Positions 1 to 48,195 of a stretch of 48,195 nucleotides of DNA are shown in pieces. Below the pieces are notes generated by a model that was not told the origin of the DNA, made no database searches, and worked only from the letters and a program-made list of their open reading frames with translations. The stretch is from Gemmatimonadota bacterium. GTDB taxonomy: Bacteria; Gemmatimonadota; Gemmatimonadetes; Gemmatimonadales; GWC2-71-9. The stretch lies in NCBI GenBank assembly GCA_003223395.1, contig QHUZ01000048.1, positions 1 through 48,195 of the forward strand, written 5' to 3'. The number at the start of each line of letters is the position of its first letter. The stretch's first letter is position 1. Position numbers and translations under genes: made by a program.

Positions 1-819
1 CGACCGTCGTTCTCGTGGGACATGACGCTGAACTGGAATAGCGCGGGCGCCATCGTGACGCATCTGCCCAACGGCATCCCGGAATCGTATGTGTCGGACA
101 CGTGGCTCTACGGCAACGTGCGCAACGGCACGCAGGTCGGTCTGTCCACCATGTCATTGACCGGCTTCTTTTACCTGCGGAATAATCGAGGTCAGCTGTT
201 GATCGATCCGGCGACAGGTCTGCCCATCCGCTCCAGCGCCGTGTCGGCGAACTTCGTCGACGGCGGATACGATCGCCAGCCCGACTTCACGATCGGCGTC
301 GGCAATACCTTCCGCTATAAGCGACTATCGCTGGATTTTCTGCTCGATATCCGTAAGGGCGGCGACATTTTCAACGCGACCGAGCACTATCTCACCACGC
401 GGGGTCTCAGCACGGAAACGCTGGACCGCGATCAACCGCGGGTGATCGACGGTGTGTTGCGCGACGGCAAGGAGAACAGCGCGAACCCGACGCCGAACAA
501 CATCGTCTTCGTTCCCAGCGTCCAAACACAATACTACACGAACATGAGTGAAGAGCTGTTCATCGAGAAGGACATCAATTGGCTGCGGCTCAGAGATATC
601 ACGGTGCGCTACGAGATTCCGGGAACATTTCTGAAGGCGCGCACTGCGAGCGTCTTCCTGACCGGCACGGACTTGTTCATTATCACGAACTACACAGGCC
701 TGGATCCCATCGTCAACGGGAACACGGCCGCGGTGGGCGGCTCCGGTGCCGTGGGCATCGATTTCGGCAATTTCCCCATGCCGCGCGGGGTCAACTTCGG
801 CATCAGCGTGGGGTTCTGA
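1..819 (+). CDS. SusC/RagA-family TonB-linked outer membrane protein, C-terminal part
   Basis: The frame is open from the first base, so the gene starts upstream of the window and about 272 C-terminal residues are visible. They look like the last strands of a TonB-dependent outer-membrane barrel: alternating polar/aromatic stretches, a segment around FTIGVGNTFRYKRLSLDF, a DITVRYEIPGTF strand, and a protein end in ...NFGISVGF with the terminal aromatic residue expected for outer-membrane barrels. The next gene, two bases downstream, encodes a SusD-type lipoprotein. In the known SusCD systems the SusC channel and the SusD lid form one complex that imports oligosaccharides or other large nutrients using TonB energy. 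The N-terminal plug and carboxypeptidase-like domain are outside the window, so the substrate cannot be guessed from this part. Confidence 0.85.
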   Translation, partial: RPSFSWDMTLNWNSAGAIVTHLPNGIPESYVSDTWLYGNVRNGTQVGLSTMSLTGFFYLRNNRGQLLIDPATGLPIRSSAVSANFVDGGYDRQPDFTIGVGNTFRYKRLSLDFLLDIRKGGDIFNATEHYLTTRGLSTETLDRDQPRVIDGVLRDGKENSANPTPNNIVFVPSVQTQYYTNMSEELFIEKDINWLRLRDITVRYEIPGTFLKARTASVFLTGTDLFIITNYTGLDPIVNGNTAAVGGSGAVGIDFGNFPMPRGVNFGISVGF

Positions 820-821
820 CC

Positions 822-2405
822 ATGAAGACCACCCATACGACGTTGCTGCTTGGCATACTGGTGCTGACGGCCGGATGCAGCGACTTCCTCGATGTCAACA
901 CCAATCCCAACGGCCCGCAATCGGTGTCGGCGAATGTCTACCTGCCGCCGATGTTGCACTGGATGGTGACGTCACCGCAGTTCGACGGCCGTTTTGTCGG
1001 GCACTACACCCAGGAGTGGTACTCGACGTCGACGAACTTCAGCCCCGGACAAAGCTGGGGGAAAATGGGTTACGACGCGGGGAGTGATAACGGCGCGCAG
1101 CAGTGGCGCGACGTGTACTGGTCGCTCGGCCAGAACCTCATCGACATGAACACAAAGGCTCAAGCCGAGCAGCGCTGGGACCTCCTCGGCGTCGGGATGA
1201 TCCTCAAGGCGTGGGGGTGGCAGGTGCTGACGGATCTCCACGGGGAGATCATCGTCAAAGAGGCGATCGATCCGACGCGGACGAAGTTCGATTACGACAC
1301 CCAGCAGTACGCGTATGAGGAGGTCCAACGCCTGCTCGATAGCGCGATCGTACTCCTCAAGCGGACGGACGGCGCGGTCGACAGAGGGTTTCTGGCCGTG
1401 GGGGACCACATTTACGGCGGCGACCGCACCAAATGGCTGAAGCTGGCGTACGGCATGCTCGCCCTGAATCTCAACCACTATTCAAATAAGGCGGCATACG
1501 ATCCGGCGCGCGTGATCGCCCTGGTCGATTCGTCATTCACCAGCAATGGTGACGACGCACTGCTGGCGTACCCGTGCACGACGACGGATTTCCAGGACTG
1601 CAACTTCTGGGGGCGCACTCGCAACAATATCACGCTGTACCGGCAGACGCAGTTCGTCGTCGGTCTGATGAACGGCACCCGGTTCGGCACCGTCGACCCG
1701 CGGATGAGCCGGATGTTGACGATGGACTCGGCGAATACCACCTACCGCGGTCTCGATGTCAACGCAACGGCCTCGGCTCCGTTCGGCGCGCTCTCGGTAG
1801 CGCAGCGGCCGAGGAATTTCTTCGGGTACCCGGCGGACACCGGGCTGGGCCTGCCGTCCCGGTATATCTTTGCCGACCGCTCCAAGATTCCCGTGATGAC
1901 CTACTCGGAGCTGCAGTTCATCAAGGCCGAAGCCGCACTGCGGCGCGGCGATGCCGCGACTGCGCGCTCCGCGTACATCAACGGGATCTCCTCGCACATG
2001 GCCTTCGTGAACGCGCGGAACACGGATGCTGGTCAGACGCCGACGCAGATCACCGGGGCGGAGACAGCGACGTTCCTTGCCGATACCAACATCGTTCCCA
2101 CGACCATCACACTCTCACACATCATGTCGCAAAAGTACATCGCGCTGTGGGGATGGGGCCATAACGAGATCTGGATGGACATGCGCCGCTATCATTACAC
2201 GGACCTCGACCCCGCCAGCGGGATAGAGGTATTCCGCGGATTCGCGCCGCCGATCACGGTTTTCCCGGACAATACCGGCGAGCTCGTAGAGCGGATCCGG
2301 CCGAGGTTCAATTCGGAATATGTCTGGAACCGTGACGCCCTCGACGCAATCGGCGGCTTGGCCAGCGATTATCACATTCAACAGCTATGGATTACTCAAC
2401 CATGA
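822..2405 (+). CDS. SusD/RagB-family nutrient-binding outer membrane lipoprotein
   Basis: The product is 527 residues. The N-terminus has a short hydrophobic segment ending in a lipobox (LTAGC, Cys about residue 18), followed by SDFLDVNTNPNGP, the typical start of mature SusD-like proteins. The rest is helical with TPR-like spacing (for example EEVQRLLDSAIVLLKR, then LKLAYGMLALNLNHYSN), and the family C-terminal signature KYIALWGWGHNEIWMDMRRY is present. The start chosen lies 2 bases after the SusC stop; a longer open frame upstream only overlaps the receptor gene. The protein should sit on the cell surface as the substrate-binding lid of the SusC channel. The neighbours are a DUF4397 lipoprotein and a phosphoesterase rather than a glycosidase, so the cargo may be a phosphorylated compound (inference). 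Confidence 0.9.
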   Translation: MKTTHTTLLLGILVLTAGCSDFLDVNTNPNGPQSVSANVYLPPMLHWMVTSPQFDGRFVGHYTQEWYSTSTNFSPGQSWGKMGYDAGSDNGAQQWRDVYWSLGQNLIDMNTKAQAEQRWDLLGVGMILKAWGWQVLTDLHGEIIVKEAIDPTRTKFDYDTQQYAYEEVQRLLDSAIVLLKRTDGAVDRGFLAVGDHIYGGDRTKWLKLAYGMLALNLNHYSNKAAYDPARVIALVDSSFTSNGDDALLAYPCTTTDFQDCNFWGRTRNNITLYRQTQFVVGLMNGTRFGTVDPRMSRMLTMDSANTTYRGLDVNATASAPFGALSVAQRPRNFFGYPADTGLGLPSRYIFADRSKIPVMTYSELQFIKAEAALRRGDAATARSAYINGISSHMAFVNARNTDAGQTPTQITGAETATFLADTNIVPTTITLSHIMSQKYIALWGWGHNEIWMDMRRYHYTDLDPASGIEVFRGFAPPITVFPDNTGELVERIRPRFNSEYVWNRDALDAIGGLASDYHIQQLWITQP

Positions 2406-3193
2406 TTAGGTCCAAGGACGGATTTCGAATTGCCGCCGCGCTGCTCGCGGCAGCGTTGTTCGCCGCGTGCGACAAGAATCCGGTCCAGGAGCTGCCATTC
2501 GCGCCGCTGCTGGACGCCCGTATCAAATTCTTCAACTTCGGTGTGGGTGCTCCCGGCGTGAATTTCTACGCCAATGACACCAAGATGACCGCGGTTCAGT
2601 CCGGCACGGGGAGCGAGGCCACGACGGGCGTGTCGTACGGCAGCGTGGGTAATGGTGGCGCATACTCGCAGATCGCGGCCGGCTCGTATGCGCTCACGGG
2701 TCGAATTGCCGCCACTACCAACAAGGATCTGCCGATTGACACACTCCACGCAACCATCGAAGCCGGTAAGTATTACTCGTTTTATTTGAGCGGGTTCTAC
2801 AATGGCACGACGAAAACCGTGGACGCGTTCATCCTCGAAGACCCGGTGGCGCCGCCGGCGGATTATGGCGTGGCCTATGTCCGATTTGTCAACACGATCG
2901 CGAACGCGAATCCGTTGATCTTGTATGCCCAATACGCAACCGGCGACACGACACGGGTGGACACCCTGACGACTGCCGTGGCCTACAAGGGAGCGACCAC
3001 GTTTCTCACGCTACCAATAGGCGTCTACAACTTGCACGGGCGCTACAGCGACTCGACCGCAACCAGGTTCCGAAGAGATGCGGTCAGCTTCCTGGGAGGC
3101 AGACTGTACACCGTGGGCGCAAGGGGTGACATCACGATAACATCGACGACGGCGACGAACCGCCCCTTTTTCGACATCACGGCGAACCGGTAA
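2402..3193 (+). CDS. DUF4397 domain-containing lipoprotein
   Basis: The product is 263 residues. The start is placed at the ATG that overlaps the SusD stop (ATGA), which signals translational coupling; an in-frame ATG five codons upstream is possible. A signal segment ends in the lipobox LFAAC (Cys about 23). The mature part has two similar beta-rich halves. The first begins around DARIKFFNFGVGAPGVNFY with an ...AAGSYALTGRI segment, and the second begins around GVAYVRFVNTIANANPLIL with LPIGVYNLHGRY. This is the repeat pattern of DUF4397, an Ig-like domain of unknown function found in secreted proteins of SusCD-bearing bacteria. A role as an accessory surface lipoprotein of the same uptake locus is inferred from the overlap only. 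Confidence 0.8.
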   Translation: MIRSKDGFRIAAALLAAALFAACDKNPVQELPFAPLLDARIKFFNFGVGAPGVNFYANDTKMTAVQSGTGSEATTGVSYGSVGNGGAYSQIAAGSYALTGRIAATTNKDLPIDTLHATIEAGKYYSFYLSGFYNGTTKTVDAFILEDPVAPPADYGVAYVRFVNTIANANPLILYAQYATGDTTRVDTLTTAVAYKGATTFLTLPIGVYNLHGRYSDSTATRFRRDAVSFLGGRLYTVGARGDITITSTTATNRPFFDITANR

Positions 3194-3211
3194 AGGTTAA
3201 GGCGGGAAACC

Positions 3212-4525
3212 ATGAATCGCCGCACCTTCCTGACGAACGCTGCGAGCGCCGCCGGCGCCATCGCGCTCGGCTGCCGGCCCACCGGCCCTGATGCCCCGCG
3301 CATCACATCCTCATTGGTCGCACTGCCCGACCCCGCCTCGTCCGGGATCGACCATGTGGTCGTGTTCATGATGGAGAACCGCTCGTTCGATCATCTCCTC
3401 GGCTGGCTGCCCAATGCAGACGGACGGCAGACGGGGCTGACTTACCTCGATACCGCCGGCGTCCCGCACTCGACGTTTCCGCTCGCGCCCGACTTCCAGG
3501 GCTGTGGCTACAAGGATCCCGATCACTCCTACGCCGGTGGACGGGTGGAATACGACGGCGGAGCGTGCGACGGCTGGCTGCGCGTCAATGACGTGTTCTC
3601 GATCGGTTACTACCGCCAGGAGGATCTCGGTTTCCTCGGTCACGCGGTCTCCGACTGGACGTCCTTTGACCGGTACTTCTGCGCGATCCTCGGACCGACG
3701 TTCCCCAATCGCATTTACCAGCACGCGGCACAGACGGATCGGATCGCCAACACGCCGCAATTGTCGCAGCTCCCCACGATCTGGGACCGCCTCGCCGCGC
3801 GAGGACTGGACGGTCGCTACTACTTCACAGATGTGCCGTTCCTCGGGTTGTGGGGCCGGAAGTATGTGCCGATCAGCCGTCCCATCAGCGCATTCTTCGT
3901 TGACTGCGCGGCAGGGACGCTCCCGCACGTCGCGTTCGTCGATGGCAGTTTCCTCCAGGAGCTGACGGGGACGGGGGCGGACGACCATCCGCATGGTGAT
4001 GTGCGCAGGGGCGAAGCGATGATGAACCGCATCTACGCGGCGGTGACAAGCAGCCCCGCGTGGAGCCGGACAGTGCTCGTCATCAACTTCGATGAGTGGG
4101 GTGGATTCTTCGACCACGTCGCACCGCCCGTGGCGCCCATTCCGCCGGCCGACCTCGCGGCCGGCAACGCGGACGGCCGGCTCGGCTTTCGCACGCCAAC
4201 GCTGCTGATCTCACCATTCGCGCGCCGCGGGCAGACGTCGCACGCGCAGTACGACCACACATCCGTGCTCCGCATGATCGAGTGGCGGTGGGGACTGGAC
4301 CCGCTCACCGTGCGCGATGCAACGGCCAACAACCTGGCTGATGAGTTGGACTTCACCCAGCCGGATCCCACACCAGGGCCCCTCTACACCGTCCCCGACG
4401 TCATCGGCAAGTTCTGCCCGATCGACCCGAGGGAGATCGTCACGGCCACCGCGCCGAGTCTCGGCGGACGGGCCTACTGGAGGACGCTCCGCGACGTCGC
4501 GCGGCGGCATGGGTGGAGAGCCTAG
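3212..4525 (+). CDS. Tat-exported phosphoesterase, phospholipase C / acid phosphatase family
   Basis: The product is 437 residues and belongs to the PF04185 phosphoesterase family (bacterial phospholipase C and AcpA-type acid phosphatases). The N-terminus carries a twin-arginine motif (NRRTFL), a hydrophobic stretch and a Cys (LGC) that may make it a Tat-exported lipoprotein. Family motifs are clear: [17 protein letters not shown] with the metal-binding Glu55/Asn56, [12 protein letters not shown] with the expected nucleophile Thr163, and [16 protein letters not shown] with further metal ligands. The gene starts 18 bases after the DUF4397 gene and probably ends the SusCD operon, since a terminator follows 64 bases downstream. 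It would hydrolyse phosphodiesters or phosphomonoesters outside the cytoplasm. Whether it acts on phospholipids or small organic phosphates cannot be decided from sequence. Confidence 0.9.
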
Positions 4526-4588
4526 ACTTGACTTTTCCCGGCCATCCGGCAATCGTTCTGCCGAGCGAACAAGCCAGACCGAGAGAGG

Positions 4589-4620
4589 ACCTGGGACAGC
4601 GTCTCAGGTTCTTTTGCTTT
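4589..4620 (+). terminator. Rho-independent terminator after the phosphoesterase gene
   Basis: A stem ACCTGGGAC (4589-4597) pairs with GTCTCAGGT (4601-4609), with one G-U pair and a 3-nt loop AGC. It is followed by the T-rich stretch TTCTTTTGCTTTT. It closes the SusCD-phosphoesterase unit before the cold-shock gene. Confidence 0.7.
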
Positions 4621-4718
4621 TGGCCTCGCTCACCGGCGCCGGAATCACAGGTCGCGGCGCACCGCATGGTGACGACGCGCGACGCCGGGAACAGTTTTTA
4701 GCACAGGAGTTTCATCAG

Positions 4719-4931
4719 ATGGCACGTATCACCGGTACCGTGAAGTGGTTCAACGACGCGAAGGGGTTCGGTTTCATCACGCCCGAGAACGGCGAGAAGG
4801 ACTGCTTCGTGCATCACACCGCAATCCAGGCGCAGGGCTTCAAGTCCCTCGCCGAGGGCGAGCGCGTCGAGTTCGAAGTCGTGCAGGGCCAAAAGGGCCC
4901 GGCGGCGCAGAACGTCGTCAAGCTCTCGTAA
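4719..4931 (+). CDS. csp: Cold-shock domain protein (CspA family)
   Basis: The product is 70 residues, the usual length for the family. It has the [15 protein letters not shown] opening with RNP1 (KGFGFI, residues 15-20) and RNP2 (CFVHHTAI, about 29-36), where the usual VFVH reads CFVH. These aromatic surfaces bind single-stranded RNA and DNA; family members act as RNA chaperones. AGGAG at 4704-4708 lies 10 bases before the ATG, and a longer in-frame extension upstream has no coding character. The gene stands alone between two terminators. The preceding ~100-base leader may be regulatory, as for other csp genes, but no defined element was recognised. Confidence 0.97.
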
Positions 4932-4954
4932 CCACCGCGGTACGCAGCAAAGAC

Positions 4955-4986
4955 ACGGCGCCCCATAAGGGCGCCGTTGTTTTTTT
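4955..4986 (+). terminator. Rho-independent terminator of the cold-shock gene
   Basis: A perfect 9-bp stem ACGGCGCCC / GGGCGCCGT (4955-4963 and 4969-4977) with loop CATAA is followed by TGTTTTTTT. It begins 23 bases after the csp stop and is the strongest intrinsic terminator seen in the window. Confidence 0.9.
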
Positions 4987-5004
4987 CGTGCTAAATCTAG
5001 GACC

Positions 5005-8000
5005 ATGACTCCTAGCGCTGCCTGCCTCAGCATACTCCTCGCGCTCGTCCAGGCCCCCGCCCTTCCCGAACATCCGCGCCCCGACTTCCAGCGCGCCGAA
5101 TGGCTCAACCTGAACGGCCGCTGGCAATTCTGGTTCGGGCAACAGGACAGCGGCAAACGCGAGATCGTCGTGCCGTTCTCCTGGGGCTCACCGCTCTCCG
5201 GCGTTCCCGACAGCGGCGACATCGGATCGTACGCCCGCGACATCACGGTGCCCGAGACATGGCGGGGTCGCCGGGTGTTTGTCGTGTTCGGCGCGTCGGA
5301 CTGGCGCACCACCGCGTGGCTCGACGGCCAGAAGCTCGGTGAGCACCAGGGCGGTTACACGCCGTTTTCGTTCGAGCTGAAGCACCCGCGGCTCGGCGCG
5401 TCGCAGCGGCTGGTCGTCCGCGTGGACGACACGCCCCACCCGTTCAAGCTCGAGGGCAAACAGGGCTACGGCAAAGCGCGGGGCATCTGGCAGACCGTGT
5501 ATCTCGAGGCCCGGGGAACCGATCCGCTCGAGTTCGTGCATTTCACGCCGCGCGCCGACCTCGCCGGGGTCGGCGTGGACGTGCGACTGCACGACCCTGC
5601 CCCGCGCGCTGTGACGCTGCGCCTCGCGTTCACGAATCGCGCGGGTGGACCGGTCGTGACCCATACGATCCCGCGCGGTGCGAGGTCCGCGCGCCTCGAC
5701 ATCCCGCTGCCCGAGGCTCGGCGCTGGTCGCTCGACGATCCCTTCCTCCACGAGGTCGAGGTGCGCGTGAACGGCGCGGGACTCGCCGAGGACCGGGTGC
5801 AGACGTACTTCGGCATGCGGACGATCGGTGTAGTGACGGTCCCCGGCACGACGAATCGCTACGTCGCGCTCAACGGCACGCCGGTCTATCTGCAGCTCGC
5901 GCTCGACCAGGCGTACCACCCGCAGGGCTACTACACGTTTCCCTCGGACAGCGTGTTGCGCGACGAGATCCTGCGCGCGCGCCAGATTGGCCTGAACGGC
6001 CTCAGGGAGCACGTGAAGATCGAGACCCCACGCAAGCTCTATTGGGCCGATCGCCTGGGCGTGCTCATCATGGCCGACGTGCCCAATTGGTGGGGTCCTC
6101 CCGACTCCGCGGCGTTCCACGAGCACGACGTCGCGCTGCGCGGCATGATCGCCCGCGACTACAACCATCCCTCGATCTTCAGTTGGGTGCTGTTCAACGA
6201 AACCTGGGGTCTCGAGACGAAGGTCAACGGTCACGATCGGTACTTGCCCGCGACCGAGCGCCGGGTCGTGCGCGATTACCGGCTCGCCAAATCGCTCGAT
6301 CCCACGCGGCTCGTCGAGGACAACTCGGTGTGCTGCGGCAGCGGCCACACCGAGACCGACCTCAACACCTGGCACGACTACTTGCCCGGCTGGCGCTGGG
6401 AGTCACGCGACCAACAGGTGAGCGACAGCACGTTCCCGGGGTCGACGTGGAATTTCAGAACCGGGTGGCACCAGGCCGGTCAACCGATGTGCAACTCGGA
6501 GTTCGGCAACGTGTGGGGCTACGAGGGCAGTACCGGCGACGTCGATTGGAGCTGGGACTACCACCGCGCCATCAACGCGTTTCGGCGTCACCCGAGGATC
6601 TGCGGCTGGCTCTACACCGAGCACCACGACGTGATCAACGAGTGGAACGGCTACTGGCGCTACGACCGCTCGTGGAAGGAACCCGGGTTTGGCGACATCG
6701 TGCCCGGGATGTCGCTGCGGGATCTGCACGCGCCGCTCTATATCGCGGTCGGCGATCCCGAGCTGAGCCGCACGGTCCGTCCGGGCGAGCACGTTGACGT
6801 CCCGCTGTACGCATCATTCCTGACGGGCAGCACCAAATTCGGCGACTCGCTCACCCTGCGGTCTGAGTTGTACGGCTGGAATGCCCTCGGCGAGCGGCGC
6901 ACGTGGGACACGGTGGTGACGCGCGTCCCATACCGGCCGTGGATGTCGCAAGCTTTGCCGCCGCTCGCCGTCACCATGCCGAACGAGCCGGCCACGGTGG
7001 TGCTGGCGACGCGGCTCGTCGACGAGAAGGACTCCGTGTTGCAGCGCAACTTCACGACATTCGTAGTCGAGGGCACACCGCCCGACCGCCCGAACGTGCG
7101 CGTCGCCCGGGTCCCGGCGACTGCCGTGCGCGACGGCCACTGGACACTCAAGCAGTGGACCGTGCTCGGCGATCGCAAGCTGAATGGCGCGGGCAGCGGA
7201 TTCTTCGAGTACGCGATTCCCTGGCCCGTGGGGCTCGCCGTGAGCGACGTCGCGAGCGCGACATTTTTCATCGAGGCGTCCGCCAAGCGGTTGAACGGCA
7301 AGGATCGCGATTCGACCGCGGCGGATAACGGCGATTACATGCGCGGCGGCGGCTTCCACGATCCCAGCCGCAACCCGAACAGCTATCCGATGACCGGCGC
7401 CACGCCATTTCGCAGCGCCGTCACGGTGCGCGTGAACGGTGAATTGGCCGGCCGCTGGGAGCTGCCCGACGATCCCGCCGACTCGCGCGGCATCCTCAGC
7501 TGGCACGCGCAGCCGCATGATGGGCATCTTTACGAAGCCGGATCGTACGGAGAGCTGCTCCAGGTACCGATTCCCGCGGCGGCGCTCCGCGAGGGAGCCC
7601 GCACTGGAACGATGGTCGTCAGGTTGGAGGTCGATGCGGCGGCAGCGGCCCTACCCGGAGGACTCGCAATCTATGGCGCACGGTTCGGGCGGTATCCGAT
7701 TGATCCGTCGGTGGTCTTTGCACTGCGAGACACGATGAAGCACTCGCCCTTCGGACAGCTTCCCGATGGTCGGACAGTAGAAAAGTTCACGCTCACGAAT
7801 GCGCACGGCATCGAAGTGCAGGTGATCACGTACGGCGGCATCATCACGTCGATCCGCACCCCGGACCGCGCCGGACGCCTCGACGACATCGTGCTCGGCT
7901 TCGACAGTCTCGCGGGCTACCTGAAAAACGTGCCGTACTTTGGCGCGATCGTCGGCCGGTACGCCAATCGCATCCGGAATGCGCAGTTCACCCTCGACGG

Positions 8001-8799
8001 CACGACGTACCACCTCGCCAAGAACATCGGAGAGAACACGCTGCATGGGGGCGTCCGCGGGTTCGACAAGGTCTTGTGGACCGCCGAGCCGTTCCAAACC
8101 GACAGCGGCTCCGGTGTCACGCTGCAGTACACGAGCAAGGACGGTGAAGAGGGCTACCCGGGTACGCTCGTGACGCGGGTGACCTACACCCTCACGCCCC
8201 GCGATGAGCTCGTCGTGGACTATGAGGCCACGACCGACAAAGCCACGCCGTTGAATCTGTCTCAGCACACGTACTGGAACCTGCACGGCACGACCGGCGG
8301 GGGGGGCACCATCCTCGATCACGTGTTGACGCTCGACGCGTCGGCATTCACGCCTGTCGACTCGGCGGTGATTCCCACGGGCGAGATCGCGCGCGTGGCG
8401 GGAACGCCGCTCGATTTTCGAACTGCGACGCGGATCGGCGACCGGATCGGCCAGGACAACGAGCAGTTACGGTTTGGCCGGGGTTACGACCACAACTGGG
8501 TGCTCGATCGGCCAGGCGGATCCGGCCTGGTCCACGCCGCGCGCGTGTTGGAGCCGGCGAGCGGTCGCACGCTCGATGTGAGCACGACCGAGCCAAGCGT
8601 GCAGTTCTACGCCGGCAACTTCCTGGACGGCACCATCAGAGGAAAGGGCGGGCGCGTGTACGCGCACCGGTCCGGGCTGTGCCTCGAGACGCAGCATTTT
8701 CCGGACTCGCCCAATCACGCCAACTTCCCTTCGACGATCCTGCGCCCCGGCGCGACGTATCGCTCGCGCACGGTGTTCACGTTCGGGGTGGCTCGATGA
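5005..8799 (+). CDS. Secreted GH2-family glycoside hydrolase fused to an aldose 1-epimerase
   Basis: The product is 1264 residues. A signal-like start is followed by a GH2 module: sugar-binding jelly roll (about 25-160, with WLNLNGRWQFWFG and YARDITVP), Ig-like domain and TIM barrel. The likely acid/base is Glu399 in LFNETWGL and the likely nucleophile is Glu499 in CNSEFGNVWG. This is the beta-galactosidase/beta-glucuronidase/beta-mannosidase clan; the exact sugar is not readable. After a further beta-rich region, a complete aldose 1-epimerase (galactose mutarotase) runs from about 914 to the end, with NTLHGG (His1014), SQHTYWNL (His1088) and the catalytic base Glu1228 in CLETQHFPDSPN. Retaining GH2 enzymes release the beta anomer, and the mutarotase would equilibrate it to alpha, so the fusion is biochemically coherent. 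Its stop overlaps the next gene (ATGA). Confidence 0.93.
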   Translation: MTPSAACLSILLALVQAPALPEHPRPDFQRAEWLNLNGRWQFWFGQQDSGKREIVVPFSWGSPLSGVPDSGDIGSYARDITVPETWRGRRVFVVFGASDWRTTAWLDGQKLGEHQGGYTPFSFELKHPRLGASQRLVVRVDDTPHPFKLEGKQGYGKARGIWQTVYLEARGTDPLEFVHFTPRADLAGVGVDVRLHDPAPRAVTLRLAFTNRAGGPVVTHTIPRGARSARLDIPLPEARRWSLDDPFLHEVEVRVNGAGLAEDRVQTYFGMRTIGVVTVPGTTNRYVALNGTPVYLQLALDQAYHPQGYYTFPSDSVLRDEILRARQIGLNGLREHVKIETPRKLYWADRLGVLIMADVPNWWGPPDSAAFHEHDVALRGMIARDYNHPSIFSWVLFNETWGLETKVNGHDRYLPATERRVVRDYRLAKSLDPTRLVEDNSVCCGSGHTETDLNTWHDYLPGWRWESRDQQVSDSTFPGSTWNFRTGWHQAGQPMCNSEFGNVWGYEGSTGDVDWSWDYHRAINAFRRHPRICGWLYTEHHDVINEWNGYWRYDRSWKEPGFGDIVPGMSLRDLHAPLYIAVGDPELSRTVRPGEHVDVPLYASFLTGSTKFGDSLTLRSELYGWNALGERRTWDTVVTRVPYRPWMSQALPPLAVTMPNEPATVVLATRLVDEKDSVLQRNFTTFVVEGTPPDRPNVRVARVPATAVRDGHWTLKQWTVLGDRKLNGAGSGFFEYAIPWPVGLAVSDVASATFFIEASAKRLNGKDRDSTAADNGDYMRGGGFHDPSRNPNSYPMTGATPFRSAVTVRVNGELAGRWELPDDPADSRGILSWHAQPHDGHLYEAGSYGELLQVPIPAAALREGARTGTMVVRLEVDAAAAALPGGLAIYGARFGRYPIDPSVVFALRDTMKHSPFGQLPDGRTVEKFTLTNAHGIEVQVITYGGIITSIRTPDRAGRLDDIVLGFDSLAGYLKNVPYFGAIVGRYANRIRNAQFTLDGTTYHLAKNIGENTLHGGVRGFDKVLWTAEPFQTDSGSGVTLQYTSKDGEEGYPGTLVTRVTYTLTPRDELVVDYEATTDKATPLNLSQHTYWNLHGTTGGGGTILDHVLTLDASAFTPVDSAVIPTGEIARVAGTPLDFRTATRIGDRIGQDNEQLRFGRGYDHNWVLDRPGGSGLVHAARVLEPASGRTLDVSTTEPSVQFYAGNFLDGTIRGKGGRVYAHRSGLCLETQHFPDSPNHANFPSTILRPGATYRSRTVFTFGVAR

Positions 8800-9776
8800 A
8801 GCACGTCCTCGCGTTGCTGCTGCAGCTCCCCCCCAGTGAATCGCTCCCGCCGAAGCCTGCCGCGCCGCCCAGTGCGTGGATGAGCCTGATCGGCGCCTAC
8901 GCGTCGGACCACGACACGCTGTACGTCTATGAAGATGGCGGCGCGCTCATCGCGCTCCTCGGGCCCGCGGCTCCCGCCCATCTCGCGCAGGCGGCGGACT
9001 CAGTCTTCACGTTCTTCGGTCGCGGACCGTACGACGCCGACAGCATCGTCTTCCGGCCCGGCGAGATCCAGGTGGGGCAAGTCGTCTTGCGGCGCCTCCA
9101 GATGGGGCCGGCAGACGGCGGGCAGCTGCGTCTCCGGCCCGTCCGATCAGTCGCGGAGCTGCTGCAGGTCGATCGCGGGCTGAGGCCGCCCGCCGAGAGC
9201 GGCGCGTTTCTGGCGCCCGATCTGGTAGAGCCCTCCAGGCTGGATGCGACGATCCGACTCGATATCCGGTACGCCACGACGAACAATTTCCTCGGCACCG
9301 TCGTCTACTCCTCGGCCCGTGCCTTCCTGCAGCGACCCGCGGCCCTCGCCCTCGTGCGGGCGGCGCGCGCGCTCCGACGCCTAGGGCTTGGGATCTTGAT
9401 CCACGACGCCTACCGGCCGTGGTATGTGACGAAGGTGTTCTGGGACGCGACGCCCGCCGAGTCCCGCTGGCTCGTGGCGGACCCGGCGCGCGGTTCGAAG
9501 CATAATCGTGGCGCCGCGGTGGATCTCACGCTCTACGATCTGGCGACCGGCCTGCCAGTCGAGATGCCGTCGACGTACGACGAGGCGACGCCGCGCGCCC
9601 TGTCCGATTATCCGGGCGGCACGTCGCGCCAACGCTGGCATCGCGCCCTGTTGCGTCGCGTGCTGGAGGCCCAAGGGTTCACGGTGAATCCGAGCGAGTG
9701 GTGGCATTTCGACTTTCGGGACTGGCAACGCTATCAGATCTTGAACGTCCCGTTCGAGAACATCCGATCACGGTGA
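8796..9776 (+). CDS. VanX-type D-alanyl-D-alanine dipeptidase (peptidase M15D) with an extra N-terminal domain
   Basis: The product is 326 residues; the start is the ATG overlapping the GH2-fusion stop. The C-terminal half (about 140-326) is a VanX/DdpX dipeptidase: RLDIRYATTNNFLG near the domain start, HDAYRPW, GSKHNRGAAVDLTL with zinc ligands His236 and Asp243, and EWWHFDF with catalytic Glu301 and ligand His304. Spacing between these residues equals that of VanX. Such zinc enzymes split D-Ala-D-Ala or related dipeptides. The first ~135 residues, after a signal-like start, form a small beta-rich domain (LIGAYASDHDTLYVYEDGGAL) that resembles DUF3471-type add-ons; that label is tentative. A signal peptide suggests periplasmic use on cell-wall peptides rather than cytoplasmic vancomycin-type resistance. 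No VanHA genes are nearby. Confidence 0.88.
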   Translation: MKHVLALLLQLPPSESLPPKPAAPPSAWMSLIGAYASDHDTLYVYEDGGALIALLGPAAPAHLAQAADSVFTFFGRGPYDADSIVFRPGEIQVGQVVLRRLQMGPADGGQLRLRPVRSVAELLQVDRGLRPPAESGAFLAPDLVEPSRLDATIRLDIRYATTNNFLGTVVYSSARAFLQRPAALALVRAARALRRLGLGILIHDAYRPWYVTKVFWDATPAESRWLVADPARGSKHNRGAAVDLTLYDLATGLPVEMPSTYDEATPRALSDYPGGTSRQRWHRALLRRVLEAQGFTVNPSEWWHFDFRDWQRYQILNVPFENIRSR

Positions 9777-9836
9777 TCATGGGAACCGCCCTTCTCGCCC
9801 CGGTGTAGCTTCGGGAACAGAAGGGAGGGTTTGACC

Positions 9837-10418
9837 ATGACACGGACACTCGCTTGTCTCCTCGCGACCGCCCTCGGCGTCACGACCGTGGCGCCGGCGC
9901 AAGGCAGCGTGGCTTTGAAGGGTGGGTTCTCCTACGGCAACGTGTCGAACCGCGGCGTCCTGCCGGGCAATCTGCAGGAACGCACGGGGTTCGCGGTGGG
10001 TCTGTCGTTCGGGACCGGCCGCAACATGCTCGGGTTCGGCGTCGAGGCGCTCTACGCGCAGCGCGGCGTCACCAACTCCGGCACGACCGACGAGCGCAAG
10101 CTCGACTACGCCGACGTGCCGATTTTCCTGCGCGCCCTCTTTCCAACGCCCGGCATCGCGCCCTACGCGTACGCCGGCCCACAAATCTCCTTTGAGCTGC
10201 GGTGCCGCGCGGGTGGCAGCGCCTGTCCCAACACCGATCGGCCCTCCACGAGTTACGCGGGGGTGATCGGCGGTGGCGTCCGGCTCGGCGCCGCACGCGC
10301 CTTCACGCTCGAGGGTCGTTACATCTACGGGCTCACCGACCTGAAGCTCAGCACAGTCACGAGCTCGGAGAGCTACAAGACCCGCTCGTTCCTCATTCTC
10401 GCCGGCTGGGCGTTCTAG
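9837..10418 (+). CDS. Small outer-membrane beta-barrel protein (PorT/OmpW-like)
   Basis: The product is 193 residues with a signal peptide ending around VAPAQG. Alternating-residue strands follow (VALKGGFSYGNVS, GFAVGLSFGTGRNMLGFGVEALYAQRG, YADVPIFLRALFP, YAYAGPQISFEL), ending in SFLILAGWAF with a terminal aromatic residue. This is the common 8-strand porin-like outer-membrane protein of Gemmatimonadota and Bacteroidota. AGGGAGG at 9822-9828 fits the ATG at 9837 better than an in-frame TTG six bases upstream. Two cysteines sit in one loop (CRAGGSACPN) and may form a disulfide. The amidase gene follows after 7 bases, so the two are probably co-transcribed. Function is unknown. Confidence 0.8.
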   Translation: MTRTLACLLATALGVTTVAPAQGSVALKGGFSYGNVSNRGVLPGNLQERTGFAVGLSFGTGRNMLGFGVEALYAQRGVTNSGTTDERKLDYADVPIFLRALFPTPGIAPYAYAGPQISFELRCRAGGSACPNTDRPSTSYAGVIGGGVRLGAARAFTLEGRYIYGLTDLKLSTVTSSESYKTRSFLILAGWAF

Positions 10419-10425
10419 CTCCTCC

Positions 10426-12027
10426 ATGGCCTCTTTGTCGCGCCGCGAATTCGCGGAACTCGCCTCCCTCGCCGTCGCCGGTGCCATGCTGCCCGGGTTG
10501 CCTTCCAGACCGCAGCAGGCCGTTACGCTCGAAGAAACGACGATCGCCCAGGTCCAGGACGGCATGAAAGCCGGACGCCTCACATCGCGCGGCGTCACGC
10601 AGGCCTACCTGGACCGCATCGCCGCGCTCGATCGCCAAGGACCCACGCTGCGCGCGGTGCTCGAGACGAATCCCGAGGCGCTCACGATCGCGGACGGGCT
10701 GGACGCCGAGCGGCGCCGCGGCAAGCTGCGCGGTCCCCTTCACGGTATCCCGGTCATCGTCAAGGACAACATCGAGACGCACGACAAGATGCAGACGACC
10801 GCGGGCTCCCTCGCACTCGAGGGCAACTTCGCGGTGCGGGATGCATCCATTGTCGAACGATTGCGCGCCGCGGGCGCGGTGGTCCTTGCCAAGGCGAATC
10901 TCTCGGAGTGGGCCAACTTCCGGTCCAGCCGCTCGTCGAGCGGCTGGAGCGGCCGCGGTCGCCAGTGCCGGAACCCGTACGTGCTGGATCGCACGCCATC
11001 GGGCTCGAGCTCCGGGTCGGCGGTGTCGGTGAGCGCCAATCTCTGCGCTGTCGCGGTGGGCACCGAAACGGACGGGTCGATCATCAGCCCGGCGAATACC
11101 TGCGGCATCGTCGGTCTGAAACCCACGGTTGGCCTGGTGAGCCGCGCGGGGATCATCCCCATCGCCCATAGCCAGGACACGGCGGGACCGATGGCACGCA
11201 CCGTGGCCGACGCCGCCGCGCTGCTCACGGCGCTCGCCGGTGTGGACCCGCGCGATCCCGCGACGGCGGACGCTCAAGGCCATGTCGCGAAGGACTACAC
11301 GGCGTTTCTCGACGCGAGCGGATTGAAGGGCGCACGTATCGGCGTCCAGGCACGCACCGGCAACAATCCGATCGTGGACGCCGTGCTGGAGCAGGCGATC
11401 GCGGTCCTGAAGACCCAGGGCGCCGACGTTGTGGACCCTGCCCCCATCGAAACGGCCGGCCAGCTGGGGATGAACGAGCGCGACGTGCTGCAGTACGAAT
11501 TCAAGGCGGATCTGAACGCCTATCTCGCCACGATGCCCGCCACGGTAAAGCCGCGTACGCTCGCGGACCTGATCGCGTTCAATGCGGCGAACGAAGATCG
11601 CGAGATGCCCTACTTCGGGCAGGAGACGTTCATCGCCTCGCAGGCCCGGGGGCCTCTCACCGATCAGGCCTACATCGACGCGCGCGCCAAATGCATCGAG
11701 CTGACCCGCACGAAGGGCATCGACGCGACGATGGACAAGTACAAGCTCGACGTGATGCTTGGCCCCTCGGGCGGCATCGCGTCACTCGTCGACCTCGCGG
11801 GCGGCGGAGGCGGTGGGGGCGGCCCCGGCAGCTCGCAGTTCCCCGCAGTCTCCGGATACCCGCACATCACGGTGCCGGCGGGTTTCCACTTCGGGCTGCC
11901 GCTCGGCGTCTCGTTCTATGGGCGCGCCTGGAGCGAGCCGGTGTTGCTGCGGGTGGCGTACGCGTTCGAGCAGGCGACCAAGGTACGCCGAGCGCCCGGC
12001 TTCACGCCGACGCTGGCCCTGAGCTAG
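10426..12027 (+). CDS. Exported amidase-signature family amidase
   Basis: The product is 533 residues. The N-terminus (SRREFAELASLAVAGAMLPG) looks like a Tat signal. The amidase-signature fold is complete: LRGPLHGIPVIVKDNIE with Lys113, TPSGSSSGSAV with the cis-Ser194, and GTETDGSIISPAN with the nucleophile Ser218. The Ser-cisSer-Lys spacing agrees with FAAH/GatA-type enzymes. The family hydrolyses C-N bonds of many amides; the export signal and lack of GatB/GatC neighbours argue against tRNA amidotransferase. An unusual run of about eight glycines (residues ~459-466) sits in a loop before QFPAVSGYPHITVPAG. The stop codon overlaps that of the convergent M20 gene by four bases (CTAG). Confidence 0.92.
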   Translation: MASLSRREFAELASLAVAGAMLPGLPSRPQQAVTLEETTIAQVQDGMKAGRLTSRGVTQAYLDRIAALDRQGPTLRAVLETNPEALTIADGLDAERRRGKLRGPLHGIPVIVKDNIETHDKMQTTAGSLALEGNFAVRDASIVERLRAAGAVVLAKANLSEWANFRSSRSSSGWSGRGRQCRNPYVLDRTPSGSSSGSAVSVSANLCAVAVGTETDGSIISPANTCGIVGLKPTVGLVSRAGIIPIAHSQDTAGPMARTVADAAALLTALAGVDPRDPATADAQGHVAKDYTAFLDASGLKGARIGVQARTGNNPIVDAVLEQAIAVLKTQGADVVDPAPIETAGQLGMNERDVLQYEFKADLNAYLATMPATVKPRTLADLIAFNAANEDREMPYFGQETFIASQARGPLTDQAYIDARAKCIELTRTKGIDATMDKYKLDVMLGPSGGIASLVDLAGGGGGGGGPGSSQFPAVSGYPHITVPAGFHFGLPLGVSFYGRAWSEPVLLRVAYAFEQATKVRRAPGFTPTLALS

Positions 12028-13538
12028 ACGCGCGTCCGCGCCACCTCGAACAGATACTCGACGTACGACCGCACGCCGCCGTCAATCCCCTGCACCTTAG
12101 GATTGGCGGACTCGATGACGTAGTACTCGTCCGGCGCATGCGCGCCGCTGCCATGACCCAGGCCGAAGTGCCCCGCCGCAAGCTTCAGTGGCTCCCCGGT
12201 GAAGACATAGCCGGGCCAGGAGCCCGCGTTCCTCGGCAGCAGAATCGGGTCGATCCGCGCGCGGCGGTACACTGCCTCCTGGGCCCGAATCACCATCGCG
12301 TCGCGGGGCGTGCTCGTAGGATCGTAGCCCCCCGACATGTTGACCTCGATGTCGCCGAAGCCGCGCTTGGCGAGATGCGCCTTGAGCGCGGCGAGCGCAT
12401 CGGCCGCGGTCATGTCCGGCACGAGACGCAGATCGAGCTTCGCGACCGCTCGATGCGGCAGAATCGTCTTGCCGCCGGGGCCGGTGTACCCGCCGACGAG
12501 TCCTTCGATGTTCACGGTGGGCCGGGACATCAACAGCTCCAGCGCCTCGGTCCAGCTGACGTCGCGCACCCAATGCTCGACGCCGAGTAGGCGCTTCGCG
12601 CCGGCCTCATCGAGGCGAGCGGCGGCGGCAGCAATCATCGCCTTTTCGTCCGGCGCGAGGGGCCGTGCCTTGTCGGCGAAGTTGTCGATCGCAGGATCGT
12701 TGCCGTCCGGCGAGACCAGGGTCCCGAGCGCCTGCACCAAGTGCCACGCCGGACTGTCGACCCGCGCCTTGTTGCTCGAGTGAATGTCGGTGCGCGGGCC
12801 ACGGCCCCAGCGCTCGCCGCTCGAAACCAGCTCGACCTCGATCACGCCTTTGGCGCCGAGGGTGATCGTGACCTGGCCGTCGAGCCCCTGCGACGCGGAC
12901 GGCATGAAGATGCCGGCCGATTTTTGCAGCGCCGCGAGCACCTCGGGCCGCCGCACGATCTGCGGGAAGTGCGGCGAGCCGATCTCTTCTTCACCCTCCG
13001 CCGCCAGCACGAGATTTACCGGCAGCTTGCGATTGGCTCCCCGAATTGCGTGCAGCGCCGCAAGGAACGTGGCCTCCGGCCCCTTCTGGTTCACCGCCCC
13101 ACGCCCGATCACCACCTTCCCGAGTCCCGCTTTATCAACGAGCGCGGCATCCCACGGCGGCGACGACCATTCCGCCGGATCCACTTGTTTGACGTCGTAC
13201 ATGAAGTAGAGACCGAGCGTCTTGGGCGCGCCCGCGTCGAGCGTGGCGAAGATACCGGGCTGGCCGTCACTGGGAATCTTCGTCACCTGCTGGAAGCCGG
13301 CGTCGCGCAACATCCGCATCGTCAGGTCGCAGCCTTCGTTCATCCCGCGATTCTCGGCGGCGATCGAGGGTTGGCGGATCCATTCCTGCAGCCGCTGCAC
13401 CGATTCGTCGTGGCGGCGCTCGATCTGCGCATAGATCGGCGCGAGATCGGATTGCTGGGTTCGCATAAAGGGCGGCAACGTCACGGCCGCGGCGGCCGCG
13501 GTTGCGTTCTGAAGAAAAGCACGGCGGTCGATGCTCAT
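12024..13538 (-). CDS. Tat-exported M20-family peptidase homologue with altered metal ligands
   Basis: The product is 504 residues; the start is an ATG preceded by AAGGAGAT (13541-13548). A Tat-like signal (DRRAFLQNA) opens the protein. The M20/M25/M40 architecture is complete: catalytic domain, dimerisation insert beginning near VIEVELVSSGERWGRG, and C-terminal return with GLGHGSGAHAPDEYY. The catalytic pair in AEGEEEIGS (Glu184/Glu185) and the final His are present. However, the usual HxD reads MYD (Met113), the bridging Asp position reads GRGAVNQKG (Asn150), and the third acidic ligand region reads FMPSASQG. Three of the five dizinc ligands therefore appear substituted. It may belong to a divergent M20 subfamily or use a reduced metal site. 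It converges on the amidase gene. Confidence 0.85.
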   Translation of the reverse strand: MSIDRRAFLQNATAAAAAVTLPPFMRTQQSDLAPIYAQIERRHDESVQRLQEWIRQPSIAAENRGMNEGCDLTMRMLRDAGFQQVTKIPSDGQPGIFATLDAGAPKTLGLYFMYDVKQVDPAEWSSPPWDAALVDKAGLGKVVIGRGAVNQKGPEATFLAALHAIRGANRKLPVNLVLAAEGEEEIGSPHFPQIVRRPEVLAALQKSAGIFMPSASQGLDGQVTITLGAKGVIEVELVSSGERWGRGPRTDIHSSNKARVDSPAWHLVQALGTLVSPDGNDPAIDNFADKARPLAPDEKAMIAAAAARLDEAGAKRLLGVEHWVRDVSWTEALELLMSRPTVNIEGLVGGYTGPGGKTILPHRAVAKLDLRLVPDMTAADALAALKAHLAKRGFGDIEVNMSGGYDPTSTPRDAMVIRAQEAVYRRARIDPILLPRNAGSWPGYVFTGEPLKLAAGHFGLGHGSGAHAPDEYYVIESANPKVQGIDGGVRSYVEYLFEVARTRV

Positions 13539-13715
13539 AGATCTCCTTGGTTGGCCTTGCGCCAGCAATTCTGGCTGCTAGCGTTCGAGGTGCGCTAGGG
13601 GCGCATCCAGTCCGCGGACAGGGCCGTGCCCACCCACGAGCAGGTACAATCGATCGACGAACTTCTTTCAGCCCGAAACAGGCGGACAACGGGCGCGCAC
13701 TGAAAGGAGCTTCGT

Positions 13716-14999
13716 GTGTTTCCCAATCCGCAGGACGCGCTGCCGCTTCCCCCCCGTCCCAACCTCGAGCAGTACCGCAAGCTCGCCAAGGATCTGGTGA
13801 AGACCTGTCAGTCGGGCTCCATCGCGGCGTGGGCCGATCGCTGGATGGCATCGCTGCTCACAACCTGGGAGCGGAAGAGCGTCGATCGCGCCGCCACGCA
13901 GGTCGAGGAGTTCGCGATTAAGACTCTCACGCGCGCGGAACGCCGCTGCGTGCTGGCCGATGCGCAGTTCGTGCTCGCGCGCGCTCACGGTTTCTTGAGC
14001 TGGCCCGCCTTCGCCACGCACCTCGACGCGCTCGCCCACAGTGATACGGAGACCACCGCATTCGAGGCCGCGGCCGAGGCCATCGTGCGCGGCGACGAGG
14101 CAACGCTACAGCAGCTGCTGCGGGAGCATCCGGGGCTGATCCGGGCGCGATCCACGCGCGAGCATCGCGCCACGCTGCTGCATTACGTCTCGGCGAACGG
14201 TGTGGAAGGCTATCGGCAGAAGTCTCCTCGGAACGCGGCTCGCATGACGCAGCTACTGCTGACCGCGGGCGCAGATGTCGAAGCCGAGGCGGATGTGTAT
14301 GGTGGTGGCTGCACCGCGCTGGGTCTCGTCGCGACGAGCTCGCCGCCGCGGGACGCGGGTGTCCAGATTCCCGTGATCCAGGTGTTGCTGGATCATGGCG
14401 CGCAGGTCGAGCATCCCAATCTGGCGGGCAACAACCACGGCGCGGTCTACGCCTGCCTGGCCAACGGCTGTCCTGAAGCGGCGCACTATCTCGCCGAGCA
14501 TGGCGCGCAGCTCGACATCGTCGGCGCCGCAGGGATCGGCCGCCGTGACGTCGTGGAAAGGCTGTTCGAGCAAGCGGATCCCGAGACGCGCGAGCGCGCA
14601 CTGCGGTACGCAGCCGGATTTGGGCAGCTGGAGGCCACGCGCTTTCTCCTCGAACGTGGCATCCCGGTGGACGCGCATTCCGGCGACGGCGAAACCGCGC
14701 TCTTCTACGCCATACTCGGCGATCACGTCGAGGTCGTGCGGTTGCTGCTCGAGCGTGGGGCTCAGCCCGGGGCCCGGACCAGGTATGGCGTCGTGGGCCA
14801 AGCGCCGATTTGGCGGGCGGGGCATGGCGGCAATCCCGATCGGTGCGCGGAGATCATCGAAGCACTCATGGCGGCTGGGGCCGAGGCGCCGGACCGCCAC
14901 CCGCCGATCAATGAGAAGATTGACGCGCTGCTCAGCCGCTATGGCAGTGTGGCCGATCCGACGCGGTACTGGCACGGAGAAGAGCCCAGGAACACGTGA
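13716..14999 (+). CDS. Ankyrin-repeat protein with an N-terminal RPNLxQ module
   Basis: The product is 427 residues starting at GTG, with AAAGGAG at 13703-13709 six bases upstream. The N-terminal ~105 residues contain LPPRPNLEQYRKLAKDLV and, after a spacer, ARAHGFLSWPAFATHLDAL. The same two blocks occur at the start of the ankyrin protein at 40042, so the two genes share an N-terminal module. From about residue 110 there are ankyrin-type helices and turns (MTQLLLTAGADVEAEA, VIQVLLDHGAQVEHPN, ATRFLLERGIPVDAHSGDGETALFYA, EVVRLLLERGAQPGAR). Ankyrin repeats bind proteins; no catalytic domain or signal peptide is seen, so it is probably cytoplasmic. The gene is divergent from the M20 gene across 177 bases that hold no recognisable gene. 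Confidence 0.88.
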   Translation: MFPNPQDALPLPPRPNLEQYRKLAKDLVKTCQSGSIAAWADRWMASLLTTWERKSVDRAATQVEEFAIKTLTRAERRCVLADAQFVLARAHGFLSWPAFATHLDALAHSDTETTAFEAAAEAIVRGDEATLQQLLREHPGLIRARSTREHRATLLHYVSANGVEGYRQKSPRNAARMTQLLLTAGADVEAEADVYGGGCTALGLVATSSPPRDAGVQIPVIQVLLDHGAQVEHPNLAGNNHGAVYACLANGCPEAAHYLAEHGAQLDIVGAAGIGRRDVVERLFEQADPETRERALRYAAGFGQLEATRFLLERGIPVDAHSGDGETALFYAILGDHVEVVRLLLERGAQPGARTRYGVVGQAPIWRAGHGGNPDRCAEIIEALMAAGAEAPDRHPPINEKIDALLSRYGSVADPTRYWHGEEPRNT

Positions 15000-15100
15000 G
15001 CGCGTGTCAACATGCGGGTCGTGTCACGGTGCGACGTTTCGACTAGCGCCGCGCGCCCGTTTGGGACAAAATCCACGCCTCCCTTTACTGGAGTTTTACT

Positions 15101-15682
15101 ATGAAACCCCGAGCCTCTGTTCTCTTGATCGTCCTTGCCGCCCTACCGCTGCCCCTCGCCGCTCAGGCGACGGGTGGCATGGCGGCCGCCCCCGCCGCCG
15201 CCCCCGCCCCGTCGGCCAATCCGGTCAGCGACGCGCTGCGTGCCTGGGAGCAACGTTCCGGGCGTGATCTGATTGCCGCCGCTGAGGCTATGCCTGCCGA
15301 CAAGTACAACTACCGGCCCACGCCGGCGCAAATGAGTTTCGCACAAATCCAGGTGCACCTCGCGAACGAGGGGAACGACGTTCTCTGTGGCAAGACAGCG
15401 GGCGTCGAGCCGCCGAAGCGCGTGGCCGTGGATTCGACGGCGACCAAGGAGCAGCTCGTCGCTCGGCTCCGAGAGACGTTCCAGTTCTGTGAGCAGGCGT
15501 TCTCAAAAATGGACGATTCGAAGCTCGCCGAGTCGGTCTCGATGTTCGGCATGAACCCGTCGCGCGCGACTGCGGTCCTCATCACGGTCGGCGATTGGGC
15601 CGATCACTACAGCCAGGAAGCGAATTATCTGCGGCTGAACGGCATCCTGCCGCCGACGGCGCAGCGCCGCACGGGCATGTAG
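15101..15682 (+). CDS. Secreted DinB-like four-helix protein
   Basis: The product is 193 residues. A signal peptide (to about LAAQA) is followed by an Ala/Pro-rich linker and a DinB-superfamily four-helix bundle. Visible landmarks are LRAWEQRSGRDLIAAAEAMP with KYNYRPTPAQMSFAQIQVHLA, and the C-terminal DHYSQEANYLRLNGILPP, which is characteristic of the exported subgroup. Cytoplasmic DinB/YfiT proteins bind a metal through three His; here only the helix-2 His and the DHY His are plain. Its role outside the cytoplasm is not known. A spaced purine stretch (CTGGAG) precedes the ATG. A palindromic repeat follows the stop by eight bases. Confidence 0.85.
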   Translation: MKPRASVLLIVLAALPLPLAAQATGGMAAAPAAAPAPSANPVSDALRAWEQRSGRDLIAAAEAMPADKYNYRPTPAQMSFAQIQVHLANEGNDVLCGKTAGVEPPKRVAVDSTATKEQLVARLRETFQFCEQAFSKMDDSKLAESVSMFGMNPSRATAVLITVGDWADHYSQEANYLRLNGILPPTAQRRTGM

Positions 15683-15690
15683 TCCTCACC

Positions 15691-15720
15691 GGTAGGGGCG
15701 CAGCATGCTGCGCCCCTACC
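15691..15720. repeat. Palindromic repeat, copy 1 (REP-like)
   Basis: A perfect 30-bp inverted repeat with no loop: GGTAGGGGCGCAGCA followed by its exact reverse complement. The inner 28 bp are identical to a second copy at 47079-47106. It lies 8 bases after the DinB-like stop and 10 bases before nagB, so as RNA it would fold into a very stable hairpin between the two genes. Palindromes framed by TAGGGGCG...CGCCCCTA resemble dispersed REP-type repeats of several phyla; no transposase is nearby. Confidence 0.9.
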
Positions 15721-15730
15721 TCAGAGACCT

Positions 15731-16513
15731 ATGGAAGTCATTATTCAGCGAGACTACGCCCAGATGAGCAAGATCGCGGCGCAGATTGTCGCGGAATTGC
15801 TCAACACCAAGCCGAACGCCGTGCTCGGGATGGCGACGGGCTCCACGCCTCTGGGGCTGTATCAGGAGCTCGTGCGGCTGCACAAGAAGGAGCAGCTCGA
15901 CTTCTCGCGCGTGACGACATTCAACCTCGACGAATACGTCGGCCTGCCCGGGAATCACCCGCAGAGCTATCACTACTTCATGCACGAGCATTTTTTTCGG
16001 CATGTGAACATCCCGCCGCACAACATCAACATTCCCTCCGGGACCACGAGCAATTATCCGGCCTTTTGCGATTGGTATGAGAAGCGCATCACGGAGTGCG
16101 GGGGCATCGACTTGCAGATCCTCGGCATCGGCACGGACGGGCATATCGGGTTCAACGAGCCGACGAGCTCGCTGAGCTCGCGCACCCGGCTCAAGACCCT
16201 GTCCAAACAGACGATCGATGACAACGCGCGCTTCTTCGAGCGCCGCGAGGACGTGCCGGTCTATGCCATCACGATGGGGGTCGGCACGATCCTCGAGGCG
16301 CGCCAGCTGATGTTGGTGGCGAGCGGCAAGACCAAGGCAAAGGCCATTGCGCAGGCCGTCGAGGGGCCGGTGACCAGTATGGTCACGGCCAGCGCGCTGC
16401 AGCTGCACCGAGACGCGATCGTGATCGTGGACGACGAAGCCGCGGCCGGGCTGACGATGCGCGACTACTACGACTTCATCTACGCGGCCAAACCTGCGGC
16501 GCCGAGGGCTTAG
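15731..16513 (+). CDS. nagB: Glucosamine-6-phosphate deaminase
   Basis: The product is 260 residues, full length. It converts glucosamine 6-phosphate to fructose 6-phosphate and ammonia in the cytoplasm, the step that brings amino sugars into glycolysis. Phosphate-binding MATGSTPLGLY (about 34-44) and NLDEYVGL with the catalytic Asp67 are present. GIGTDGHIGFNEP holds Asp136, His138 and Glu143, matching the E. coli NagB catalytic set. It is the first gene of a run of six with 0-4 bases between them (GH3, ABC ATPase, ABC permease, GH30, LVIVD protein), implying co-transcription. The regulatory gene nagR and the deacetylase nagA are absent from the window. The palindromic repeat immediately upstream may influence transcript stability. 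Confidence 0.97.
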   Translation: MEVIIQRDYAQMSKIAAQIVAELLNTKPNAVLGMATGSTPLGLYQELVRLHKKEQLDFSRVTTFNLDEYVGLPGNHPQSYHYFMHEHFFRHVNIPPHNINIPSGTTSNYPAFCDWYEKRITECGGIDLQILGIGTDGHIGFNEPTSSLSSRTRLKTLSKQTIDDNARFFERREDVPVYAITMGVGTILEARQLMLVASGKTKAKAIAQAVEGPVTSMVTASALQLHRDAIVIVDDEAAAGLTMRDYYDFIYAAKPAAPRA

Positions 16514-16514
16514 C

Positions 16515-18428
16515 ATGCATGCCGTCGTGGTGGTACTGCTGCTCGTGCAGGCGCCTGTGCTGCAGAAGGAGGGGCTGCAGTTCAAGGATCTGAACCGGAA
16601 CGGCGTCGTCGATCCCTATGAGGACTGGCGCCTCTCCCCCGAACAACGCGCGCGTGATCTCGTCGGACGCATGACGCTCGAAGAGAAGGCGGGCACCATG
16701 ATGCACGGCACCGCCCGCTCGGTCGGCGGTCCAATGGCCGCAGCCGGCATGGGCGGCCAGTACGACACTGCGGCGATCCGGGCGCTGATCGACAGCGTGA
16801 AGGTCACCAACCTGATCACGCGTCTGAACACCGACCCCAGGACGCTCGCGGCGCAGAACAACATCCTGCAGGCGATCGCCGAGCGCTCGCGGCTTGGCAT
16901 TCCGCTGACGATCAGCACCGATCCGCGCAACCATTTCCAATACCTGCCCGGCGTCAGTAGCCAGACGACGTTCTCACAGTGGCCGGAAGCGCTCGGTTTC
17001 GCGGCCATCGACGACACCGCACTCACTCGGGCGTTCGGCGACATCGCGCGGCAGGAGTATCGCGCCGTGGGCATCCACATGGCCTTGTCGCCTCAGGCCG
17101 ACCTCGCGACCGAGCCCCGCTGGCCTCGCGTTGCCGGTACGTTCGGCGAGGACGCCGACCTGGCGGGCCGCCAGGTGCGAGCCTATGTGATCGGGTTTCA
17201 GCACGGCGCGAACGGCGTGGACTCGAACGGCGTGGTAACGGTGGTGAAGCATTGGGTGGGCTATGGTGCAGCCAAGGACGGCTGGGACAGTCATACCTAC
17301 TACGGCCGATTCGCGACGTTTACAGGACCCAACCTCGAGTACCACATCCGCCCGTTCCTTGGCGCCTTTGCCGCCCATGCCGCCGGTGTCATGCCGACGT
17401 ACTCGGTGCTCGAGCATGCCACCTGGGATGGCAAACCGATCGAGCAGGTCGGTGCCGGGTTTAACCGCCAGCTCCTGACCGACATGCTGCGGGTGCACTA
17501 CGGGTTTCAGGGCGTGATCGTCACCGACTGGGCGATCACCTGGGACTGCGCCGAGCGGTGCAAGAACGGCGCGCCTCCGGGCGAGCGACCGACGTTCGCC
17601 GACGTCGGGATGCCGTGGGGCGTCGAGAATCTCCCGATGCGCGACCGCTTCGCGAAAGCCGTCCAGGCGGGCGTTGACGAATTCGGCGGCACCGAGCGTG
17701 CCGACCTGCTGGTCGAGGCGATCCGCGTCGGCCAGCTGACAGTCGCGCGGCTCGACAGCTCCGTAGTCCGCATCCTCACCCAGAAGTTCGCGCAGGGGTT
17801 GTTCGAGCATCCGTTCGTGAATCCGGATACCGCGGCGCGGCTGGTCGGGAATCCCACATTCGTGGCTGCCGGTCTCGATGCGCAGCGCCACGCACTCGTG
17901 CTGCTGGAGAACAGGGGGGGCATCCTCCCATTACGTTCATCTCGTCCGCTCCACGTCTATCTTCGCGGAGTCTCGGCGGATGCGGCGACGCACGAAGGTT
18001 GGACGGTCGTCACCGATCCGTTGAAGGCGGACATCGCTATCATGCGGCTCGGCGCGCCGTTCGAGCGGCTTCATCCGCAGTACGTGTTCGGCCAGTTCTT
18101 CCACGAGGGCAGTCTCGCATTCAAGGACGATGACCCGGACTTCGATGAGTTCAAGCGTGTAAGCGCCGTGGTGCCGACCATCGTGACCGTCTACCTCGAG
18201 CGCCCCGCGATTCTGACGCCACTCAGAGACAAGGCCCGCGCGCTGATCGCGAATTTTGGGGTGAGTGATGCGGCCCTGATCGACGTCCTGGTGGGCCGCG
18301 CCCGGCCCGCGGGCAAATTGCCCTTCGAGCTGCCGTCTTCCATGGAAGCCGTCCAGACGCAGCGCTCCGACGTGCCCCACGACAGCACGCGGCCGCTGTA
18401 TCCGTTCGGCTTTGGCAGGAGCTACTGA
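16515..18428 (+). CDS. Glycoside hydrolase family 3, beta-glucosidase-like
   Basis: The product is 637 residues, starting one base after nagB. A short signal-like hydrophobic start precedes the GH3 N-terminal barrel (from about residue 35, DLVGRMTLEEKAGTM). Substrate-binding motifs ATEPRWPRVAGTFGED and VVKHWVGYGA are present, and the probable nucleophile is Asp338 in GVIVTDWA. The alpha/beta sandwich domain follows (ALVLLENRGGILPL), ending RPAGKLPFELPSS...PLYPFGFGRSY. The KHWVGYGA form points to the beta-glucosidase/xylosidase branch rather than the NagZ branch with KH(F)PGHG and its His-Asp dyad. It would release monosaccharides in the periplasm, consistent with its place beside nagB and GH30. 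Confidence 0.92.
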   Translation: MHAVVVVLLLVQAPVLQKEGLQFKDLNRNGVVDPYEDWRLSPEQRARDLVGRMTLEEKAGTMMHGTARSVGGPMAAAGMGGQYDTAAIRALIDSVKVTNLITRLNTDPRTLAAQNNILQAIAERSRLGIPLTISTDPRNHFQYLPGVSSQTTFSQWPEALGFAAIDDTALTRAFGDIARQEYRAVGIHMALSPQADLATEPRWPRVAGTFGEDADLAGRQVRAYVIGFQHGANGVDSNGVVTVVKHWVGYGAAKDGWDSHTYYGRFATFTGPNLEYHIRPFLGAFAAHAAGVMPTYSVLEHATWDGKPIEQVGAGFNRQLLTDMLRVHYGFQGVIVTDWAITWDCAERCKNGAPPGERPTFADVGMPWGVENLPMRDRFAKAVQAGVDEFGGTERADLLVEAIRVGQLTVARLDSSVVRILTQKFAQGLFEHPFVNPDTAARLVGNPTFVAAGLDAQRHALVLLENRGGILPLRSSRPLHVYLRGVSADAATHEGWTVVTDPLKADIAIMRLGAPFERLHPQYVFGQFFHEGSLAFKDDDPDFDEFKRVSAVVPTIVTVYLERPAILTPLRDKARALIANFGVSDAALIDVLVGRARPAGKLPFELPSSMEAVQTQRSDVPHDSTRPLYPFGFGRSY

Positions 18429-18430
18429 CT

Positions 18431-19231
18431 GTGAGCGATCGCGCGATCATCCGCGTTCAGCATGTCGTCAAGTCATTTGGAAAAGTCACCGCGGTCAACG
18501 ACGCCTCGTTCGAGGTCCGTGCCGGCGAGATCTTCGCCTTTCTCGGTCCGAACGGCGCCGGCAAGACGACCACCATCAAGATGCTCACGACCCTGCTCCG
18601 CCCCACGAGCGGGACGCTCGAGCTGGACGGGCTCGATCCCACCCAACATCAGAACGAGGTGCGACGGCGCTTTGGCGTCGTGTTCCAGGATCCGAGTCTC
18701 GACAGCGAGCTCACGGCGTGGGAGAACTTGGACATCCACGGCGTGCTGTATCACGTGCCGCGGCACATCCGGCGGGAGCGGTCCGAGACGCTGCTCAAGA
18801 TGTTCGAGCTGTGGGACCGGCGCGACGATCTGGTGAAGACGTTTTCCGGTGGCATGAAACGCCGCCTCGAGATCGCCCGCGGGCTCCTGCACACCCCCAA
18901 GGTGCTGTTTCTCGACGAGCCGACGCTCGGGCTCGATCCGCAGAGCCGCAATCAGATGTGGACCCTCGTCGGCAACCTGAACAGGGCGGAGGGCGTCACG
19001 GTGTTTCTCACGACCCACTACATGGACGAAGCCGACCGTGTCGCGGGCCGCATCGCGGTGATCGACCACGGACGCATCGTCGCCATCGGCTCGTCCGCCG
19101 AGCTCAAGCAACAAACCGGCGCCGATTCGCTCGAAGCGGCCTTCCTCAAGCTCACCGGCACGACGATTCGCGACGAGAGCGCCACGGCCGCCGATCAAAT
19201 GCGCCAGGTTTCTCGCGTGTGGAGGCGCTAG
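18431..19231 (+). CDS. ABC transporter ATP-binding protein, DrrA-like
   Basis: The product is 266 residues with a GTG start two bases after the GH3 stop. Canonical motifs are Walker [10 protein letters not shown] (about 39-47), Q-loop VFQDP, signature [14 protein letters not shown], Walker [14 protein letters not shown] and the H-loop [10 protein letters not shown]. The C-terminal extension ([20 protein letters not shown]) is typical of the DrrA/NodI/CcmA-like ABC-2 exporter group. It pairs with the permease that starts 4 bases downstream. Family members drive export of drugs, polysaccharides or lipids; the glycosidase surroundings do not reveal the cargo. Confidence 0.95.
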
Positions 19232-19235
19232 CCGC

Positions 19236-19982
19236 GTGAGCGTGATCTACATCCTCTGGCTGCGCGAGGTGAAGAAGTACTTGCGCTCGCGCGTCCAAAT
19301 CGTTGCGTCGCTCGGTTCGCCGCTCATGTACCTGGCGGTGCTCGGCTTCGGCTTGGGCCCGGTCTTTCAACGGGCCGGCGAGGGCAAGTACATCCAGTTC
19401 ATGGCGCCCGGGGTGATCGGCATGACGGTGCTCTTCACCTCAATGTTCTCGGGAATCGCGATGCTGTGGGACCGCCAGTTCGGATTCCTGAAGGAAACGC
19501 TGGTCGCGCCGGTGCCACGATTGCTGATCATGATTGGTCGCACCCTCGGCGGCGCCACCGTGGCGGTGCTGCAGGGCGCGCTGATCTTCGTGGTGACGCT
19601 CATCGTGGGGTTCCGCCCTGCGAGTCTCCTTGCGGTGCCGCTGGCATTTCTGGTGATCGCGCTGATCGCCGTGATCTTCTCGGCGCTGGCGACGGCGATT
19701 GGCTCGAGCATCAAGGAGATGCAAGGCTTCCAGATGGTGATGAACTTTCTCGTGATGCCGCTCTTCTTTCTCTCGGGCGCGATCTACCCGCTCGAGGGAC
19801 TTCCCAAGGTCCTCGCGGCGTTCACGCGCGTCGACCCGCTCACCTATGGCGTGGACGGCGTGCGCGGCGTGCTGATCGGGAGGACGCATTTCGGCGTGAC
19901 GTTGGACATTGCCGTGCTACTGGGAGTGGGGATCCTGTTCGTGATGTTCGGCGCCTGGCGTTTTTCGAAACTCGAGGCTTAA
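19236..19982 (+). CDS. ABC-2 type transporter permease, DrrB-like
   Basis: The product is 248 residues with a GTG start. Six hydrophobic segments are visible (for example ASLGSPLMYLAVLGFGLG, APGVIGMTVLFTSMFSGIAML, ALIFVVTLIVGFRP, LAFLVIALIAVIFSALATAIG, NFLVMPLFFLSGAIYPLEGLP and a final VLLGVGILFVMFGAWRF). The loop DRQFGFLKETLVAPVPR is a hallmark of the DrrB/ABC-2 family. It forms the membrane channel for the ATPase encoded just upstream, probably as a dimer of each. No extracytoplasmic binding protein is encoded nearby, which fits an exporter rather than a sugar importer. Confidence 0.94.
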   Translation: MSVIYILWLREVKKYLRSRVQIVASLGSPLMYLAVLGFGLGPVFQRAGEGKYIQFMAPGVIGMTVLFTSMFSGIAMLWDRQFGFLKETLVAPVPRLLIMIGRTLGGATVAVLQGALIFVVTLIVGFRPASLLAVPLAFLVIALIAVIFSALATAIGSSIKEMQGFQMVMNFLVMPLFFLSGAIYPLEGLPKVLAAFTRVDPLTYGVDGVRGVLIGRTHFGVTLDIAVLLGVGILFVMFGAWRFSKLEA

Positions 19983-19983
19983 C

Positions 19984-21375
19984 GTGCTTCTTCTCGCCTT
20001 ATTGGTCCTGGCTCAACACCGCGCGATCGTCTACACGACAGCTGAGAGCACCAGTTTCCGTCTGACGCCGACCGACACGCTGACGTTCAAGCCATCGGAA
20101 CCGACGTCGGAAGGCAAGGTGTACGTCTTCGTCGATCCCCGAAAAACATTTCAGCCGCTGATCGGGATCGGTGGGGCGCTGACTGATGCCGCAGCGGAAA
20201 CGTTCGCGAAGCTGCCGGCGGCCGCGCAGGAAGAGGTGATGACGGCGTACTACAGCGCCGACCGCGGGATCGGCTACACGCTGGGTCGCACCAACATCAA
20301 CAGCTGCGACTTCTCGAGCGACATGTACACCTACGTGACGGAAGGCGACTCGGCGCTGACTTCGTTCTCGGTCGCGCACGACCTGCGCTACAAGATTCCG
20401 CTGATCAAGCGCGCGATGACCACGAGCGGGAACCGTCTCAAGCTCTTCGCGAGTCCCTGGAGTCCGCCGGCATTCATGAAGGACAACAACGACATGCTGC
20501 ACGGCGGGCATCTCCGTCCGGAATACGCACACTCCTGGGCGCGCTACTACACCAAGTTCGTAGAGCACTACCGCAAGGCCGGCGTGCCGATCTGGGGCAT
20601 CACGATTCAGAACGAGCCGATGGCCACGCAGACGTGGGAATCGTGCATCTATCAGGCGGCGGACGAGCGCGACTTTCTCAAGAACCATCTTGGTCCGGCG
20701 ATGACCCGCGCAGCAATGCGCGATGTCAACATCATGGTCTGGGATCACAACCGCGATCTGATCATCGAGCGCGCGCTGACGATCTTCGGCGATACCGCGG
20801 CCGCGAAGTACGCCTGGGGGATGGGATTTCACTGGTACGAAGACTGGTCGGGTGGGACACAGATGTACGGCAACGTCGCGCTCGTCGGCCGGCTCTATCC
20901 CGACAAGCACCTCGTCTTCACCGAGGGGACGCCGGCGAACTTCGACTCCACGGCGTACGGCCGCTGGAGCCTCGGCGAGGCGTATGGCCGTTCGATGATC
21001 AACGATTTCAATTCGGGTGCCGAGGGGTGGACGGACTGGAATATTCTGCTCGATGAGCGGGGCGGTCCGAACCACGTCGGGAACTTCTGCATGGCGCCGA
21101 TCCATGCCGATACGCGGACCGGCAAGCTCCTCTACACGAATTCGTTTTACTACATCGGCCACTTCTCGAAATTCATTCGTCCGGGCGCGCGGCGCATTGT
21201 CGCGGCGCCGAGCCGCAGCATGTATCTCACCACGGCCTTCGTGAACCCGGACGGCAAGGTGGTCGTCGTCGTCATGAATCCGACGTCACAGCCGGGGCAA
21301 TACAACATTGTCCTCGGCTCTACTTCGATCCCGATCAATTCGCGGCCCCATTCCATTCAAACGGTGGTGTTCTGA
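19984..21375 (+). CDS. Glycoside hydrolase family 30 (glucosylceramidase-like)
   Basis: The product is 463 residues with a GTG start one base after the permease. A signal-like N-terminus (LLLALLVLAQH) precedes the GH30 barrel. Landmarks are FQPLIGIGGALTDAAAETF, GIGYTLGRTNINSCDFS, LFASPWSPPAFMKDN, ITIQNEP with acid/base Glu211 and LVFTEGT with nucleophile Glu314, then WNILLDERGGPNHVGNFC. The C-terminal beta domain (FSKFIRPGARRI...VVVMNP) is present. Family members include beta-glucosylceramidase, beta-1,6-glucanase and endo-xylanase; this sequence resembles the glucosylceramidase/1,6-glucanase branch. Secretion and operon position suggest extracellular or periplasmic glucan breakdown feeding GH3. 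Confidence 0.93.
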   Translation: MLLLALLVLAQHRAIVYTTAESTSFRLTPTDTLTFKPSEPTSEGKVYVFVDPRKTFQPLIGIGGALTDAAAETFAKLPAAAQEEVMTAYYSADRGIGYTLGRTNINSCDFSSDMYTYVTEGDSALTSFSVAHDLRYKIPLIKRAMTTSGNRLKLFASPWSPPAFMKDNNDMLHGGHLRPEYAHSWARYYTKFVEHYRKAGVPIWGITIQNEPMATQTWESCIYQAADERDFLKNHLGPAMTRAAMRDVNIMVWDHNRDLIIERALTIFGDTAAAKYAWGMGFHWYEDWSGGTQMYGNVALVGRLYPDKHLVFTEGTPANFDSTAYGRWSLGEAYGRSMINDFNSGAEGWTDWNILLDERGGPNHVGNFCMAPIHADTRTGKLLYTNSFYYIGHFSKFIRPGARRIVAAPSRSMYLTTAFVNPDGKVVVVVMNPTSQPGQYNIVLGSTSIPINSRPHSIQTVVF

Positions 21376-23351
21376 TGCGCCCCATGACCACACAGCACCT
21401 GTGCCGAGCCGTTCTATCCGCAGTGGTGCTCCTCGCCCCGGCGTTGTCAGCGCAGGAGCCGGCGGGCGGGACGCCGGTGCGCGATGCTCGCGTGGGGTTG
21501 CGCGCCGGTTGGTGGGACGCGGCACAGGCCGCGTGGAACATGCGCCTCGTCTCGACGAGCCGGCCGCCCACCGAGTTCATTCCGGCCGAGCCGGGCGATT
21601 TCGATTACATGAACTCGGACGTGGCCTTCAAAGGGAATTATCTCATCCAGGGCAACTTCCAGGGCTTTTCGGTGTGGGAGATCACCGACCCCTTCCACCC
21701 GCGCCTGGTCCATGCAGAACGCTGCCCGGAGCAGCAGAACGACGTCTCGGTGTACAAGAATCTGCTGTTCCTCTCGGGGGAGTCGCAAAACGGACGCGTC
21801 GATTGCGGCGCGCAGGGCGTGCAGGAGTCCGTCAGCGCGCAGCGCTTCCGCGGCGTCCGCGTCATCGACATCAGCGATCCCGCCCATCCACGCATCCTGG
21901 CCAACGTGCAGACGTGTCGCGGCTCGCACACGCACACCGTGGTGACCGATCCCAAAGACACGAGCGTCGTGTACGTCTATGTCTCTGGACAGGCACCCGT
22001 GCGTCCCGCCGCAGAGCTCGCCGGCTGCTCGGCGGCGGTGCCGGAGCAGGATACGGCATCCGCGCGGTTCCGGATCGACATCATCCGCGTGCCGCTCGGG
22101 CATCCCGAGCAGGCGAGGATCGTGAGCCGGCCCCGCATCTTCGACGCGCTGGTCGCGCCGCCCGAACATGGCGCTTCGCCTGCCGACGTAGCGGCTGCCC
22201 AGCGCGAGGCGGACTCGGCCACCGCGACGGGGGCGTACGTCATCACGTTCCAAGGCCTGCCGATCGTCTTGCCGGCCCAGTTCGTCACACCCATGCTCGA
22301 CAGCGTGGCCCGGAGTAACGGCAGAACGGCGGCAAACGGCGCCGACAGCGCCGCGTTGCGCGGCGCGATCCAGGGGATCATCGACGCGGAGTTTCTCGCG
22401 CCGCTGGGTCCCGGTGGCGTGCGGCATGGCCCCGATCAGTGCCACGATATCACGGTCTTTCCGGCGATGGGCGTGGCCGGTGGGGCGTGCGCCGGGTACG
22501 GACTGCTGCTCGACATCCGAGATCCCGCGCACCCAGTCCGCCTCGCGGCCGCGTCGGATTCGAACTTCGCCTACTGGCACTCGGCAACATTCAACAACGA
22601 TGCCAGTAAGGTGATCTTCACCGACGAGTGGGGCGGCGGCGTCGCGCCGCGCTGCCGGGCGACCGACAAACCGCAATGGGGCGCCGACGCGATCTTCACG
22701 ATTGCGAACAAGCGCGCCCTGACGTTCCAGGGTTACTACAAGGTGCCGGCGCAGCAGACGACCACGGAAAACTGCGTCGCTCACAACGGCAACCTGATTC
22801 CGGTCCCGGGCCGCGACATCATGATCCAGGGGTGGTATCAGGGCGGCGTGTCGCTATTCGAGTTCACCGATCCCGCACACCCGAGCGAGATCGCCTACTT
22901 CGATCGCGGGCCGATGGACTCGACCAAGCTCGAGATGGCGGGCAGCTGGTCGGCGTACTGGTACAACGGCTACATCTACAGCACCGAAATCTCGCGCGGG
23001 CTCGACGTACTCGAGCTGCAACCCAGCGCGCTGCTCACTCAGAACGAGATCGACGCCGCGAAACTGGTGAAGGTTGCGTACCAGAACGTCCAGGATCAGC
23101 AGCGTGCGACCTGGCCGGCGAGGTTCGTGGTAGCGCGCGCGTATCTCGATCAGCTCGAGCGGTTGAAGGGACTCGCGACGGATCGCATCGGCGCGGCGCG
23201 TTCGATTCTCGCAAGTGCAGAGACGCGATCCCGAGACGCCCGGCGCAGCATGTTGACGACGCTCGCCACCGACCTCGAGCGTGATGCCGCGAGGGCGGCG
23301 GACGGCGCGAAAGTGCGCGCGCTCGCGGCCGTGGTCAGGGGGATCCGATGA
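21375..23351 (+). CDS. Secreted LVIVD-repeat beta-propeller protein
   Basis: The product is 658 residues; its ATG overlaps the GH30 stop by one base (TGATG). A signal peptide ends near ALSAQ. LVIVD-type blades with a D-P-x-H-P turn recur: SVWEITDPFHP (about 99), VRVIDISDPAHP (about 162), LLDIRDPAHP (about 378) and SLFEFTDPAHP (about 493). Conserved His motifs such as SHTHTVV, GPDQCHDITVFP and YWHSATF line the blades. A helical tail follows from about 560. These proteins are surface or periplasmic propellers of unknown function that are common in Gemmatimonadota and Acidobacteriota. It is the last gene of the nagB run; a 108-base gap follows. Confidence 0.85.
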   Translation: MRPMTTQHLCRAVLSAVVLLAPALSAQEPAGGTPVRDARVGLRAGWWDAAQAAWNMRLVSTSRPPTEFIPAEPGDFDYMNSDVAFKGNYLIQGNFQGFSVWEITDPFHPRLVHAERCPEQQNDVSVYKNLLFLSGESQNGRVDCGAQGVQESVSAQRFRGVRVIDISDPAHPRILANVQTCRGSHTHTVVTDPKDTSVVYVYVSGQAPVRPAAELAGCSAAVPEQDTASARFRIDIIRVPLGHPEQARIVSRPRIFDALVAPPEHGASPADVAAAQREADSATATGAYVITFQGLPIVLPAQFVTPMLDSVARSNGRTAANGADSAALRGAIQGIIDAEFLAPLGPGGVRHGPDQCHDITVFPAMGVAGGACAGYGLLLDIRDPAHPVRLAAASDSNFAYWHSATFNNDASKVIFTDEWGGGVAPRCRATDKPQWGADAIFTIANKRALTFQGYYKVPAQQTTTENCVAHNGNLIPVPGRDIMIQGWYQGGVSLFEFTDPAHPSEIAYFDRGPMDSTKLEMAGSWSAYWYNGYIYSTEISRGLDVLELQPSALLTQNEIDAAKLVKVAYQNVQDQQRATWPARFVVARAYLDQLERLKGLATDRIGAARSILASAETRSRDARRSMLTTLATDLERDAARAADGAKVRALAAVVRGIR

Positions 23352-23459
23352 GCCATCCCTGCGGGCGTCACCGAGGTAGCATTTCGAGACGCCCTGACGC
23401 CGTGAAACAACCCTTTTCAGGGTTCCGTCATCCAACGAGGAAACCACCTCGGACTCTTC

Positions 23460-26015
23460 ATGCTGCTTGGATGGCCGTTCCTCGCCGCCGTCACGCTGGC
23501 CAGTCAATCTCCTCAAGCCCCTACGCCACAGCGCCGGGCGGACCCGCCCGCACAACCCGCGAAGAGCGTCACAGCCGCGCACGCCACGCAGGCGCCCGTC
23601 ATCGACGGGCGCGACGACGATGCCGTGTGGCGCGACGCAAAGCCCATCACGGAATTCCAGGAATGGCGACCCAGCGAGGGGGGAGCGCCGAAGCTCCCAA
23701 CGCAAGCGAAGGTCGCGTATGACGCGGGCAACCTCTACGTGTTCGTGCGCTGCTTCGATCCGCACCCCGACAGCATCATCACGGTTCTCGCACGCCGCGA
23801 CTACTTCACTCCGAGCGATATGGTCTGGCTGTTCCTCGACTCCTATCACGACCGGCGCACCGGTTTCGAATTCGGGGTCAATCCGTCGGGGGTGAAGCTC
23901 GACGCGCAGATCTACAACGACGGCAATGAAGACTTCGCGTGGGACGCGGTGTGGGATGTCGCGACGCGCATCGACTCGCTCGGCTGGACCGCGGAGTTCC
24001 GGATTCCCCTGACCCAGCTGCCGTACGGACGGCAACGGACCCACACGTTCGGCTTCACCGTGGACCGCGACGTGTACCGCTATGCCCAACGAGTGAGCTG
24101 GCCGCTCTTCCGGCAGTCACAGGCGGGGTTCGTCTCGCAGTTCGGCGAGGTCACCGGCCTGACCGATCTCGAGGCGCCGCGGCGGCTCGAGGCGGCGCCC
24201 TACCTCGTGACGAAGAACGTTTCCCAGATCAGCGCCAACACCCTCGGGCGCACGCAGGACGTGACCGTCGGCGGCGATCTGAAGTATCGGGTGGCGTCGA
24301 ATCTGAAGCTTGACGCCACGATCAACCCCGACTTTGGCCAGGTCGAGGCCGATCCGGGGGTGCTGAATCTCACGGCCTTTGAGACCTTCTTCCGCGAGCA
24401 GCGGCCGTTCTTCGTGCAAGGCGCGGGCCAGTTTCAGTGGAACGTCAACTGCACGGCGGTGAACGACTGTTCGACCGGTGAGGGGCTGGTCTATTCGCGT
24501 CGCATCGGGCGGGCCCCCGAATTGGCAGGCGCCTACTCCGACAGCACGTCGCCGGCGTTTACCACGATCCTCGGCGCCGGGAAACTCACCGGCCGGTTGC
24601 CGGGAGGCCTCACGATTGGTGCGCTGGACGCGGTGACCGCACATCAGACTGGTGCCGGAGGCGTGACCATCGAGCCGACGACCAACTACGGCGTGCTGCG
24701 GCTACGTCAGGACCTGCGCGGGGGCGAGTCGAGCGTCGGTGGTATTGTCACGACCGTAAATCGCCATACCGATTCCTGGAGCTCACCCTACCTGCACAGC
24801 AGCGCGTACGTGGGCGCTCTGGACTTCCGCCATCGTTTTCCGGGCGGCCGCTACGAACTCTCCGGTTCGCTCGACTTCAGCCGCGTCGCGGGCAGCGCGC
24901 AAGCGATCGCCAGCACGCAGCGCGGCTCGACGCACTACTACCAGCGGCCCGACGCCCTGCGGTTCGATTCGACGCGCACATCCCTCTCCGGCGATGCCGA
25001 GGGGCTCCAGTTCGGCAAGGTGGGCGGTAACCATTTGATCTTCCAAACGAACGTCGAGCGCCGCTCTCCCGGTTTTGAGGTCAACGACCTCGGCTACCTG
25101 CGGCGCGCCGATCAGCTGGCGTGGAGCACCTGGGCAGGATACTTCGACCGGCACACGCGCGCGTTCTACAACCGATTCCAGTGGAATTTCAACTGGTGGC
25201 AGTATTGGACGACGGCGGGGCTGCCCGAGGAGCGGGCGCTCAATACGAACACGCACACGACGTTCCGCAACCAGTGGTCGCTGCATTTTGGCGGGACGGT
25301 GGGCCAGCTCGGCACCACGTACTGCTACGACTGCGCGCGTGGCGGGCCGGCGGTGCGTCAGGATTCCTATGTCGCCCCCTGGCTCGGGATCAATGGAGAC
25401 GATCGCAAGGCCATCGTGCCGTACCTCTGGTTCAACTGGTTCCGTGGGGATGGCGGTCGCTCGAGCAGCTTCAGCTTCTCGCCGGAGCTGGATTTCAAGA
25501 TCGCGTCGCGCGTCACCGCCGCCATCTCACCCAACTACTCGCGGAACCGGAGTGATGTTCAGCCTCTCGGCATCGACAAGCTGACGCATCACCTGTTCGG
25601 GCATCTCGAGCAGAAGCAACTCGGCGTGACGATGCGCGTCACGTATCCCTTCACGGCGAACGCGACGCTGCAGGTGTATGCGCAGCCGTTCATCTCCAAG
25701 GGGACATTCAGCAACGTGCGCGAGCTGTCGGCGACACCGCGGGCCGCGGACTACGCGAGCCGCTATCAGTCGTACAGCGATACCGCGTACACGAACAACA
25801 TCGGCGGATTCAACTTCAAGCAGTTCCGCTCGAACGTGGTGTTCCGGTGGGAGTACCGGCCCGGATCGACCTTGTTCGTGGTGTGGAGTCAGGGCCGGCG
25901 GGGGTCCACGGGGCTCGAGGGGACGCGCAGCTTCAGCGGCGACCTGAACGATCTGTTCAATCTGCGACCCGACAACAGTTTCCTGGTGAAGCTGTCGTAC
26001 TGGATTAACCGGTAG
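23460..26015 (+). CDS. DUF5916 outer-membrane protein with N-terminal CBM9-like domain
   Basis: The product is 851 residues. A signal segment and Pro/Ala-rich linker are followed by a carbohydrate-binding family 9-like domain (about 40-235): APVIDGRDDDAVWRDAKPI, AKVAYDAGNLYVFVRCFDP, VNPSGVKLDAQIYND, GWTAEFRIPLTQL. The remainder matches the DUF5916 pattern, a large beta-barrel with NPDFGQVEADPGVLNLTAFE, REQRPFFVQGAGQF and paired aromatic strands to the end. Such proteins are thought to be TonB-independent outer-membrane barrels; the CBM9-like part may hold a carbohydrate or heme-like ligand. The 108-base leader has small inverted repeats (AACCC-TTTTCA-GGGTT) but no clear promoter, and no good ribosome-binding site precedes this ATG. 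Confidence 0.87.
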   Translation: MLLGWPFLAAVTLASQSPQAPTPQRRADPPAQPAKSVTAAHATQAPVIDGRDDDAVWRDAKPITEFQEWRPSEGGAPKLPTQAKVAYDAGNLYVFVRCFDPHPDSIITVLARRDYFTPSDMVWLFLDSYHDRRTGFEFGVNPSGVKLDAQIYNDGNEDFAWDAVWDVATRIDSLGWTAEFRIPLTQLPYGRQRTHTFGFTVDRDVYRYAQRVSWPLFRQSQAGFVSQFGEVTGLTDLEAPRRLEAAPYLVTKNVSQISANTLGRTQDVTVGGDLKYRVASNLKLDATINPDFGQVEADPGVLNLTAFETFFREQRPFFVQGAGQFQWNVNCTAVNDCSTGEGLVYSRRIGRAPELAGAYSDSTSPAFTTILGAGKLTGRLPGGLTIGALDAVTAHQTGAGGVTIEPTTNYGVLRLRQDLRGGESSVGGIVTTVNRHTDSWSSPYLHSSAYVGALDFRHRFPGGRYELSGSLDFSRVAGSAQAIASTQRGSTHYYQRPDALRFDSTRTSLSGDAEGLQFGKVGGNHLIFQTNVERRSPGFEVNDLGYLRRADQLAWSTWAGYFDRHTRAFYNRFQWNFNWWQYWTTAGLPEERALNTNTHTTFRNQWSLHFGGTVGQLGTTYCYDCARGGPAVRQDSYVAPWLGINGDDRKAIVPYLWFNWFRGDGGRSSSFSFSPELDFKIASRVTAAISPNYSRNRSDVQPLGIDKLTHHLFGHLEQKQLGVTMRVTYPFTANATLQVYAQPFISKGTFSNVRELSATPRAADYASRYQSYSDTAYTNNIGGFNFKQFRSNVVFRWEYRPGSTLFVVWSQGRRGSTGLEGTRSFSGDLNDLFNLRPDNSFLVKLSYWINR

Positions 26016-26040
26016 CTGCCACTCCCACGCTTTCGTGCTG

Positions 26041-26064
26041 GCCGCGTGACCAGTGTCACGCGGC
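26041..26064. repeat. Perfect hairpin downstream of the DUF5916 gene
   Basis: GCCGCGTGAC - CAGT - GTCACGCGGC forms a perfect 10-bp stem with a 4-nt loop, 25 bases after the DUF5916 stop. No T tract follows, so it is either a Rho-dependent or processing hairpin or an operator-like site upstream of the diguanylate cyclase remnant. Confidence 0.6.
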
Positions 26065-26136
26065 TACGCATACCACAAGTCGTTGCAATGCTTGGCGCAA
26101 GCCCGTCATCTATTGTCGTCTGCGCTCTGAAAGTGA

Positions 26137-27598
26137 ATGTTGCCTGCCGTGACTATCTGGGAAAAAACCACCCGATCGCTGCGGAGCCTGCGCCTCGACA
26201 CCATGCGGGGCAAGTTTGTCGCGTTTGCGGTGCTGGCAACGCTGTTCACGACGCTCGTCATGACCGTGATGTTGTACGGCCGGAATCGCCGCTCGCTGAG
26301 CGACCGGGTCGGGCAAGAGCTCCGCGCCCTGAGCTCGGACATGGCGCGCGAGGTGGCCGTCTGGTTCGACCAGCGAGTCTACGATCTGCGCCTGCGCGCG
26401 AGCCCCTACGTCGTGTCGGACAACCTGGCGCGAGCCACCGGCCGCAATGCGGCGCAGTCCCTCAACCGGCTCCGCGACTACCTCAATTCCGTGCGCCAGA
26501 ATCTCCCGGCTCACGAAGGGCTCGCCATCATCGGTCGAGACGGGCAGGTCCTCACGAGCAGCGGCAGCCGGACGGGCTTCCGTTTGACGCCCGACCGCAT
26601 GAACAATCTGCGGACCCGCGATGCCCTGGTGGGCGATCCCTTCTGGGACGCCAGCATCGGGAAAGCGGCGGTCGTCCTCGTCGTGCCGATCCGTCAGGAT
26701 GACGGGCTCTTCCTGGGCGCGTTGGGCGCGAAGATCAATCTGGACAGCCTCCGCGAGGTGTTAGACCAGCTGTCGGCCGGCCACTCCCGCGACCTCTACC
26801 TCATTACCGAACAGGGGCGCGTCGTGATCCGCTCCGCCGGCAACCCCGCGGACGCCATGAAGGCAACCCTGCCGGACGCGACGACCAGAGAGCTCACCGA
26901 ACGAGAAGGCCAGACGATCGCGCAGGCACGCCCGCAGGGGCGTGAGGTCGTGGCGGTGCTGCGGCGAATTCCCCAGCTGCACTGGGCGGCCGTGGCCGAA
27001 ACACCACGTGCCGAGACCGTGCGCGAGGCGGGAGTGCTGCGGTTTCGCACCGTGCTAGAAGCTCTCGCTCACCGATTCCCTGACCGGCCTGTACAATCGC
27101 CGGCACCTGATGGGCACGCTCGCCAGCGAGGTGCAGCGGTCGCGCCGCCTGCGGCGCGCCTTCGCGGTCCTGCTGGCCGACGTCGATCGGTTCAAGCAGT
27201 ACAACGACACGCACGGCCATCTCGCCGGCGATGCGGCGCTCGTGAAGATCGCGGAGGTGTTCCGCAAGACGACGCGGCAGGTGGACTGCGTGGCGCGCTA
27301 CGGCGGCGAGGAGTTCGTGGTGATGCTGCTCGAGGCCAACCTGGCAACGGCCACCCTGGTCGCGGAGCGCATTCGCGCCCGCGTGGCGGAGCAGGATCTC
27401 GGCGAGGGGTCTCTCACGCTGAGCATCGGCGTCGCCGAGTACCCCGACGGCGGAGACACGCCGGAGGAGCTGATCGCCACCGCCGACGCAGCGATGTACA
27501 AGGCGAAAAGCGCCGGCCGGAACCAGGTCGTGGTGGCCGGGACGAGCGAGGAGCGGCCTCAGCCCCAGGAAAAAAAGCGGCGCAAGCGCGAGGCGTAA
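26137..27598 (+). pseudogene. Membrane-anchored diguanylate cyclase with Cache-like sensor, disrupted by a frameshift/deletion
   Basis: Reading frame 1 gives an N-terminal cytoplasmic tail, one transmembrane helix (about 27-46) and a ~250-residue periplasmic Cache-like sensor domain ending ...HWAAVAETPRAE...FRTVL. Near 27055-27061 coding jumps to frame 2. That frame has a TAG at 27056 and then LSLTDSLTGLYNRR, the start of a complete GGDEF domain: DVDRFKQYNDTHGHLAGD, inhibitory I-site RQVD and active-site GGEEF. The second transmembrane helix that normally links Cache to GGDEF is missing. The junction therefore looks like a deletion of non-multiple-of-three length rather than one miscalled base. 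The intact gene would make c-di-GMP. As it stands the GGDEF part has no start codon before ATG 27110, inside the domain, so activity is doubtful. Confidence 0.8.
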
Positions 27599-27708
27599 CT
27601 GTCGAGCTTCTAGTCGCCAAAGCAGCCGAGGACCGACCACAACAGTTTTGCGCCGGTGTCGTTGCCCAGCGCGAGGCCCGTGATGATCGGCGACCCGGGA
27701 GGCTGGGC

Positions 27709-29490
27709 TTACGGCGCAGCTCGCGCAGCGAGGATGTAGGCCAGGTTCGCCGTGCCATCCATGATCGGCTCGTTCGTCGAATAGTCCCCCACGTCATCAT
27801 GATACACGATGAAACCGGTATTGAAGGGCGCGTACTCATCCGCCTCGAGCAGCCGGATGCCACGAAGGTTCTGAAAGATTGACCGATACACAGGACCATC
27901 CACGAGACCGCCCGAGAGCTGCACGTGGAGCTCCTGCGCGACGACCGAGTGTGGCGTTCGCGGGAAGTTGTCGCCGAGGCCGATGACCATCGACACGCCC
28001 CACGGGTTCGTGCCGAACAACCAGTCGAGCGCCGCGGTCTCGTACTCGACGTAGGTCGAGTCGCCGGTCATGCGGCGATAGAACGTGGCCTGCGTCGCGA
28101 ACGAGGCGAGCAGATTATTGGAGCACCAGATGAACGGAATACCGACCCGAAATCCGTTGTGCGCTCGGCCCACCACAGCCTCGAGTCCACGCCGGTAGTA
28201 CTCGGCGACCACGCGCCGCGCGCTGTCCGTGCCCGTCCGCCAGATCTCATAGTGACCGTTGTTGTGCCAGGGAAACCACTGATAGTGACGCGCCGTGTCC
28301 TGTCCCATCCAGGGCGTCACCGGCTCCTGCGCGGCGTAACGCAGCGCGGCATCGAAATAGGCGGGCTCGTGCGTCAGCGCGTAGAGCTCCACCGCGCCGA
28401 GCTCCATGTCGTCGGCCCAGTTGTCTTCTTCGTAGAAGTACGGCGAGCGGGCAGGCGCAGTCTGGCACACGCCGGGATGCGCGGCGCCAAGTGCGTACAC
28501 GGCGCGGGCGCGCGCGGCGAGCCGGCGGGCGAACGCGCTGTCGTGCTCGCGATAGAGTTCCGCGCCGAGTGCGAACGCGGCCGCGTATTTCCCCGCCGTC
28601 GAGGCGAGGCCGGTCGAGCGGTTCTTACTGTCGAATAGCCCCTGCGGCTTGCCGGTACAGGGGTAGACCGGCCGCTTCCCGCCCCGCCCCCACCCGTAAT
28701 CGGCGGAATCGTTGACCGGCAAATCCCAAAACGTGTGATCGCGATCGTCCGCCAGCTGATTGAGGAGCAGGTCGTCAGCGGGATACATCTTGAGCAGCCA
28801 GGCGAGGCCCCAGCGAGCCTCGTCGAGCACGTCGGGGATGCCGTTCGCGCCGGGCAGACCGTTCGCCTCAAACCGGTCGGTAAAAGCCTCCGGGTGATCG
28901 CGGTGGGCGAGCAGCAACATCGTCGTGGCGTGCGCCGTCGTCGTGCCGTACTGGAGATAGTCCGATGCGTCGGCCCATCCGCCGGCCACCGGGATGAACT
29001 CGCCGCTGCGCGTTGGGTGATCGACGAGTACGCCGTCGCTGCGCTGATGCACCGAGTCCTTGAACACCGGGTTGTAGCCGGAGCGTTGCTCGCGCAGGTA
29101 GGCGAGGAGCGAGTCCGCCGCGCCGCGATACACGTCATCCGCGATCCGCACCGGCAGCGAGGTCACGCCCGCGGCGACGATGCGGTAGACGCCCGGCCGC
29201 CGCAGCGCCGAAAAGTCCAGCCGAAACGTCGCGGCGCACGGACCGAAAGCCCCGGCAGCGTCGGCCGGCCGAGGTCCGAAAACCGTCCGGTTGCCGACGC
29301 CGACGATTCGAAAGCTCGGGATCTCGCGCGGCGCGAGGGCGCAGATGACGGCAACCTTCGGCGCCGCCGGCTGGTAGCCGATCTGGTTGACGCGGATCGC
29401 GACGGCCTCACCCTGCGGGGACGTGACGCCGGGCGCCGACGCGCGGCAGGACAGGCTGGCGGCGAGCAGGATCAGTCCGGCGCGAGGCAT
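27709..29490 (-). CDS. Glycoside hydrolase family 9 lipoprotein (endoglucanase-like)
   Basis: The product is 593 residues. The start is the ATG that yields a lipoprotein signal (LLAASLSC, Cys15); the frame continues upstream without coding character. An Ig-like cellulase N-terminal domain (about 30-120, IRVNQIGYQPAAPKVAV) precedes the (alpha/alpha)6 barrel. Catalytic motifs are GGWADASDYLQY (Asp174/Asp177) and DYSTNEPIMDGTANL with the acid Glu574, plus NGIPDVLDEARWGLAWLL. The family cleaves beta-1,4-glucans or removes glucose or glucosamine from chain ends. The N-Ig/GH9 arrangement and lipid anchor suggest a periplasmic or surface exo-type enzyme. Thirty-two high-GC3 codons continue in frame past its TAA. 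Confidence 0.92.
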   Translation of the reverse strand: MPRAGLILLAASLSCRASAPGVTSPQGEAVAIRVNQIGYQPAAPKVAVICALAPREIPSFRIVGVGNRTVFGPRPADAAGAFGPCAATFRLDFSALRRPGVYRIVAAGVTSLPVRIADDVYRGAADSLLAYLREQRSGYNPVFKDSVHQRSDGVLVDHPTRSGEFIPVAGGWADASDYLQYGTTTAHATTMLLLAHRDHPEAFTDRFEANGLPGANGIPDVLDEARWGLAWLLKMYPADDLLLNQLADDRDHTFWDLPVNDSADYGWGRGGKRPVYPCTGKPQGLFDSKNRSTGLASTAGKYAAAFALGAELYREHDSAFARRLAARARAVYALGAAHPGVCQTAPARSPYFYEEDNWADDMELGAVELYALTHEPAYFDAALRYAAQEPVTPWMGQDTARHYQWFPWHNNGHYEIWRTGTDSARRVVAEYYRRGLEAVVGRAHNGFRVGIPFIWCSNNLLASFATQATFYRRMTGDSTYVEYETAALDWLFGTNPWGVSMVIGLGDNFPRTPHSVVAQELHVQLSGGLVDGPVYRSIFQNLRGIRLLEADEYAPFNTGFIVYHDDVGDYSTNEPIMDGTANLAYILAARAAP

Positions 29491-29558
29491 TGTTGCCAAT
29501 CTTACCGGGACGTCCCAATCGGCAATAGCTTCCTCGCGCTCATGAAAGACTTCGACGC

Positions 29559-30398
29559 ATGGCATACCTGCTCGCGACGCTAGCGGCCGTATTCTACGGC
29601 GCGGCCGACTTCACCGGCGGGATGGTGACGAAGCGTGTCGCCACAGTCCCCGTGGTGCTGCTGTCGCAGGCGACGGGGTTGGTGATGGTCGCCCTGATCC
29701 TCCCGTTCCTCGGGACGGCGGCGCCGCGGGCCGCGGACCTCTGGTGGGGCGCCGCCGGGGGATTGGCCGGTGGTGTCGGCGTCGCCCTCCTCTATTACGG
29801 GCTCGCGATTGGTACGATGTCGGTCGTTGCGCCCACGACGGCGGTGCTCGCCGTCGCGATTCCTGTCCTTACCTCGATCGCGCTGGGCGAGCGACCCGGC
29901 TGGCTCGCGATCGCCGGCATTCTCTTGGGCATTGGTGCGATCGCGCTCGTGAGCCGTCCGACCGCGAATCCCCAGAGCACCGCGCGACGCTCCGGCCTCG
30001 GCGTCGCGCTCGTCGCTGGAGTCGCGATCGGATTGTTTTTGCTCGCCCTCGCGCAGACACGCCCAGCGAGCGGTCTGTGGCCACTGCTGACGGCGCGTCT
30101 GACATCCGTGGGGTTGTTTGCTGTCATCGCCGCGGTGGGGCGCCGTTCGGTGCGCATGCCGCTGAAGCTTGCAGCGATCGCGGTTGGGGGTGGCGCGCTC
30201 GACATGCTGGCCAACACGTTGTATCTGCTCGCGGCGCAGATTGGCCCGCTCAGCCCCGTGGTGACCCTTTCCGCTTTATATCCCGCGAGCACGGTTCTGC
30301 TTGCTCGCGCCGTACTGGGCGAGCGGCTCAATGCCTGGCAGACCGCCGGCGTCGCCGCTGCGCTCGTCGCCGTGCTACTGATTGTTCGCGGCGGCTGA
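29559..30398 (+). CDS. EamA/DMT-superfamily transporter
   Basis: The product is 279 residues with ten predicted transmembrane helices in two five-helix halves, each an EamA repeat (the first beginning LLATLAAVFYGAADFTGGM, the second around GLGVALVAGVAIGLFLLAL). Each half ends with the typical VLGER-like motif (ALGERPGW and VLGERLNAW). Drug/metabolite transporters of this type export amino acids, nucleosides or other small metabolites. The gene is divergent from GH9 across 68 bases and converges, with a 24-base overlap, on the flavin reductase remnant. Substrate unknown. Confidence 0.93.
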   Translation: MAYLLATLAAVFYGAADFTGGMVTKRVATVPVVLLSQATGLVMVALILPFLGTAAPRAADLWWGAAGGLAGGVGVALLYYGLAIGTMSVVAPTTAVLAVAIPVLTSIALGERPGWLAIAGILLGIGAIALVSRPTANPQSTARRSGLGVALVAGVAIGLFLLALAQTRPASGLWPLLTARLTSVGLFAVIAAVGRRSVRMPLKLAAIAVGGGALDMLANTLYLLAAQIGPLSPVVTLSALYPASTVLLARAVLGERLNAWQTAGVAAALVAVLLIVRGG

Positions 30399-30844
30399 CG
30401 CTGGTTTGTCGACGCGATCGACCGGCGAGTTGGGATGCTCGCCCAGGAACTCGACCCAGGCCGTCTTGGCGCAGGGGTAATTCTTAGCCGCCTCGGCGAG
30501 ATCCATGAAGCCGGCGATCGATTGGTCGAGGCGGTCGACCAGCTGCGGATTCGCGAGCTTGCCTTGCGCGTCGAACGCCTGATGCGCCTGCGCGAGCGAA
30601 AACATGCGTCGTTCCCCTCGACCCGACGCTTCAGCTCTGTGGCGCCGGGCGGAAAGCCGTCCTTCGCTTGCACATCCTGGCTGTAGGACGGACTGTCGAA
30701 CGCGCTCACGGCGGCAAGGTCAACCGTTCCACCATGCTTCTCGATCGCACTGGCGGCGAGTTTGGCGAGCATTGTATTGAAGGAGCCGGTGCGGAGCGAC
30801 GCGGAGAACACCAGGTAACGAACCGGCTCGCGCTCCTTGGGCAT
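30375..30844 (-). pseudogene. NADPH-dependent FMN reductase, central part missing
   Basis: The first 80 residues have the flavodoxin-like start of NAD(P)H:FMN reductases (RYLVFSASLRTGSFNTMLA, the FMN-phosphate loop, then DLAAVSAFDSPSY). After ...RRVEGNDA, near 30605-30608, the frame is lost. The C-terminal region resumes in another frame as MFSLAQAHQAFDAQGKL ... CAKTAWVEFLG. In intact relatives these two pieces are separated by about 65-70 residues carrying the SPEYNxSxPG flavin-binding segment, which is absent here. The gene is the third in the cupredoxin-rhomboid unit (14 bases after rhomboid), so it was probably under the same ECF promoter. The product as encoded cannot bind flavin normally. 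Confidence 0.75.
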
Positions 30845-30858
30845 GGCGGGAACGTAGA

Positions 30859-32058
30859 CTACTTCGCGTGCGTCGTCGAGTGATGTGCGAGTGACTGGAT
30901 TTGCCGGCGAGCTTCCTGAGCCAACTCGCCAACCCTTTCAAGTCGCAGGACCCGATCGAAGTCCGCTCGCGCCGGCGCCGACCGGCCGGAATCCGCAAGC
31001 GCCTCGCCGCGGAGCAGGTATGCGTCGGCCAGATTGTATCGCGCATCGGCGGACGAGTCGAGCCGCGCAACCCGCCCGAATGAGTCGATCGCCCCGTCGA
31101 AATCGTGGAGATCGAGGTAGGCCGTGCCTAGCGTCGTCAGAACCGCGACGTCATCCGGCCGCCGTACGCGCGCCCGCGTGAGCACCGCGACGGCGTCCTT
31201 GAAACTTCGCACCTGCAGGTACGCGGAACCCAGTGCGCTATACAGCGCAATCGAGTCGGGCCGTTGTGCAAGCAGACCCTCGAGCCGCGTGATCTCAGCG
31301 CCAACGTCCGGACGTGCCGCCGCGGGCGGCGAGGGCGGCTCGACCTCCACGACGTTCAGGGCGCGAACGTGCCGGACGGCGTACGCGCCCCCGACCAGGG
31401 CAATGAGAAAGCCCGCGGCCAGCGGCACCAGGGACGCCGCCGGCCACAAGGCCACAGCGGCACCGAAGGCCGCGCCAACCACGAGCCCGCCGAGGTGGGC
31501 CATGTTGTCGATACCCGTGCTGCGGAATCCGACGACCAGGTTATACAACACGAAGAGCACCAGACTCGGCAGGATCCGTCCTAGCAGTACTTCGTTTCCC
31601 GGACCGCGCCGCGTCAGGCCGAGTGCCGCGATGATTCCGCCGGCGACGCCGAAGATCGCACCGGAAGCACCGCCACTCACCGCGAGGGGATGTACCAGGA
31701 CACTCGCGAGACTGCCGCCGATGCCGCTCAACAGATACAGCGCGAGAAACGCGCGCGACCCGAACAGGGCCTCTGCCACGCGTCCAACATTGAAGAGCGC
31801 CCACATGTTGAACGCCAGATGGAAGAATCCGAAGTGGAGGAACATCGATGTGACGAGGCGCCACCACTGGCCGCCTAGCGTGAGCGGACCGTAGTCCGCA
31901 CCCCAGCGCAGGACCTGCTGGGTATCGTCGTAGGAGATGCCAGAGGCAACCATCGCCCCGAACCACAGCACGTTCAACCCAACGAGCGTGAGCGTCGCCG
32001 AGAAGCGCGGTCGAGCTTGGGTCGTCGCCGACACAGTACCATCGTCGGCGACGATCAC
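30859..32058 (-). CDS. Rhomboid-family intramembrane serine protease with C-terminal TPR region
   Basis: The product is 399 residues with a GTG start 7 bases after the cupredoxin stop, and GAGGAAG lies a few bases upstream. The membrane domain holds about six helices with rhomboid motifs: HFGFFHLAFNMWALF (His80, Asn84), the catalytic Ser132 in GGASGAIFG and His188 in MAHLGGLVVGAAFG. After a last helix (about 205-225) a soluble tail contains tetratricopeptide-like repeats (YSALGSAYLQVRSFKDAV, LTTLGTAYLDLHDFDGAID, YNLADAYLLRGEAL). Rhomboids cut transmembrane segments of client proteins. Because this gene belongs to the unit facing the ECF sigma/anti-sigma pair, the anti-sigma factor is an attractive client, but that is inference. 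Confidence 0.92.
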   Translation of the reverse strand: MIVADDGTVSATTQARPRFSATLTLVGLNVLWFGAMVASGISYDDTQQVLRWGADYGPLTLGGQWWRLVTSMFLHFGFFHLAFNMWALFNVGRVAEALFGSRAFLALYLLSGIGGSLASVLVHPLAVSGGASGAIFGVAGGIIAALGLTRRGPGNEVLLGRILPSLVLFVLYNLVVGFRSTGIDNMAHLGGLVVGAAFGAAVALWPAASLVPLAAGFLIALVGGAYAVRHVRALNVVEVEPPSPPAAARPDVGAEITRLEGLLAQRPDSIALYSALGSAYLQVRSFKDAVAVLTRARVRRPDDVAVLTTLGTAYLDLHDFDGAIDSFGRVARLDSSADARYNLADAYLLRGEALADSGRSAPARADFDRVLRLERVGELAQEARRQIQSLAHHSTTHAK

Positions 32059-32065
32059 GCGCGCG

Positions 32066-33145
32066 TCAAGGCTTCCTCGAGCCCGACTTTTCCCAGTTCA
32101 CGAACAGGAACCCGCCTGGCGCATCGAACTTCGGTTCGCCCGGTCCAGGCAGAATCTGCAGCTGCAGCTCGTCGATCGTGTTCTTGGAACAGTCCCAGCA
32201 GGCGATCGCGAAGTCGCCGTTCCGCCGCGTGCGCGAGAGCAGCATCACGTGCACCATCGCGTTGTCGGTCACGAGCGCGCCGTTCTTGTACAAGTGCCCG
32301 AACGCCCACAATGCCACGGCGCTGTTGATCGTCGGCACCAGCGGCGTGTGCACGGCGGTGTTGCCATGGTAGTACAGCCCGAGGATCACACCGCCGAACC
32401 GCGGGTGATGCGGCACGTCCTTCGTCTGCACCCGGTCCAGCACCAGCTTCCAGCGTGCGCCATCCTGCGTCGCAAACTCGGCGAGCCCGTCGACTGAATC
32501 ACGCGTCGCACCTTTGTCCCAGGCGGTGAACGCGAACGTGCCCCCGACCCGCGTCACGTTGTTCGAGTAGGGCCCGTTCTTCACCTGCGACTCGAGCCCT
32601 TCGCGCTCGTCACCGAACTGCTGCAGGATCGGAGCAGCGCTGTCCGGAAACGGAAACGGCCCGGGGAGGATCTGGATGACGGGCCCGCCGCCCGTCACCC
32701 GGATCGCCTGAATACTCGGCGCGGGCGCGCCCATGCCAGCCATCGCCCCTGCCCCATTGTAGTCTGAGGCAGCGGCACCCGTGGCCGGGGCAACTTTGAG
32801 CTCCGCATCCATACCCAGCTTCTTGTGCGAGTCGTTTCCCACGGGGCAGTACACCTCGTAGGTGCCGGGCTTGAGCGTGAGCGTCAGTGTGGCGCTCGCC
32901 CCAGGTTGGATGACGCCGGTCTCCTGCTCGATCCCCTGCCCCTCGACTTCCAGGGCGTGCGGGATGCTGCCGGCGTTTGTGACCGTGAACGTCACCGTCC
33001 CTGCGACGATCGTGGCTTGCGAGAGCTCGACCTTCCATTCAGTGAGCCTGGCGCTGACGGCCGCCGGGTCCTCGGGACGGTGTGCGAGGATGCTCAACAA
33101 GAGCCTCGCGACGTTTCGAACCTGAACTAGCTGCGCGTACGACAT
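32066..33145 (-). CDS. Cupredoxin-domain protein with an unrecognised C-terminal domain
   Basis: The product is 359 residues; the start is the ATG with AGGAGG nine bases upstream (33155-33160). Residues about 35-118 form a cupredoxin: FTVTNAGSIPHALEVEGQG, LTLKPGTYEVYCPVGNDSHKKLGM. The type-1 copper ligands are His63, Cys100, His107 and Met112. No clear export signal precedes it, unusual for a copper protein; the N-terminal ARLLLSIL segment is too short to be sure. The C-terminal ~220 residues (for example VPHHPRFGGVILGLYYHG, NGDFAIACWDCSKNTIDELQ) are not a domain I recognise. It is the first gene of a unit transcribed divergently from an ECF sigma gene and preceded by a matching ECF-type promoter. 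Confidence 0.82.
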   Translation of the reverse strand: MSYAQLVQVRNVARLLLSILAHRPEDPAAVSARLTEWKVELSQATIVAGTVTFTVTNAGSIPHALEVEGQGIEQETGVIQPGASATLTLTLKPGTYEVYCPVGNDSHKKLGMDAELKVAPATGAAASDYNGAGAMAGMGAPAPSIQAIRVTGGGPVIQILPGPFPFPDSAAPILQQFGDEREGLESQVKNGPYSNNVTRVGGTFAFTAWDKGATRDSVDGLAEFATQDGARWKLVLDRVQTKDVPHHPRFGGVILGLYYHGNTAVHTPLVPTINSAVALWAFGHLYKNGALVTDNAMVHVMLLSRTRRNGDFAIACWDCSKNTIDELQLQILPGPGEPKFDAPGGFLFVNWEKSGSRKP

Positions 33146-33195
33146 ATGAGCCTTCCTCCTGCGAGAGTGTGACGGCAGTTTCCTTCGCTGCCAAA

Positions 33196-33221
33196 GACTC
33201 CGCGTGTCGAGCGCGTATTCC
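33196..33221 (-). promoter_or_regulatory. ECF-type promoter for the cupredoxin-rhomboid-flavin reductase unit
   Basis: On the minus strand GGAATAC (33221-33215) is followed by 16 bases and GTCTTTGG (GTC at 33198-33196). The geometry and GGA-GTCT surroundings equal those of the facing promoter for the sigma gene. Transcription would start about 45 bases before the cupredoxin ATG. Confidence 0.6.
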
Positions 33222-33231
33222 CGCGGGAATA
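33216..33231. promoter_or_regulatory. 16-bp palindrome holding both divergent -35 elements
   Basis: TATTCCCGCGGGAATA is a perfect palindrome midway between the cupredoxin and ECF sigma genes. It supplies GGAATA on each strand, so two sigma-bound polymerases could not occupy both promoters at once. Confidence 0.65.
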
Positions 33232-33251
33232 AACTCGTCGGCGCCGGAGTC
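33226..33251 (+). promoter_or_regulatory. ECF-type autoregulatory promoter of the sigma gene
   Basis: GGAATAA (33226-33232), a 16-base spacer and GTCTCC (GTC at 33249-33251) fit the GGAAT/GTC pattern used by many group IV sigma factors. The start site would fall almost at the AGGAGG (33261-33266), giving a very short leader. Confidence 0.6.
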
Positions 33252-33271
33252 TCCTTCTGCAGGAGGATGAG

Positions 33272-33778
33272 TTGGAGTCGAGCGCGCTGGCGCGATTCGA
33301 AGCGGTCGTGTTGCCGCACCTGGACGCCGCATACACGCTGGCGCGTTACCTGATGCGGAACGCGTCCGACGCCGACGACGTCGTGCAGGACGCCTGCCTG
33401 CGCGCGCTCAAGTATTTCGATGGCTTCCGCGGAGAGGCTGGGACAAGCGCGCGCGCGTGGCTCCTGACGATCGTGCGCAACACCGCCCACACCTGGCGCG
33501 AGCGCCATCGCCCCGAGGCGCTCGCCGTGGAGTTCGACGAACGCGAGCACAGTGAAGCAATCGCCGAGCGCGATCCCGAGGCCAAAGAAACACTCGGCCG
33601 TGCGCTGGAGCGCCTGGCACCCGAGTTCCGCGAGGTGATCGTCCTGCGTGAGCTCCAGGGGTTGTCGTACAAAGAGATCGGCGACGTGACGGGTGTGCCG
33701 GTCGGCACCGTGATGTCCCGTTTGTCCCGCGCGCGCGCACGCCTGCAGGAGGCGCTGCGGGAAGAGGAGGTAAGGTGA
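33272..33778 (+). CDS. ECF-family RNA polymerase sigma factor
   Basis: The product is 168 residues with a TTG start; AGGAGG at 33261-33266 is five bases upstream, and the nearby ATG at 33267 is out of frame. Region 2 (about 10-75: YLMRNASDADDVVQDACLRALKYFDGFRGEAG) carries the -10 recognition helix. Region 4 (about 110-160: RLAPEFREVIVLRELQGLSY followed by EIGDVTGVPVGTVMSRLSRA) carries the helix-turn-helix for the -35. No region 3 is present, as expected for group IV. The stop overlaps the anti-sigma GTG (GTGA). Two matching promoters in the divergent region suggest autoregulation and control of the facing cupredoxin unit. Confidence 0.95.
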   Translation: MESSALARFEAVVLPHLDAAYTLARYLMRNASDADDVVQDACLRALKYFDGFRGEAGTSARAWLLTIVRNTAHTWRERHRPEALAVEFDEREHSEAIAERDPEAKETLGRALERLAPEFREVIVLRELQGLSYKEIGDVTGVPVGTVMSRLSRARARLQEALREEEVR

Positions 33779-34551
33779 GCCATCCAAATTTCGAAGCTCA
33801 GCTCGACGCCTATCTGGATGGCGAGCTCACCGCGGGCGACGTGCGCACGCTCGAGACGCACCTCGCCCAGTGCGTCGAGTGCACGCGGTTCCGCGACCGG
33901 CGGCTCGAGCTCCGGGCGGCGATCGTCGCAGGCATCCCGACATTCCAAGCACCGCCGGCCTTGCGCGACCGGATCCGTGCCGCGGCGCGGACGGGGAGCG
34001 CACTGGAGACCAAGCGCGCGCCGCGGCGCTTCACCATGCGCACGCTGTGGCGCCCGCTCGCCCTGGCCGCGTCACTCGCCGTCGTCGCAATAGGCGGTTG
34101 GAGCCTCGCGCTGCAACACGTCGCCGGTGAGGCGCTGGCCGACAACGTGCTCGCAAGCCACGTCCGTTCCCTGATGCCGGGCCACCTCACCGACGTGCTT
34201 TCGTCTGATCAGCACACCGTGAAGCCTTGGTTCAACGGCCGGCTCGACTACTCGCCGTCGGTCTACGACTTCGCCGGGCGCGGCTATCCGCTGCTGGGAG
34301 GCCGGCTGGACTACGTCGGGGGACGACCGGTGGCCGCACTCGTGTATGGGCGGCGTCAACACGTGATCAACGTGTTCGTGTGGCCCGCGACCAGCGGACC
34401 GACGGACGGCTCCAACAAGCGAGACCGCCAGGGCTACCACATGCTCCACTGGACGACACCGGATTACACCTACTGGGTGGTCTCCGACCTCGGCCTCGCA
34501 GAGCTGCAGGATTTCGCGCAACTGCTGCGACAGGCGGATTCGATTCGTTGA
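33775..34551 (+). CDS. Membrane-anchored anti-sigma factor with zinc-finger (HxxxCxxC) domain
   Basis: The product is 258 residues, translationally coupled to the sigma gene (GTGA overlap, with a GGAGG just upstream). The N-terminal anti-sigma domain has the zinc motif His29-x3-Cys33-x2-Cys36 (THLAQCVECTRF), typical of ZAS-type factors that respond to redox or envelope signals. One transmembrane helix (about 93-110, LALAASLAVVAIGGWSLAL) separates it from a ~145-residue extracytoplasmic domain containing VYDFAGRGYPLLGGRLDYVGGRPVAALVYGRR split by beta turns. That sensor resembles the periplasmic part of other ECF anti-sigma factors. It would hold the sigma factor inactive until the signal is met; the rhomboid protease across the divergent promoter could be the releasing enzyme (inference). 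Confidence 0.9.
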   Translation: MSHPNFEAQLDAYLDGELTAGDVRTLETHLAQCVECTRFRDRRLELRAAIVAGIPTFQAPPALRDRIRAAARTGSALETKRAPRRFTMRTLWRPLALAASLAVVAIGGWSLALQHVAGEALADNVLASHVRSLMPGHLTDVLSSDQHTVKPWFNGRLDYSPSVYDFAGRGYPLLGGRLDYVGGRPVAALVYGRRQHVINVFVWPATSGPTDGSNKRDRQGYHMLHWTTPDYTYWVVSDLGLAELQDFAQLLRQADSIR

Positions 34552-34661
34552 CTATCTCATGCCATAACCACGCGCCATGGCCACTGCGCGCGCTGCAGCA
34601 CGGCCTGCAGACCGATGGCCAGGGCGAGCAGATGCAGTGCGGCGAGGACACCACGCAGCAT
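34552..34661 (-). pseudogene. Remnant of a DUF2214-like membrane protein
   Basis: On the minus strand an ATG at 34661, with GGGAG seven bases upstream, encodes MLRGVLAALHLLALAIGL and then QAVLQRA, which resembles the first helix of DUF2214 membrane proteins. In another frame the sequence just before the stop at 34552 reads AVAMARGYGMR, resembling the DUF2214 C-terminus (..MARGxG). The ~120 residues expected in between are missing. The gene lies 33 bases after the creatininase-like gene on the same strand. As it stands the first frame encodes a 34-residue peptide ending at 34557. The family assignment is from memory of short motifs and is tentative. Confidence 0.4.
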
Positions 34662-34694
34662 GAGAGGCTCCCGGGTGATAGGGCCACTCGCTGG

Positions 34695-35582
34695 CTACTG
34701 CGGCGTCTCCAGCGGATGCTTGCTCTGCTCGTAGAACTGATTCTGCAACCGCAGGCTCTCCTGGTCCGCTTTGACCGCCTTGATTGCCTGGACGATGGTG
34801 TTGATCCACGTCTTTGCCTCGAAATCGCCCAGCTCGCGCGATGCGACCGCGCCGTCGCCCGCGTAGTGATTCGGAAAACGCGCGTACCACCAAATACCGG
34901 TGTAGAGACCCTCGGGCAGCGCCTTGAGCCGCCCCTGATCCGCTCCCGATTCCAGCTTCGCGCGATCGAGATGCACCAGATCGGGCCGCGCGATCATGCT
35001 GACCGACGTTTCGCTCTCGCCCGCGTGCATGTCCGTCGATCGGTCGGACTTATGCTGCGGCTCACCCGGGGCGCTGCGTGCGATGCTCTGCACGTAGACC
35101 ACATAGTCGTGCGGCGACTCCAGCTGTGACTGCGCGAAGTACGGCAGCAGGCTGTTGTTGCCGCCGTGCCCGTTCACGATGATGATCTTTTTGCAGCCGT
35201 TCCGCGCCATCTCATCGGTCGTTTCCTGCAACAATTGGAGCTGCAGACCCCGGCTGTACGCCACCGTGCCGGGTTCGTGCTTTGCTTCGAAGATTTGACC
35301 GAAGTAGTACTCGGGAAACACGACGGAATATTCCTGCTGCGCCGCATTGAGGGCAACGTAGCGCACGTTGAGCAGATCGTTGCCGAGAGGCAGGTGCGCT
35401 CCGTGCTTCTCCATGATGCCGAACGGGAGCAGGCACGTCCCCTGCGCTCGGCCGATGGCGTCGCGGAAGTCAGCCGCCGTCAACTCCTCCCAATGCACCG
35501 AGAGCTTGCTTTGCGGCGGTGACTGCGACCACAGGATCGAGGCGCAGAATAGATTCAAGGCAACCAGGAATGATTTGGACAC
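34695..35582 (-). CDS. Secreted creatininase-family amidohydrolase
   Basis: The product is 295 residues from a GTG preceded by GGAGG; this start yields a clean signal peptide (SKSFLVALNLFCASILWSQ), while an in-frame ATG 13 codons upstream would hide it. The fold signature is complete: LLPFGIMEKHGAHLPLGND with metal ligands Glu58, His60 and Asp69, IIIVNGHGGNN with His139, and HAGESETS with the final acidic ligand. Creatininase relatives hydrolyse cyclic amides (creatinine, and formamide groups in cofactor pathways) using two divalent metals. Export to the periplasm is found in a subgroup of unknown substrate. It is followed by the DUF2214-like remnant. Confidence 0.9.
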   Translation of the reverse strand: MSKSFLVALNLFCASILWSQSPPQSKLSVHWEELTAADFRDAIGRAQGTCLLPFGIMEKHGAHLPLGNDLLNVRYVALNAAQQEYSVVFPEYYFGQIFEAKHEPGTVAYSRGLQLQLLQETTDEMARNGCKKIIIVNGHGGNNSLLPYFAQSQLESPHDYVVYVQSIARSAPGEPQHKSDRSTDMHAGESETSVSMIARPDLVHLDRAKLESGADQGRLKALPEGLYTGIWWYARFPNHYAGDGAVASRELGDFEAKTWINTIVQAIKAVKADQESLRLQNQFYEQSKHPLETPQ

Positions 35583-35645
35583 GGGGCCTCCGAGAGCAAG
35601 ACGTGGAAATGGAAGCGTCAAATCGAATACGTGGCGGGCATTCCT

Positions 35646-37761
35646 TCAAGACGAGGCGGTCGAGCTATCGCTCGGCGCGCGCCGGCTCACGAGCATGTGT
35701 GCCCACGCAATGGCGTAGAGCACTATCGCGAGCAGGTAGAGGAATCGGAATCCGAAGTACATGGAGTTGTACTCGAGCAGCCCACCCGCCATGGCGCCGA
35801 GCAGGTTCGCCGCCATGACGGCGGTGACGGACGCCCGCGCTCCCAGCAGCGTGGAGAACACGATCCCCGAGAAAAACAGTGGTGATGTGAGAAGCGCCGC
35901 GCTGGCGATGCGGCCGGCGGGGGTGGGCGGGAAGCCTCCCGCACGCGCGACGAACCAGCCCACGGCGAGGCTCCCGAGCAGCAGCGCGTAGGCCCCGTGC
36001 GGTCGTCGCAGGTCGAACCGATGCACGGCGGCATTCGCGAGGAAGGCCATGATCAGCACGCCGGCGATCACGAAGCCGATCACCTGCCAGGTATTGCCGA
36101 ACGTCAGCCCCAGCTCCGTGATGGCCTTCGTTTCGACCAGCATGAATCCGGCGGGTCTCCGCGAGGGTCTCGGGGGGCAGGGCGAACGTTCCTTCGTTGT
36201 TCTGCAGAAAGACCACGGCCCCGTCGTACCCGGCGCTCACGACGGCCGGGGCGGCGCCGTCGAAGGCGTGCCGGAGCATCTCGTACATCTTGCGGCCGAT
36301 CGCGTCGGTGAGGGCCGAGAACGACACGACCAGAAGACCCCCGGGCTTGAGTCGGGCACGCGCCTCCCGGAACCCTTCGACTGTATACACGAACGAGTCG
36401 AGGCGAACGCTCGACGCGTGGCTCAGCAACGTGTGGGAGTCGAGCAGTCCGTAGACGATCAGGTTGTACGTGCGATCGGTGGTCCGCAGATACGAGCGGG
36501 CGTCGTTGGCGATGGGAAGCACGCGAGCGTTCGTGTAGGGCCGTTCGGGATGATTGGCGCGTCCCGCCCACAGGATGGCCGGGTCAATCTCGATCGCGTC
36601 GATGTGGGCGGCGCCGCCGCGGAGCGCCGCGGCCACGTCGTTGCCCGCTCCGGCCCCCACCACCGCGACATCGGCGGGGGCGGGGAGAACGCGATACGGC
36701 AGGTCGTAGTAGTCGCGCACCTGCCTGCGGCGCGGGTCGTCGGCCGCCCGTGGAGACGAGAGGTCGTGCACCCGCTGGTAGTAGTGGCCCGCCGCGCGGA
36801 TTACCATGAGCCCGGCGTCGCTATAGCCCAGCTCGAGCAGTTGGTAGGGCGAGTAGATCCGCTGCCACGACTGTTGCACCGGCCAGGCCAGGATCACCAC
36901 CGCGGTGATGGCCGCCGCGAACCCGGCGAGCAGCGTCGCGGGCCGGGGCACGACGAACAGAAGCAGCGCCAGGAACGCCACCCCGTACCACACCACGGGC
37001 GACGTCCACAGCGCGCCGGCTAGCAGGGTCAGCAGCACACCGGCGAGGCTTCCCAGCAGATTGAGACCGTACGCCCGCAGTCGCGGACGACGCGTCATGA
37101 GCCGGCCGCACAGCTGGCCGACGGGGACGAACGCCAGGGCCGTCAGGAGGAAGACGAGGCAGAGGAAGAAGTACACGGCGAACCACTGCGCCAGAGTGCG
37201 CGCGGTGCGCGCGCCCATGCTCAGTTGCTCGAGGAAGGGGATCGCCGTGACGCTCTCGAGTTGCCACGGCTCCAAGCCGAACCGGAGTCCGATCAACACG
37301 CCGAACTGCCACGCGAGCAGCGGGACGACGAGCGCGAGGCAGATGCGGTCGCGAGTCGCGAGCGCGTACCCCAGGCCGAGGCCGGCGAAGCACGCGAGGA
37401 GTCCGAAGTTCTTGTAGAAGGAGAAGAACTCGAACACCGTCCCCTGCCAACGGATCACAGCGAGCTCGAGGAACAGACTCAGGCCCGCCGCGCCCGCGAT
37501 GGCGAGATCCAGATAGGGAAGCGGCAGCGCGTCGAGGAACGCGGCTTGATCCCGCGCATTGGCATCGAGCGCCGGCGCGAAGCGCCGCAACAGTAGGTGG
37601 AACAGCCAGGTGGCCCCCAGTACGACGGCCACCGTGACCGCGGTGGATCCGAGCGGGACGCTCTGCCGGCGATGGAGGAGGGATGCTACGGTGATCACCG
37701 TGGGAGCGAGGCCGCTCGCCGCCACGGCGATGGTCGAACAGCGCAGGAAGGCCCGGGTCAC
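35646..37761 (-). pseudogene. Spermidine-synthase-like membrane methyltransferase, frame disrupted
   Basis: From a GTG at 37761 the first frame encodes about eight transmembrane helices and then a Rossmann-type SAM-binding domain (about 355-530: DVAVVGAGAGNDVAAAL, IDAIEIDPAILW, YNLIVYGLLDSHTLLS, RLKPGGLLVVSFSAL). After ...LPPETLAETRR, near 36140-36146, the frame is lost. Another frame continues with MLVETKAITELGLTFGNTW and further transmembrane helices to the stop at 35646, the normal C-terminal block of this family. The stretch that usually links them (a DDWPFLY-like motif and one or two helices) is absent, suggesting an internal deletion. The long antisense-like tail after the junction in the first frame has no coding character. 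Intact relatives are membrane proteins with a polyamine-synthase-like domain of unknown substrate. Confidence 0.75.
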
Positions 37762-37764
37762 GGA

Positions 37765-37781
37765 AGGCCAAATAGTGGCCT
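37765..37781. repeat. Short inverted repeat at the start of the spermidine-synthase-like gene
   Basis: AGGCCA-AATAG-TGGCCT lies four bases upstream of the GTG start (minus strand) and 50 bases after the lipoprotein stop at 37831. It could form a weak hairpin covering the translation start. No T tract follows. Confidence 0.4.
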
Positions 37782-37830
37782 GGTGACGATTATGTCCAGG
37801 TCAACAGTTTGATCGCAAGGCGTCCAGGAC

Positions 37831-38475
37831 TTACGGTCTCACGGTGACGACCGCTGTGCCGCTGCGACCCTCGCTGGTCGCGATAACCGTCGTGGTGCCC
37901 GCCGCTATCGCGTGGACAAAGCCCTGGCCAGCAATCGTTACCACCGTGGAGTCACTCAAGGACCAGGTAATCGCCCGCCCGAAGAGCGCGCTACCAGTCG
38001 AGTCGGTCAGCGTTGTGCTGAAGCGCGTGGTGTCACCGAGGACGAGGCTGACGCTGGCGGGTGTGACTGCGACCGTATGTACCGGTACCGGCGTTGCCGT
38101 GACGGAGATGTGGGCGGTGTCCGCGGGTACGCCGATGGCTGTGGTGACAACGAGCAGATAGTCGCCGGGCTGCGCGGGCGACGAATACGTAATGTGGAGG
38201 ACGCCGCCGAAGTTGCCATTGTTGATGATGCTCCCACCGGTCGTGGACCACTGCAGCAACCCCGTCCCATCGCCGTGTCCCGTGCTGACGGCGATGGTGA
38301 GCGGCGCAGCCTGGAATGGCACGAGCGAGAGGCGGGCGGGAGCGACCTGGATGCCGTCGACACGAACCACGACGGGTGAGCCCGGGATCTTACAGCCGAC
38401 GACCAGCATTCCGGCGGCCACCGCACCAACCTTTATCCGCGCGAGTCGTCGCGACAGCTTGAACCTGAAGTTCAT
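37831..38475 (-). CDS. Lipoprotein with bacterial Ig-like (BIG_2-type) domain
   Basis: The product is 214 residues. The start is the ATG preceded by GGGGAGGA; upstream in-frame codons run through a riboswitch-like leader and are not coding. The signal sequence ends in a lipobox (LVVGC, Cys about 29). A first beta-sandwich (about 40-125, VAPARLSLVPFQAAPLTIAV ... PGDYLLVVTTAIG) is followed by a typical BIG_2 domain (about 130-214: VAVTPASVSLVLGDTTRFS, ITWSLSDSTVVTI, GFVHAIAAGTTTVIATSEG). Such proteins are surface adhesion or matrix components. The leader resembles a cyclic-dinucleotide riboswitch, which is a fitting regulator for a surface protein. Confidence 0.82.
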   Translation of the reverse strand: MNFRFKLSRRLARIKVGAVAAGMLVVGCKIPGSPVVVRVDGIQVAPARLSLVPFQAAPLTIAVSTGHGDGTGLLQWSTTGGSIINNGNFGGVLHITYSSPAQPGDYLLVVTTAIGVPADTAHISVTATPVPVHTVAVTPASVSLVLGDTTRFSTTLTDSTGSALFGRAITWSLSDSTVVTIAGQGFVHAIAAGTTTVIATSEGRSGTAVVTVRP

Positions 38476-38493
38476 CGTCTGTCCTCCCCTAAC

Positions 38494-38529
38494 AAAAAAG
38501 GCCGCCGGCGTGGTGAAGCGCTGGCGGCC
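38494..38529 (-). terminator. Leader terminator upstream of the Ig-like lipoprotein
   Basis: On the minus strand GGCCGCC (38529-38523) pairs with GGCGGCC (38506-38500); an inner GCG/CGC extends the stem after one mismatch, with loop CTTCACCA, and TTTTTTG follows. It sits 19 bases before the lipoprotein start, so it acts inside the leader as an expression platform rather than at a gene end. Confidence 0.75.
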
Positions 38530-38612
38530 CGGCGAGCAAGGCGGTTGACCCACCGTAGCCCCGTGGCTCTGCGTCGCCGCCTTTCGACGGCTTTGCTCTG
38601 AGCAGCACCGGC
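38521..38612 (-). promoter_or_regulatory. GEMM-I-like cyclic dinucleotide riboswitch
   Basis: Minus-strand landmarks match the GEMM-I (c-di-GMP-I) aptamer: CAGAGCAAAG (38600-38591); a 6-bp helix GCCGTC/GGCGGC closed by a GAAA tetraloop (38585-38582); GACGCAGAGCCACGGGGCTA (38575-38556), equivalent to the invariant GACGCAAAGCC..GGxCTA; and a downstream GCCGGG. Relative to the Vibrio Vc2 RNA, the base equivalent to G20 is A (38597) and A47 is kept (38570). A second hairpin CGGT-GGGTCA-ACCG forms the other arm. The 3' end of the aptamer (CAGC around 38522) overlaps the 5' arm of the terminator, so ligand binding could prevent termination (an ON switch, inferred). Confidence 0.65.
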
Positions 38613-38690
38613 GAACATGGGAAAACCGCCGAGCGCCGGTCGTGACCGGGGTCACACGCGTGCGGGGAAGGCTGTAATCTTGAGGGTCCT

Positions 38691-39890
38691 GTGACCGCTA
38701 CGGCCCGCGATCAGAACGCCACCGTCGCCGCCGGCTTCCTCGGCTGGATGCTCGACGCATTCGATTTCTTCCTGGTCGTGATGACGTTGACGGCCATCGC
38801 GAAGGATTTCGGCAAGTCGGACGCCGCGATCGCGCTCTCGATCACGTTCACGCTCGCATTCCGACCCGTCGGCGCATTCATCTTCGGCCTGCTCGCCGAT
38901 CGCTACGGCCGCAGGATCCCGCTGATGGTGGATCTGGTGTTCTATTCGGTGATCGAGGTGCTGTCGGGCCTCGCGCCGAACTACACCACCTTTCTCATCC
39001 TGCGCGCCTTGTTCGGGATCGGCATGGGGGCGGAATGGGGCGTGGGCGCGTCGCTCGTCATGGAGAAGGTGCCGCCGCGCTTGCGTGGCGTCATGTCGGG
39101 TCTGCTCCAGCAGGGTTACGCGGCCGGCTACCTCCTCGCGGCGCTGTGTTACCTGCTCGTCTTCCCCCACTGGGGCTGGCGGCCGCTGTTCTTCATCGGC
39201 GGCCTGCCGGCGCTGCTCGCGCTCTTCGTGCGCGCTCGCGTGACAGAGTCCGATGTCTGGCGCGAGACGCGTCACGAGAACTGGGCGCACCTGGGACGGG
39301 CGATCGCGAAGAACTGGAAGCTCTTCCTATATCTCGTGGGCCTGATGGCGCTGATGAACATGGTCTCGCACGGCACGCAGGACATGTATCCTACGTTTCT
39401 CGAGCGCGATTGGGGTTGGGGGCCCACGGCCCGCGCCGCGCTGACGGCGTTCTCGCAGGTTGGCGCACTCGCCGGCGGCGTGCTGTGCGGTCTCTATTCC
39501 GATCGACTGGGCCGGCGGCGCACGATCGGCCTCGCGCTCGCGGGCGCGCTGCTCGCGATCCCGATCTGGGCATTCGCACCCGCGACGCCGCTGCTCGTGC
39601 TCGGCGCGTTCGTGATGCAGTTCTTCGTCCAGGGCGCCTGGGGAGTGATTCCGGCGCACATCAACGAGCTGTCGCCGGACGGCGTGCGCGGCTTCCTGCC
39701 GGGCTTCGGATATCAGTGTGGCGTGGCGGTCGCCAGCCAAATCCCTCACGTCCAGGCGCTGTTCGCTGCGCACACGACCTACGCGCAGACCATGGCATTC
39801 TCGGCGGCGCTGGTGTTCATCGTGTGCGCGGTGGTGGCGCTGCTGGGACCGGAGCGCCGGGGGGTGACGTTCGGGCGGCGCGTCGCTTGA
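38691..39890 (+). CDS. MFS transporter, metabolite:H+ symporter-like
   Basis: The product is 399 residues with a GTG start and twelve transmembrane helices. Family signs are GWMLDAFDFFLVVMTLTAI in helix 1, the loop 2-3 motif GLLADRYGRRIPLM, GIGMGAEWGVGASLVMEKVPPRLRG in helices 4-5 with its loop, and GLYSDRLGRRRTIGLALAG between helices 8 and 9. These match the sialate/aromatic-acid symporter branch (NanT-like). It is transcribed divergently from the riboswitch-controlled lipoprotein. A 14-bp inverted repeat GTGACC-GG-GGTCAC (38642-38655) lies 36 bases upstream of the start and could be an operator. Substrate unknown. Confidence 0.92.
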   Translation: MTATARDQNATVAAGFLGWMLDAFDFFLVVMTLTAIAKDFGKSDAAIALSITFTLAFRPVGAFIFGLLADRYGRRIPLMVDLVFYSVIEVLSGLAPNYTTFLILRALFGIGMGAEWGVGASLVMEKVPPRLRGVMSGLLQQGYAAGYLLAALCYLLVFPHWGWRPLFFIGGLPALLALFVRARVTESDVWRETRHENWAHLGRAIAKNWKLFLYLVGLMALMNMVSHGTQDMYPTFLERDWGWGPTARAALTAFSQVGALAGGVLCGLYSDRLGRRRTIGLALAGALLAIPIWAFAPATPLLVLGAFVMQFFVQGAWGVIPAHINELSPDGVRGFLPGFGYQCGVAVASQIPHVQALFAAHTTYAQTMAFSAALVFIVCAVVALLGPERRGVTFGRRVA

Positions 39891-40041
39891 CGACGAGACC
39901 CCGGCTCGCCATCGTTCCGACGCGCTCGGGGCGCACGCGGGTCCGCGCGAAGGACTGAGTCCACCCTACCGATCGAATCATTGCTCGGTTGTCTCCCTGC
40001 TGGCCGGCTTGCGGACCGCCGGCGTTCAGCATGGAGGCTTT

Positions 40042-41535
40042 ATGGCTGCCAAGCAGCTCCCCCCACGTCCAAATCTCGACCAGCTCAAACGCCAGGCGAA
40101 GGAGCTTCTCCAGGCGGGCAAGGCGCATGCCCTGCACGATGCGCAAACCATGATCGCACGCGAGTACGGTTTCCCCTCCTGGAACGCGTTGCACGACCAC
40201 GTCGAAGCGGTCACGCTCGAGTTCGACGCCGCGCTGAACGAGTTCCTCGAAGCGGCGACGGACGGCCGCCACGATCGCGCCGAGCGGATGCTCGCACTGT
40301 ACCCGAGGATCGCGAACGCGAATTTCCACACGACGCTGGTCTTGGGCGACGCATCCGGCGTGGATGCTCGGCTGGAGAAGGATCCGTCACTCGCCACGAA
40401 GCCGGGTGGGCCGCGTGGCTGGGAGCCGATCCACTACGTCTGCTACACGTCGATGGCACACGATTCGCCGGTGCGCGCCACGGGGCTCGCCGCGATCGCT
40501 CGGCGGCTCATTGCCAGCGGCGCCGATCCGAACACGCGGTTTCCGTGGCAGCATCACAACGTGCGCCGGCCGGTGCTGTGGGGAGCGTCGCGCGTCGCGG
40601 AGTCGCTGCCGCTCGTCGCAGCGCTGCTCGATGCCGGAGCCGATCCCAACGACGGTGTCACACTCCCCCTCGCCGCCAGCGCCGGCGACATCCCGGTACT
40701 GGAGGCGTTGCGCGCCCGCGGCGCCAACGTCGATCAGGCGTGGGCCACCGACGGGGCGACGTCGCTGTACGCGATTCTCCATTGGAGCCGCATCCCCGAG
40801 GGGGTGATGTGGTTGCTCGAGCACGGCGCCGACCCGAACGCGGTGTTCGCGGAGAACGGCGAGACGCCGCTACACGTGGCGGCGCGGGCGTGGGATGTTC
40901 CGCTCGTCGAGGCGATGGTGGCGCGAGGGGCGGACATCGAGCGCAGGCGGGCCGACGAGCGGACGCCCTACGCCGTCGCCGAGCTGAACGGGAATCGCGC
41001 GGTGGCAGACTGGCTGGTCGCGCACGGCGCGTCGCCGGAGCTGGCGGAGGTCGACCGGCTCGTCGCGGCGTGCAGTCGCGCCGATCGCGCCGCGGCGGAG
41101 GCGCTGCTCGCCAAAAACCCCGGCTTGCGGAATGAGATCACTGACGACCACTACATCGCGTTTCATCAGGCGGCCGAGCGCGGGGACGTGCGGGCGCTCG
41201 AGGTGATGCTGGCGTGCGGGTTCGACCCGAACCGTCCCGACGCGGGGATTGGCAAGACGGCGCTGCATACGGCGGCGATGGAGGGGTGGCCGGACGCGGT
41301 TGGGGTTCTCCTCGCGCACGGCGCGTCGGTGCACGTGCGCGATCGGGAGTTCAAGGGGCAGCCACTGGTCTGGGCCGCGGAGGGATCGCGCCAGGGGCGG
41401 GAGGGGCGCGATTTCGCGGCGGTGGGACACCTGCTGCTGGACGCGGGCTCGCCCGTGGCATGGGAGACCGGGGCCGAGCCGGCGGAGGGGATTCTCGAGA
41501 TCGTCGCGGCGTGGCGGCGCGGGGGGGCCACCTGA
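40042..41535 (+). CDS. Ankyrin-repeat protein with an N-terminal RPNLxQ module, second copy
   Basis: The product is 497 residues; the ATG with GGAGG (40033-40037) upstream was chosen over an earlier in-frame ATG. The first ~60 residues contain LPPRPNLDQLKRQAKELL and IAREYGFPSWNALHDHV, matching the N-terminal blocks of the protein at 13716 without the ~50-residue spacer seen there. At least nine ankyrin-type units follow (IARRLIASGADPNTRFP, LVAALLDAGADPNDGVTL, VMWLLEHGADPNAVFAENGE, ADWLVAHGASPELAE, VLLAHGASVHVRDREFKG). No signal peptide or catalytic motif is seen. The 150-base gap before it holds no recognisable element. Likely a cytoplasmic protein-binding scaffold; partner unknown. Confidence 0.9.
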   Translation: MAAKQLPPRPNLDQLKRQAKELLQAGKAHALHDAQTMIAREYGFPSWNALHDHVEAVTLEFDAALNEFLEAATDGRHDRAERMLALYPRIANANFHTTLVLGDASGVDARLEKDPSLATKPGGPRGWEPIHYVCYTSMAHDSPVRATGLAAIARRLIASGADPNTRFPWQHHNVRRPVLWGASRVAESLPLVAALLDAGADPNDGVTLPLAASAGDIPVLEALRARGANVDQAWATDGATSLYAILHWSRIPEGVMWLLEHGADPNAVFAENGETPLHVAARAWDVPLVEAMVARGADIERRRADERTPYAVAELNGNRAVADWLVAHGASPELAEVDRLVAACSRADRAAAEALLAKNPGLRNEITDDHYIAFHQAAERGDVRALEVMLACGFDPNRPDAGIGKTALHTAAMEGWPDAVGVLLAHGASVHVRDREFKGQPLVWAAEGSRQGREGRDFAAVGHLLLDAGSPVAWETGAEPAEGILEIVAAWRRGGAT

Positions 41536-41594
41536 TCGGGTCGTGTTCGGGCGGGGGCTCTAGCGTGATGGCGGCGCGGTCATGTTGGGACCCC

Positions 41595-41969
41595 CTACTT
41601 CCTTAAATAGCTGTCGGTCTTTTTGAGCCAGTCCTCGCGCGGCGGGTAGAAGATGTCCACGTCGAGCGTGTCCTCGAGCGCGTGGGCCGCGTGGGGCACG
41701 TTGCCCGGCAAATGGAGCACCTCTCCCGCACGCACCACGATTTCCTCGCGGTCGTCGTCACCCACAAAGAATTGGAGCGCACCTTCCAGGATGTAGGTGA
41801 GCTGCTCGTTCATGTGCGAGTGCTTCGGGACGACGCAGCCCTTCTTCAGGTACACGTGCGCGAGCATCAGCTGGTCACCGGTGATCAGGCGACGCGACAG
41901 CTTCTCGTGCAGCTCCTCGCGGGGCATATCGTCCCAGCGATACCACGTGGCGGCTCGTTTGGCGCTCAC
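41595..41969 (-). CDS. Small cupin-domain protein
   Basis: The product is 124 residues from a GTG with GGAGA six bases upstream; an in-frame ATG at 42029 would add 20 residues of low coding character. The single cupin barrel has WYRWDDMPREELHEKLSRR, KKGCVVPKHSHMNEQLTYILEG with metal ligands His-x-His...Glu (cupin motif 1), and GEVLHLPGNVPHAAHALED with the third His (motif 2). It ends DIFYPPREDWLKKTDSYL. Small cupins of this type are dioxygenase- or isomerase-like or sugar-binding; substrate unknown. The next minus-strand gene upstream is a Uma2 nuclease. Confidence 0.9.
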   Translation of the reverse strand: MSAKRAATWYRWDDMPREELHEKLSRRLITGDQLMLAHVYLKKGCVVPKHSHMNEQLTYILEGALQFFVGDDDREEIVVRAGEVLHLPGNVPHAAHALEDTLDVDIFYPPREDWLKKTDSYLRK

Positions 41970-42046
41970 GACGGTTCTCCCCGTTGGGGTCGTCAGAGAC
42001 TTGGGTGAAAAACGGCCTATGGCCTCCATTATCTGTGGTCGAAGTT

Positions 42047-42607
42047 TTAGATCGACACGAGCGGGTAGACGAAGCCGGGCACGACGTCTTCGCCCTGAAG
42101 GGTCTGTTCGGCAGTGACGATTTCCTCGCCGCCGTCGGCGCGATAGGTACGGGCCAGGCGGCGCTCCGGATCGATGACCCACACGAGCCTGGTGCCGGCG
42201 GACAACCAGTCGCCCACCCTGCCGAGCACCTCCCCCGGCCGATCGCCGGGTGAAAGGATCTCGACAACGAGATCGGGCGCGAGCGCGGGGTAGCCAACGG
42301 GCTCCGGCTCGGGAAGACGGCTCTGGCTGACGAAGGCGACATCGGGGCCGCGAACGGTATCGGGATTCGACATCAGCTTGAAGCCACTCTCCACATAGAC
42401 GCGGCCGAGCTGATGTGCGCGTGCGTGGGCCGCGAGGGCCGCGCCGATCTCCATCGCAATCCGGCCGTGCCGAAGACCGGGTGGCTCGCGGACGACCAGC
42501 GCCCCGCGCACGAGCTCGGCGTGCTTGTCGGGAACGTGCAGCAGCTCATCGGCGGTCATGCCGGCGGCCGGGAACATGCCGAGAACGTAGGCAGGCTCGG
42601 TAGACAT
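42047..42607 (-). CDS. Uma2-family (DUF820) endonuclease-fold protein
   Basis: The product is 186 residues. Uma2 signature elements are present: MTADELLHVPDKHAELVRGALV at the start, HGRIAMEIGAALAAHAR, RGPDVAFVSQSRL, and the restriction-nuclease-like core DLVVEILSPGDRPGEVLGRVGDWLSAG followed by LVWVIDPERRLARTY. Asp, Glu and the following basic residues are retained, so it could be an active PD-(D/E)XK-type nuclease. The family is abundant in cyanobacteria and in soil bacteria, and its role is poorly known. It stands alone, without obvious toxin-antitoxin partner. Confidence 0.88.
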   Translation of the reverse strand: MSTEPAYVLGMFPAAGMTADELLHVPDKHAELVRGALVVREPPGLRHGRIAMEIGAALAAHARAHQLGRVYVESGFKLMSNPDTVRGPDVAFVSQSRLPEPEPVGYPALAPDLVVEILSPGDRPGEVLGRVGDWLSAGTRLVWVIDPERRLARTYRADGGEEIVTAEQTLQGEDVVPGFVYPLVSI

Positions 42608-42632
42608 GGCAAGCAATGGTGGCACGAGTGCG

Positions 42633-43433
42633 TCAACGGGGCATCAACGATGAGAGTCGCACGCACCTCGGTTCTCGCGCGATGTCCCCAGGAGTCGCGG
42701 CGGATCCGACGGCGATGCGGCACTCGACGCTGGCATCAGCATGACGCGCGACGGCCCTCCAGCCGTCGCGGCCAGCGTCGATGACCTCCACGCTGACGCC
42801 GGGGGGCGTGTAATACGTGAGTGCGCCAAGCGAGCTGGTGTAGGACCCGTGGTCGGCGAAGTACATCTCCTGGGCCGTGACGAGGTTTCGGAGGGTCGAC
42901 CGCATCTCCGCTTCGTACGCGCGCTCCTGCCTCCGCCCCAACGACGCCTGCAGATACGGCCCGAGGTCCTCGAGGCCGACCACACGCCAGCGCCCGGCGG
43001 CGCGCTCCATCCGCAGATGTACGACGAACGCCGAATCGGCATCTACCGCGCGGATGCGAACGCCGACCCGGGCGACGCCGCCGCGCTCCTCTACACCAGC
43101 GAGGCCCTGGTAGCGGCCTTCAAGAGTCGGCAGCGAGTCGAGCAACGCGGTCCAGATGCTCTGCTGCACCGCAATGATCAGCGAGGGCTTCAGGGACGGA
43201 TCTGCGTCCAGCGCGCCGGCGGTGGAGTTCGCCTCGTCCACGACGGACTCGGCGGTGCGGCCGACATCGAGGTAACGCTCGATCGCGGCACGGTCCCTGG
43301 CGCGTGCGGCGTCAGCAAGCTGGCGGAGCGAGTACACAGGCGAGCCGCGCCGCTGCAGGCGCAACGTGACGACCGCCGCACCGGCAAGCGCGAGGGCGAC
43401 CGCAGCGAGCAACACGAGTCGAAAGCGAGACAT
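42633..43433 (-). CDS. Membrane-anchored protein: DUF2939-like region plus pilin-like head
   Basis: The product is 266 residues. One N-terminal transmembrane helix (about 6-25, VLLAAVALALAGAAVVTL) is followed by a DUF2939-like stretch (VYSLRQLADAARARDRAAIERYLDV ... ESVVDE, read in two parts) and a beta-rich segment. From about residue 180 the sequence EAEMRSTLRNLVTAQEMYFADHGSYTSSLGALTYY and following strands resembles the head domain of type IV pilin-like proteins, normally placed directly after the pilin helix. Here it is carried on a different membrane anchor. No prepilin peptidase site is seen. Function unknown; neighbours give no hint. The domain names are my reading of the pattern and are moderately secure. 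Confidence 0.65.
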   Translation of the reverse strand: MSRFRLVLLAAVALALAGAAVVTLRLQRRGSPVYSLRQLADAARARDRAAIERYLDVGRTAESVVDEANSTAGALDADPSLKPSLIIAVQQSIWTALLDSLPTLEGRYQGLAGVEERGGVARVGVRIRAVDADSAFVVHLRMERAAGRWRVVGLEDLGPYLQASLGRRQERAYEAEMRSTLRNLVTAQEMYFADHGSYTSSLGALTYYTPPGVSVEVIDAGRDGWRAVARHADASVECRIAVGSAATPGDIAREPRCVRLSSLMPR

Positions 43434-43492
43434 GGCTGATTGCTCCTCGAAGCAGAATATTATGGCTCCCTCACGCCCGCGGAGGTAAGCCC

Positions 43493-44089
43493 GTGTTCAC
43501 TCGTGCTGCCAGCATCGCCGGGGTCGTCGTACTGCTCTCCGCGTGTGGCGGTCCCGCCACGTCCCCCCTCGTGCTGTGGTGGGATACGGACGAATTCTGG
43601 AGGCCAATCGGTGGTATCCGGACCGGCATGCCGCTCGACAGCCTGGAGCAGTTCTGGATTGAGCATGACGGGCTGCGGGATAGCGCGAAGGTCTGGGATC
43701 GGTGCGTTCCCGTGGACGCCGGCGCGAAGCGTTGCGCGCGGGAGACTGCAAGGCCTCCCGGCCGATTCGACATGGTCGCCTCTGCCGACGGCCGCGTGGT
43801 GTATCTCGCGTTCGCCCCGGCAACACGAGACATCGTCTTCGACCTTGCCCTCACCCGGATGCAGGGCGCTTGGATTCGCAAGCGTGGCGCGCGGCTCGAC
43901 CCCCACGGGGTCAGTGAGGAGAATCCGTATGGCGTCGCGGAGCTGCGGGTCGGCCGCTGGCGGGCATTCAATACCTTCGACGGCAAGCGGTGCGAGAACA
44001 CGGATCACCCCCTCCCCTGCCCCAGTTTGATCCAGCTCGTCGATTGGCGCGACGGCCGACAGTACGCGGACACGTCCGTGCCGCGGTGA
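43493..44089 (+). CDS. Small lipoprotein of unknown function
   Basis: The product is 198 residues with a GTG start and GGAGG (43481-43485) seven bases upstream. A signal segment ends in a lipobox (LLSAC, Cys about 18). The mature part (WWDTDEFWRPIGGIRTGMPLDSLEQFWIEHDG) looks like other short periplasmic proteins that begin with a gIr.Gms...l repeat; paired Cys (DRCVP..KRCARE and KRCENTDHPLPCPS) suggest disulfides. No enzyme motif is visible. It is divergent from the preceding membrane-protein gene across 59 bases and is followed by the DHFR-like gene after 60 bases. Confidence 0.75.
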   Translation: MFTRAASIAGVVVLLSACGGPATSPLVLWWDTDEFWRPIGGIRTGMPLDSLEQFWIEHDGLRDSAKVWDRCVPVDAGAKRCARETARPPGRFDMVASADGRVVYLAFAPATRDIVFDLALTRMQGAWIRKRGARLDPHGVSEENPYGVAELRVGRWRAFNTFDGKRCENTDHPLPCPSLIQLVDWRDGRQYADTSVPR

Positions 44090-44149
44090 ACCATGTCGAT
44101 TTCGGGGTGGTTGATTCGACGCTTCGGTGAACCCTAAACGGACAGTCCC

Positions 44150-44710
44150 ATGCGAAGGCTCAAGCTGCAAGTGCAAATGACGGTCGATGGCTTCGTGGCA
44201 GGTCCCGAAGGCCAGCTCGACTGGATGACGCGCAATCTCGACGAGGGGGCGATCGCGCGGATCGTCGAGATCACCGACTCGAGCGATACCATCCTGCTCG
44301 GCAGAAAGATGACCGACGGCTTCATCAAATATTGGGAGGCCGTGCAACCCGAGAGCCCCGAATACGTTTTCGCGCGCAGGATGGTGGACACGCCGAAAGT
44401 CGTGTTCAGCAAAACGCTGAAGCGTGTCGAAGGCAAGAATGTGCGCGTGGAAGGCGGCGATCTGGTCCAGGCGGTGAACCGGCTCAAGGGGCAGTCCGGG
44501 AAGGACATCGTCGTCTACGGTGGAGCGACGTTTGTGAGCGCCTTGATTGACCACGATCTCATCGACGAGCTCAACATCTTCGTGAACCCGGTCGCGATCG
44601 GGCGCGGGATGCGGATTTTCACGGACCGGAAGGCGCTGCGGTTGACCCATTCGAACGAGTATGCGAGCGGCATTATCGTAAACACGTACGAACCGGCGAC
44701 AAAAAAGTAG
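44150..44710 (+). CDS. Dihydrofolate-reductase-like family protein (RibD C-terminal domain)
   Basis: The product is 186 residues of the RibD_C / DHFR-like superfamily. It has RRLKLQVQMTVDGFVAGPEG at the N-terminus, ILLGRKMTDGFIKYW, PKVVFSKTLKRVEGKNVRV and the pyridine-nucleotide loop VYGGATFVSALIDHDLIDEL with NPVAIGRGMRIF. The family reduces pterin- or riboflavin-precursor-like substrates with NADPH; members of this stand-alone group are uncharacterised. Full length for the group. No riboflavin or folate genes are nearby. Confidence 0.93.
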   Translation: MRRLKLQVQMTVDGFVAGPEGQLDWMTRNLDEGAIARIVEITDSSDTILLGRKMTDGFIKYWEAVQPESPEYVFARRMVDTPKVVFSKTLKRVEGKNVRVEGGDLVQAVNRLKGQSGKDIVVYGGATFVSALIDHDLIDELNIFVNPVAIGRGMRIFTDRKALRLTHSNEYASGIIVNTYEPATKK

Positions 44711-44745
44711 TTGCCTTTCGCGTATCGGCGCAGCAGTCTTTCGAG

Positions 44746-47070
44746 ATGCGCCCTCCACGTGTAGCTCTCGTCGCCGTTTTGCTTTGCAACATCCTCCCCT
44801 CCGCCGCGCGGCCGCAGGCACGACGCGCGCTGACCGCGGACGACTACGCCCGTGCCGAGCGCGCCCTCGGCCCCGCCACCGGCCCGCTGGTGAGTGGAAT
44901 GCCCGGCCGGCCGAGCTGGCTGGCGGACGGACGGGCATCCTACCGGGTCTCGACCGCCACCGGGTGGCAGTTTGTGCTGGTGGATCCACGGCGCCGGACG
45001 CGGACAGCGGCGTTCGATCATGCACGGCTCGCGGAGGGCGTGTCGTCGGCCCTGGGTCGACGGGTGACAGGCGACAGCCTGCCGTTCTCCTCCTTTGATC
45101 TCTCGCCTAATGGCCAGCTCATCTTCGAAATCGAGAAGCGCTGGCGCTGCGATCTCACCACCTATCGCTGCTCGGTGGTCGATACCACGCGCCGCGCGCC
45201 GCCGCCCAATTCGATCCTGTCGCCCGACAGCACGCGTGCCGTGTTCATTCGCGACAACAATCTCTGGCTCACGGACCTCACGAGCGGGGCCGAGACGGCG
45301 CTGACGACGGACGGCATCGAGGACTTCGGCTACGGAACGAACAACGCCGGCTGGGTCAAGAGCGACGAGCCGGTCGTCACGTGGTCTCCCGACTCGCGCA
45401 AGATCGCCACGTTCCAGCACGACGGGCGCGGGGTGAGTCGCATGTACCTGGTTCGCACGAAGGTCGGCGCGCCCGAGTTGCAAGCGTGGCGATACCCGCT
45501 CCCCGGCGACAGCGTGATCTTCCGGATTCAGCGCGTGGTGATCGACGTGAGCGGTCCGACACCACAGTTGGTGCGGCTCCAGATGCCGCCCGACGCCCAT
45601 CGCTCGATGGTCAGCGACCACGTCGCCTGCGGCGGAAGGATCTGCGACCTCCTCTGGTATCCCGACGCTTCGGCGATCGCATTCGTCTCGAGCTCGCGCG
45701 ATCACAAGCACGCGTGGGTGCGCGTGGCCGATGCGCGCACGGGCGCCGTGCGCACGCTGCTCGAGGAGCAAGCGAAGACGCAGGTGGGCGAGGTCGGCAT
45801 CGCGCAGAACTGGCGCGTGCTGCCCCGCTCGAACGAGCTGATCTGGTGGTCGGAACGCGACGGTTGGGTTCACCTCTACCTGTACGATCTCACCACCGGG
45901 CAGCTCAAGAATCGCGTCACGAGTAGCGATGGCAATGTCGAATCCATCGTCTACGTCGACGAGCGGGCACGGACGATCTATTTCAGCGGACAGGGAATAG
46001 AAAAGGGCCGCGACCCCTATTACCGCTTCCTCTATCGCATCGGCTTCGACGGGCGGGGGCAGACGCTCCTCACCCCCGAGGATGCCGATCATCAGGTCGC
46101 GATGGCGCCAGACGGCGGGTCATTCATCGACTCCTACTCGACGCCGGTCACGCCGCCCGTGACCGTGTTACGCGACCGGAACGGCCGCGTCGTGGTCCCG
46201 CTCGAGCGCGCCGACATCTCGCGCCTCGTCGCCGCCGGCTGGCATCCCCCGACGCAGATCACGCTGAAGGCGCGGGACGGCACGACGGACATCTACGGCC
46301 TGATGTTCACCCCGTCGCGGCTCGACTCGACCGCCAAGTACCCGCTCGTGGACTACATCTATCCGATGCCGAGCGGGAGCGTGGGGCCGCGCAGCTTCGT
46401 GGCCGCGCGCGGCGATCATCAGGCCCTCGCCGAGCTGGGATTCGTGGTCGTCGTGATCGACGGCATGGGAACGCGGGGCGGACGGTCGAAGACGTTCCGC
46501 GACGCGGCGTACGGCAAGATGGAAGAGAACACCCTCCCCGATCAGGTTGCCGCGATCCAGCAGCTCGCCGCGCGATATCCGTGGATCGATCGCGATCGGG
46601 TCGGGATCTGGGGGCACTCGGGCGGCGGGTTCGCCACCGCGGCCGCGATGTTCAACTATCCGGACGTGTTCAAGGTCGGCATCTCGGAGTCGGGCAACCA
46701 CGACAACCGGAACTACGAGGACGACTGGGGCGAGCGATACCAGGGACTCCTGGTCAAGAACGGCGAGAGCGACAACTACGCCGCGGAAGCCAATCAGATG
46801 CACGCCGCGAATCTGCGCGGCAAGCTGCTGCTGGTCCACGGCGGGATGGACGACAATGTCCCGCCCTACAACACGTATCTCGTGGCCGATGCGTTGATCA
46901 AGGCGAATAAGGATTTCGATTTGTTGATTCTGCCCAACGCGCGTCACGGCTACGGACGTGATGGGCTCTACATGATGCGGCGGCGCTGGGACTACTTCGT
47001 CCGGAACCTGCTCGGGGCAGAGCCGCCGCATGAATACGAGATCGGCAAGAGGACCTCGGCCGCGCCGTGA
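44746..47070 (+). CDS. Secreted S9-family peptidase, dipeptidyl peptidase IV type
   Basis: The product is 774 residues with a signal peptide (to about SAARPQA). An eight-bladed propeller (about 60-510: WLADGRASYRVS, NNLWLTDLTSGAETALT, VVTWSPDSRKIATFQHDGR, WRVLPRSNELIWWSERDGW) precedes an alpha/beta-hydrolase domain. The catalytic triad is Ser625 in GIWGHSGGGFA, Asp703 in VHGGMDDNVPP and His734 in NARHGYG. Dipeptidyl peptidases release N-terminal dipeptides, often after Pro, in the periplasm. The Glu motif that anchors the free N-terminus is not certain. It ends just before palindrome copy 2 and converges on the ArsR operon. Confidence 0.94.
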   Translation: MRPPRVALVAVLLCNILPSAARPQARRALTADDYARAERALGPATGPLVSGMPGRPSWLADGRASYRVSTATGWQFVLVDPRRRTRTAAFDHARLAEGVSSALGRRVTGDSLPFSSFDLSPNGQLIFEIEKRWRCDLTTYRCSVVDTTRRAPPPNSILSPDSTRAVFIRDNNLWLTDLTSGAETALTTDGIEDFGYGTNNAGWVKSDEPVVTWSPDSRKIATFQHDGRGVSRMYLVRTKVGAPELQAWRYPLPGDSVIFRIQRVVIDVSGPTPQLVRLQMPPDAHRSMVSDHVACGGRICDLLWYPDASAIAFVSSSRDHKHAWVRVADARTGAVRTLLEEQAKTQVGEVGIAQNWRVLPRSNELIWWSERDGWVHLYLYDLTTGQLKNRVTSSDGNVESIVYVDERARTIYFSGQGIEKGRDPYYRFLYRIGFDGRGQTLLTPEDADHQVAMAPDGGSFIDSYSTPVTPPVTVLRDRNGRVVVPLERADISRLVAAGWHPPTQITLKARDGTTDIYGLMFTPSRLDSTAKYPLVDYIYPMPSGSVGPRSFVAARGDHQALAELGFVVVVIDGMGTRGGRSKTFRDAAYGKMEENTLPDQVAAIQQLAARYPWIDRDRVGIWGHSGGGFATAAAMFNYPDVFKVGISESGNHDNRNYEDDWGERYQGLLVKNGESDNYAAEANQMHAANLRGKLLLVHGGMDDNVPPYNTYLVADALIKANKDFDLLILPNARHGYGRDGLYMMRRRWDYFVRNLLGAEPPHEYEIGKRTSAAP

Positions 47071-47078
47071 GTCATGAT

Positions 47079-47106
47079 GTAGGGGCGCAGCATGCTGCGC
47101 CCCTAC
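47079..47106. repeat. Palindromic repeat, copy 2 (REP-like)
   Basis: A perfect 28-bp palindrome: GTAGGGGCGCAGCA followed by its reverse complement, identical to the core of the copy at 15691-15720. It lies 8 bases after the peptidase stop and 36 bases before the stop of the convergent ArsR gene, so it could serve as a hairpin end for transcripts from both sides. Confidence 0.9.
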
Positions 47107-47142
47107 CCGGCCCTGCACCACGGGCCCAGTCCTGTCGAAAAC

Positions 47143-47466
47143 TCATCCCTCCTCCACAAACGCTTTCAGCCGTGCGGCCGCCGCGTCCCACTGCGCCGCG
47201 ACGCGATCGAGGTACGCTCTCGCCTTGTCCAGGCGCTTGCGCTCCAGCTCCCAGACCCGCTCGCGCCCACGACGCGCGTAGCGCACCAAGCCCACGTTGC
47301 CGAGCGTGTTCAGGTGCTTCGTTATCGCCTGTCGCGTCACCCCGGTGCCCTCGCTGAGCCGCGTAATCGAGAGCGGTCCGTCGACAGAGAGGCGCCTGAG
47401 CAGGCTGAGCCGAGTCGCGTCTCCGAGCGCGGCGAACAGCACCGCCGCACTGCGGCTACGAGACAT
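47143..47466 (-). CDS. ArsR-family winged-helix transcriptional regulator
   Basis: The product is 107 residues with the ArsR/HTH_5 pattern: AAVLFAALGDATRLSLLRRLS, then the recognition helix-turn-helix GPLSITRLSEGTGVTRQAITKHL and the wing VGLVRYARRGRERVWELE. No cysteine cluster for metal sensing is present, so it belongs to the non-metal subgroup that is usually found beside AHSA1/SRPBCC genes. It overlaps the SRPBCC gene upstream by 11 bases and is the last gene of the DUF899-SRPBCC-ArsR unit, which it probably represses. Confidence 0.93.
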   Translation of the reverse strand: MSRSRSAAVLFAALGDATRLSLLRRLSVDGPLSITRLSEGTGVTRQAITKHLNTLGNVGLVRYARRGRERVWELERKRLDKARAYLDRVAAQWDAAAARLKAFVEEG

Positions 47467-47902
47467 ACGCCGCGAGGTTCTTGATCTGCCCGCCCCACCC
47501 CTCGGTGTTCATGCGGAACGCCTCGGCCCGGCGCGCGAGCGGGATCCGATCGAACCCCGATTCGACGATCGTGAGCGCCGTACCGCCCTCAGCCTCCTGG
47601 AGCGTGAATTCGACCAGCGTCATGGGCTCGGCCGAGTAGTCCATCGCGGGGTCCTTCGGGTACGGGTGCCAGCGGTACGAGAAATACCGTTCGGGCTCGA
47701 TCCGCTCGACCTGCATTTCGACTTTCAAATGCTCGTGGCCCGGAATGGCGACCCTGCCCCGCACCGTCTTGCCCTCGGCGAACGCGCCGTCGAGGGTGAT
47801 CCGGAACCACGTGCCGAACTCTTTCGCATCGCTGATCGCGCGCCACACCCGCGCGCGCGGGGCGCGGAGCACGACGCGCTTCTCGATCCGGTCAGTACTC
47901 AT
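47456..47902 (-). CDS. SRPBCC (AHSA1-like) domain protein
   Basis: The product is 148 residues with the START-like fold used by AHSA1 homologues: IEKRVVLRAPRARVWRAISD, EFGTWFRITLDGAF, ERYFSYRWHPYP and the terminal helix GWGGQIKNLAAYV. These proteins hold hydrophobic ligands in a central cavity. The ATG lies inside the end of the DUF899 gene and the stop inside the start of the ArsR gene, both by 11 bases, showing a coupled operon. The pairing of ArsR and SRPBCC genes is common in soil bacteria; the ligand is unknown. Confidence 0.93.
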   Translation of the reverse strand: MSTDRIEKRVVLRAPRARVWRAISDAKEFGTWFRITLDGAFAEGKTVRGRVAIPGHEHLKVEMQVERIEPERYFSYRWHPYPKDPAMDYSAEPMTLVEFTLQEAEGGTALTIVESGFDRIPLARRAEAFRMNTEGWGGQIKNLAAYVS

Positions 47903-48195
47903 CGTGGTACTTCAGCCAGTGCATGATGCCCTCCTCTTCCCGACGGCCGAGCGGCGCGAGATCGAGCAAGTTGTACGTGTTGAGCAAATGGTCGAGGCCG
48001 CGCTGGTAGGTCGAGTAGGTATGGAAGACGCGCTTGCCGTCGCGCAAGAACACGCTCAAGCCTTCCCGCTCGCCTTCGTGCGGGCGGCCCTCGGGTTGGG
48101 CGGAGACCGGCGCGTAGTTGTAGACGGTGTGCTGCTTGTCGAGCGTCACACCAAAGTCAGCGTTGAAATCGGTCCCGAACGAGGACAGCCAGGGA
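47892..48195 (-). CDS. DUF899 (thioredoxin-fold) protein, C-terminal part
   Basis: The frame is open to the window edge, so the N-terminus is missing; about 100 residues are visible. WLSSFGTDFNADFGVTLD at the edge, GLSVFLRDGKRVFHTYSTYQRG and LLNTYNLLDLAPLGRREEE, ending HWLKYHDEY, are the characteristic C-terminal blocks of DUF899. That family has a thioredoxin-like fold and no settled function. It is the first visible gene of the minus-strand unit with the SRPBCC protein and the ArsR regulator. Confidence 0.92.
   Translation of the reverse strand, partial: PWLSSFGTDFNADFGVTLDKQHTVYNYAPVSAQPEGRPHEGEREGLSVFLRDGKRVFHTYSTYQRGLDHLLNTYNLLDLAPLGRREEEGIMHWLKYHDEY

Follow-up and report, generated by a model that had tools for sequence, protein, structure and literature searches.

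The leader RNA of a lipoprotein gene in a soil bacterium of the little-studied phylum Gemmatimonadota is most probably a GEMM-Ib riboswitch that turns transcription on, responding to a signal made by a Hypr GGDEF enzyme and serving a regulon that consists mainly of Ig-like surface lipoproteins. It was found in a 48,195-nt stretch of DNA (hereafter the window) that is contig 104 of a 3.4-Mb Gemmatimonadota MAG. From its binding pocket, the ligand is likely to be cAMP-GMP.

The window contains a complete GEMM-I aptamer

The window has a single Rfam match, to RF01051 (c-di-GMP-I), which runs from 38607 to 38520 on the minus strand and spans all 87 positions of the model (1-87). Its score of 62 bits (E 7.5e-10, cmscan) is well above the gathering score of 35 bits, so that the GEMM-I-like leader that a first-pass annotation of this DNA had placed on the minus strand is substantiated by the covariance model. 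The same annotation had put an A at the specificity position by hand alignment, and the Rfam alignment selects the same base (38597). Helices P1, P2 and P3, the tetraloop, and A47 and C92 of the pocket are all present in the window element (Table 1). We take model position 38 to be A47, in the numbering of Vc2. Natural cAMP-GMP (cGAMP) riboswitches are marked by the combination of A20, A47 and C92, the GEMM-Ib signature; the role of A14 and C75 in the Gs riboswitch has been described (PMC6274999).

The window element shares its fold, tetraloop, A47 and C92 with the Vc2-type c-di-GMP-I riboswitches (GEMM-I, RF01051), from which it differs in having A for G at position 20. Like the GEMM-Ib riboswitches of Geobacter (GSU1761 pgcA and pilM) it keeps the GEMM-I fold, A20 and C92. 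Unlike them it has a G at A48 (GACGCAGAG) and a GCUG/CAGC P1, and it comes from the Gemmatimonadota.

Pair counts in 20 homologues show 97% of cells paired, with 31 double-change cells, a number that was reached in none of 500 shuffles. The binding pocket is near-invariant in these sequences. The stability of the aptamer calculated by RNAfold is ordinary (z -0.5 to -1.4). Folding is uninformative for so GC-rich a sequence, and we rejected it as proof of an aptamer. The case is made by the covariance score, the conservation and the covariation, and not by RNAfold stability.

Table 1. Features of the riboswitch and the gene it is predicted to control
Feature	Position	Strand	Basis and remarks
GEMM-I (RF01051) aptamer, A20/A47/C92 type	38520..38607	-	cmscan; type common to 39 elements among 61 genomes
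A at specificity position (= Vc2 G20; Gs riboswitch A14)	38597	-	Rfam alignment, model position 11
A47 equivalent, intercalating adenine	38570	-	Rfam alignment, model position 38
C92 equivalent	38524	-	Rfam alignment, fold, analogy to pilM riboswitch C75 (PMC9262584)
P1 5' strand GCUG	38603..38606	-	100% of cells paired, 20 sequences; P1 types covary across phyla
P1 3' strand CAGC	38520..38523	-	First C is also last base of main terminator 5' arm
GAAA tetraloop on P2 (38591-38586 with 38581-38576)	38582..38585	-	Sequence, Rfam alignment, pair counts
Intrinsic terminator hairpin	38500..38529	-	5' arm GGCCGCC 38529-38523, 3' arm GGCGGCC 38506-38500; RNAfold
U tract TTTTTT	38494..38499	-	Sequence; 18 nt before ATG at 38475
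Shine-Dalgarno-like GGGGAGGA	38482..38489	-	Sequence
Controlled gene, 214-aa lipoprotein	37831..38475	-	Lipobox-type Cys28; one Big_2 Ig-like domain, residues 132-212 (Pfam); N-terminal MNFRFKLSRRLA

The 3' end of the aptamer is reused by a terminator

Both C92 and C93 lie within the 5' arm of the terminator, in agreement with the overlap noted in the first-pass annotation. The hairpin is paired in 97.8% of cells in the 20 homologues; it is too conserved among close relatives for covariation to be visible there. The CCGCC of the aptamer and its P1 3' strand can pair with a sequence further downstream; by an arm search, this 3' arm with four or more T in a row behind it was found in 27 of the 39 window-type A20 elements.

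A pattern search gave 109 A20 matches in Gemmatimonadota, Nitrospirota, Deltaproteobacteria and others. P1 is fully paired in 92 of these, with types that differ by lineage (CGCUG/CAGCG, CUUUG/CAAAG, UUCUG/CAGAA, CACUG/CAGUG and CCAUG/CAUGG). The terminator arm tracks P1 across phyla in 77 of 90 pattern matches, where following P1 means agreement in at least three of four bases, for which we estimate that about 15% would be expected under random pairing. P1 and the terminator arm thus vary together, and therefore closure of the aptamer and termination compete for one strand. The terminator and the ligand-bound aptamer are mutually exclusive, in that the arm is shared, conserved and covarying.

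Since C92 and the 3' strand of P1 are shared with the 5' arm of the terminator, ligand binding should prevent termination. The anatomy thus points to an ON switch, as had been proposed earlier, and the conserved reuse of the aptamer 3' end and the variation of the arm with P1 across phyla support that direction. This predicted arrangement resembles that of Geobacter GEMM-Ib, where in the pilM cGAMP ON switch the terminator sequesters the ligand-binding C75 (PMC9262584). By analogy, C92 would be paired with the G of the ligand in the bound state, and with the 3' arm of the terminator in the unbound state. With no ligand bound, the final bases of the aptamer (CCGCCAGC) would pair with the downstream GGCGG to form the intrinsic terminator, and the lipoprotein would not be transcribed. 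When ligand is present A20 and C92 would hold cAMP-GMP and P1 would close, so that the terminator could not form and the lipoprotein would be made.

We note that the same A20 leader architecture, CTTTGCTCAGAGC... with a CTTTGGCGG or CTCTGGCGG terminator arm, occurs at loci L141, L146, L165, L188, L193 and L213, on contigs labelled Nitrospirota and Deltaproteobacteria; the target at L193 resembles an FN3-like secreted protein. Two hits in the pattern scan of contigs (L158 and L179) were rejected as chance matches inside coding sequence.

Window-type elements and their target genes

This genome contains three GEMM-I elements, two A20 and one G20. The second A20 element (contig 60) is followed by a short ORF and then by an Ig-like lipoprotein; the single G20 element (contig 8) precedes a glycerate-kinase-like gene. 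RF01051 gave 115 matches in 43 of 61 related genomes, comprising 39 A20 elements of the window type, 18 other A20 and 58 G20; the exact motif left 32 unassigned, and further reading classed all but one. The motif of the window type is CGCTGCTCAGAGCAAA...GACGCAGAG...GCCGCCAGC. Its 39 members are distributed over 16 of the 61 relatives, and A20 is fixed in this type across many genera, with G20 elements coexisting in the same genomes. This supports the earlier suggestion that the window element is an A20 variant.

The lipobox-type cysteine and the Pfam Big_2 match bear out the Ig-like lipoprotein reported for this leader in the first-pass annotation, and the protein is expected to be anchored to the membrane. 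Big_2 was found in 30 of 34 targets of window-type A20 elements, and most of these proteins are lipoproteins; Cys28 is at least 90% conserved among the A20-type targets, and their N-terminal consensus is MxFxxKLxxRLA. By contrast, Big_2 was found in 12 of 42 G20 targets, the others including glycerate kinases, subtilases and pilin-like proteins (Fisher p = 1.5e-7, ignoring relatedness among targets). The target ORFs were picked by length and a Shine-Dalgarno rule, and many are incomplete at the edge of a sequence stretch. The window type and the G20 elements found in the same genomes thus serve different sets of targets. The window type also differs from Geobacter GEMM-Ib, whose surface-protein targets are cytochromes and pili rather than Big_2 Ig-like lipoproteins.

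The lipoprotein gene is preceded in some A20 leaders by a short ORF that begins MPFTFKLSxRLA, as at L003:1276-1434 (-); it may be a duplicate that has decayed, or encode a leader peptide. Downstream of the lipoprotein in the window is a gene for a 698-aa membrane protein (35665-37761, minus strand), which has a region of weak resemblance to polyamine aminopropyltransferases and, in its C-terminal part, reads like a frameshift. An operon with this gene was not adopted, because there is a promoter-like site between the two.

A candidate Hypr GGDEF enzyme

GGDEF domains are matched 14 times in this genome, and in one of these the canonical Asp is replaced by Ser. This protein (contig 28 of G000; L011) is a MASE1-GGDEF of 468 aa, and the gene after it encodes an RsbR-like STAS protein. 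The GGDEF protein reads NDRHGHLAGS and carries three published Hypr signatures: Ser at 348, where Hypr enzymes have Ser or Thr and not Asp; a GGDEF and not a GGEEF motif; and a residue other than Arg (Asn) at the position of Tyr304. The search for a Hypr-type GGDEF that the first-pass annotation had suggested thus yielded a candidate. The product of the enzyme is likely to be cAMP-GMP, as judged from these residues, and it would make the signal for the riboswitch.

All 29 distinct Ser-type domains in the loci examined have the motif GGDEF, while the Asp-type domains of the same loci have 25 GGEEF and 13 GGDEF. This result was not built in, since the search pattern allowed GGEEF. It accords with the Goldilocks rule, by which Ser348 occurs with GGDE[F/Y] and never with GGEEF (PMC6456294). 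Residues Tyr304, Ser348 and Asp374 were placed via the equal-length match of an NYR-type relative to GmGacA (6D9M), 93 residues on 93. The position of GacA Tyr304 is occupied by Tyr, His, Asn, Phe or Gln in 28 of the 29 Ser-type domains, mostly by Tyr, so that these 28 lack Arg there. It is Asn in the contig-28 candidate, His in the sister species and mostly Tyr in other genera; Asn is not among the residues tested at 304 in PMC6456294. The candidate is like the Hypr enzyme GacA (GSU1658/Gmet_1914, PDB 6D9M) in having Ser348, GGDEF and not GGEEF, no Arg304, and RxxD at the I-site position. It is unlike GacA in having a MASE1 membrane sensor and Asn304 in place of the receiver domain and Tyr304. 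As in Geobacter, therefore, a Hypr GGDEF (here a candidate) is encoded in the same genome as the GEMM-Ib riboswitches. For CD-NTases as another source of cGAMP, no match to the AGS_C family, the one family searched, was found in this genome.

Other GGDEF domains were noted in passing. Those at L008, L271, L279 and L294, from several genera, have Asn at the base-recognising position (GHEAGN...GGDEF). The window itself encodes a canonical GGDEF domain (27068-27526, plus strand) whose open frame is just 179 aa long; in G001 a relative of 94% identity is part of a 564-aa frame, and a frameshift or truncation in the window is possible.

Co-occurrence of A20 elements and Ser-type GGDEF domains

Among 395 Gemmatimonadota genomes, exact-match DNA patterns, which miss divergent members, found A20 in 55, Ser-type GGDEF in 43 and G20 in 83. 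Counting genera as independent, A20 and Ser-type GGDEF occur together in 11 of 138 genera where 4.8 are expected (p = 0.001), and G20 and Ser-type GGDEF in 6 of 138 where 5.2 are expected (p = 0.43). For A20 the association has p = 0.005 within the family of the window, and p = 0.13 outside it, which is not significant alone. The GGDEF domains were read in six A20 genomes that lacked a pattern match and no Ser type was found; the near-complete A20 genomes G015 (93%) and G039 (98%) have none among the domains read. The pairing of A20 with the Ser type is therefore not universal.

The probable ligand of the A20 aptamer

An A at position 20 increases the affinity for cAMP-GMP, but natural A20 aptamers can be dual, as in the omcST riboswitch (PMC6456294), and an A20 aptamer of Desulfobacca acetoxidans has gained affinity for cAMP-GMP with little loss of that for c-di-GMP (PMC9481103). 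The window element could thus be a dual or c-di-GMP-preferring GEMM-I aptamer with the same ON mechanism, whose physiological ligand is c-di-GMP made by canonical GGDEF proteins. There are about a dozen of these in the genome, one of them in the window, so c-di-GMP is surely present, and some A20 genomes are without a recognisable Hypr enzyme. Yet A20 is fixed across many genera beside G20 elements, sometimes in one leader; A20 tracks Hypr enzymes where G20 does not; and the targets of the two classes are strongly different. We therefore regard this reading as rather unlikely.

The changed base in the pocket, together with the existence of variant classes of the aptamer in Rfam (RF03167), might suggest that a different cyclic dinucleotide is read, c-di-AMP or an unknown one. 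This is very improbable, because C92 is invariant here and reads G by Watson-Crick pairing, so that a G is to be expected among the bases of the ligand. Slighter still is the chance of a degenerate aptamer or an ordinary terminator lacking ligand control; the unexceptional folding would fit this, but the 62-bit score, the near-invariant pocket in 20 homologues, the covariation and the preserved overlap with the terminator all argue against it. A GEMM-Ib ON switch responding to cAMP-GMP is thus our preferred reading.

Tandem elements and a second A20 variant

Several loci carry mixed tandems, in which a G20 aptamer lies 68-96 nt downstream of an A20 aptamer that has a terminator to itself. The 3' end of the G20 aptamer adjoins a CCTC...GAGGGG hairpin that covers the ribosome-binding site. 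The loci are L082:1750-1999 (+), L050:1740-2010 (+), L023:724-995 (-), L054:1292-1565 (-) and L064:4257-4532 (-), with three more found by pattern (G179 C6, G295 C4 and G249 C121). A20 comes first in every mixed tandem. It is possible that these are two-input leaders for cAMP-GMP and c-di-GMP. The D. acetoxidans tandems of AdoCbl/c-AMP-GMP and c-di-GMP-I also include a cAMP-GMP aptamer in tandem logic (PMC9481103), but in the loci related to the window A20 is paired with a G20 (c-di-GMP type) aptamer in one leader; the leader in the window itself, unlike the D. acetoxidans tandems, has a single aptamer. Among the tandem logic gates that a 2022 survey lists (PMC9481103), the A20-then-G20 device does not appear. 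Tandem arrays of A20 alone precede Ig-like lipoproteins at L060:1762-2164 (-), L061:1784-2186 (+) and L067:1705-1963 (+), i.e. two triplets in G002 and one doublet in G001.

A second A20 GEMM-I variant (AGAGCACACC, apparent A24C/A43C) occurs in other Gemmatimonadota, at L105:1715-1825 (+), L102:1754-1837 (+), L103:1680-1777 (-) and L106:1694-1784 (-). Of 16 targets that were scanned downstream of it, 10 are STAS-domain proteins. A terminator scan found no overlapping terminator, and most of the host genomes have no match to the Ser-type GGDEF pattern.

Implications

In published descriptions cAMP-GMP riboswitches figure as rare variants that are plentiful in Geobacter and linked with extracellular electron transfer. 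The riboswitch type is known, and it is the lineage and the regulon that are apparently new: text searches brought up no relevant title on cGAMP, or on GEMM riboswitches, in the Gemmatimonadota, although earlier reports of A20 elements there may exist. On balance we lean towards a cAMP-GMP circuit extending through the Gemmatimonadota, in which Hypr GGDEF enzymes would act through ON riboswitches upon Ig-like surface lipoproteins, and in several genera leaders with an A20 aptamer and terminator, then a G20 aptamer by the ribosome-binding site, would read cAMP-GMP and then c-di-GMP. This phylum-wide circuit and the A20-G20 tandems are the main interest of the analysis. If correct, a conserved set of riboswitches outside Geobacter, with a matching enzyme encoded in the same genomes and a quite different, adhesin-like regulon, would show a broader role of cAMP-GMP in surface behaviour, and would provide testable functions for an abundant and mostly uncultured soil phylum.
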